From: a virus
Virus record (IMG/VR): IMGVR_UViG_3300043446_004195
Location: 1 to 32,708 of that record
Length of the DNA: 32,708 bases
Direction: 5' to 3' (one strand)
Shown piece by piece: positions 1-32,708 of this stretch. A program made the translations under genes and the position numbers. Numbering within the stretch: position 1 is the first letter of the stretch; the number at the start of each line of letters is the position of its first letter. The notes beneath the pieces are model-generated. The model was not told the origin of the DNA, did no database searches, and saw nothing but the letters and a program-made list of their open reading frames with translations.

Positions 1-875
1 ATCCGGACGAAGCGCAATTCATTGAAACCCAGAAATACAGCCGGGAAGAAATTGCTTCCATATTCCGGGTGCCTGCTTCCATGATTGGGGCTGCCGATCC
101 TAGCGACAACGTGGAAGCGGTTTCTCTTGAATTTCTTCGAAGTATTCAGCCTTGGCTGGTGCGCTGGGAAATGGAAATAAATAGGAAATTGATTCAGCGC
201 ATGGATGAATACTGTGAAGCCGATACACGCACAGTATTACGCACCGATCTTAAGACCCGTTACGAAAGCTATGCTTTGGGCAGGCAATGGGGATTTTTAA
301 GCGTTAAGGATATCCGAGAGGCTGAAAATATGCCTTCCGATATTCCGGGCATGGAAGAATATTTAAAGCCCATGAATATGGAACCGCTGGACGCTATGCC
401 GGTGGAACAGCCAGCTCAGGAAATACCCAGCGCACCTTCCATCACAGCCCCGGCAGTATCACAACCAGATACTACCCTGCCTGCGGACAGATCCGCAGAA
501 CGGAACCTTTACCTAGGTAAAGTGCTTGCCATCAAAATGCGGGAGCTTCGGAAGGTGGAAACCAACGATTTGCGCCGGGCCACCGACAACCCCAAGCACT
601 TCCTTCAAAAGCTTGACGAGATTCGCAAAGATACGGAACGCCGACACGCTGAGGCATTTGAACCGATTTTGCGGGCTTTTGATTTAGATGAGGCAGGGCG
701 CATTTCCAAGGAACTGGCCAAAGATTTGGCCGATCAATTTCATAGCAAATTTCTTGATCTAAGCGGTAACTGCACGGCTAGCGAACTGGCGCAAACGATT
801 GATTTGGCAGCTTCCGCATGGGTCAACAAAAACGCACTCTTGGACTTTCCAAAAGGAGAAACCAGCCATGGTTAG
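1..875 (+). CDS. Phage portal protein, HK97 family (5' truncated)
   Basis: The reading frame is open from the window edge (first whole codon at base 3), so this is the C-terminal part of a longer gene. The opening residues, including FIETQKYSREEIASIFRVP and then MIGAADPSDN, match the conserved C-terminal core of HK97-type portals, where an 'EIARIFRVPPHMIG'-like segment precedes a stretch like SLEFLRSIQPWLVRWEMEIN. The portal is the dodecameric head vertex through which DNA enters and leaves. After about residue 120 there is a Pro/Ala-rich linker and then a helical, charged tail, which may be a family-specific extension. The stop codon overlaps the start of the protease gene by 8 nt, indicating translational coupling in the head operon. 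Family assignment is secure; the N-terminus lies outside the window. Confidence 0.93.
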   Translation, partial: PDEAQFIETQKYSREEIASIFRVPASMIGAADPSDNVEAVSLEFLRSIQPWLVRWEMEINRKLIQRMDEYCEADTRTVLRTDLKTRYESYALGRQWGFLSVKDIREAENMPSDIPGMEEYLKPMNMEPLDAMPVEQPAQEIPSAPSITAPAVSQPDTTLPADRSAERNLYLGKVLAIKMRELRKVETNDLRRATDNPKHFLQKLDEIRKDTERRHAEAFEPILRAFDLDEAGRISKELAKDLADQFHSKFLDLSGNCTASELAQTIDLAASAWVNKNALLDFPKGETSHG

Positions 876-1440
876 AGAAACTAGAGCAGCCCATGAATAT
901 CGTGCCGATGAAACGGGAAATACTTTAACTGGCTACGCTGCCGTTTTCACGGATGCAACCGGAAGCGTTGCCCTTTCGGAGGATTTGGGCGGTTTCCGTG
1001 AAATCGTGGCCCCTTCAGCGTTTGAAAAGCGGGCTGGCAAGGTGCTGGCCTATTACAACCACGATTCCAGCCAGGTATTGGGAAAAGAGGGCACCAACCT
1101 AACACTTTCCACGGATGCCAGAGGGTTGAAATTTTCCCTGGTACTGCCAGATACCACCACGGGCAGAGATGTACGGGAACTGGTTCGCAGCGGTATTCTG
1201 GGCGGTGTATCGTTTGGTTTTACGGTGCGAAAAGATTCCTGGCAAACGGTAAATGGCGAGCGGATCCGAACCCTAGAGGAAGTGGATTTATTTGAAATCA
1301 GCCCAACGGCAAACCCTGCCTATCCAGATACCACCGTGGCCCTTCGCAGTTTGGATGCCGATGCCAAGGCAAGGCAGGCGAAGGCCGTGGCCAGCCAAAA
1401 AGTAAAATTCTGGAAATTAAAGTTGAATGTAAAAGGTTAG
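868..1440 (+). CDS. HK97-type prohead protease
   Basis: The 190-residue product has the layout of the HK97 prohead protease (peptidase U35): GYAAVF near the start, an EIVAPSAFEK segment, AYYNHDSSQVLG with the candidate catalytic His, a DTTTGRDVRELVRSG helix, and GGVSFGFTV with the candidate catalytic Ser. This enzyme matures the capsid by removing the scaffold-like delta domain of the major capsid protein and then degrading itself. I chose the ATG at 868 because AAAGGAGAA lies 8-17 nt upstream and the U35 similarity begins there; an upstream ATG at 799 lies deep inside the portal gene. The Lys/Ala-rich C-terminus is probably the self-cleaved tail. Position between portal and capsid is the standard order. 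Confidence 0.93.
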   Translation: MVRETRAAHEYRADETGNTLTGYAAVFTDATGSVALSEDLGGFREIVAPSAFEKRAGKVLAYYNHDSSQVLGKEGTNLTLSTDARGLKFSLVLPDTTTGRDVRELVRSGILGGVSFGFTVRKDSWQTVNGERIRTLEEVDLFEISPTANPAYPDTTVALRSLDADAKARQAKAVASQKVKFWKLKLNVKG

Positions 1441-1478
1441 TTAACTAACCTTATCTTACATATAGGAAATACGCCGTA

Positions 1479-1533
1479 GCGTAGATAGATTTTCCCTTGT
1501 GGGTAAATCCGTCTGCGCTTTTTTCGTTTTTAG
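1479..1533 (+). terminator. Intrinsic terminator-like hairpin just upstream of the capsid gene
   Basis: Bases 1479-1496 pair with 1501-1518 across a TTGT loop, giving an 18-position stem with 16 pairs (three of them G-U) and two mismatches. The stem is followed at once by TTTTTTCGTTTTT. This is a textbook Rho-independent terminator, yet it sits only about 15 nt before the capsid ribosome site. It may separate protease and capsid transcripts, act as an attenuator, or protect the 5' end of a processed capsid mRNA. Confidence 0.8.
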
Positions 1534-1544
1534 GAGTTTAACCC

Positions 1545-2894
1545 ATGGCTAAATCAGCCGAACAGATTCGGGAAGAGCGGGCAAACCTTGTTGCCCAGGC
1601 AGAAAACTTAACCAAAGAAAACAGGGAGTGGACCCCTGAAGAGCAGGCCAGGTTTGATGAATTGGCCAGCCGTATTCAATCCCTTGAAGCCGCTATGGTA
1701 GAAGGCGATTCCATGGAAGACAACAACAACGACCAGGCAGCCGCAGCCCGCAAACAGGTGGAAAACTGGAAGGCTTCAGCCCCAGTTGCACCAGCGGTAA
1801 AACGGCATAAAGTATATGGCGGTGCGCCAAACTATGTGAGAGATTTGGGCGACAAGAGCGCAACCCAGAAGCGTTCTTTGGCACTCCGTGGCTGGTTGGC
1901 GGGTGGCAATCGTTCCGATTTGGTAAACGATGAAATCCGTTCAGCGGCTCATGATATCGGTTTCAATATTGATTCTGACCGCCTGAGCTTGGAACTGTTC
2001 CGCAATGCGCCAAAGAACAGCGAGGAAATCCGTGCCCAGATCACCAGCACCAATAACCTTGGTGGCTACTTGGTTCCCACGGAATTCGTGGCTAATCTTG
2101 AAAAAGCCATGCTTCAGTTTGGTGGAATCCGTGAAAAAGCTTCCATCATTCGTTCAGCTAGCGGTGGCCCTCTCACCATGCCCATGGCAGACGACACAGC
2201 GAACGCCGCTGCAATCGTGGGTGAAGGCAGTTCCATCAGCGCAACCAATGTCACTTTTAGCCAGTTCACGCTGGGTGCATATAAGTATGCCAGCGCAGTG
2301 CAGGCTTCTTGGGAAATGATCCAAGACAGTGGCCTCAATTTGGAAGCTGAATTGGGCGCAATCCTCGGCGAACGATTGGCAAGAGGCCAAGCGGCTCACC
2401 TGGCAACTGGTACTGGTTCCAGCCAGCCAACCGGTTTGGTTACTGGTTCGACATTGGGGGCCACACAGGCCACCAATAACGTTTTAGCCTACCAAGATCT
2501 TCTTAACCTTTACCATTCCGTGGATCCGAGCTATCGCCGCAACGCTAGCTGGGTATTCAATGATGCGGTGTTGGCGGTTCTGAGAAATCTTACCGATGAT
2601 GCTGGCTTCCTCATTTTTGGTGGCCCTGCTCAGGGTGAACCTACCACCCTGTTGGGCCGTCCAATCGTTGTTTGCAACGACATGACCAGCGACCTTACCA
2701 CCGCTGCTGGCAAGATCGTCCTGTTTGGTGATTTGTCCGCTTATAAGGTGCGTGAGGTTTCCACCATCGAGTTGACCCGCCAGAACGAGCTTTACAGCTC
2801 CTCCGGTTTGGTTGGCTGGGTGATCCACCATAGGCTTGATGCGAAACTTGCCAACGCTGGCAAGAATCCAGTTAAGCACTTGGTGACTATCTAA
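1545..2894 (+). CDS. Major capsid protein, HK97 fold, with N-terminal delta domain
   Basis: The 449-residue protein begins with a charged coiled-coil delta domain (about residues 1-110; for example EEQARFDELASRIQSLEAA), which acts as an internal scaffold and is removed by the neighbouring protease. The HK97-fold part follows, with the typical NNLGGYLVPTEFVANLEKAM entry motif, then GPLTMPMADD, a stretch resembling the E-loop and spine helix, LARGQAAHLATGTGSSQPTGL, and the A-domain with LLGRPIVVCNDM and VGWVIHHRLDAK. It forms the icosahedral shell. AGGAG lies 8-12 nt before the ATG. The gene has its own leader containing a terminator-like hairpin, which suggests separately controlled expression. 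Family call is secure; the exact cleavage site is not visible. Confidence 0.95.
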   Translation: MAKSAEQIREERANLVAQAENLTKENREWTPEEQARFDELASRIQSLEAAMVEGDSMEDNNNDQAAAARKQVENWKASAPVAPAVKRHKVYGGAPNYVRDLGDKSATQKRSLALRGWLAGGNRSDLVNDEIRSAAHDIGFNIDSDRLSLELFRNAPKNSEEIRAQITSTNNLGGYLVPTEFVANLEKAMLQFGGIREKASIIRSASGGPLTMPMADDTANAAAIVGEGSSISATNVTFSQFTLGAYKYASAVQASWEMIQDSGLNLEAELGAILGERLARGQAAHLATGTGSSQPTGLVTGSTLGATQATNNVLAYQDLLNLYHSVDPSYRRNASWVFNDAVLAVLRNLTDDAGFLIFGGPAQGEPTTLLGRPIVVCNDMTSDLTTAAGKIVLFGDLSAYKVREVSTIELTRQNELYSSSGLVGWVIHHRLDAKLANAGKNPVKHLVTI

Positions 2895-2908
2895 ACCCTC
2901 CCCTGGCT

Positions 2909-2950
2909 GGGGGCCGTTTTCCTTTCGGCGGCCCCTGGCTTATTCTTTTT
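2909..2950 (+). terminator. Possible intrinsic terminator after the capsid gene
   Basis: GGGGGCCG (2909-2916) pairs with CGGCCCCT (2929-2936) around a 12-nt loop, and a T-rich run (TTATTCTTTTT) follows 4-14 nt later. The stem is strong but the T-tract is not immediately adjacent, so termination may be partial. It could set the ratio of capsid to downstream connector mRNA, or stabilise the 3' end of the capsid message. Confidence 0.55.
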
Positions 2951-2957
2951 GGTTTCC

Positions 2958-2987
2958 TGAAAGGAATTTTAACCATAATTCCTTTCA
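2958..2987 (+). promoter_or_regulatory. Perfect inverted repeat covering an AAAGGAA ribosome-site sequence
   Basis: TGAAAGGAATT and AATTCCTTTCA form a perfect 11-bp stem with an 8-nt loop, ending 10 nt before the connector ATG at 2998. The left arm carries the only Shine-Dalgarno-like sequence in this leader (AAAGGAA), about 30 nt from the start codon. No other ribosome site is visible. It may be a translational control hairpin or, if bound as DNA, an operator. Confidence 0.5.
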
Positions 2988-2997
2988 AAAATTAACC

Positions 2998-3585
2998 ATG
3001 AATACACCCTCGTTTATTACGTCCGTTACCGTGGCTCCAGAGGTTCAGCCCATCACGCTGGATCAGGCAAAAAACCATTGCCGAATAACTCATAACGAAG
3101 ATGATTCCTGGCTGCTTACAGCTATCGCAGCCGCCACACAGTATGTGGAAAAAACCTGCGAATTGGCTTTGATTACCCAAACACGCAAGACACTTTTAAA
3201 AGGCTTTGAAAACCCGTTTATTACCCTGCCGTATGGCCCTGTTCAATCCATTAGCACCTTGAAATACCGAAACGACATCGGCAGCCAGATAACGTTAGCA
3301 AGTAATCTCTACTACCCAGTTACCGACCATAACCCGTGCATCGTGCTGCCCGCCACTGGCACAAGCTGGCCTTCCACACAGGTTCGAATTGATTCCGTGG
3401 AAGTGACCTATATATGCGGCTATGGCCTGCCTGACGCAGTACCGGAAGCACTAAAAACGGCTTTACTATTGCTGGTAAATTTCTGGTACGAACACCGCAG
3501 CAGCGCAGAGTCGGCTGGATATTCGGAAATTCCGTTCGGGATCCAGGCTATGCTAGCTTGTTTTAAAGCGGAGTCCTACCGATGA
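2998..3585 (+). CDS. Head-tail connector protein (HK97 gp6 / phiE125 gp8-like)
   Basis: The 195-residue protein shows the hallmark of connector (adaptor) proteins: an N-terminal LDQAKNHCRI segment, then DDSWLLTAIAAATQYVEK leading into a helical core, then a beta-rich middle (RKTLLKGFENPFITLPYGP, SISTLKYRN) and a C-terminal PEALKTALLLLVNFWYEHR helix. Known members form a ring under the portal to which the tail is joined. There is no ordinary ribosome site immediately upstream; see the inverted repeat at 2958. The stop codon overlaps the next start (ATGA), so the neck genes are coupled. Confidence 0.88.
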   Translation: MNTPSFITSVTVAPEVQPITLDQAKNHCRITHNEDDSWLLTAIAAATQYVEKTCELALITQTRKTLLKGFENPFITLPYGPVQSISTLKYRNDIGSQITLASNLYYPVTDHNPCIVLPATGTSWPSTQVRIDSVEVTYICGYGLPDAVPEALKTALLLLVNFWYEHRSSAESAGYSEIPFGIQAMLACFKAESYR

Positions 3586-3908
3586 CTACCGCTTCAGGAA
3601 TGATGCGCCATCCTGTTTCCCTGGAACGCAGTACCACCACGGTGGACAGCGTAGGCCAGACCCAAAAAACCTGGCGAGTGGTGGAGCGATTTTGGGCGAG
3701 GGTGGAAATCCAATCCTCAAATGAAACTCTCATCGGCCAGCAAACAGGCAGCTACACCCAGTACGAGATAACCACCCGGAAAACTAGGGCGTTGGTTGGC
3801 GATCGAATACGCCATGGGGAAAGGGTGATTGAAATAGATTCCGTTAGAGAGATGCAATACGACCAAGGCCTTGAAACGCTGATAACCGGCGTAGAAAGGG
3901 TGGCGTAG
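3582..3908 (+). CDS. Head closure / head-tail adaptor protein (SPP1 gp16-like)
   Basis: The 108-residue protein has the standard pattern of head closure proteins: an N-terminal MMRHPVSLERSTTT segment, a central RFWARVEIQ, YEITTRKTRALVGDRIRH in the middle, and EIDSVREMQYD before a beta-strand end. These small beta-barrel proteins plug the connector and contact the tail. It follows the connector gene with an ATGA overlap and precedes the gp10-like gene, the conserved order in HK97-type phages. Function is inferred from family and order. Confidence 0.85.
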   Translation: MTTASGMMRHPVSLERSTTTVDSVGQTQKTWRVVERFWARVEIQSSNETLIGQQTGSYTQYEITTRKTRALVGDRIRHGERVIEIDSVREMQYDQGLETLITGVERVA

Positions 3909-3910
3909 GT

Positions 3911-4456
3911 ATGGCGTTATCCAAAGCTGCAAAAGGTGTTTATATTGATGCTAAGGAACTAGCTGAAGCAGTTAAGCTGATTGGGAATGTTCCAGACAAT
4001 CTTTTAAGAAAAGGTATTAGAAGGGGTTTTGCATTACTATCGAGAGAAATTTTCACTAAGCAAAAAGCATCACTTAAAAAAATTAAAGAAGGAAAATCAT
4101 CTGTTAATGAAAAAACAGGTAATAAAGGCGGAAAAAGAAAAAATTCTACTGGTTCGTTGTACAAATCCATTGCCAGAAAAATTAATGTAAATTTAAAGTT
4201 GGGAAAAGCTTATTTTTTGGTAGGACCTAGAAAAAACTACCCAAATTTACCTAGTAAATATGCCCATTTAGTCGAAAATGGAGCAAGGCCACATCAAATC
4301 AAAGTAAACCGTGGCCGATTTTCCGGAAGAACTTTTAATCATCCAGGCCATGGGCCACAAGAATGGTTAAAACCTTCCTTTGCTGGCATCCAAGAAAAAG
4401 CCTTGCGAACCGTGGTGGATGAGATTGAACGCACCTTTAAGGAGGTGCTGAAGTGA
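3911..4456 (+). CDS. HK97 gp10-like neck / tail-component protein
   Basis: The 181-residue product is strongly basic (clusters such as GNKGGKRKNSTGSLYKSI) and ends with a pattern typical of HK97 gp10 proteins: YAHLVENGARPHQI, a short basic loop, then HPGHGPQEWLKPSF and a C-terminal helix. Members are thought to lie at the head-tail joint. The first 400 nt are clearly richer in A+T than the flanking head genes, while the last 150 nt match them, so the N-terminal half may have been exchanged. The GTG of the next gene overlaps its stop. Confidence 0.82.
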   Translation: MALSKAAKGVYIDAKELAEAVKLIGNVPDNLLRKGIRRGFALLSREIFTKQKASLKKIKEGKSSVNEKTGNKGGKRKNSTGSLYKSIARKINVNLKLGKAYFLVGPRKNYPNLPSKYAHLVENGARPHQIKVNRGRFSGRTFNHPGHGPQEWLKPSFAGIQEKALRTVVDEIERTFKEVLK

Positions 4457-4851
4457 GCATTTCGACTGCGATAGTAAGCAGAATTTCAGCCAACGTGGCT
4501 AGCCTTTCTGGAAAAATTTTCCCGGAAAACGCCCCGGAAGGTGTGGATTACCCATTCATGGTGTACCAGTTGCAGACAGTGGAAAGATACCAAGATTTAA
4601 GTGGAAGCCCTTCAACGTGCCCATCGGCTACGTTTCGATTTATGCTGTTTTCCGCCTCACGTTCTCAGGTGGAAACACTTTCCAATCAGGTGGGTAGCCT
4701 GTTTAACGGGTTCCGTGGGATGGTGGGAAGCCAGTTAATTTACACCAGTTCCTTTGATAGCCAGGAATCAAACGAGGTTTTTATTGAGGGTTCGGATATT
4801 CCGGTTTATAGTTATATGAATACTCACACAATCCAATATAAGGAGGATTGA
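4453..4851 (+). CDS. Tail completion protein, DUF3168 family (gp17-like)
   Basis: The 132-residue protein fits the DUF3168/gp17-like family of tail terminator or completion proteins: an N-terminal helix (STAIVSRISANVASL), then IFPENAPEGVDYPFMVYQLQ, and the pattern FRFMLFSASRSQVETLSNQV, which corresponds to the conserved strand and helix of the family. It is expected to cap the tail tube at the head end. The start is a GTG overlapping the upstream stop (GTGA). It sits directly before the major tail protein gene, as in many siphoviruses. Confidence 0.8.
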   Translation: MSISTAIVSRISANVASLSGKIFPENAPEGVDYPFMVYQLQTVERYQDLSGSPSTCPSATFRFMLFSASRSQVETLSNQVGSLFNGFRGMVGSQLIYTSSFDSQESNEVFIEGSDIPVYSYMNTHTIQYKED

Positions 4852-4853
4852 AC

Positions 4854-5291
4854 ATGGCAATTTGCCCAATGGGAACAACGCTGACAATTACGGGTGGCAA
4901 CCTCGGGGCCAGCCTTACCGTAAACGCAACCGAAATTACCCTGCCTTCGGTGAAACGTGGCAGCGTGGAAGTAACCACGCTTACTAGCCCGGATAACGCC
5001 AAGGAATTTATCCCTGGCCTGATTGAGGCTGGCGATTTTTCCTGCTCTTATTTTTTCCCAGGCCCATTGGCAGCCGTGGTAAACACCTTGAAAGCCGCTG
5101 CCGCTGCCGATTACGAAGTTGATTTCTCCATCGGCATCCCGGACGGTGCCAACGGTGCGGTGGGCAGCACCATTACGTTTAGTGGATTTTTTACGGAAAC
5201 CGGGCTGGATACGATTTCAGCCGGAGACAACGTTATCAAGGGTAAATTGACGGCCAAAATCAATGGGCTAGTAACTTACACCTTGGATTAA
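4854..5291 (+). CDS. Major tail (tube) protein
   Basis: The 145-residue beta-rich protein sits exactly where the tail tube protein is found, between the completion protein and the G/GT chaperones. It carries tube-type features: LTVNATEITLPSVKRGSVEVTTL, an EAGDFSCSYFFPG strand turn, and the final GKLTAKINGLVTYTL. AGGAGG at 4841-4846 is 7 nt from the ATG at 4854, which fixes the start; a TTG at 4848 is in frame but has no better support. The product should assemble as stacked hexameric rings around the tape measure. Confidence 0.85.
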   Translation: MAICPMGTTLTITGGNLGASLTVNATEITLPSVKRGSVEVTTLTSPDNAKEFIPGLIEAGDFSCSYFFPGPLAAVVNTLKAAAAADYEVDFSIGIPDGANGAVGSTITFSGFFTETGLDTISAGDNVIKGKLTAKINGLVTYTLD

Positions 5292-5312
5292 CGATTAAGG
5301 GGAGGGGTTTTT

Positions 5313-5672
5313 ATGGATAAGTCGAGCTTTTTTGCTGCGGCTAAAGCCAGTGTGAAAAAGAAGGAAGTGGAATTGCCAGGCATAGGCAAAGTGTTTGTTC
5401 GTGTCCTTAAATCAAAGGATCGTGATCAATACGAAGCTGATGTCTTTGGAGGCGAGAAATTTAATTACGACCACTACAGGGCCAAGCTGGTGCAGATGTG
5501 CGCTTGCGATGAAACGGGAAATCTAATTTTTGCCGCCAGCGATGTGCAGGCAATTGGCGACCTTCCGGCAGATGTGGTAAACGCAATCTTTCACGCTGCC
5601 GAGGAAATAAACGGGTTTAACAAAAAGGCTTTGGAGCAAGCGGAAAAAAACTCCGAGAAAAGCCCGGCTTAA
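5313..5672 (+). CDS. Tail assembly chaperone G
   Basis: The 119-residue protein corresponds to lambda gpG, the shorter of two tail assembly chaperones that coat the tape measure during tail building. It is acidic to neutral with VFVRVLKSKDRDQYEADVFG early and a helical C-terminus (PADVVNAIFHAAEEINGF), as usual in this family. GGGGAGGGG precedes the ATG. In its last codons it contains A AAA AAC in the correct frame (5645-5651), where a fraction of ribosomes should slip -1 into the T frame, giving the longer GT protein. It lies directly between tube protein and tape measure genes. Confidence 0.85.
   Translation: MDKSSFFAAAKASVKKKEVELPGIGKVFVRVLKSKDRDQYEADVFGGEKFNYDHYRAKLVQMCACDETGNLIFAASDVQAIGDLPADVVNAIFHAAEEINGFNKKALEQAEKNSEKSPA
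5645..5651 (+). promoter_or_regulatory. -1 programmed frameshift site A AAA AAC (G to GT)
   Basis: The G frame reads GAA AAA AAC TCC, so the heptamer A AAA AAC is in the exact X XXY YYZ phase. The -1 frame is open from here to 5989 and contains the gpT-like domain. A small hairpin (ACCGG with CCGGT, 5682-5695) and a second one (5693-5699 with 5710-5716) lie 30-65 nt downstream; both are too distant to be classical stimulators. Confidence 0.9.
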
Positions 5673-5989
5673 GGTTTAAATACCGGCTGGCCGGTCACCT
5701 AAAAAAAACGGTGGCCGAACTCGAAGAAATGCCTTCGGACGAATTAACACACTGGATGGCATTCAGTTTGGTTGAACCTTTGGAAGGTTACCGGATGGAT
5801 TTGGGTTTTGCTCTGATTGCGGCCATCTTGGCTAATGTGAACCGTGACAGAAACTCCAAGCCTTTTTCAATTCAGGATTTTGTGACGGATTACTGGCAAG
5901 AGTGGACACAGAAAATTGAAACCCCACAGGATTTTAAAGCACAGATGATGGCCTGGGCTGCCTCGGTAGGGGTTAAAAAGGAACGTTAA
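5651..5989 (+). CDS. T region of tail assembly chaperone GT (made by -1 frameshift)
   Basis: This frame has no start codon of its own until a GTG at 5711, but it is open back through the slippery site. With the shift, G residues 1-113 join to 112 residues of T, a protein of 225 residues. The joined part includes FKYRLAGHLKKTVAELEEM, which is the standard linker into lambda gpT-like domains, and then SDELTHWMAFSLVEP and LIAAILANVNRDRNSKPF, the DUF4035/gpT core. The long GT form binds the tape measure and is needed in a fixed small ratio to G. Translation from 5711 alone would lose the linker motif, so the fusion is the likely product. Confidence 0.88.
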   Translation, partial: LREKPGLRFKYRLAGHLKKTVAELEEMPSDELTHWMAFSLVEPLEGYRMDLGFALIAAILANVNRDRNSKPFSIQDFVTDYWQEWTQKIETPQDFKAQMMAWAASVGVKKER

Positions 5990-5991
5990 TC

Positions 5992-7854
5992 ATGGCATCA
6001 GCTATTACCACAGCTTCGGTAAAAGTTGGACTGGATGCCAGCCAGTTTAAATCTGGCGTGAGTAATCTAAAAAATTCCCTTGGCGGAATTGATAACACAT
6101 TTTCCAAGTTAGGAAAGGATCTGTTTGGCTTTATTAAAGGCAACGTAGCAAGCCTGGCCGGACTAGCTGGGCTTGGTGGCCTTGGTGTAATGCTTAAAAA
6201 AGGTTTTGACGCAAAACAAGTATTTGAAAAAAATTCGTTAGCCATCAAGGCTTTTGGCGATTCTGCGGGTGACTTAGATCCGCTTTTAAACACTCTTCGG
6301 CAAATTACCTTCAGAAATTCTGAAATGGGAGAAACAGCAGGTGAGGCAGCTAGAAAACTGCTAAGTGCTGGATATTCTGGCAAAGAAGCTGCCGCATTAA
6401 TCAAATCTTTTGGTGCTGCTGCCAAGGCTAGCCCTGAAGAAGCAAAAATGGTTTTTGACAAGCTTACAGATACCATGCTTGAACTAAAAAATTCAGGGGT
6501 GGCACAATCGGCAGATTTTAAAAAGCTTCAAGAGCTTGGTTTGCCAGTGTATGACCTGTTGGCTAAACGCCTTTCCGATGTTAATGGGAGGATGATAAAT
6601 AGTGCAGAAGCTGCCGAAATGTTGCAACGGGGAATGGTTAGCAGCAAGGATGCAATTATAGCTCTGGGAAGTGCATCCAGTGACCCTAGAATAATGGCCC
6701 TACAATCAAGCATGAAGGCAACCTTGCCGGGTGCAATTGGCAATTTAAAAGGTGAAATTAATACTTTTTTTGCCAACCTTGTTTCTGGTTTTGATCAGGC
6801 AACCGGAGCAACATCCATCCTTGCCAACGGAATTAACAAAGTTGCCGAGTGGATAAAAGCCCTTACTCCGAATGTTGAAACAACAGTAGCCATAATTAAG
6901 GAAAATTGGGAAGGCCTTGGAACCGTTTTTGCTGAAACTGGAAGCTTTATTGGCCAATCTTTTTTAGAAGGCTTAAAACAGATTAAGGACTGGTTTACAG
7001 AAAGCTATGGAAAGCTTGGAGAGCTTGCAGGAGGAGCTACAACTAACCTTGGAGGCCTATACGAAACAGCTAAAGGTTTTCTTAATGAATTCGGCAGCAC
7101 ATCGGAGACGGTCTGGAACAGTGCTGGTGAACTAATAAAAACATATGGCCTTGATCTAGAAGGTACAACCAACATTTGGGAAGGCCTTTACGAATTAGGC
7201 TATTCATTCTGGGATATGCTAAAAGTCGGCTGGATAGGCATTAAATCGCTTGGAATTGAGGTTATAAACAGTTGGCTTGAAATATCGGAGAAATTTACAA
7301 AGAGTTGGGATAACGCAACCAATAGCATTGCGAGCGGATTAGCATGGGCTGGTAATAAAATTGGTTTAATTAGTGAAGACACTTTAAAGACACTAGAAGA
7401 AGATAATAAAAGCAGAGAGCAAAATTATAAACCTGATTTTGGGCGTGTAGATCAGATAGATGTTGCCAATGAAACGGCTAATGAGCTTGAACGGCAACGC
7501 ATGGCCCGGGAAGAGCGTAAGCGAGGTTACCAAGAAAGATACCAACGCCAGCAAGATGAAATAAAAAATAAATCAACGGATGTTGGGCCAAATGCTCTTG
7601 AAAATGTTCAGACAGGAAAAGCTATTGCTGGTGAACTTGCAAAGGCGATTTCCCCAGCATTGATTACCAGGGGTGGTGCTGAAGAATACAAGTTAATGGT
7701 TGAACGTCAGCAGCAGGGATTAACAGCAGATCAGTTAAAAGAGCAGCAAAAAACAAACGGACTTCTTGACGACCTAAACAACAAAATGGATTCGCTGGTA
7801 AGCAAGACTGCAATTCCAGCTAATCCAATCATTGGCCTAATACCGCAGGGTTAA
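5992..7854 (+). CDS. Tape measure protein
   Basis: The 620-residue protein is the longest of the core tail genes and lies just after the G/GT pair. It opens with the tape-measure pattern ASVKVGLDASQFKSGVSNL, followed by a Gly/Leu/Ala-rich hydrophobic segment (about residues 40-65) and long helical stretches; a second set of amphipathic segments fills the middle, and a charged coiled coil with NELERQRMAREERKRGYQE is near residue 500. By the usual rule of about 0.15 nm per residue the tail would be near 90 nm, which is short to medium for a siphovirus. No lysozyme or peptidase domain is evident. Base composition is richer in A+T in the middle than in the flanking genes. Confidence 0.88.
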   Translation: MASAITTASVKVGLDASQFKSGVSNLKNSLGGIDNTFSKLGKDLFGFIKGNVASLAGLAGLGGLGVMLKKGFDAKQVFEKNSLAIKAFGDSAGDLDPLLNTLRQITFRNSEMGETAGEAARKLLSAGYSGKEAAALIKSFGAAAKASPEEAKMVFDKLTDTMLELKNSGVAQSADFKKLQELGLPVYDLLAKRLSDVNGRMINSAEAAEMLQRGMVSSKDAIIALGSASSDPRIMALQSSMKATLPGAIGNLKGEINTFFANLVSGFDQATGATSILANGINKVAEWIKALTPNVETTVAIIKENWEGLGTVFAETGSFIGQSFLEGLKQIKDWFTESYGKLGELAGGATTNLGGLYETAKGFLNEFGSTSETVWNSAGELIKTYGLDLEGTTNIWEGLYELGYSFWDMLKVGWIGIKSLGIEVINSWLEISEKFTKSWDNATNSIASGLAWAGNKIGLISEDTLKTLEEDNKSREQNYKPDFGRVDQIDVANETANELERQRMAREERKRGYQERYQRQQDEIKNKSTDVGPNALENVQTGKAIAGELAKAISPALITRGGAEEYKLMVERQQQGLTADQLKEQQKTNGLLDDLNNKMDSLVSKTAIPANPIIGLIPQG

Positions 7855-7856
7855 CC

Positions 7857-8873
7857 GTGGCCATAGTCAAAGTTGAAGAGACCTTTGCCAATCGCAGCCT
7901 GGCTATGGATGCCCGCTTTCAGGCAGATTTATCCAGGCAATTCATTGTAGTCACTGACACCATAAACACTTCGGTTTACGAGGCTACTTCAGCTACTGGA
8001 ATTCCGGCCTTTGGTGACCCACACCCAGAAAGCCAATTTGCCAACGCTACCATGGTTTCTGCCAGCGGGAAACAGGATGCAAACAATCCATTTATCTGGA
8101 TTATTGATTGCAAGTATTCAACCAATCCAGACGCAGCCCAGGCCAGCGGGGCTGGTGGATCAGTCAGTAGCTCGCCAGAGGTAAGCCGCCAGCAAAAAGG
8201 GGTGGAACCAGGGAATAGAGAGGCAAACCCACTTTTACGGCCAGCCGATATACAGTTATCGACTGGATTTATGAATTTTGTTTTGGAAAAAGATTTTAAT
8301 AGTTCACCAAAAAAGGTGGTTAATACTGCCGGTGATTTATTTGCCCAGCCTCTTATGTTTCGATTTCCATATCTGGTTATAAATGCCAGCAGAAATACGC
8401 AATATGTACAGGCGGCCAATCTTCAGTTTTTCGTAGACAAGGTAAACAACTCATCACTTAGCCTGTTTGGTGGCACTACTGGGATTTATTCCATGACCAT
8501 TGGGGCAGGCGACTTGCTTATTGACAGTATTTCGGGCCAAAGGGTTTTGGAAAATAATGTCTCATACTGGCGGGTTTCCATGGTCATTCATGCGATCGTT
8601 CCTAACTCTTGGAGCCACCTTCCAGAAAACGAATCCCCCGGATTTGATGCCAGGTTGCGTAATGTTGGTTTCAACGGCAAAGAATCTAATGCTGATGCTT
8701 CATTCAGACGATTAATGGGGCCGGATGGTCAACCGTCCAGAGTGCCTTTTGATCTGGACCAAAACGGCATAAAAATCACCGGCTCCACATCTCCCTATTA
8801 TGTGAAATTTAGGACTCATCCACGGGCTAATCTTTCGTGGGTAAACACTTTCTTAAACCAAGGGGCCTTCTAA
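7857..8873 (+). CDS. Tail-tip protein of unknown family
   Basis: The 338-residue protein follows the tape measure by 2 nt and starts at GTG 7857. I do not recognise the family. Its position is that of lambda distal tail or M/L genes, and it has beta-rich segments (for example FIWIIDCKYSTNP, SYWRVSMVIHAIVPNSW), a low-complexity Gly/Ser stretch near residue 100, and an aromatic C-terminus (SPYYVKFRTHP). A distal-tail or baseplate hub role is an inference from position only. No transmembrane segment, signal peptide or enzyme motif can be seen. Confidence 0.6.
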   Translation: MAIVKVEETFANRSLAMDARFQADLSRQFIVVTDTINTSVYEATSATGIPAFGDPHPESQFANATMVSASGKQDANNPFIWIIDCKYSTNPDAAQASGAGGSVSSSPEVSRQQKGVEPGNREANPLLRPADIQLSTGFMNFVLEKDFNSSPKKVVNTAGDLFAQPLMFRFPYLVINASRNTQYVQAANLQFFVDKVNNSSLSLFGGTTGIYSMTIGAGDLLIDSISGQRVLENNVSYWRVSMVIHAIVPNSWSHLPENESPGFDARLRNVGFNGKESNADASFRRLMGPDGQPSRVPFDLDQNGIKITGSTSPYYVKFRTHPRANLSWVNTFLNQGAF

Positions 8874-8874
8874 C

Positions 8875-10257
8875 ATGGCCGACCAGGTAACTTTTACGCC
8901 AGAAGATGCCCAGAGAATATCTAATGCCGTGATAGCTTACGAGAAAGGCTTACGGCAGCCGGAAACATTTAGTCAGTTAGTAGAGGAACAAGATACTTGG
9001 GTTATTGTTTACATTACCGGCCCTGGCGGAACCAACAATAATTATCCATGCATCGCCAAACGCTGGATTTTAAACGGCACTGCTGGCAGTACCCAGAATG
9101 TTAGTAGTGATGCAACTACCGGATTTATTCATGACATAAACAACCAGTATTTGCAGCAAAACAAACATTACCTGGCCAAACTTCACGGCACTATAACCAT
9201 TAGTGGCGTCAACTATCCTTACTACCTCACGGGTTTTGTAGCAGCATCCAGCGGCCAATCTTTGGACGTAGTTGTCGATGTGCTTTGCGATCCTGTTAGC
9301 GGTATTCAGGTTGAAAAGGCCGCTATAGGAACCCTTACGGACACGCTTGTTTATCGCACATTTACTGCTCTTTTGGACTGCCCCAACAGTTATGCGGGCC
9401 ATGGTGGGCAGGTTCTAAAAGTAAATGCAGCCGGAAGTGGGTTGGAGTTTGCCACGGTAAGTGGTGCGACCGGCGGAGCCGTAGTATTCCCAGATTTATC
9501 GGATGTTCCGAAAAGTTATAACGGAGCAGGGCTTTTTGCCGTGGGTGTCAAATCCTCAGCAGATGGTTTGCAGTTTGTGGCCCCTGTTGTTGAAACAAAA
9601 TACAGCATTACTGGTGGCGGTAATCTTTTCAATCGAACCGGCACCAAGCTGGGAAACTATGATGCGTATTCGGCGTTAAAATTAGTAAATGATTTGGAAG
9701 AACCTGGCAACAACATGGTTTATGGTACGGACGCAAAAGGTGATCGTGGCTGGGTTAATGTTGGTGCCAGCGTAAAGACCATAACCATCAGCACAGATGC
9801 TGGCGTTATGGATGTTACTGGCTCGCCTGCTAGCGGCAACAATCCATCAATCAAGGTAACACTCTTTGACCATGGCATAAAGGATTCCGAATACGGCGGC
9901 ACGGACAAAAACGGTAAACCAGTAGTACCTATCTTGAGCGTCAACAAATATGGCGTAATTTATGCCATTGCAGATGGCGACCTTCAGGCAATTCAAAAGC
10001 TAACCATTGAATCAAACAAAAGTTTAAAGGTAACAGATGGGGTGGTGGTTCCAACCTCGGCCAACAGCTATGAGGGAAAAGCAACCATCGAAATTAAAAG
10101 CCAGGGAACAATTAACAAATTAACTACTCAGGCAAACTATGTGGACGGCAGCACACTCGCCACGTTAACCAGCACGACAAACACGGAAATTAATAACCTT
10201 TATTTAAAACTTAACGAAGTAATTCAAATGCTAAAAGATATGGGGGCTTCCTTATGA
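8875..10257 (+). CDS. Tail fibre / tip protein
   Basis: The 460-residue protein starts at an ATG that follows the upstream stop by 1 nt. Residues near 180-195 carry the phrase GGQVLKVNAAGSGLEFATV, a module repeated in many phage fibre proteins, next to FPDLSDVPKSYNGAG, another fibre-type linker. The C-terminus (TLTSTTNTEINNLYLKLNEVIQMLKD) reads as a trimeric coiled coil. The N-terminal 150 residues presumably dock to the tail tip. An ATGA overlap couples it to the next gene. Fibre-like character is seen in the sequence; the receptor is unknown. Confidence 0.7.
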   Translation: MADQVTFTPEDAQRISNAVIAYEKGLRQPETFSQLVEEQDTWVIVYITGPGGTNNNYPCIAKRWILNGTAGSTQNVSSDATTGFIHDINNQYLQQNKHYLAKLHGTITISGVNYPYYLTGFVAASSGQSLDVVVDVLCDPVSGIQVEKAAIGTLTDTLVYRTFTALLDCPNSYAGHGGQVLKVNAAGSGLEFATVSGATGGAVVFPDLSDVPKSYNGAGLFAVGVKSSADGLQFVAPVVETKYSITGGGNLFNRTGTKLGNYDAYSALKLVNDLEEPGNNMVYGTDAKGDRGWVNVGASVKTITISTDAGVMDVTGSPASGNNPSIKVTLFDHGIKDSEYGGTDKNGKPVVPILSVNKYGVIYAIADGDLQAIQKLTIESNKSLKVTDGVVVPTSANSYEGKATIEIKSQGTINKLTTQANYVDGSTLATLTSTTNTEINNLYLKLNEVIQMLKDMGASL

Positions 10258-11318
10258 CACTTTACACGGCAGGGATTGCAAAGGGTTGTTGTGAAGATTT
10301 TCTAAGTAGCTACTATGATCCTCAGATAGAACAAAGAAGATCTGTTCACAATAACTTATACAGCGAATTTAAAGCAGAAATTTTTTTTAACTATTCAAAT
10401 TTTAACCCATGCTCCTTAGCTAATAGCGTTGGAGAGTGGAGGCCTTGCGATCCAGATCCTACAGATGAATTTGATCCTCCGCAGCACTGCCAAGATTATT
10501 ACGAAATTTCCGGATATGATAAGGAATTTTGGCAAGCCCAATGCAATATGACAGAGGCAGTTCGTGCAGTTTTAGAAGATGGTGAAAAAAAAACTTTTCG
10601 TTACTCCTTAATATATAATTTTGGTTTACAACCATATTATGGATTTGTCTGGATATCGGCACCCATTGAAATAAACAACCCTGAAATTAGAAAAAAACCT
10701 GATACTAGAGATTTTTGGCTTTATGAATGTAGCTATCAAATTAGATTAGTTGTAACTGCTAGTGATTTAAACCCAGATGAAAACTTATCTGCAAGTTTTA
10801 CTTACATTGAATGTTCAAAATCCCGTTATGACTTTTGCGGAGATAACAACGTCATATGTTGTCCTGGTCCTGGCATTTATGGCAGCATTACCAGAGGGCC
10901 AATAGAATGGATAGGAAAGGTTTACCCAAATAAGATTCTGGCAAAAGCAGAAACAACGCCAAAATATTTTCACAATCAAGAAACTTTGTACGATTGTGCA
11001 GGTAAAACAATCGAGATGATATGGAATGATCAAAATGCTCTTTACGTTTCTGATTGGCAAACCTGCGGAAATCAACCATTTAGATTAATCGGTTACCAGA
11101 GTATCAGCAACAACGTTTCAAGATATACATTAAATGCCGCAAATTGCCATATGGAATTTAATAAAGTTGGCCCTTACCTTCCATTAATTGTAACACAATA
11201 TCCGAGCTATCCATATTCCGGTGGTTATGGGAATAACCATGGAGCGTATAACACTGCCGGCTATTTTGATTGCGGGCTTTCAGATTGCTGGAAAATACAA
11301 GATGGCATCGATGAATAA
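10254..11318 (+). CDS. Cys-rich protein of unknown family in the tail gene block
   Basis: The 354-residue product has about 20 cysteines, many aromatic residues and few Lys/Arg clusters. Examples of its motifs are CCEDFLSSYYDPQIEQRR, CDPDPTDEFDPPQHC, a CCPGPGIYGSI turn and a Gly/Tyr-rich end (YPYSGGYGNNHGAY). I do not recognise it. The gene is clearly more A+T rich than its neighbours, suggesting a separate origin. It overlaps the upstream fibre gene by ATGA and is followed by another Cys-rich gene. A surface protein at the tail tip, possibly disulphide- or metal-stabilised, is an inference from composition and position. Confidence 0.6.
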   Translation: MTLYTAGIAKGCCEDFLSSYYDPQIEQRRSVHNNLYSEFKAEIFFNYSNFNPCSLANSVGEWRPCDPDPTDEFDPPQHCQDYYEISGYDKEFWQAQCNMTEAVRAVLEDGEKKTFRYSLIYNFGLQPYYGFVWISAPIEINNPEIRKKPDTRDFWLYECSYQIRLVVTASDLNPDENLSASFTYIECSKSRYDFCGDNNVICCPGPGIYGSITRGPIEWIGKVYPNKILAKAETTPKYFHNQETLYDCAGKTIEMIWNDQNALYVSDWQTCGNQPFRLIGYQSISNNVSRYTLNAANCHMEFNKVGPYLPLIVTQYPSYPYSGGYGNNHGAYNTAGYFDCGLSDCWKIQDGIDE

Positions 11319-11643
11319 TTGCAACTGCGGAAACGCCAGACGTGATCTTTATACGCCAGACCAATGCCGTTATTGCTGGTCCAAGCTGATCCAGCAACCA
11401 CAATTCCCTGGGCTGGTTAATGAAATTAAGCAGATGCCTGCTACACCATTTGTGGAACCTCAAAAAATACAAATCCGGAAGGGTAATTGTTTACACTTGG
11501 GAAAAGTAATTGACCGTGCCGCCTGCAACTGTCCAGGCAAATGGATCCATGAGTGCGAAAAACATGGCAAATGCCGCCGTGGTCAATCGTTGGATGGCGT
11601 TCAGGGCTGCCTGCACTGCCCGGATTTTGTTGAAGATGATTGA
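11302..11643 (+). CDS. Small Cys-rich, probably zinc-binding protein
   Basis: The 113-residue protein has 11 cysteines. The C-terminal half follows the pattern C-x2-LG-x6-C-x-C ... C-x2-HGKC ... GVQGCLHCPDF. A similar Cys motif (C..RG..., C..HG.C, ...C..CPDY) recurs in proteins of planctomycetes, by memory, which helps the host guess. The N-terminus has a separate CNCG ... CRYC set. The start is either ATG 11302 (GGAAA 8 nt upstream) or ATG 11311; both overlap the previous stop. It is linked to the tail-tip genes but its function is unknown. Confidence 0.65.
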   Translation: MASMNNCNCGNARRDLYTPDQCRYCWSKLIQQPQFPGLVNEIKQMPATPFVEPQKIQIRKGNCLHLGKVIDRAACNCPGKWIHECEKHGKCRRGQSLDGVQGCLHCPDFVEDD

Positions 11644-11669
11644 ATCTAAAGAAAATTCCACTTACAATT

Positions 11670-11694
11670 AGGATTCCTGTTGTAAAGGAATCCT
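11670..11694 (+). promoter_or_regulatory. Hairpin that buries the ribosome site of the gene at 11697
   Basis: AGGATTCC (11670-11677) and GGAATCCT (11687-11694) form a perfect 8-bp stem with a 9-nt loop. The right arm contains the GGAA of the Shine-Dalgarno AAAGGAA, which lies 6 nt before the ATG. Folding should block initiation. The arrangement recalls the repeat at 2958-2987. Confidence 0.5.
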
Positions 11695-11696
11695 TT

Positions 11697-12044
11697 ATGG
11701 CCGCTGGCACCCATGACATGATTTGTGACGCTGGGGCAACTTTTGAAAAGGTAATTCAAATTACCGATTCTGAAGGCGAGAACGTCAATATAACGGGCTA
11801 TTCTGCCAGAATGCAGGTTAGGCCATCTGCCGCATCCAGCACCGTATTAACCGAGCTTACAACAGCAAACACCAAGATTAGCATTGATGGTGCCAACGGC
11901 AAACTTACTTTGGCAGTTCCAGCCTCGGAAACAGCCACATTTAAATCTGGTAATTACGTTTACGACCTTGAAACCGTAAACGGTTCTACCGTGGAAAGAA
12001 TCCTTCAAGGGGCTTTCGTGGTTAGGGCCGAGGTGACCAGATGA
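11697..12044 (+). CDS. Tail-associated Ig-like (BppU-type) protein
   Basis: The 115-residue protein follows a recognisable phage pattern: DAGATFEKVIQITDSEGENV, then ITGYSARMQVRPSAASSTVL, then ISIDGANGKLTLAVPAS, YVYDLETVNGS and a final LQGAFVVRAEVTR. This is the small Ig-like fold common next to fibre genes and similar to the N-terminal region of baseplate upper proteins. It probably joins fibre modules to the tip. ATG 11697 is chosen for its ribosome site; a TTG at 11640 is in frame but overlaps the previous gene. The stop overlaps the next start. Confidence 0.7.
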   Translation: MAAGTHDMICDAGATFEKVIQITDSEGENVNITGYSARMQVRPSAASSTVLTELTTANTKISIDGANGKLTLAVPASETATFKSGNYVYDLETVNGSTVERILQGAFVVRAEVTR

Positions 12045-12331
12045 GCCACAACTATAACGACATAACGCAAACAAACACCGTGGTGGTGGACGAGTTCACC
12101 AAAATCGTTCAGGTAATCAAACGGGATTACCTAGTGACCATCTCACGGGATGGCTTCCAAGGCCCTCCAGGTCCAGCAGGCCCCACCGGCCCGGCTGGCA
12201 GCGGTGCCAACAATATCAGCGAACTAGATGACGTTGTGCTGATAGGCCAGCAAAATGATGATCTCTTGAAATACAACAGCGCACTGGGTGTCTGGAAAAA
12301 TACCACCATACTGGACGGAGGCCACTTCTAA
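12041..12331 (+). CDS. Small collagen-like fibre protein
   Basis: The 96-residue protein has a beta-like N-terminus, then a short collagen-like run of Gly-X-Y triplets (GPPGPAGPTGPAGSG, about residues 46-60), then the fibre phrase ISELDDVVLIGQQNDDLLKYNSALGVWKN. Collagen-like triplets trimerise phage fibres. It overlaps the upstream gene by ATGA and the downstream gene by TAATG, so the three are coupled. It is probably a fibre linker or a short fibre. Confidence 0.72.
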   Translation: MSHNYNDITQTNTVVVDEFTKIVQVIKRDYLVTISRDGFQGPPGPAGPTGPAGSGANNISELDDVVLIGQQNDDLLKYNSALGVWKNTTILDGGHF

Positions 12332-13416
12332 TGGCAAATATTCTGAAAATCAAAAGGCGTGTGAATAGTGGTGGGGCAACCGCAGGGGCACCAGCTTCCC
12401 TGGCTGGCGGTGAACTAGCCTATAATGAGGTTGGAAATGTCCTCTACTATGGGGCAGGCGATTCCGGTGGGAATGCCACCAGCATCATACCCATCGCCGG
12501 TACTGGTTCGTTTCTGCCACTCACGGGAACTTCAACAGCCAGCACTAATATTACTTTTAGTGGAACCACCAGCTTTACTGGTACGGTTTCAGGTTCGGCC
12601 CTGAGCAGCTATGTTTCGGCCTTCCGGTTGGATCAGTTTGCGCTTCCGACCGGCGATATAAGCCATAATGGTTTTAAGGTAACCAATCTGGCCGACCCAA
12701 CCAACCCCCAAGACGCAGCCACCAAGGCTTATGTAGATGCGGCCCGCTCTGGCCTCGATGTCAAAGATAGCTGCCGGATAGCTACCACAGCAAATATAAC
12801 CCTAAGCGGCCTGCAAACCATCGATGGCATCACCCTTTCCAGTGGCGACAGGGTTCTGGTGAAAGACCAAAGCACATCGAGCCAGAACGGCATTTACACG
12901 GCAGCAAGCTCTAGCTGGACTAGGGCCACCGATTTTGATTCGGCAGCCGAGGTAACCAGCGGTGCGTTTGTGTTTGTTGAGGCTGGCAGCTCCAATGCTG
13001 GAAAAGGCTATGTTCTTACCACTCTAAACCCTATTTCGGTAGGCACCACCCCGCTAACTTTTACGCAATTCAGCGAAGCCGGGGCCATTACCGTGGGTGC
13101 CAGCGGTGGGCTAACCTACACGAATAACACCCTGACCATCAACACGGATGGCACATCCATCAGTATTAACGCTAGCAATCAACTACGCATTCACACAAGC
13201 TGGACAGGGCAAAACTCAATCACCACGGTTGGTACTATTAGCTCTGGAACGTGGCAGGGTTCTACCATCGGCGGTGCTTATGGTGGCCTTGGCGTGGCAA
13301 TATCCACCCTTACCGATGGCGGTTTACTTAAACGATCCGGCAGCACGGTAGCCACGGCAACGGCTGGCACCGATTATCTAAATCCTAATTCCACGGTAGA
13401 CGGCGGCACCTTCTAA
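12331..13416 (+). CDS. Tail fibre protein
   Basis: The 361-residue protein begins MANILKIKRRVNSGGA and SLAGGELAYNE, an N-terminal anchoring domain shared with the next gene. The middle contains the fibre phrase DPTNPQDAATKAYVDAA, followed by the repeatedly seen domain IDGITLSSGDRVLVKDQ, SQNGIYTAASSSWTRA and VFVEAGSSNAGKGYVL. The end is a Gly/Ser/Thr-rich region with ISSGTWQGSTIGGAYGG, also typical of fibres. It probably forms a trimeric adhesin. The start ATG overlaps the previous stop. Confidence 0.82.
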   Translation: MANILKIKRRVNSGGATAGAPASLAGGELAYNEVGNVLYYGAGDSGGNATSIIPIAGTGSFLPLTGTSTASTNITFSGTTSFTGTVSGSALSSYVSAFRLDQFALPTGDISHNGFKVTNLADPTNPQDAATKAYVDAARSGLDVKDSCRIATTANITLSGLQTIDGITLSSGDRVLVKDQSTSSQNGIYTAASSSWTRATDFDSAAEVTSGAFVFVEAGSSNAGKGYVLTTLNPISVGTTPLTFTQFSEAGAITVGASGGLTYTNNTLTINTDGTSISINASNQLRIHTSWTGQNSITTVGTISSGTWQGSTIGGAYGGLGVAISTLTDGGLLKRSGSTVATATAGTDYLNPNSTVDGGTF

Positions 13417-13427
13417 GAGGGGTAATT

Positions 13428-16073
13428 GTGGCCAACATTATCAAGCCGAAACGCTCGGAATCAACGGGGCAAACGCCAACGCTTTCCCCTGGCGAATTGG
13501 CAGTAAACATAGCCGATAAAAAGGTATGGGTTGCCAACAGTTCTGGAACTCCGGTTTTAATCGTGGACGGCAATGCCAGTGTAAGTGAAACCGATCCTGT
13601 TTTCACGGCTTCCGATGCTTTTTCCATTACCACCAGCGATATTACTAATTGGAACACGGCTTATGGCTGGGGCGATCATGCTAGCGCAGGCTATTTGACC
13701 ACTGAAACAGATCCTGTTTTTGGCGCATCGGAAGCCGCAACTATTACGGCCACGGACACTGGAAATTGGAACACGGCCTATGGGTGGGGTGACCATTCAA
13801 CGGCAGGGTATTTAACCTCGGAAACTGACCCAACTTTCACGGCTTCTGCTGCCTATTCCATTACCACCAGCGATATAACGAACTGGAACACTGCGTATGG
13901 CTGGGGCGATCATTCCAGCGTAGGTTATTTAACTATTGAAACAGATCCAATATTTACGGCATCTGATGCCGCATCCATTACGGCAACCGATATTGGAAAC
14001 TGGAATACGGCCTATGGGTGGGGCGATCATGCTTTGGCAGGCTACTTAACCATAGAAACCGACCCGGTTTTTAGTGCCAGCGATGCGGCATCCATTACAG
14101 CCACGGATATTTCCACCTGGAACGCCAAACCGGACTCGGTAGCCATTACCAGCAGCGGAAGCACCATCACGGTAACTGATAACACCGTGGGAGGGGCTGT
14201 CTCCTTCAATTTGGAAAATCCGCAGGGCATAGCCACCACCGATTCGCCAACTTTTGCTGGGTTAACGGTTGCCAGCTTGGTTTACCCATCTGCCGATGGC
14301 ACCAGTGGCCAGGTGCTTGTGACGGACGGTGCGGGTAATCTTTCCTTTGCCACCGCTGGCGGTGGTGGTGCAAGTGCGCTGGATGATCTCACGGACGTGA
14401 CGATTGCCACACCGGCGGCAAACGATGTGCTAGTATATAACAGCACTTCAAGCCAATGGGAAAACACCCAGTTAACTACCAGCCCCGGTGGAAATGACAA
14501 GGAAATACAATTTAATAATTCAGGCAATTTGGATGGTGCTTCGGAATTTAAATACTACGTTAACAGTGTACAAATTTTAACAATCGATCAAACGGCTTAT
14601 AATTTAATACCCCTTACTTTAAAAAGTGCAGCTTCTCCATATGCCAACCTTTTCCAATGGTTGCGCTCTGATAATTTGTTGTATGGTGGTGTAAGCAATT
14701 TTGGTGAGCTTTTTTTGGAATATGGAACGCCTTTAATTTTCAAAGGTGACTCAGCGATTAATGGTAATTACATCCAGTTGCAAGCTCCGGCAAATATTTC
14801 CAACGTTACCATTTTTACTCTGCCTAATGGGGATGGATCATCGGGTCAGGTTTTATCTACCAATGGATCTGGCCAGCTAACTTTCACAAATGTCATTGCC
14901 AACCTATCTGGTGGTTCGGGTGGCTCCATCCCGTACCAATCAAACACCAACACCACTAGCCTTTTAAGCCCCAATACCACCACTACCAAGAAGTTTTTAA
15001 GGCAAACAGGTACTGGCACTAACGGTGCTGCACCGGCGTGGGATACCATTGCCGCTGCCGATGTTCCAACCCTAAACCAAAACACAACTGGTTCTTCTGG
15101 AAGCTGTACTGGCAACAGTGCCACGGCGACAACGGCAACTAACTTGGCCGGTGGTGGTGCAGGTCAAATACCTTATCAGTCGGCTGCCGGTTCAACGGCC
15201 ATGCTTTCGGCTGGAACCAGTGGGCAAGTTTTGCGATCAAATGGAACATCTGCATTAACGTGGGAATCTCAAGGATTATTTAGCGGTGGACGATTAACCC
15301 TAACATCCGCAACACCTATTACCACTTCTGATGTAACCTCAGCCACAACCATTTATTACACTCCGTTTAACGGAGATAAAATAAGCCTCTATGATGGCAC
15401 CACCTGGGCAACTTATACATTCACTCAATTATCTTTGGCACTAGGAACACTAACGTCAGGCCTTAATTATGACGTATTCGTTTACAATAATGCAGGCACA
15501 TTGACGCTTGAAACAGCGTCATGGACAAACAACACGACAAGGGAAACGGCTTTAGCGTTGACGAATGGTATTTATTTAAAAACAGGCGCACTTTCTCGCA
15601 GGTATCTTGGAACTTTTCGCACTACCAGCACGACCACAACGGAAGACTCAGCAACTAAGAGATTTGTTTATAACGCCAATAATAGGATTAGTAAGCAAAT
15701 GTTTAGGAGCGATTCAACATCTTCATGGACTTACGCTACGGCGGCTTGGAGATACGCCAACAATTCTTCTTCAAACAGGCTGGATTTTGTTCAGGGGCTT
15801 GCTGAAGAAGCAGTTTTTTGTCATGTGATTTCTTCGTCTTCACATTCAGGATCAACAAGCACCTATGCCAGCATTGGGTACGATGCAAACACGTCCAACA
15901 GCGGCACAACGATTAACAAAGTAAGCACGGGTTCTGGTGCTTTAGTTGGATTTTACACAACAATTCCAGCGGTTGGTTTCCACTATCTAGCTTGGATCGA
16001 ATATACATCTGGTGCAACGGCAACCTTTACGGGCGGTTCCGAAAGTGGCATTTATGCCCAAATAAGGGTTTAA
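13428..16073 (+). CDS. Large tail fibre protein with 39-residue repeats
   Basis: The 881-residue protein starts at GTG 13428 after GAGGGG. Its first 40 residues (MANIIKPKRSESTGQ, PGELAVNIADKK) are homologous to the start of the previous gene. Residues about 54-235 hold four and a half copies of a 39-residue unit (ETDPVF, then SITTSDI, NWNTAYGWGDH, GYLT). A long Gly/Ser/Thr-rich region follows with fibre modules such as DGTSGQVLVTDGAGNLSF. From about residue 620 the C-terminal domain (TYTFTQLSLALGTL, YNANNRISKQMFRSDSTSSW, YANNSSSNRLDFVQGLAE) is a module found at the tips of many phage fibres. It is the best candidate for the receptor-binding protein. Confidence 0.85.
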   Translation: MANIIKPKRSESTGQTPTLSPGELAVNIADKKVWVANSSGTPVLIVDGNASVSETDPVFTASDAFSITTSDITNWNTAYGWGDHASAGYLTTETDPVFGASEAATITATDTGNWNTAYGWGDHSTAGYLTSETDPTFTASAAYSITTSDITNWNTAYGWGDHSSVGYLTIETDPIFTASDAASITATDIGNWNTAYGWGDHALAGYLTIETDPVFSASDAASITATDISTWNAKPDSVAITSSGSTITVTDNTVGGAVSFNLENPQGIATTDSPTFAGLTVASLVYPSADGTSGQVLVTDGAGNLSFATAGGGGASALDDLTDVTIATPAANDVLVYNSTSSQWENTQLTTSPGGNDKEIQFNNSGNLDGASEFKYYVNSVQILTIDQTAYNLIPLTLKSAASPYANLFQWLRSDNLLYGGVSNFGELFLEYGTPLIFKGDSAINGNYIQLQAPANISNVTIFTLPNGDGSSGQVLSTNGSGQLTFTNVIANLSGGSGGSIPYQSNTNTTSLLSPNTTTTKKFLRQTGTGTNGAAPAWDTIAAADVPTLNQNTTGSSGSCTGNSATATTATNLAGGGAGQIPYQSAAGSTAMLSAGTSGQVLRSNGTSALTWESQGLFSGGRLTLTSATPITTSDVTSATTIYYTPFNGDKISLYDGTTWATYTFTQLSLALGTLTSGLNYDVFVYNNAGTLTLETASWTNNTTRETALALTNGIYLKTGALSRRYLGTFRTTSTTTTEDSATKRFVYNANNRISKQMFRSDSTSSWTYATAAWRYANNSSSNRLDFVQGLAEEAVFCHVISSSSHSGSTSTYASIGYDANTSNSGTTINKVSTGSGALVGFYTTIPAVGFHYLAWIEYTSGATATFTGGSESGIYAQIRV
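13587..14130 (+). repeat. Tandem 117-bp coding repeats in the fibre gene
   Basis: Units start at 13587, 13704, 13821, 13938 and 14055, exactly 117 bp apart; the fifth is partial. Alternate units are the most alike (1 and 3 share SITTSDIT; 2 and 4 share ITATD), suggesting duplication of a two-unit block. They encode the 39-residue fibre repeat and could lengthen or shorten by recombination. Confidence 0.9.
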
Positions 16074-16075
16074 AA

Positions 16076-16570
16076 ATGATACTAACTTTACACGAACATA
16101 TTGAAAAGGTTTGCCCAATCGACGGTGTAGCCTACTTGGAAGAAGGCACCATACGAATTGATTTTAAAATGGACGCTACTGAGGCGCAGAAATCGGCAGC
16201 TCAAGAGGTTGTTAATCAGTGGCCGTTGATCCAAGCCAAGGCAAATAAAATGGAAGAAATTAATCTGGCCTGGCGGCAGTTGGAATCCACAGGGTGGGAT
16301 TCTGGCCAAGGTCACTTGGGCATCACCGCCAACGATGTGGCCCTTCTTTCCGGTTGTCACGCTTTAGGCAAGGAAGCCAATGCGCTTGGTATGCCAATTC
16401 CAAGTATCGTAACCATGGAAAACAACGAAATAACCTTTACCACTATGGCGCAGTTTACCCAGTTAATGTTGCAATATGGGGCCTATCGGGCACATTTATC
16501 CAGCACCTTTGCCGCCAGGCGTAGGGCGGTGGAAAGCGCAACCACCTTGGAAGAACTTGAAAATATCTGA
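16076..16570 (+). CDS. Tail-fibre-region protein, DUF4376-like
   Basis: The 164-residue protein follows the large fibre gene by 2 nt. The second half, with EINLAWRQLESTGWDSGQGHLGI, ALLSGCHALGKEA, ITFTTMAQFTQLMLQYGAYRAHL and a final TFAARRRAVESATTLEEL, matches the general pattern of DUF4376 domains of fibre-associated or fibre-assembly proteins. It may help fold or attach the fibre. The family call is from pattern recognition only. ATG 16076 is used; the frame extends upstream but only inside the fibre gene. Confidence 0.6.
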   Translation: MILTLHEHIEKVCPIDGVAYLEEGTIRIDFKMDATEAQKSAAQEVVNQWPLIQAKANKMEEINLAWRQLESTGWDSGQGHLGITANDVALLSGCHALGKEANALGMPIPSIVTMENNEITFTTMAQFTQLMLQYGAYRAHLSSTFAARRRAVESATTLEELENI

Positions 16571-16592
16571 TTTAAGCTGAAAGTATTTTTTT

Positions 16593-16629
16593 AATCCTTT
16601 AAAATACATTAGGTATAAAAATAAGGATT
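16593..16629 (+). promoter_or_regulatory. Inverted repeat over the ribosome site of the gene at 16635
   Basis: AATCCTT (16593-16599) can pair with AAGGATT (16623-16629) across a 23-nt A+T-rich loop. The right arm is the Shine-Dalgarno of the small membrane protein, 5 nt before its ATG. A TATAAA sequence at 16614-16619 lies in the loop but no convincing -35 box is seen. This is the third late leader in the window in which the ribosome site lies in one arm of a repeat. Confidence 0.4.
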
Positions 16630-16634
16630 TAAAC

Positions 16635-16898
16635 ATGGAACCTTCCAGCATCATTTCCGTAGCCGAACGCCTAGGCGTTAGCTTTGCGTTTTTATTGCTC
16701 ATCCTATGGGGTGGCTACAAACTTTTCGGCTGGTTCGGGAACAAGATCCTTTTGCCCCTTCAGGAACGCCATATACGTTTTCTGGACAAATTAGAAATGG
16801 GCCTTGAAAAGGTATTAGACACCCAAAACGAAACCCTCCGGGTGGTGGCAGAGATTCACAAAAACACCCGTGAAATGGACCCTCTAGAAAGGCGTTAA
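16635..16898 (+). CDS. Small single-pass membrane protein (holin candidate)
   Basis: The 87-residue protein has one clear transmembrane segment (about residues 12-30, VSFAFLLLILWGGYKLFGW) and then a charged helical tail with heptad character (FLDKLEMGLEKVLDTQNETL). It lies just after the fibre genes, at the usual place of lysis genes. Phage holins of one-TM type have this size, but so do other phage membrane proteins, so holin is an inference. There are 63 nt of leader with a sequestering repeat. Confidence 0.5.
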   Translation: MEPSSIISVAERLGVSFAFLLLILWGGYKLFGWFGNKILLPLQERHIRFLDKLEMGLEKVLDTQNETLRVVAEIHKNTREMDPLERR

Positions 16899-16899
16899 T

Positions 16900-17211
16900 A
16901 TGATCCCAGAATTACCTAGCGATTTTCCCACGGCGGCGATCCTTACCATCATTGAAAGCATTCGCAAAGGCACGATTAAGAGCCGAGACTTTGGCCAGGC
17001 GTTGTGGATTCTTTCCGGGTTTGCGCTGGCGCAGATCATGAAGGAAGAAAAACAACCTTACGCAGACATCGATATTAGTAACGTTACCAACGAAGATTTT
17101 GCAGCAATACTAGAAAACGCTTCATTAAAGGCGCAGGGCAAGGAACTTGGCCCGATTAGCTGGATCATGATAGCCAAGGTGTGCGTGAGGTTGCTGGCAG
17201 CTTTTTTTTAA
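16900..17211 (+). CDS. Protein of unknown function, possible N-terminal part of an HNH fusion
   Basis: The 103-residue protein begins 1 nt after the upstream stop and is not recognised. It is mainly helical (AAILTIIESIRKGTIKSRDFGQALWIL) with an acidic middle (DIDISNVTNEDFAAIL). Its last codons are GCT TTT TTT TAA, with a T8 tract at 17202-17209. A -1 slip there would pass directly into the downstream HNH frame, which otherwise lacks a good start. Function is unknown. Confidence 0.6.
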   Translation: MIPELPSDFPTAAILTIIESIRKGTIKSRDFGQALWILSGFALAQIMKEEKQPYADIDISNVTNEDFAAILENASLKAQGKELGPISWIMIAKVCVRLLAAFF

Positions 17212-17492
17212 TCTGCCGCAGCGGCCAATGGCCGAGGGTGCGAGCGGAACACCTGAGAAATCATCCAGCCTGCGAAATTTGCGGAACACGGGAAGGGCTA
17301 CAGGTTCACCATGTCATTAGCTACGCATCAGACCCCACGAAGGAACTGGACCCAGGAAATCTGGCAACTCTTTGCGGAAGTGCTGCAAATAACTGTCATT
17401 TTGTTTTTGGCCATCTTTTTAGCTGGCTTCGTACTAATTCAAAATATCGCCAGGACTCTTTGGAATGGCGACGAAAGGTAAGCCATGGTTAA
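17181..17492 (+). CDS. HNH endonuclease-like protein
   Basis: The core reads QWPRVRAEHLRNHPACEICG, then LQVHHVISYASDP, LDPGNLATLC and NCHFVFGHLFSW. This matches small phage and planctomycete HNH proteins: a CxxC pair, the HH motif and a downstream C...H. The start is unclear: GTG 17181 lies inside the previous gene (31-nt overlap) and has no ribosome site, and the first ten residues do not look like family sequence. Either weak internal initiation or a -1 slip at the T8 tract supplies the N-terminus. It overlaps the next gene by 8 nt. The role could be homing or DNA processing. Confidence 0.72.
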   Translation: MREVAGSFFLICRSGQWPRVRAEHLRNHPACEICGTREGLQVHHVISYASDPTKELDPGNLATLCGSAANNCHFVFGHLFSWLRTNSKYRQDSLEWRRKVSHG

Positions 17493-18156
17493 TTTCATCC
17501 TGTCGCTGATAATCGCCCAGCAGATAACACTTCCTCCCGAAGTAAAAGGGAAGCCAGGTTCGTTTATTACCATCCCTGCCACCACCGATGGTTCTATCGT
17601 TCAATGGGTGGTACTGGATTCTGGGCTGGAACTGTTTCCGGCAGAACTTCTGGCATCCACCAGGACGGCAGTAGTTATAGCGCAATCAGAGGGCACTTAC
17701 AGGCTTCTGGCCTATACCGCCAAGGATAACAACCCCAGCCAGCCGACCATTTGCCGCATCATCGTAAAACAGTCAGGACCGGAGCCGACACCAACGCCAC
17801 CAGAACCAGAACCGGAGGCCAACAGCCTGCAAAAGCAACTGCAAACGCTGTATGGTGCCGATAACTCACAGGATAAAGCAAAGCATAAAACCGCCCTTGT
17901 TGGAGTTTACAAGGAGTTGATTAACGCCACGGCATCCCCGGAAATCAGCACCTATGGACAGCTTTACCAAGTAGCCCAAAGGGCTTCCGAAAAGGTTATT
18001 CCAAAAGGTGCGCTGTTGCCTGTTAGAACCGAGATAGCACGATATTTAGATGACAAATTACCCAACGAAACCAAAAGCGAATTAACGCTCGAGGAGCGCA
18101 CCCGATGCGCCAAGGAATTTAGCCAGGTGGCCAAGGCACTGGAGGCCCTCAAGTGA
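17485..18156 (+). CDS. Secreted-looking Ig-like protein with Pro-rich linker
   Basis: The 223-residue protein has a short hydrophobic N-terminus (FILSLIIAQQITLP) that could be a signal peptide or membrane anchor. An Ig/PKD-like beta domain follows (about residues 20-95, with YRLLAYTAKDN). Then come a Pro/Glu linker (TPTPPEPEPE) and a helical C-terminal domain with KTALVGVYKELINATA and a charged end. The layout resembles exported proteins of planctomycetes, by memory. It overlaps the HNH gene and, by GTGA, the peptidase gene, so a role with the peptidase in the envelope is plausible but not shown. Confidence 0.6.
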   Translation: MVNFILSLIIAQQITLPPEVKGKPGSFITIPATTDGSIVQWVVLDSGLELFPAELLASTRTAVVIAQSEGTYRLLAYTAKDNNPSQPTICRIIVKQSGPEPTPTPPEPEPEANSLQKQLQTLYGADNSQDKAKHKTALVGVYKELINATASPEISTYGQLYQVAQRASEKVIPKGALLPVRTEIARYLDDKLPNETKSELTLEERTRCAKEFSQVAKALEALK

Positions 18157-19133
18157 TAGACCACGACAACTACGAACTAATGAGATCCTTTGGTGGCCAA
18201 GTGCTTTACCGTGGTGCTAACGTTGAAGACAGCCATTGGAACTTTGGCTATTCTGGCGCACCGGAAAACGACCCCATAGCGGCAGCCATGCCAGCCTTTG
18301 CCATCGTGGGCGATGAAGAGCCCAAGGATCATGCCTTCCTTTGGGATTTCTCATTAAAGGCGAATAAAGGCCAGCACTTCCTAACCTTTCGCCAGGAAAG
18401 TGGTAGCTGCGTAGGAAACGGGCTGGGGCAAGCTATCTGGTATTTGCAGGCTGTAGAAGTCTGCCGTAATGGCGATGCAGAGGAAGTGATTTTGCCGTTC
18501 TGGTTGCTAACCTATGGTAAATCCCGTGAGATAGCAGGCATGAGAGGGCAGGGGGAAGGCAGCTTTGGTAGCGCAGCAGCCGAGGCCATGAAAAGGGAAG
18601 GAATTCTTCCTTCTAACGAGACAACCTTACCGCAACCAAACACCAAGGATGGAATCTGTTACGGGTATAAAACCGAAATGCAATGGTCGGATGGGGCTAA
18701 GATCAGCAACAAATATTTAGAAATCAGCAGAAAGCACATCGTAAAGACAGCGGCAAAAATCAAAAACAGCGAAGAAGCCAAGGCGGCTTTAAGGAACTAC
18801 TACCCGCTAACGTGCGCCTCGATGTTTGGCACTGCTATTTTAGTACCACCAACCAAAGGAACCCCACCAGTAAGGCTGGCACCCAGAACCGATAGCTGGG
18901 GCCACCAGATGTGCTGCATAGGCTGGCTAGACCATCCAGAACTTGGCGACCTGTTTTATATCCTCAACAGCTGGGGGCCTGATGTTCATGGGAAACCGGC
19001 TGGAAGCTTTAACGAGCCGCCTGGCGGTTTCTGGATCACGTCCAAAGATATGGACTTTATGTGCCGTGATGAAGTTTTTGCCTTCAGCCAGTTTGATGGG
19101 TTCCCGGCTCAACAATTTTCATGGCTGATTTAG
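18153..19133 (+). CDS. Papain-like (C1A) cysteine peptidase
   Basis: The 326-residue protein contains the three papain landmarks in order: RQESGSCVGNG with oxyanion Gln81 and nucleophile Cys86, SWGHQMCCIGW with His251, and ILNSWG with Asn272 in the classical NSWG motif. Spacing of Gln to Cys is one residue shorter than in papain. No signal peptide or propeptide is obvious; about 75 residues precede the Gln. It starts at GTG 18153, overlapping the upstream stop. The position after the tail genes and the membrane protein is where an endolysin would be, and no lysozyme or amidase is visible elsewhere in the window. Cutting of wall or surface protein during lysis, or virion protein processing, are both possible. 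Confidence 0.82.
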   Translation: MIDHDNYELMRSFGGQVLYRGANVEDSHWNFGYSGAPENDPIAAAMPAFAIVGDEEPKDHAFLWDFSLKANKGQHFLTFRQESGSCVGNGLGQAIWYLQAVEVCRNGDAEEVILPFWLLTYGKSREIAGMRGQGEGSFGSAAAEAMKREGILPSNETTLPQPNTKDGICYGYKTEMQWSDGAKISNKYLEISRKHIVKTAAKIKNSEEAKAALRNYYPLTCASMFGTAILVPPTKGTPPVRLAPRTDSWGHQMCCIGWLDHPELGDLFYILNSWGPDVHGKPAGSFNEPPGGFWITSKDMDFMCRDEVFAFSQFDGFPAQQFSWLI

Positions 19134-19144
19134 GAGGTTCGCCC

Positions 19145-19333
19145 ATGAATTCTTCGTTTCTTTTCATCGTTCTAATGATCAGCCAAGAAACCCCAGATAG
19201 GCTACGGCTGAGGCCATCTAGGCCAACACAGCCAGCATCTGAAAGCAAGGAAGATGCCAGCAAACGGGCGGTATCGGAAGCCATTGGGGAAATCTCCCCA
19301 CCCGTGCGCTGGTTTTCCTCTGGCAACGTCTGA
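19145..19333 (+). CDS. Small protein with hydrophobic N-terminus
   Basis: The 62-residue product begins MNSSFLFIVLMISQ, a short hydrophobic stretch, and then is polar and Pro/Ser-rich (RPSRPTQPASESKEDASK). AGGAGG lies 8 nt before the ATG, a strong ribosome site, which is the main reason to accept it. It might be a short secreted or membrane-anchored lysis accessory. No family is recognised. Confidence 0.5.
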   Translation: MNSSFLFIVLMISQETPDRLRLRPSRPTQPASESKEDASKRAVSEAIGEISPPVRWFSSGNV

Positions 19334-19364
19334 GGCCCCAAAGGATGCCGCTAACGCCATAGTT

Positions 19365-19811
19365 ATGGCCGCAAAGCGCAAAACTGTTCCCAGGTATTTA
19401 ACGCCGACTTACAAAACCTGGATTAATATGCGGCAGAGGTGCCGTAATCCCCGCAACCCCAATTGGGAGGATTACGGAGGCCGAGGTATCAAAGTTTGCC
19501 AGCGTTGGGATGTTTACGAGAACTTCCTTGAAGATTTAGGCTATCGACCAGGCGATAACTGGAGCTTAGAACGCATCGACTGCAACAAAAATTACACGCC
19601 TTCCAATTGCCGATGGATTGAAAAAAAGGATCAGTGGCGGGAAAGAAGGATAACCATTTTAGTTAGCTTGTGTGGGAAAAAATTCCCACTTCGGGATATT
19701 TGCGAAATGTTTAAATTGAATTATTCCAAGGCATATCATCAGATTAAAAGGGGCGTAACCATTGAAACTATTCTGGCTAACCTAAAAAAGAAAAATAAAC
19801 GCACAAGGTAG
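19365..19811 (+). CDS. Endonuclease-like / DNA-binding phage protein (GRGI-VC family)
   Basis: The 148-residue protein carries the pattern YKTWINMRQRCRNP, then YGGRGIKVCQRW, FLEDLGYRPGDNWSLERIDC and NYTPSNCRWIEKKDQWRERR. This set of motifs belongs to a widespread family of small phage proteins related to HNH/AP2-type homing proteins. The basic C-terminus contains a possible helix-turn-helix (LRDICEMFKLNYSKAYHQI). The start at ATG 19365 avoids overlap with the previous gene; an in-frame ATG at 19254 would overlap it by 80 nt. It is the last gene before the attachment region. Confidence 0.7.
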   Translation: MAAKRKTVPRYLTPTYKTWINMRQRCRNPRNPNWEDYGGRGIKVCQRWDVYENFLEDLGYRPGDNWSLERIDCNKNYTPSNCRWIEKKDQWRERRITILVSLCGKKFPLRDICEMFKLNYSKAYHQIKRGVTIETILANLKKKNKRTR

Positions 19812-19812
19812 A

Positions 19813-19851
19813 TCTTAAAAGTTACTACCACTTGCTACCACTTTTTTAAGA
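19813..19851 (+). repeat. P-arm direct repeats CTACCACTT within an A+T inverted repeat
   Basis: CTACCACTT occurs at 19825-19833 and 19835-19843, a tandem pair with 10-bp period (one helical turn). The pair is flanked by TCTTAAAA (19813-19820) and TTTTAAGA (19844-19851), which can form an 8-bp stem. The same nonamer occurs twice more on the other side of the att core, so these are candidate arm-type binding sites for the integrase. Confidence 0.6.
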
Positions 19852-19905
19852 TTTTGATGTTTTTTGACATCTTTCGTTATTTGCTGCGTTCGTTGAATTG
19901 ACTAT

Positions 19906-19922
19906 AAAACAGCCTGTTTTTT
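19906..19922 (+). terminator. Weak intrinsic terminator after the late genes
   Basis: AAAACA pairs with TGTTTT around a GCC loop and runs into two more T residues. It is A+T-rich and short, so its strength is doubtful, but its place after the last late gene and before attP fits a late transcript end. Confidence 0.35.
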
Positions 19923-19969
19923 GATGGTTTTTTAAATAATTAAGGACAAACCGGCTATTTAAAAACACC

Positions 19970-20011
19970 TTTGCAAGCAGGGGGTTAGGGGTTCGAGTCC
20001 CCTAGCCTCCA
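19970..20011 (+). other. attP: attP core: 3' half of a tRNA-Ala(UGC) gene
   Basis: The 42 bases read as a tRNA from the anticodon loop to the discriminator base: loop TTTGCAA (19970-19976, anticodon TGC), stem GCAGG, variable GGGTT, T-arm AGGGG-TTCGAGT-CCCCT (19987-20003), acceptor AGCCTCC and A. The 5' half is absent, so it is not a functional tRNA. tRNA 3' halves are classical tyrosine-integrase targets, because integration restores the gene. The integrase starts 133 nt downstream. Phage genes lie on both sides, so this is attP rather than a host junction. No CCA is encoded. Confidence 0.85.
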
Positions 20012-20083
20012 TTGAATATAAAACCAAGCATATCAACGACTTACGACTAATCCAAAACCATACCGCCAACCTACCTGTAAAAT

Positions 20084-20110
20084 AAAAGTGGTAGTAAACT
20101 ACCACTTTTT
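20084..20110 (+). repeat. P'-arm palindrome AAAAGTGGTAG-TAAA-CTACCACTTTT
   Basis: A perfect 11-bp inverted repeat with a TAAA loop carries two more copies of the CTACCACTT nonamer, in opposite directions (20086-20094 and 20099-20107). As RNA it is a hairpin followed by a T-run and could also stop transcription towards the integrase. As DNA it fits a pair of integrase arm sites. Confidence 0.6.
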
Positions 20111-20143
20111 CATCCTTTATTTGGTAGGAAGGAGCCAAATACA

Positions 20144-21187
20144 GTGAAAATACCCAAAATGGGCTGCCATAGGCAGACCGGACAGGCTCGGGTTATTTAC
20201 CAGGGGAAGCACTTTTACCTGGGCAAATTTGGCTCGGATGAAGCCGCAGAAAATTACAAAAAGTTCGTTGCAAAAATTATCAACGGTGGTGAATTTAAAG
20301 TGTCTGCCACCAGCTACACCGTAGCCATTGCCATGGTGCAATACCTGGAACACTGCAACGGTTACTACGGCATCAAAGAGGCTGGCAATGTTAAGACCGC
20401 TTTGAAGCTGCTGGCACAAAAGTTTGGCAAAGTGGAATTGGTTAACCTTGGCCCTAGTGCCGTTCACGATTTCATCCAATCCATGGCGGCCAGCGGGAAA
20501 TATACCCGTTACCGTTGCAATAAGGTTTTAGCCATCTGGAAGCGGTTTTATCGTTGGTTGAGTTTGAAAGAGTTGATAGGGCCTGAAAAGCTGGCGGCAA
20601 TGAATACCATTCCGGGCATTAAAATGGGCCGTACGGCAGCCATTGAATCCATCCCGGTAAAAGCCCCACCCTTGGCAGATTTTGAATCCATGGTAGCCGC
20701 AGCCCCTCCACACATTGCCGACCTTTGCCGCCTTCAACTGCTTATGGGCTGTCGCCCTGGGGAACTCTTAAGCCTTAAGCCCGGGCTCATGGACCGTAGC
20801 AAGCCGGTGTGGGTGTACACCCCAGAAAAACATAAGAACAGCCACAGAGGCCATCAAAGGAAAATACTAATAGGCCCGCAGGCCCAAGGCATCTTAGCCA
20901 AGTACCTGTTTAGAAAAGATGATGAATGGTGCTGGCCTGCAAAGGTCGAAGGGATGCATTATCAGGTTCATTCCTTTGAACAGGAATTGAAGCGGGTGTG
21001 CAAGCGGGCAGGCATTCCCAAGATATTGCCAAACCAGATCAGGCACCTAGCGGCCACGCTCATTCATGAACGCTACGGGTGGGAATCTGCCAGGCAGATC
21101 CTAGGCCACCGAACTGTTGGAACAACTCAATTTTATGTAGAAGAATTGCTTGCCAGTGCGGTCAAGGTGGCCGAACAGATGGGATAG
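20144..21187 (+). CDS. int: Tyrosine recombinase / phage integrase
   Basis: The 347-residue protein has an N-terminal AP2-like arm-binding domain (RVIYQGKHFYLGKFGSDEAA, residues 17-35). A SAM-like core-binding region spans about residues 55-150. The catalytic domain has LLMGCRPGELLSL with Arg204, an HKNSHRG loop near 230, PNQIRHLAATLI with Arg300, LGHRTVGTTQFYVE with His322 and Tyr331. The usual HxxR has Asn297 in place of His. The N-terminal type is common in planctomycete integrases, by memory. GTG 20144 follows AAGGAG. The gene lies next to attP and should catalyse integration into the host tRNA-Ala gene. Confidence 0.92.
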   Translation: MKIPKMGCHRQTGQARVIYQGKHFYLGKFGSDEAAENYKKFVAKIINGGEFKVSATSYTVAIAMVQYLEHCNGYYGIKEAGNVKTALKLLAQKFGKVELVNLGPSAVHDFIQSMAASGKYTRYRCNKVLAIWKRFYRWLSLKELIGPEKLAAMNTIPGIKMGRTAAIESIPVKAPPLADFESMVAAAPPHIADLCRLQLLMGCRPGELLSLKPGLMDRSKPVWVYTPEKHKNSHRGHQRKILIGPQAQGILAKYLFRKDDEWCWPAKVEGMHYQVHSFEQELKRVCKRAGIPKILPNQIRHLAATLIHERYGWESARQILGHRTVGTTQFYVEELLASAVKVAEQMG

Positions 21188-21236
21188 GCTTAAACTAGAA
21201 TTAGATTCAAAATCACTAAATCCAAGGGGAATGCCC

Positions 21237-21578
21237 ATGGCCCTTGTTTCATGTCCTGAATGTGGAAAGAAAGTCTCTGACCAGTCTGATTCTTGTATAG
21301 GTTGTGGATATCCACTTAATCCTCTTTCTTTTAACTCTAAGCCAGCAAACCGAATTAACCCAAAGCATCAGCAGGGTAAAAAATCAAAGGGCGCAGCAGC
21401 ATTCTTGGCCTTATTTTTAGGGGGCCTTGGTGTGCACAAGTTTTATCTGGAACAGCCAATCATGGGCTTGATTTACCTTTGCTTTTGCTGGACTTTTGTT
21501 CCAGCAATTTTAGGCGCATTGGAAGGCTTAAATTACATCTTTATGAGCCAGAAAACATTTGCAGAAAGACATGGGTAA
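21237..21578 (+). CDS. Zinc-ribbon plus TM2-domain membrane protein
   Basis: The 113-residue protein starts with a zinc ribbon (CPECGKKVSDQSDSCIGCGYPL), then a basic linker, then a TM2 domain: GAAAFLALFLGGLGVHKFYL, a conserved LGxHKFY turn, and a second helix (GLIYLCFCWTFVPAILGALEG). TM2 proteins are small two-pass membrane proteins of unclear role. AAGGGG lies 7 nt before ATG 21237. It sits in the lysogeny region between integrase and toxin-antitoxin genes, so it may be a lysogenic conversion gene. Confidence 0.75.
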   Translation: MALVSCPECGKKVSDQSDSCIGCGYPLNPLSFNSKPANRINPKHQQGKKSKGAAAFLALFLGGLGVHKFYLEQPIMGLIYLCFCWTFVPAILGALEGLNYIFMSQKTFAERHG

Positions 21579-21700
21579 AGCAATTAGGCAACTGGTATAA
21601 AAACCAACTATATTTTCCATTGGTGATAGAATAAAAAATGTGGCCTTTTAAATTTCCTTATTAAAAAGTAAAATAACAAAAAATCCACCAAGGGTGTTTT

Positions 21701-22297
21701 ATGTCGAAAGCTATTTCCATAGCCAAAGAATTTATAAGCCTGTCCTACACAGACTCCGTTGAGGTTGATCCTATATCCAATCTTCGCTTGCATAAACTTT
21801 TATATTATGCTCAGGCATGGTCTATGATCATAAGGCAACAAGACTTATTCATGGAGGACTTCCAGGCTTGGCGGCATGGTCCTGTTATTCCAGAACTTTA
21901 CAAAACCATCAAGTCTTCAGAAAATCCATCAGTAATTATTTCCAATGATTTTCTTAAAAACACGCCAGATCCTTTGCCAGATGAAAAGGAGTTTATTAAA
22001 GCGGTTTGGGATTCCTACAAGACATTTTCAGCAATTGGTCTTTCTAAAAAGACCCACGATGAAGACCCATGGAAAAAAACACGAGGCGGTAGGCCTGATT
22101 CTGATATTGGGAATGACATCATCGATGGTAATTTAATTCATGAATATTTTTCTAAAAATCAAGTTCCAGAGCCTTTGGAAAATTACCGCAAATTATTAGA
22201 TGAATCTCACGAACTAGCGGAAAAACAATTACTTGCAGGACCAAAGCTAGATGTTACAAAGCTTTTAGCAGCAGCAAAAAACAGACAGCTTGCTTAA
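21701..22297 (+). CDS. Panacea / DUF4065-type antitoxin (SocA-like)
   Basis: The 198-residue protein has the Panacea (DUF4065) signature: ISNLRLHKLLYYAQAWSMI near residue 27, then FMEDFQAWRHGPVIPELYK, with further helices (LPDEKEFIKAVWDSYKTFSA). Panacea proteins are antitoxins that pair with very diverse toxins; SocA and GepA are relatives. The extended C-terminus (about 90 residues) may be the toxin-binding part. The gene is 3 nt upstream of a MazF/PemK-like gene, the typical two-gene arrangement. It is expressed from the lysogeny region and could maintain the prophage or exclude other phages. Confidence 0.82.
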   Translation: MSKAISIAKEFISLSYTDSVEVDPISNLRLHKLLYYAQAWSMIIRQQDLFMEDFQAWRHGPVIPELYKTIKSSENPSVIISNDFLKNTPDPLPDEKEFIKAVWDSYKTFSAIGLSKKTHDEDPWKKTRGGRPDSDIGNDIIDGNLIHEYFSKNQVPEPLENYRKLLDESHELAEKQLLAGPKLDVTKLLAAAKNRQLA

Positions 22298-22300
22298 ATC

Positions 22301-22663
22301 ATGCAAAAATATCAGCCTGGAACAATTCTTCTCGTCGAAAATGTTCCAGATCCTAACGGCACTAATCATAAAAATAGAAATATAGTATTAGTAATAGAAG
22401 CTTCTTCTGATGAAGATGAATTTATTGGTGTTTGTATTACAGGAACCTTTAATTATCCATTAAAAGAAAACATGGTTAAAATGCCATTTAGTAAAACCAA
22501 TGCATGCAAATGCCATAGTGGTCTTGTAAAAGATTGCGTTGCAATGTGCGATTGGTTGCATTATTTTTCTAAAAAAGAAATAATTGAAAAAACAGGCTTT
22601 TTGCGAGCGGATTATTTTAAACCAATCATAGCCTGGCTTGCGAATAATGGTTTTAAACTTTAA
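22301..22663 (+). CDS. Probable toxin partner of Panacea (PemK/MazF-like)
   Basis: The 120-residue protein begins YQPGTILLVENVPDPNGT, then KNRNIVLVIEASSDED and IGVCITGTFNYP, which fits the SH3-like barrel entry of PemK/MazF nucleases. The later HSGLVKDCVAMCDWL segment resembles the conserved position of a MazF second strand. The fit is moderate, and the catalytic Arg and Thr of MazF cannot be placed with certainty. Low G+C relative to neighbours suggests acquisition together with the antitoxin gene. Convergent overlap of 11 nt with the minus-strand gene downstream is notable. Confidence 0.6.
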   Translation: MQKYQPGTILLVENVPDPNGTNHKNRNIVLVIEASSDEDEFIGVCITGTFNYPLKENMVKMPFSKTNACKCHSGLVKDCVAMCDWLHYFSKKEIIEKTGFLRADYFKPIIAWLANNGFKL

Positions 22664-23177
22664 CAAACAGCAGCACTTTGCCGTAAAGTGGCCCATCAGC
22701 CCCGCTATCCAATTTTGCCGCCGCTTGCAGGCCCTTGCATCCCGTTGCGAGATGGTGCGTTTTCCCGCTTTGGATCGCCCACCAGACGGAATCCCAATCA
22801 GGTTCCTCCATCTGGGAAACAGCCTCCCAAAAATCCGAACTATCCCACATTTTAAGCGAGCCATCATTACCCCGGCAGATGTACAGATCAGCCTTCCCGA
22901 CAACATCCCGCCCAGGCTCCACACGGTAACTGTCTCCCATGGGATACAGTAGCCAGCGTTCAATTAGCACATCTGGCCCACTCTGTCTGACTTTTACCTG
23001 ACACGTTTTGCCTGTAATCAGACAAACGCCATCAATGCCCTTGAGATCGGCAGACAGGCCCGCAGCGGCGAAATAATAGGGGTTATCGGGCTGGGAATTG
23101 ATTTGCTTAAAGACTTCCAGAGCCTGGGAATTTCCCTGGCTGATGCGCTGGTGCAGGCTGGAATGGTGATTAGTCAT
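22653..23177 (-). CDS. Possible PD-(D/E)XK nuclease-like protein
   Basis: The 174-residue protein, read from the ATG at 23177, includes YYFAAAGLSADLKGIDGVCL followed by a short turn and TCQVKVRQSG. The arrangement D-(x)n-QVK is that of the PD-(D/E)XK core, in which Gln can replace Glu. The rest (RWLLYPMGDSYRVEPGRDVVGKADLYIC, DSSDFWEAV) is beta-rich and unrecognised. It overlaps the HTH gene by 8 nt, so the two form a minus-strand pair, opposite to all other genes. An in-frame start at 23228 would overlap that gene further. A DNA-related role is an inference from the weak motif. Confidence 0.5.
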   Translation of the reverse strand: MTNHHSSLHQRISQGNSQALEVFKQINSQPDNPYYFAAAGLSADLKGIDGVCLITGKTCQVKVRQSGPDVLIERWLLYPMGDSYRVEPGRDVVGKADLYICRGNDGSLKMWDSSDFWEAVSQMEEPDWDSVWWAIQSGKTHHLATGCKGLQAAAKLDSGADGPLYGKVLLFVKV

Positions 23178-23364
23178 TCTTTTTAGGCCACGGCCTACCA
23201 CGATTAGGCCTATTTTTAGCTTTTTCAAGTTCAGAAGGCTTAATTAAATAGATACTACCCAGTTTTTCAGCACTAATAATTTTCTTTTCAATTAAACGAA
23301 TGACCCCAGAACGTGAAAGACCTAATTTAGAAGCAAATTCCTGAACACTTAAATAATCATCCAT
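23170..23364 (-). CDS. Excisionase-like / MerR-type helix-turn-helix protein
   Basis: The 64-residue protein reads DDYLSVQEFASKLGLSRSG, then VIRLIEKKIISAEKLGSIYL and IKPSELEKAKNR. This is the winged-helix excisionase/MerR N-terminal pattern: helix-turn-helix, then a beta wing. GGAGGG lies 9 nt before the ATG at 23364; a TTG two codons upstream is possible. Such proteins direct excision or act as small repressors. It is divergent from the early operon, so it may control both promoters in the 150-nt gap. No larger CI-like repressor is recognised in the window, which makes this gene a key switch candidate. Confidence 0.72.
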   Translation of the reverse strand: MDDYLSVQEFASKLGLSRSGVIRLIEKKIISAEKLGSIYLIKPSELEKAKNRPNRGRPWPKKND

Positions 23365-23415
23365 CAGCAATTTCCCTCCATTTTTTTAATTGTATCACAA
23401 AAATGCTAATTACTA

Positions 23416-23444
23416 TTGCTTTTTATTTTTTATGTGCATAATTT
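23416..23444 (+). promoter_or_regulatory. Candidate early promoter
   Basis: TTGCTT (23416-23421) and TAATTT (23439-23444) are separated by 17 nt in an A+T-rich gap between the divergent HTH gene and the first early gene. The -35 keeps the TTG and the -10 matches 4 of 6 positions. On the other strand, TACAAT near 23390 could be the -10 for the HTH gene. Both are inferences from sequence alone. Confidence 0.4.
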
Positions 23445-23520
23445 AAATGTATCGTGTTGTTGCTATTTAAAAACGATTGGTTTTTGCTGCTAGCCTTGAC
23501 CAGTTTTAAGAAGGATTAAC

Positions 23521-23958
23521 ATGGCTGAACAGAGGTACATCATGAGACAACAACAGCCCACATCAGCTGCTCAGTTAAAGCGGCTGCTTTCCCTCCTATT
23601 TAAAGCTCAGGCAATTGCAGTAGAACTGGAAATTGACCTTAACCAGAAAGTTGCAGAATTGTTTGGCCGCAACCTTCCTTGGGCACCGAAGGTTGATCCA
23701 ATCATGGTTCATCCAGAGGAAACGGACTGCGTGAAGCTTTCCACCAGCCAGCGGATGGCACTTATGATCCTGAAGGAATCGCAAGAGCCTCTTACACCGT
23801 TGGAAATTCACAGGAAAATGAGTGAGTTACCGGATACAATTTGTTCCCATAAGTATTCCACCTCCACCATCCGTGGGGCTGTCCGTGACTTACACCAATT
23901 AGCACTGGTTGCCTGCAACAAGGTAGGGCGCAGGGAGGCGGAATACAGTGCGAAATAA
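23521..23958 (+). CDS. Winged-helix-like protein, regulator candidate
   Basis: The 145-residue protein is the first gene of the early operon. Its C-terminal half (STSQRMALMILKESQEPLTPLEIHRKM, then STSTIRGAVRDLHQLALVACN) has the order of a winged-helix DNA-binding domain: helix 1, a short helix 2 with TPLEIHRKM, recognition helix IRGAVRDL, then a wing. The N-terminus is helical (QLKRLLSLLFKAQAIAVELEIDL). AGAAGGA precedes the ATG. A transcription regulator is a reasonable guess but the family is not recognised. The next gene overlaps by 11 nt. Confidence 0.55.
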   Translation: MAEQRYIMRQQQPTSAAQLKRLLSLLFKAQAIAVELEIDLNQKVAELFGRNLPWAPKVDPIMVHPEETDCVKLSTSQRMALMILKESQEPLTPLEIHRKMSELPDTICSHKYSTSTIRGAVRDLHQLALVACNKVGRREAEYSAK

Positions 23959-24472
23959 CATTAGGGGCATGATGCCTGAAAACATTGCTACTTACTCGAA
24001 ATGGATTTTAAACAGCCAGGCTGCTGATATTTACGCCTATCTATTTAAAACCATCAGCACCACGATGAAATCCGCTGCTAACGATTCATCCATAGATCCG
24101 ATCAATAACGGCCCGAGCGCACTTGTTGTCATATCTGGAGACAGCCTTCCCGCAGCAGCCTTTAGGGAGAGGGCCAACGGGGAATTCCCAAGGGATTCTT
24201 ATTTAATGTGCGCTGTGTACGGCCAAAACATCCACCAAGGTTTTGCCGATTTTCTGCGCCAGGATTTTGACGAAGTTGATGAAACCGCAGGCTGGCCGAT
24301 TTTGATTTGTTGGCGTGGCGGTGCTGTTGTTCGTTACCTTGATTTTCAAGTTTATCCCAAAGTTTTTAAAAGTTTTTTTCAAAAACTCATCAAGGAAACT
24401 GGCAGCGAAGAAGGTGCAACGCAAATCCTTAGGGATGTAAGAGATTACATGAGGCTCAAGTGGAAAAAATAG
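23948..24472 (+). CDS. Unknown early phage protein
   Basis: The 174-residue protein starts at GTG 23948 within the upstream gene. I do not recognise it. It has a helical N-terminus, a central hydrophobic strand (ALVVISGDSLPAAAF), a GWPILICWRGGAVVRYLDF beta hairpin and a basic helical end (LRDVRDYMRLKWKK). There are no Cys/His clusters or P-loop. Its place in the first early block suggests host take-over or regulation, without direct support. Confidence 0.5.
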   Translation: MRNNIRGMMPENIATYSKWILNSQAADIYAYLFKTISTTMKSAANDSSIDPINNGPSALVVISGDSLPAAAFRERANGEFPRDSYLMCAVYGQNIHQGFADFLRQDFDEVDETAGWPILICWRGGAVVRYLDFQVYPKVFKSFFQKLIKETGSEEGATQILRDVRDYMRLKWKK

Positions 24473-24560
24473 TGGGTTGATCATGAGTTGATTTGCGTTT
24501 TTTTGGGTTGATGAAAAAAAACAGATTGTAAACAGCAAATTGGCGGCGAAGATCGGACTT

Positions 24561-24845
24561 ATGAGATACGAATCATTACTAACACTTAAAGAACTTCAAG
24601 CCCTTGGCATTATCAAGGGGAAGGCAAACAGGGCTGCAAGCCTTGGTTATTTGCAAAGGCTTTGCAGAATTGGAACAAGCGGAACAAAGCTGAGATCAGT
24701 AAAGCGAAATGGCGAGTGGCTTACTACCAAGGAATGGGCCATGCAATTTAATGAAAGGATTCTACCACCAGAAATATTCCTAGGGAACGACATCCCCAGG
24801 GAAACCACCGAGGCGGCATTGAGGCTGCTAGGGGTTTATTCGTAA
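24561..24845 (+). CDS. DUF1580-like / excisionase-type small protein
   Basis: The 94-residue protein carries RAASLGYLQRLCRIGTSGTKLRSVKRNGEWLTT split over a helix, turn and wing, resembling planctomycete DUF1580 proteins and other MerR-like DNA-binding modules in which a 'G-x-LRSVKR-G' segment forms the wing. The start is uncertain: ATG 24561 has no clear ribosome site, and a TTG at 24540 would add seven residues. About 70 nt upstream contains three GTTGAT repeats (24476, 24487, 24506). It could be a second directionality or regulatory factor. Confidence 0.55.
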   Translation: MRYESLLTLKELQALGIIKGKANRAASLGYLQRLCRIGTSGTKLRSVKRNGEWLTTKEWAMQFNERILPPEIFLGNDIPRETTEAALRLLGVYS

Positions 24846-24846
24846 A

Positions 24847-24945
24847 GCCCGCATATCCATGCCTGCTCGTTGCAGGCGCACGACAATAACACAGTTTAAA
24901 GCGTTCTTCTTAATAGGACTGTGTGAGATGTGCGGGCCTTTTATC
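24847..24945 (+). ncRNA. Three-stem structured RNA upstream of csrA
   Basis: P1: GCCCGCA (24847-24853) pairs with TGCGGGC (24931-24937), extendable with AAA/TTT across one bulge. P2: GCCTGC (24861-24866) with GCAGGC (24872-24877). P3: ACACAGT (24889-24895) with ACTGTGT (24918-24924), with a 22-nt loop ending in GG, so a GGA lies at the loop/stem border. All stems are perfect and form a three-way junction closed by P1. CTTTTAT follows, so it could also terminate. It sits 17 nt before the csrA ribosome site. Confidence 0.55.
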
Positions 24946-24962
24946 ATCAAGGAGGATAGGAA

Positions 24963-25145
24963 ATGTTGGTGATTTCTAGGAAGGAAAATGAGTCTTTTTG
25001 GGTGGGTGATTGTTTGGTAACGGTGCTGAAAGACGGAAACATCATCAAGTTGGGCATCAAAGGCCCAAAGGAAACCAAAGTGGTAAGAGCAGAACTAGAA
25101 ACCAGAGGAGGAAACGAAAATGTTGTTCGCAAATGCGCTGGCTGA
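24963..25145 (+). CDS. csrA: Phage-encoded CsrA-type RNA-binding regulator
   Basis: The 60-residue protein matches CsrA: MLVISRKENESFWVGD, then LVTVLKDGNIIKLGIKGPKE and VVRAELETR. The conserved N-terminal MLV-[IL]-[ST]-R and the Arg in VVRAEL (equivalent to Arg44 of E. coli CsrA) are present. CsrA dimers bind GGA motifs in mRNA leaders and block or stabilise translation. Its own leader AAGGAGGATAGGAAATG has three GGA motifs over the ribosome site, and the upstream hairpin has another, so self-repression is likely. The next gene starts 26 nt before its stop. Confidence 0.88.
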   Translation: MLVISRKENESFWVGDCLVTVLKDGNIIKLGIKGPKETKVVRAELETRGGNENVVRKCAG

Positions 25146-25479
25146 TGCACTTTCTACGCATCCATCGATACCGTCGGATCAATCTGAGCTTAAACGCCAA
25201 AAGGCCATCATAAAAGACAGCATTCCATACCCGGAACTTATTCCCCTGGTGGAATGGCAAATGGACGATAAACACGAGATTGATGCTCGCATTCATGTAA
25301 ATCACGAAGGCGTTTCATTTCGTATGGTTGGGTTTATTATGCCCGGAAATATCCCCAAATGGGCATACACCAAAAACACCTACATTGGAAAGTTTGAAAC
25401 TGAATTTCGCAAGGCGTTTGCCGATGGTTACCGGTTTGCCAAGGAACTTGAGGAGGAACTAAAAAATGATCAGCCCTGA
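25120..25479 (+). CDS. Unknown early protein next to csrA
   Basis: The 119-residue protein begins at ATG 25120 after GGAGG, inside the end of csrA. It has an acidic middle (LIPLVEWQMDDKHEIDARI), a short beta region (GVSFRMVGFIMPGNIP) and a helical end (FRKAFADGYRFAKELEEELK). Family not recognised. Translational coupling to csrA through the overlap suggests shared control. Confidence 0.55.
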   Translation: MLFANALADALSTHPSIPSDQSELKRQKAIIKDSIPYPELIPLVEWQMDDKHEIDARIHVNHEGVSFRMVGFIMPGNIPKWAYTKNTYIGKFETEFRKAFADGYRFAKELEEELKNDQP

Positions 25480-25651
25480 AATTGAAACACGCATTTTAGC
25501 TCTAGAGCAGCAGATGGCTGGAATCTTGTACGCACTCAGCCAGCCAGTTAACCAGGATGGAACAGCGGAAGCCATAAGCCCGTTCTCCGCTGAAAACGTT
25601 TTAAAAGTATTTGGAACGGAAGCAGAAGAATTGAAAAACGAAAGGAAATAG
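25466..25651 (+). CDS. Small unknown protein
   Basis: The 61-residue, mostly helical product (EIETRILALEQQMAGILYAL, then ENVLKVFGTEAEELKN) overlaps the upstream gene by 14 nt, and its stop is 2 nt before the ATPase start. GAGGAG lies 11 nt upstream. No family is recognised; a small partner of the recombination module is possible from position only. Confidence 0.5.
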   Translation: MISPEIETRILALEQQMAGILYALSQPVNQDGTAEAISPFSAENVLKVFGTEAEELKNERK

Positions 25652-25653
25652 AA

Positions 25654-26553
25654 ATGAGCATGTTTAAGAAAGCAGCGGTAAAGAACAGGAAATTCAGAGC
25701 GGCCATCATGGGTACTGCTGGCAGCGGGAAAAGCCTAACGGCTCTTATCCTGGCTTCTACCTTAGGCAAGAAGATTGCCATGGTGGATACCGAGCATGGT
25801 AGCGCAGAGATGTACGCCAATACCTTTGAGTTTGACACTTTGAGCCTTACGGATTACCACCCCCAGCGTTATATCGATGCGATCAAAGAAGCAGGCAAGG
25901 AAGGCTATGAAGTAGTTATCATCGACAGCCTATCCCACGCATGGAGCGGGAAGGGCGGGGCGTTGGAGTTAGTTGATCAGGCAACCGCAAGAAATAAGGG
26001 TTCTAGCTTCGGGGCTTGGCGGGATGTAACCCCCTTACAAAATCAGTTAGTTGATGCCATCATCGGCAGCCCATGCCATGTAATCTGCACCCTCCGCAGT
26101 AAAACGGATTATCAGGTGGAAAACGAAGGCGGGAAAACACGGGTGCGAAAAGTTGGTTTAGCACCGGTGCAGCGGGATGGGATGGAATACGAGTTCGATT
26201 TCCTGGCCGAGATGGATGCAGACCACCGGCTAATCGTCACAAAGTCTAGAATTCCAGCCCTAGCTGATAAGGTGGTTACAAAACCTGATGCAAAATTTTT
26301 TGCCGAGTTTAGCAATTATTTGAATCAGGGATTAGCTGTTGAGATAGTTGGAGAGATAAAGAAAACCATGGATGCGGTGGAAATGGCCACGGACGGCCAA
26401 ATTACAAGGCTGGATGATGCCGCTAAAACATTAGGGGCAGAATGGCTGGCAAAGGTTTTGAGATTCTACAAAGTGAAACAGTTTAACGAACTGACGAAGG
26501 CACAGGCTGACACCGTGTTAAGCCGTGCTGAGTCGAATTTGGTATCAAAGTAA
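25654..26553 (+). CDS. Sak4-like / AAA_24 RecA-fold ATPase
   Basis: The 299-residue protein has a Walker A GTAGSGKS (residues 20-27), MVDTEHGSAEMYAN, and a Walker B with EVVIIDSLSHAW. Later RecA-like elements follow: HVICTLRSKTDY, KVGLAPVQRDGMEYEFD and the Asp/His-rich strand LAEMDADHRLIVTKSR. This is the phage nucleotide-binding family (PF13479) that includes Sak4-type recombinases, which anneal or exchange single strands and depend on a phage SSB. The next gene encodes an SSB-like protein, which supports the assignment. The start ATG 25654 is preceded by GAAAGGAAAT. Confidence 0.85.
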   Translation: MSMFKKAAVKNRKFRAAIMGTAGSGKSLTALILASTLGKKIAMVDTEHGSAEMYANTFEFDTLSLTDYHPQRYIDAIKEAGKEGYEVVIIDSLSHAWSGKGGALELVDQATARNKGSSFGAWRDVTPLQNQLVDAIIGSPCHVICTLRSKTDYQVENEGGKTRVRKVGLAPVQRDGMEYEFDFLAEMDADHRLIVTKSRIPALADKVVTKPDAKFFAEFSNYLNQGLAVEIVGEIKKTMDAVEMATDGQITRLDDAAKTLGAEWLAKVLRFYKVKQFNELTKAQADTVLSRAESNLVSK

Positions 26554-26577
26554 TTTGAATTTTAAGGAGCAATCGAA

Positions 26578-27060
26578 ATGGATTTTGAACAGTTGGAAAA
26601 GAATTACGCACCTAAAAAATCAGATGGCCAATACGAGCCACCACTCGCAAAGATGCCGGATGGAGAATGGGAGATGTCCGTAAGGGATGGCTTCCTATAC
26701 GAAACCAAGACCGGAAAACAGGCTTACAAATTTATCCTGGTGAACATAGCACCAGGAACACCCTATGACGGCTGGGAAATCCATAAGGTGGTTGTGATCG
26801 ACAGCCCAACCGCCATGAATATTCTGGCTGGTCAGTTGCAGGCCCTTGGCATCGATGCTGATTGCTGGGGAGAACGCCACGGCAGGCCACTAAAGGATGA
26901 GCTAGGCAAGCTAATAGATACCATGCGCCATTGGATAATCCGTTGCCGTAAATCGCAAAGCAACGGCAAGGATGGAAAGCACTATCACAATCTTTATTTC
27001 ATAACCAAGGTTGGCACAGTTAAACCGAAGGATTCGGAAGATGCGGATCTTCCCTTCTAA
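26578..27060 (+). CDS. Single-strand DNA-binding-like protein (DUF669 type)
   Basis: The 160-residue protein reads like DUF669 phage proteins: MPDGEWEMSVRDG, GKQAYKFILVNIAPG, DGWEIHKVVVIDSP and a final strand HYHNLYFITKVG. It ends SEDADLPF, an acidic tip ending in Pro-Phe as in bacterial SSBs, which recruits repair proteins. An OB-fold is expected. AAGGAG lies 8 nt before the ATG. Pairing with the Sak4-like ATPase gives a complete two-gene recombination module. Confidence 0.78.
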   Translation: MDFEQLEKNYAPKKSDGQYEPPLAKMPDGEWEMSVRDGFLYETKTGKQAYKFILVNIAPGTPYDGWEIHKVVVIDSPTAMNILAGQLQALGIDADCWGERHGRPLKDELGKLIDTMRHWIIRCRKSQSNGKDGKHYHNLYFITKVGTVKPKDSEDADLPF

Positions 27061-27268
27061 TATTGATGCGCTGTCGGCGGTGTGCCGCTTCAGAGAGCCG
27101 CCGACTTTCCTGGGGTGGCCGGTGCCCTTGATCATCGGCCACTTATTCAAAAAAACGGGCTGGCTTTTTGCATGGAGCCAGTGGCCAGGTAGGCAGGGTA
27201 TTTCTCCCCCCATGACCGAACCACCAGAACGAAGGCAGGCGGCTTTTGTGCCTGGCCAACCGTTTTAA
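27041..27268 (+). CDS. Doubtful small gene in a hairpin-rich stretch
   Basis: A 75-residue frame begins at ATG 27041 within the end of the SSB gene, with AAGGA 8 nt upstream, but that sequence also codes for the SSB tail. The protein is rich in Trp, Pro and Arg (PPTFLGWPVPLI, WSQWPGRQG) and matches nothing I know. The DNA holds perfect inverted repeats: GTCGGCGG (27073-27080) with CCGCCGAC (27098-27105), and GTGGCCG (27115-27121) with CGGCCAC (27136-27142). The region may be structured RNA rather than a gene. Confidence 0.25.
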   Translation: MRIFPSNIDALSAVCRFREPPTFLGWPVPLIIGHLFKKTGWLFAWSQWPGRQGISPPMTEPPERRQAAFVPGQPF

Positions 27269-27291
27269 ACCACCACAAACAGAGGTAACCA

Positions 27292-27684
27292 ATGCTCGTC
27301 TTTTACGAAAGTTATGGATTGTACGGATTCTTTAAGGGTATTTTCGATCCTAAATGTTCTGATTGTTACTACATGGAAGCAGGCCGGTATTGGCATCGAG
27401 ATGCAAACGGGCTGGTTAAAGAACAGCTTTGGGCCAATGTTTTTGGTTCGATCCATAACCGGGCCATTGGCCTGACTGCTGAGGGCAGGGAATGGGTTTT
27501 AGATCATCGGGATTTGGATTTTGATGATGAACTGAACACCAGAGATCTAGTTAACCTTAAGAAAAATACCCCCAACGATATCCGAAAATCCATCGAAGAA
27601 GAGGCTTTGGAAATTGCTAATAGTGCGGAAGTTTTACGGCAGAAATGGGCAGCCAGGGAGGGCGTTACACATGCAGCAAAATGA
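27292..27684 (+). CDS. Unknown early protein
   Basis: The 130-residue protein has an aromatic N-terminus (MLVFYESYGLYGFFKGIFD), one CSDC pair, a middle with DLDFDDELNTRDLV, and a helical C-terminus (IRKSIEEEALEIANSAEVLRQKW). AGAGG lies 8 nt before the ATG. It overlaps the replication gene by 14 nt. Not recognised; a replication accessory is a guess from position. Confidence 0.55.
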   Translation: MLVFYESYGLYGFFKGIFDPKCSDCYYMEAGRYWHRDANGLVKEQLWANVFGSIHNRAIGLTAEGREWVLDHRDLDFDDELNTRDLVNLKKNTPNDIRKSIEEEALEIANSAEVLRQKWAAREGVTHAAK

Positions 27685-28405
27685 GGTCAGGTATAGGGTT
27701 AAAAACTGGGAGAAATTCCAGCACTATAGGGATCGAAAACCGACATGGATAAAGCTTTACCGAGAACTCCTAGACGACCCAGATTGGCACGAATTAGACG
27801 GTGATGCTAGCAAGGTGCTAGCAATGTGCTGGCTAGTTGCTAGCGAAGATGAATTTGGCTGGCTTCCTCCAATAAAAACTTTAGCCTTCCGCTTGCGAAT
27901 GACGCAAAACAAGTTACAGCAAGCACTTATGAACCTTAAAAATTGGCTGGTGCAAGATGATATCGAACCGCTAGCAGGCTGCTATCAAAGTGCTAGCCTA
28001 GAGAGAGAGAAAGAGAAAGAGAAAGAAGAAGAGAAAGAAAAGAATATTAGCTCCGAGGTTCCTTCGGAAACCTCCGAGCCGACCGATGCCTTCGAAAAAT
28101 CCATTCTCGATTTTCCCTGCAACGGAAAACCGACCACCTGGCCGCTGACCCAAAGCTGGATCGACCAACACCAGCCACTCTTCCCTGGGCTCGATGTGCT
28201 GAAGGCCTGCCGGGAGGCGTTCGCTTGGGCGATCAACAACCCGACCAAACGAAAAACCTTCCGAGGCATGGGAGCGTTTCTTTCCCGGTGGATCACACGG
28301 GCGAACGATTCAAACTTTCACAGGCAGCCGGTGAATGGACACCGAAAATTATCCATCAACGAATCCGTGGAAAAAGTCGCACGAGAAATGGGGCTGATGC
28401 AATGA
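27671..28405 (+). CDS. Phage replication protein (primosome/initiator type)
   Basis: The 244-residue protein starts with YRVKNWEKFQHYRDRKPTW and IKLYRELLDDPDWHEL, the entry to a winged-helix domain typical of phage replication initiators, and continues with WLPPIKTLAFRLRM and LQQALMNLKNWLV. A low-complexity Glu/Lys linker (residues about 112-126, encoded by an AG-rich run) joins it to a C-terminal domain with AFAWAINNPTKRKTFRGMGAFLSRWI, a DnaD- or helicase-loader-like helix set. ATG 27671 is used; an upstream in-frame ATG lies in the previous gene. Base use changes at the linker, to more G+C afterwards. Confidence 0.7.
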   Translation: MQQNEVRYRVKNWEKFQHYRDRKPTWIKLYRELLDDPDWHELDGDASKVLAMCWLVASEDEFGWLPPIKTLAFRLRMTQNKLQQALMNLKNWLVQDDIEPLAGCYQSASLEREKEKEKEEEKEKNISSEVPSETSEPTDAFEKSILDFPCNGKPTTWPLTQSWIDQHQPLFPGLDVLKACREAFAWAINNPTKRKTFRGMGAFLSRWITRANDSNFHRQPVNGHRKLSINESVEKVAREMGLMQ

Positions 28406-29049
28406 CCATAATCGATTTTTCCACTCGTCATTGTCGGAGATTCGGATACGAACGGGAAGCGGATCACTCGATGATCCTCGAATGGGCGAGCATCCAAAAC
28501 AACGCAGGCGTGGAACTGCAAGATTTGGAAGAAGCCTCGAAACAACTGCTCAAATCCACGCAAACCACTTTTACCCGTGAGCAGCATTTGCAGCGGCTGA
28601 ACACGATTTTGGCCGTAGTCACGGATCGTAAGCGAACCTACGCCACCACGATTCACACCCAAGGGCCACGCTGCCCGATTTGCCGGGATGCCAGAGGCGT
28701 TGTTTCGGTTCCACTTCTTCGCCAGGTGGATTGCGGGGAGTGGGTTGGAAGGCAAACGCAAGCGGTGGTTTGCCAATGCCCTGATGGTGACCGCTGGCGC
28801 AACACCAGGAACGCCAAAGACCAGCCCATGATGACCCTGGGCGAGTACGAGCGTAAAAACCCGCTCTGGCGTTCCCAACTCCGGGATCGTGACGAGCAGG
28901 CCAACGCCAAAAATTTGAACTTGGAACGGGCCAGAAATTTGGACGGCAAGGGCGTGAGCAAGCTTGACCAGAGCTTGGCCAACATCCTCGCCCGCATCAC
29001 CCCTGCGAACTTGCACAAGCCACATCTGGAAGATAGGAGGTTTAAATAA
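28402..29049 (+). CDS. Zinc-binding replication-associated protein
   Basis: The 215-residue protein overlaps the replication gene by ATGA. The N-terminal half is helical (MILEWASIQNNAGVELQDLEE). The middle has CPICRDARGVVSV and later VVCQCPDGDRW, a likely CxxC...CxC zinc site. The C-terminus is basic. G+C is higher than in most early genes and equal to the second half of the previous gene, suggesting that both came together. No P-loop is present, so it is not a DnaC-type loader. A partner of the initiator is inferred from coupling only. Confidence 0.55.
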   Translation: MTIIDFSTRHCRRFGYEREADHSMILEWASIQNNAGVELQDLEEASKQLLKSTQTTFTREQHLQRLNTILAVVTDRKRTYATTIHTQGPRCPICRDARGVVSVPLLRQVDCGEWVGRQTQAVVCQCPDGDRWRNTRNAKDQPMMTLGEYERKNPLWRSQLRDRDEQANAKNLNLERARNLDGKGVSKLDQSLANILARITPANLHKPHLEDRRFK

Positions 29050-29181
29050 CTTAGGATATATAAGAATGAAAAGCTTTTAAAATCGTTTATATCGCTGTTT
29101 TGTGTTTTGTTGAGTGTTTGATCATCAAGCGTAAAGATATCGCAAATAAAGCGAATCTAGAGGCCTTAGAAAGGGTGCAGG

Positions 29182-29445
29182 ATGCCAAGAAGAAAAATTT
29201 GCAAGGACTGTGGTAGTGGGGCTGGGTTTTTGCGTTACGGGCGGTGCATCCCATGCTGGAACAGAAAGGGGCAATCGGGTGACCTTTCAAGGGGCTGTTT
29301 GCAGTGCGCCCAGCACCTCAAAAAAATTAAGGATTTGCTTCAGAAATATGCCGAGGCGCAAGATGCGCTAGCAGATTGGGAAGAGCTTTACAACGATTTG
29401 AGGACCGAGGAATACCGCCAGAGAACAGGGCAGCTGCCAGCCTAG
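29182..29445 (+). CDS. Small zinc-ribbon protein with coiled coil
   Basis: The 87-residue product has two Cys pairs (CKDCGSG, then CIPCWNR) and a third CLQC, followed by a coiled-coil helix (HLKKIKDLLQKYAEAQDAL) and DWEELYNDLRTEEYR. The leader 29050-29181 (131 nt) is A+T-rich with no clear element. Such small zinc proteins are frequent in phage early regions; function is unknown. Confidence 0.6.
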   Translation: MPRRKICKDCGSGAGFLRYGRCIPCWNRKGQSGDLSRGCLQCAQHLKKIKDLLQKYAEAQDALADWEELYNDLRTEEYRQRTGQLPA

Positions 29446-29497
29446 TTCAAAGTATTTTTTAGATTAAATTAGTTTTATGATTTGTTTATCAGGGCGT

Positions 29498-29660
29498 GGA
29501 TTGGACAGGATCGGCACGGCAAGTTGGGGTGGGGTATGTCGGGGCTCGGCATGGCTCGGATTGGTGCGGCATGGATAATTTTCAAGCGCACAACAGGGTG
29601 TGGCATGGCAAGTCTAGGCTAGGCAAGGCGAGGCTTGGCTCGGCAGGGCAGGGCGAGGAT
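29498..29660 (+). repeat. GGNNN pentanucleotide array 1
   Basis: GG occurs every 5 nt from 29498 to 29573 (16 positions, 14 GG and 2 GT), then, after a 24-nt step containing TTCAAGCGCACAAC, every 5 nt from 29597 to 29657 (13 positions, 12 GG and 1 GT). The third base is mostly C; the last two vary. It fills the gap between the zinc-ribbon gene and an HNH gene starting at 29681. Nothing else is visible in this gap. Confidence 0.9.
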
Positions 29661-29680
29661 TTTATTTTGAAAGGATTCCC

Positions 29681-30151
29681 ATGGAATATGTTTTCCAAGG
29701 CCAAGCAAGGCCATCAAAGGACCACCCAAATCAAACACATTGGGAGGAAATCCGCAGGCAGGCCATTGCCCGTGATGAGCGATGCAAAACATGCGGCAAT
29801 CCCGAAGACCTTGAATGCCACCACATCAGTTATTCCAGGTTTGGAAACGAAATTTTAAGCGACGTTACGATGCTTTGCATTTCATGCCACGATGCAATAA
29901 CTTCCCGCCTGCGAGGTAGCAGATATGCGGAAAGGAACTTGGCTGGCAAGTTATTACGAAAGGATTTTGAACATGGAATTAAAAGTGATGCTGGAAGGGT
30001 TAGCCCCGATCATTTTACACAACGGCCAAACAAGCGATCCAGCGAACAAATTCTCGCAGGCGATGAAACAAATATCCTCGAAAAGGAAAAAAACAGAAGC
30101 GGATTATACCGAGCTTGCAAAACTCGAATTCTTCGCCGGGTTGTACCTTAA
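29681..30151 (+). CDS. HNH endonuclease
   Basis: The N-terminal 80 residues carry HWEEIRRQAIARDERCKTCG, then LECHHISYSRFGNE and VTMLCISCHDAI. This is a complete HNH/beta-beta-alpha-metal unit: CxxC, HH and CxxCH. ATG 29681 follows GAAAGGA. After about residue 90 the frame runs on without a stop for 180 nt through the start of the next gene, giving an odd basic tail (PDHFTQRPNKRSS). A lost stop or a recent junction between genes could explain the overlap; the functional protein is probably only the first part. Insertion next to a repeat array is notable. Confidence 0.78.
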   Translation: MEYVFQGQARPSKDHPNQTHWEEIRRQAIARDERCKTCGNPEDLECHHISYSRFGNEILSDVTMLCISCHDAITSRLRGSRYAERNLAGKLLRKDFEHGIKSDAGRVSPDHFTQRPNKRSSEQILAGDETNILEKEKNRSGLYRACKTRILRRVVP

Positions 30152-30542
30152 CCAGGAAAAAGAAGTTGTTATTCCGGCAAGTTGTCTACAAGCCGTCATT
30201 ATCGCCGGGGCGAAAAAACACAAGGAAGGCCCAGCCGCCAAAGCAGGCGTATTTGTTCTTGATAGCGAACCACGTCTTGATTACGGAGCAAATCTTTCGC
30301 CCGAACAACTTTGGGAACAGCGTGACACTTACGCACTTACCGCTAGGGCCAAGATTGGCCAGAGTGCAATTATGCGAACCCGCCCAATATTCAGGACGTG
30401 GAAAATCAGCTTTAAAGTTTTTCTCAATGAAGACTTAGTTTCCATGGCTTCTTTTTCGGACTGGATTGCCACGGCAGGGGTTCAAGTTGGCCTTTGCGAT
30501 TGGAGGCCACAGCACGGGAGGTTCTCGGCCCAAGTGGCGTAG
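29973..30542 (+). CDS. Conserved phage protein, beta-rich, function unknown
   Basis: The 189-residue protein begins at ATG 29973, 7 nt after AAAGGA. The pattern is one I recall from many phages of unrelated hosts: LAPIILHNGQTSDPANKF, AMKQISSKRKKTEADY, LAKLEFFAGLYL, a middle with VVIPASCLQAVIIAGAKKHK, and a conserved end IMRTRPIFRTWK and VQVGLCDWRPQHGRFSAQ. No function has been assigned to my knowledge. The final 'GL-x-DWRP-x-x-GRF' and the strand order recall RAMP/Cas7-like folds, which is a speculation. It overlaps the HNH frame by 179 nt. Confidence 0.72.
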   Translation: MELKVMLEGLAPIILHNGQTSDPANKFSQAMKQISSKRKKTEADYTELAKLEFFAGLYLNQEKEVVIPASCLQAVIIAGAKKHKEGPAAKAGVFVLDSEPRLDYGANLSPEQLWEQRDTYALTARAKIGQSAIMRTRPIFRTWKISFKVFLNEDLVSMASFSDWIATAGVQVGLCDWRPQHGRFSAQVA

Positions 30543-30553
30543 TTGGATTATTG

Positions 30554-30706
30554 GGCATGGCGAGGCAGAGAGGTGCTTAAAAAGGCACGGCATGGCGGTG
30601 TCTGGATAGGCCAGGCTTGGTAAGGTAAGGTCAGGTTCGGAAAGGCACGGCATGGCGAGGTCCGGTCCGGCCAGGTGTGGAATGGCTAGGCAGGGTCGGG
30701 CAGGGT
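30554..30706 (+). repeat. GGNNN pentanucleotide array 2 (most regular)
   Basis: From 30584 to 30704, 25 consecutive positions at 5-nt steps are GG in all but one case (30599). Three more in-phase GGs at 30554-30565 precede a short break. Units include GGCAC, GGCAT, GGTAA, GGTCC and GGATA. The exact phase continues without insertions although the other bases change. It fills the gap between two genes, and T5 follows. Confidence 0.92.
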
Positions 30707-30763
30707 TTTTGTTTATTTCAATACTCTGGTAGTTTAGGATTCTTCAATTGAAAGGATGGCAGG

Positions 30764-31057
30764 ATGCCAAATCAGAAAAAGATAAAAACGGAAACGGAAA
30801 AAAACAGCGATTTCCTTAAAGAAATTGGCTGGGTTTCCCGACCGCAACCGCCACTATTCAGAGTGCTGGAAACGGACATATCCGAACCAACACGCATTCC
30901 CCCAGGCACTACTGAGCGAATTGAGCTTTATTGCCTGCGGGCAGATGCCGGGTTACCACTTTTTATCCCAGGTGACAGAGCCAACTTCGAAGGGCTTGCA
31001 GCAATCACGGAAAGAGATATTCCATTAGACGCTGGGAGGTATAGTAAACATGGATGA
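30764..31057 (+). CDS. Small planctomycete-type protein (LPLFIPGD motif)
   Basis: The 97-residue protein has a basic N-terminus and then TRIPPGTTERIELYCLRADA followed by GLPLFIPGDRANFEG. The phrase 'PGT-x-E+I-x-L---RA-x-GLPLF-P-D' is a motif I associate with small planctomycete proteins of unknown role. GAAAGGA lies 8 nt before ATG 30764; a nearer ATG at 30756 is out of frame. The stop overlaps the start of the DUF6378 gene. Confidence 0.6.
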   Translation: MPNQKKIKTETEKNSDFLKEIGWVSRPQPPLFRVLETDISEPTRIPPGTTERIELYCLRADAGLPLFIPGDRANFEGLAAITERDIPLDAGRYSKHG

Positions 31058-31316
31058 AAACTTGGCCGACTTCTTCCACGAAGTCAGAGAAACCATTAAA
31101 TCCCGTGGGAAATCCTACGACACCCCAGAAAACAACTTTGCCAAAATCGCCAGGGCTTGGACGGATTACCTCGGCTTCAATGTCGAGGTGTATGACGTGG
31201 CCGTAATGATGGCCCTGCTAAAGCTGGCCCGTTTAACCAATGGCTACCACCGAGATTCCCTGGTGGATGCTTGCGCTTACCTTGGCATAGCTGACGGGCT
31301 GTCGGATGACCAGTAG
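31050..31316 (+). CDS. DUF6378-family phage protein
   Basis: The 88-residue protein matches DUF6378: IKSRGKSYDTPENNFAKIARAW, then VEVYDVAVMMALLKLARLTNG and HRDSLVDACAYLGIA. The His-Asp and Asp-Ala-x-x-Tyr pattern recalls all-alpha nucleotide-binding (MazG-like) folds, but no activity is established. It overlaps both flanking genes, so it is part of a tight operon. Common in siphovirus early regions. Confidence 0.78.
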   Translation: MDENLADFFHEVRETIKSRGKSYDTPENNFAKIARAWTDYLGFNVEVYDVAVMMALLKLARLTNGYHRDSLVDACAYLGIADGLSDDQ

Positions 31317-31641
31317 AGGCTGGGGCAGGAAATCGAAGTATAAGGCAAAGCCAACGGTAATTGATGGAATCCGTTTTGCTTCCAAGAAGGAGGCCGCCCA
31401 TTACTGCGTTTTAAAAGCCTTGGAAAACAACGGGGCAATTAAAGACCTGAAACTTCAAGTGCCTTTTAAGTGCGTGGTGAATAATAAACTGATTTGCACC
31501 TACATTTGTGATTTTGTTTACCTGGATATCGTTGCTAAGAAACTGGTTTATTGCGATGTGAAAGGTTTTCGAACACCTGTTTACAGGATTAAAAAGAAAT
31601 TGGTTGAGGCATTGCACAAAATTAAGATTGAGGAAGAGTAA
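31306..31641 (+). CDS. DUF1064-type phage nuclease
   Basis: The 111-residue protein reads KYKAKPTVIDGIRFASKKEAAHY, then LKLQVPFKCVV, YICDFVYLDI, VYCDVKGFRTPVYRIKKKL. This is the DUF1064 pattern, a PD-(D/E)XK-like fold with Glu in SKKEA, Asp in CDF, and Asp-x-Lys in DVKG. Relatives are thought to act on branched DNA or phage DNA ends. The ATG lies inside the end of the previous gene. Nuclease activity is a family inference. Confidence 0.82.
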   Translation: MTSRGWGRKSKYKAKPTVIDGIRFASKKEAAHYCVLKALENNGAIKDLKLQVPFKCVVNNKLICTYICDFVYLDIVAKKLVYCDVKGFRTPVYRIKKKLVEALHKIKIEEE

Positions 31642-31883
31642 TGAAAATATTTGACCTACCACCCAGCCCGGAATGGTTTCAGATCAGAGTTATCAAAGGA
31701 AGGCGTGGCACGCCGTATGAAGCCAGGAAAGTGCTGCCGGCAAACAATGGCATGGTGTATTGGGATGGGGAAGAGCTTAAAGCTCAAGATAAGAACGGGA
31801 AGCAGTGGCTGGTAAAGCTGGTTCCTATGGATCGGGTTGAAGAAATTGAATCTGAAACTAAAGAGAAGAAGAAAAAGAAATGA
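31641..31883 (+). CDS. Small unknown early protein
   Basis: The 80-residue protein shares one base with the previous stop (TAATG). It has a beta-rich middle (WFQIRVIKGRRGTPYEARKVL, GMVYWDGEELKAQ) and ends in a run of charged residues (SETKEKKKKK). An SH3-like small barrel would fit the layout, but no family is recognised. Confidence 0.55.
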   Translation: MKIFDLPPSPEWFQIRVIKGRRGTPYEARKVLPANNGMVYWDGEELKAQDKNGKQWLVKLVPMDRVEEIESETKEKKKKK

Positions 31884-32092
31884 CCACACCAGCCCAACGA
31901 AGCCGTAGCGTTTTAGCTGCCCGCCAATTACTGGTGGATCTAGCTAACGGAAGAATCACTAAGCAGCAGGCAAAGGTGGAAGCAAACGCCATCCTTCGGC
32001 ATTTCCTTTGGCCCTGCGATCTGTTCCAGATGGCTAACAATTGCCCCGATTTGTTTGAATCGGTTGATTTTAAAGATAAGTTTATTCGTTGA
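31880..32092 (+). CDS. BPSL0761-like small phage protein
   Basis: The 70-residue protein begins MTTPAQRSRSVLAARQLLVDL and continues VEANAILRHFLWPCDL. This fits the BPSL0761 family of small phage proteins (start 'M-[ST]-x-P-x-x-R-[ST]-R-[AS]-[VL]', then a 'LLRHYP' segment). Function is unknown. ATGA overlap with the previous gene. It is the last gene of the early operon. Confidence 0.6.
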   Translation: MTTPAQRSRSVLAARQLLVDLANGRITKQQAKVEANAILRHFLWPCDLFQMANNCPDLFESVDFKDKFIR

Positions 32093-32132
32093 ATAGTTTT
32101 ATTTTTGTGAGATGATTTAATTATTAGAGCAA

Positions 32133-32215
32133 GGCTGGGCGAGTCCGGGTGCGGCGGGGTCGGGCATGGCACGGATTGGTGCGGCTCGGCGAGGCGTGGC
32201 GAGGACAGGCATGGC
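32133..32215 (+). repeat. GGNNN pentanucleotide array 3
   Basis: From 32133 to 32213 there are 17 positions at exact 5-nt steps; 16 are GG and one (32143) is GT. Units include GGCTG, GGCGA, GGTGC, GGATT and GGACA. The array lies 40 nt after the last early gene and ends 6 nt before a strong terminator hairpin. Confidence 0.92.
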
Positions 32216-32220
32216 TATTA

Positions 32221-32254
32221 AGGTGGCATTCCAAAAAACGCCACCTATTTTTTT
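32221..32254 (+). terminator. Intrinsic terminator of the early operon
   Basis: AGGTGGC (32221-32227) and GCCACCT (32240-32246) form a perfect 7-bp stem with a 12-nt loop, followed by A and seven T residues (32248-32254). It lies between the end of the early operon and the terminal HNH gene. The form is that of a strong Rho-independent terminator. Confidence 0.88.
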
Positions 32255-32266
32255 GATAGGCAACCC

Positions 32267-32617
32267 ATGAAATTTCACGAACCAAAACGCATTTTTGCAG
32301 ATGGAGGCTTTAAATTTAAGAAAGATAAACGTGAGTCTGGACGCTATCCACCAAATTGGTGGAAAATTCGCAAACAGGTGCTAACGGAGCATCCACTTTG
32401 CCAGCCGTGTGAACGAAATGGAAAATTGGCCATCGCTTTAGAGGTGGACCACATCACACCCATTCGCAACCATGGGGATAAGATCGACCGAAAGAATCTG
32501 CAAGCAATTTGCCGAGAGTGCCACCGAAAGAAATCAACGGCAGAATGCCAGGCATACAGCAGGGAACAGCTTCAGCGGGAAGCGGAAAACCGCCTGCGCC
32601 TACCCCCTGCGCCCTAG
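32267..32617 (+). CDS. HNH endonuclease, packaging-associated type
   Basis: The 116-residue protein reads NWWKIRKQVLTEHPLCQPCE, then ALEVDHITPIRNHGD and NLQAICRECHRKKSTAE. This gives CxxC, the D-H of HNH, an Asn and a CxxCH. It is the class found directly upstream of terminase small subunit genes in HK97-type phages (HK97 gp74 is the model), where it is needed with terminase for DNA cutting at cos. ATG 32267 has only a weak ribosome site (GATAGG). It starts 13 nt after the terminator, so its promoter must be close or inside the array. Confidence 0.85.
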   Translation: MKFHEPKRIFADGGFKFKKDKRESGRYPPNWWKIRKQVLTEHPLCQPCERNGKLAIALEVDHITPIRNHGDKIDRKNLQAICRECHRKKSTAECQAYSREQLQREAENRLRLPPAP

Positions 32618-32708
32618 GCCAGCGACCCCCTGCCACATTGGCACCCCCCCCCACCCCCTAACCCTAGGGGGGGAGTCTGTATAGGCCCAAACGCCGCAGG
32701 ACCGACCA
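32618..32708 (+). other. Candidate cos / packaging site
   Basis: After the HNH stop there is a C-rich run with ACCCCCT at 32602, 32625 and 32653, then CCCCCTA-ACCC-TAGGGGG (a perfect 7-bp hairpin, 32654-32671), then GGGGAGTCTG and a final GCCGCAGGACCGACC. A C-run, G-run and GC-rich end in this position, between HNH and terminase genes, is what cos regions of related phages look like from memory. No coding frame is convincing here. Confidence 0.45.

What the first reader, a model, noticed from the sequence alone, without database searches (positions are those of the whole stretch)
30554..30706. GGNNN array 2: GG at exact 5-nt steps over 25 units
Twenty-four of 25 consecutive 5-nt positions from 30584 to 30704 are GG, while the other three bases vary freely. 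The conserved item is the phase, not the sequence, so this is unlike ordinary tandem duplication. Every four units match G2N3G2N3G2N3G2, the pattern for two-tetrad G-quadruplexes, on the coding strand and hence in RNA. It may be a polymerase- or ribosome-pausing element, a phased protein-binding platform or an RNA sponge. I know no named feature of this type.
Basis: partly seen in the sequence, partly recalled or inferred. Interest (0 to 1): 0.85.

Follow-up and report, generated by a model that had tools for sequence, protein, structure and literature searches.

The report
Phage VIPR guide-RNA arrays (GGYNN repeats)
The evenly spaced GG pairs are guide-RNA arrays of a recently described CRISPR-like phage weapon called VIPR, sitting beside its small RNA-binding protein; the two free bases of each five spell out the DNA that a rival phage must carry to be attacked.

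Summary
In detail: 24 of 25 five-base steps are GG (30584-30705), and no shuffle comes near. Three further arrays (29493-29574, 29597-29658, 32133-32214) share the strand and also lie between genes. The unit is GGYNN, not GGNNN. The same arrays recur in over 100 viral contigs. The one gene family that travels with them is PHROG 4652, in the window 29973-30542. Its only significant PDB relative is the SUSP1 Vipr protein (36pp, E=2.5e-39), and its predicted fold is a Csm3/Cas7-type RAMP. This is a VIPR system with its vrRNA arrays, described in a 2026 preprint (PMC13142463). It is therefore a new member of a known kind, not a G-quadruplex or a new element. Array 2 looks like two fused 12-unit vrRNAs; its target was not found. 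Beyond what I read in the preprint's main text: across 75 loci the NN pairs match codon positions 1-2, which supports the one-base-skip rule; array 3 decodes to the HNH motif of phage endonucleases and matches the window's own HNH gene 193 bases downstream at 24/32 in codon frame; and, as a group, guides match diverged genes beside their own array only under that rule.

The parts
30579..30705 (+). Array 2, the reported finding: 24 of 25 GG(Y)NN units; read as two fused vrRNAs
30581..30640 (+). Array 2 block A: 60 nt, 12 units, starts AAAGGCACGGCATGGCG
   Evidence: 72% identical to block B; the 17-nt identical start recurs at a 60-nt offset, reached by 4 of 2000 permutations
30641..30705 (+). 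Array 2 block B: 12 units plus final GGG
29493..29574 (+). Array 1a: 15 of 17 GG units
29597..29658 (+). Array 1b: 12 of 13 GG units, ends 22 nt before the HNH start codon
32133..32214 (+). Array 3: 16 of 17 GG units; NN pairs decode to an HNH-endonuclease motif
32221..32254 (+). Hairpin (AGGTGGC/GCCACCT, 12-nt loop) followed by A and T7 just after array 3: likely vrRNA 3' end or terminator
   Evidence: sequence, RNAfold; the terminator scan did not list it because its loop limit is 8
29973..30542 (+). vipr gene: RAMP protein of 189 aa, PHROG 4652
   Evidence: PDB 36pp SUSP1 Vipr, phmmer E=4.6e-26; AlphaFold2 pLDDT 97.4; Foldseek hits Csm3/Cas7; PHROG E=3e-50
29681..30151 (+). HNH endonuclease ORF upstream of vipr, overlapping its start by 179 nt; possible accessory gene
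   Evidence: Pfam HNH E=1.3e-4, PHROG HNH
30764..31057 (+). 97-aa ORF after array 2, in the place where relatives carry an accessory gene; no match to that family
32267..32617 (+). HNH endonuclease gene after array 3, homologous to HNH genes beside the terminase gene of HK97-like phages
   Evidence: Pfam HNH E=1.3e-11; tblastn
32408..32455 (+). Site in that HNH gene matching array 3's NN pairs at 24/32 under the one-base-skip rule, in codon frame (CERNGKLAIALEVDHI)

Best explanation
The array is one of four vrRNA (guide-RNA) arrays of a VIPR system carried by an uncultivated temperate tailed phage. The vipr gene (29973-30542) makes a small RAMP protein. Copies line up along the array RNA with a five-base step, holding each GGY and exposing each NN. 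The NN pairs together pair with double-stranded DNA whose sequence is NNxNNxNN, one base being skipped between pairs. Binding represses the target gene, usually in a competing phage or satellite. The skipped base tends to be a codon's third position, so silent mutations do not give escape. Array 2 is best read as two 12-unit vrRNAs joined in phase. Shown here: the arrays, their link to vipr, homology and fold of the protein, and the codon-like make-up of the NN pairs. Taken from the preprint (shown there for other VIPRs): RNA binding, the skip rule, repression. Inferred: that this copy is expressed and active. Array 2's own target is unknown; array 3 most likely targets the HNH endonuclease gene of a related phage.
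For: Arrays confirmed and non-random. GGYNN consensus over 4723 units in 114 loci, units independent. One family dominates the neighbourhood: 60 loci by BLAST, all on the array strand; the next families reach 12. By profile it is in 87/114 array loci, against 1/200 control viral loci and 0/109 genome loci without diverse arrays; the five isolate phages examined with a homolog (Gordonia Trine and MakoManhole, Mycobacterium LittleE, Pseudomonas Medea1, Escherichia allfine) all carry same-strand arrays within about 0.1-1.5 kb of it. PDB: SUSP1 Vipr E=2.5e-39 for the family and 4.6e-26 for the window protein, no other significant hit. Fold: pLDDT 97.4, all 50 listed PDB matches are chains of CRISPR effector complexes, mainly Csm3/Cas7. 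The preprint describes exactly this unit and partner. Skip rule, independent data: NN pairs fit codon positions 1-2 (KL .022, r .82), not 2-3 (.063.13) or 3-1 (.209, -.17); position 1-2 is best in 1999/2000 bootstraps and 49 of 68 loci. Guides match their own flanks beyond permutation only with a one-base skip: 22 of 282 at z>2, against 3, 2 and 7 for skips 0, 2, 3.
Against: No expression data. No exact target for any window array in IMG/VR: six 8-NN patterns gave only chance-level extensions. Array 2 has 25 units, outside the published 9-16, unless it is two vrRNAs. The 3' flanks of the arrays share no obvious tail, whereas the characterised clade has a structured tail. No gene of the accessory families common among relatives was found. 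27 of 114 array loci show no vipr in the DNA held, partly because flanks are short.
Confidence: 0.95

Rival explanations
1. The array is a chain of two-tetrad G-quadruplexes in RNA or DNA that pauses polymerase or ribosome.
For: Every four units fit G2N3G2N3G2N3G2 on the coding strand (sequence).
Against: Does not need an exact five-base phase over up to 141 units, a pyrimidine at position 3, codon-like NN pairs, or one partner gene. Folding energy of arrays equals that of NN-permuted arrays (mean z 0.2 over 204 arrays; array 2 reached by 8.75% of permutations; this does not model G-quadruplexes).
Confidence: 0.02
2. The array is a binding strip for another oligomeric RNA-binding protein, as TRAP rings bind (G/U)AG triplets spaced by two bases.
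For: Same geometry: triplet plus two free bases, period five (TRAP from my own knowledge; unit).
Against: The linked protein is a RAMP, not TRAP; a mere platform would not give NN pairs the composition of codon positions 1-2 or matches under a one-base skip.
Confidence: 0.01
3. The array is a neutral simple repeat expanded by slippage, or a (GGYAA)n repeat randomised at A.
For: The last two units are enriched in A at position 4 (0.51-0.54 against 0.30); a few pure GGCAA or GGCAC runs exist among the hits.
Against: Adjacent units are no more alike than random; GG and Y stay fixed while NN is random; strand, position beside vipr and codon signature are unexplained.
Confidence: 0.01
4. A VIPR array that regulates the phage's own neighbouring genes rather than rivals.
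For: Guides match genes next to themselves beyond chance; array 3 matches the adjacent HNH gene at 24/32.
Against: The match is imperfect (8 of 32 bases wrong), as expected for a diverged version in a rival; HNH genes of HK97-like and other phages score as high (24-25/32); the preprint's targets are mostly other elements.
Confidence: 0.12

Closest known systems
VIPR systems (Vipr protein + vrRNAs), preprint PMC13142463, PDB 36pp
   Same: GGY/NN five-base units in intergenic RNA on the coding strand next to a vipr gene; RAMP protein homologous to SUSP1 Vipr; phage host; codon-like NN pairs that fit the one-base-skip rule.
   Different: Array 2 has 25 units (probably 2x12); no conserved 3' tail seen; the relatives' usual accessory gene is absent, and an HNH ORF overlaps vipr; A is tolerated at position 3 in 14% of units.
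Class 1 CRISPR-Cas effectors (Csm3/Cas7 backbone on crRNA)
   Same: RAMP fold; protein copies presumed to line a guide RNA at regular steps.
   Different: Period five with three bases not used for pairing, instead of six with one; no repeat-spacer array, no Cas1/Cas2 found; one small protein.
TRAP and the trp leader (from my own knowledge)
   Same: Triplets spaced by two free bases, period five, on single-stranded RNA.
   Different: NAG instead of GGY, ring protein, spacers carry no information; not homologous.

Membership tests
VIPR | vipr gene (RAMP homolog) at the locus | tested here: met
   29973-30542 versus SUSP1 Vipr E=4.6e-26
VIPR | RRM core / RAMP fold | tested here: met
   AlphaFold2 pLDDT 97.4; Foldseek best E=2.9e-6 to Csm3-type chains, probability 1.0
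VIPR | Glycine-rich loop | tested here: met
   Family consensus AG..GxGDxRP..G..GRF with three invariant G; in the window AGVQVGLCDWRPQHGRF, one G replaced by C
VIPR | Thumb domain that holds the guide RNA | not tested
   Structural detail not inspected residue by residue
VIPR | vrRNA of tandem YNNGG units, GGY conserved, NN hypervariable | tested here: met
VIPR | 9-16 units per vrRNA | tested here: inconclusive
   Arrays 1b (12/13), 1a (15/17) and 3 (16/17) fit or nearly; array 2 has 25, consistent with 2x12; 72% of 300 arrays have 9-16 units
VIPR | Conserved structured 3' tail | tested here: inconclusive
   The 3' flanks differ among the window's arrays; only array 3 has a hairpin with T-run. 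The preprint describes the tail for the SUSP1/P. fulva clades; tails of other types were not available to me
VIPR | Accessory (vap) gene | tested here: inconclusive
   Neither of the two recurrent neighbour families is in the window; HNH upstream and the 97-aa ORF are candidates
VIPR | Carried by a phage or mobile element | tested here: met
   Portal, protease, major head protein, tape measure, tail fibre, integrase
VIPR | vrRNA expressed and bound by Vipr | not testable with these tools
   Needs small-RNA sequencing and pull-down
VIPR | DNA recognition with one skipped base | tested here: met
   Indirect, not biochemical. Population level: codon positions 1-2 and own-flank matches only at skip 1; array 3 against HNH, 0 of 20,000 permutations reach 24/32
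CRISPR-Cas class 1 | Identical repeats separated by spacers; Cas1/Cas2 and multi-gene effector | tested here: not met
   No such array; among the window proteins scanned none matches a Cas family at significance
Ordinary tandem repeat | Neighbouring units more alike than distant ones | tested here: not met
   277 identical neighbours of 4811 versus 262.6 expected
G-quadruplex element | Forms tetrads in K+ | not testable with these tools
   Needs circular dichroism; sequence permits it

The most novel reading that the evidence does not exclude
VIPR guides are aimed, often, at diverged versions of the genes that flank the guide itself: a vrRNA sits beside gene X and attacks the rival phage's version of X. 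That would make VIPR a weapon fought position by position between related phages, protect the owner through its own divergent version, and hint that guides are captured from displaced local alleles. In this window vrRNA 3 and the HNH gene beside it are the clearest case found.
Probability: 0.4. Interest if true: 0.65.

Novelty: new member of a known kind. Interest (0 to 1): 0.45.

Why it matters
It shows that a striking pattern seen in raw sequence is the signature of a guide-RNA system published only months earlier, and that this pattern alone finds such systems in many unnamed viruses. The independent codon-position signal supports the unusual reading rule across diverse phages, not only the two clades tested in the preprint. 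The tendency of guides to resemble genes beside them makes a testable proposal about what VIPR guides are for and where they come from.

Tried and rejected
Six exact 8-NN target patterns against IMG/VR (three from array 2, one each from arrays 1a, 1b and 3): all hits extend at chance level. Decoded peptides of array 2 (both strands) and array 1a (reverse strand only) by tblastn against phages: no match at E up to 10, whereas array 3's peptide hit 61 records, those listed being annotated HNH endonuclease, endonuclease or hypothetical. A guide of L137 matching an HNH gene in L041 at 26/32 was equalled by one reversed-order control at DNA level, so it is not claimed, although it was the best of 752 peptide-level scores and beat all 752 permuted ones. 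Guides against all fetched loci as a pool: no excess at any skip; the signal appears only for a guide's own flanks. First ideas of a TRAP-like ring, adenine mutagenesis and R-loops were dropped once the partner protein was found. Rfam: nothing, no hammerhead ribozyme. Unusual folding of array 2 against dinucleotide shuffles (z -4.5) disappears against NN-permuted arrays. No close relative of the window's Vipr was found in IMG/VR; the host is unknown.

Full report
What is there. The window is a 32.7-kb IMG/VR record of a temperate tailed phage (portal, head protease, major head protein, tape measure, tail fibre, integrase). GG occurs at 24 of 25 five-base steps from 30584 to 30705. Three more arrays lie at 29493-29574, 29597-29658 and 32133-32214. 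All are on +, between a stop codon and the next start codon. Shuffles never come close. Position 3 of the unit is almost never G and mostly a pyrimidine, so the unit is GGYNN.

It recurs. In GTDB genomes most of the 118 hits to thirteen GGYNN units are simple or coding repeats; nine loci passed my filter for diverse arrays and seven of those carry the partner gene. Over 114 loci, 300 arrays and 4723 units, neighbouring units are no more alike than random order predicts (277 against 262.6), so slippage or unit duplication is not the source. Arrays have a modal length of 12 units, and 72% have 9-16.

The partner. Clustering ORFs of these loci gave one dominant family: 60 loci, always on the array strand, next largest 12. 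In the window it is 29973-30542. A profile finds it in 87 of 114 array loci, against 1 of 200 control viral loci and 0 of 109 genome loci without diverse arrays. I examined five isolate phages that have a homolog; all five have same-strand arrays near it. Pfam has no model for it; PHROG 4652 covers all 58 members used and has no function assigned. The PDB holds one clear relative, SUSP1 Vipr (36pp; E=2.5e-39 family, 4.6e-26 window protein). The AlphaFold2 model (pLDDT 97.4) matches Csm3/Cas7-type RAMP chains of CRISPR complexes.

What it is. A preprint first posted in April 2026 (PMC13142463) describes VIPR: a phage RAMP protein, Vipr, with vrRNAs made of 9-16 YNNGG units. The NN pairs recognise double-stranded DNA with one skipped base between pairs and repress genes of competing elements. 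The window's arrays and gene match that description feature by feature; the exceptions are listed in the membership test. No other paper in the library mentions it.

Array 2. Its 25 units split into two 60-nt blocks, 30581-30640 and 30641-30700, 72% identical, both starting AAAGGCACGGCATGGCG. The 17-nt repeat is reached by 4 of 2000 permutations. I read it as two 12-unit vrRNAs fused in phase. Its target was not found.

Independent support for the reading rule. If NN pairs are copied from coding targets with the third codon base skipped, their composition should follow codon positions 1-2. Over 75 loci it does (KL .0225, r .82), and not positions 2-3 (.0628.13) or 3-1 (.2091, -.17); 1999 of 2000 bootstraps and 49 of 68 single loci agree.

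Guides resemble their neighbours. I compared each guide with the 2 kb on either side of its own array (arrays masked), for skips 0-3, against NN permutations. Only skip 1 shows an excess: 22 of 282 guides at z>2 against 3, 2 and 7; 8 at z>3 against 0, 1 and 3. The strong matches lie closer to the array than the weak ones (10 of 22 within 300 nt against 38 of 238; Fisher P=.002). In 16 of the 22 the longest open frame over the site is the one that puts the skipped base at the third codon position, where one third is expected by chance (my count from that output). The best case is this window: array 3 against 32408-32455 in the HNH gene 193 nt downstream, 24/32, 0 of 20,000 permutations reaching 24. 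Array 3 decodes to C[DE]RAGR[IM]T[FL]AS[DE]V[DE][HQ][IM] (first residue C or W); the gene reads CERNGKLAIALEVDHI. By tblastn one reading of this peptide hit 61 phage records; the listed ones are annotated HNH endonuclease, endonuclease or hypothetical, and three of them score 24-25/32 at the homologous site, one beside a terminase gene. So vrRNA 3 probably targets the HNH gene of a related, unsequenced phage. Self-regulation is a less likely alternative because 8 of 32 bases mismatch. I chose this own-flank test after seeing the pattern, so it should be repeated on fresh loci.

Limits. Everything about expression, binding and repression in this phage is inferred. The preprint is not peer-reviewed and its supplement could not be read, so the system's type (I-VII) and any overlap with the local-target observation are open. 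By a tree of Vipr sequences the window groups with L033, L057, L109 and L024, near the isolate phages including a Felixounavirus (one deep node has low support).

Noticed in passing
29681-30151 and 29973-30542: An HNH ORF overlaps the start of vipr by 179 nt in another frame; the relative L041 also has HNH-like coding sequence just upstream of vipr. It could be the accessory gene of this subtype.
   Followed up: partly
L029, L038, L024, L133, L062, L068 (array regions): Long arrays are broken into blocks by a single four-base unit, often GGCA (GGCAGGCA), shifting the phase; perhaps the staggered vrRNAs of the preprint.
   Followed up: partly
300 arrays in 114 loci: The last two units before the 3' end are enriched for A and depleted for C at position 4 (A .51-.54, C .04-.08): a 3'-end signature.
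   Followed up: partly
L212 (Thermoplasmata MAG), L155 (Patescibacteria MAG), L150 (Fibrobacteres MAG): Diverse GGYNN arrays with a vipr homolog in contigs binned with an archaeon and other little-studied phyla.
   Followed up: no
L039, L044, L064, L089, L097 and 22 other array loci: Array loci with no vipr detected in the DNA held, some with up to about 15 kb; orphan arrays, very diverged Vipr, or a vipr gene further away.
   Followed up: no
L319: Control contig with a vipr homolog and an accessory-family gene but no array passing the threshold in the stretch held.
   Followed up: no
13587-14123: Tail-fibre gene with about four imperfect 117-nt tandem repeats.
   Followed up: no
32590-32672: C-rich and then G-rich low-complexity stretch after the last HNH gene, near the record's end.
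   Followed up: no
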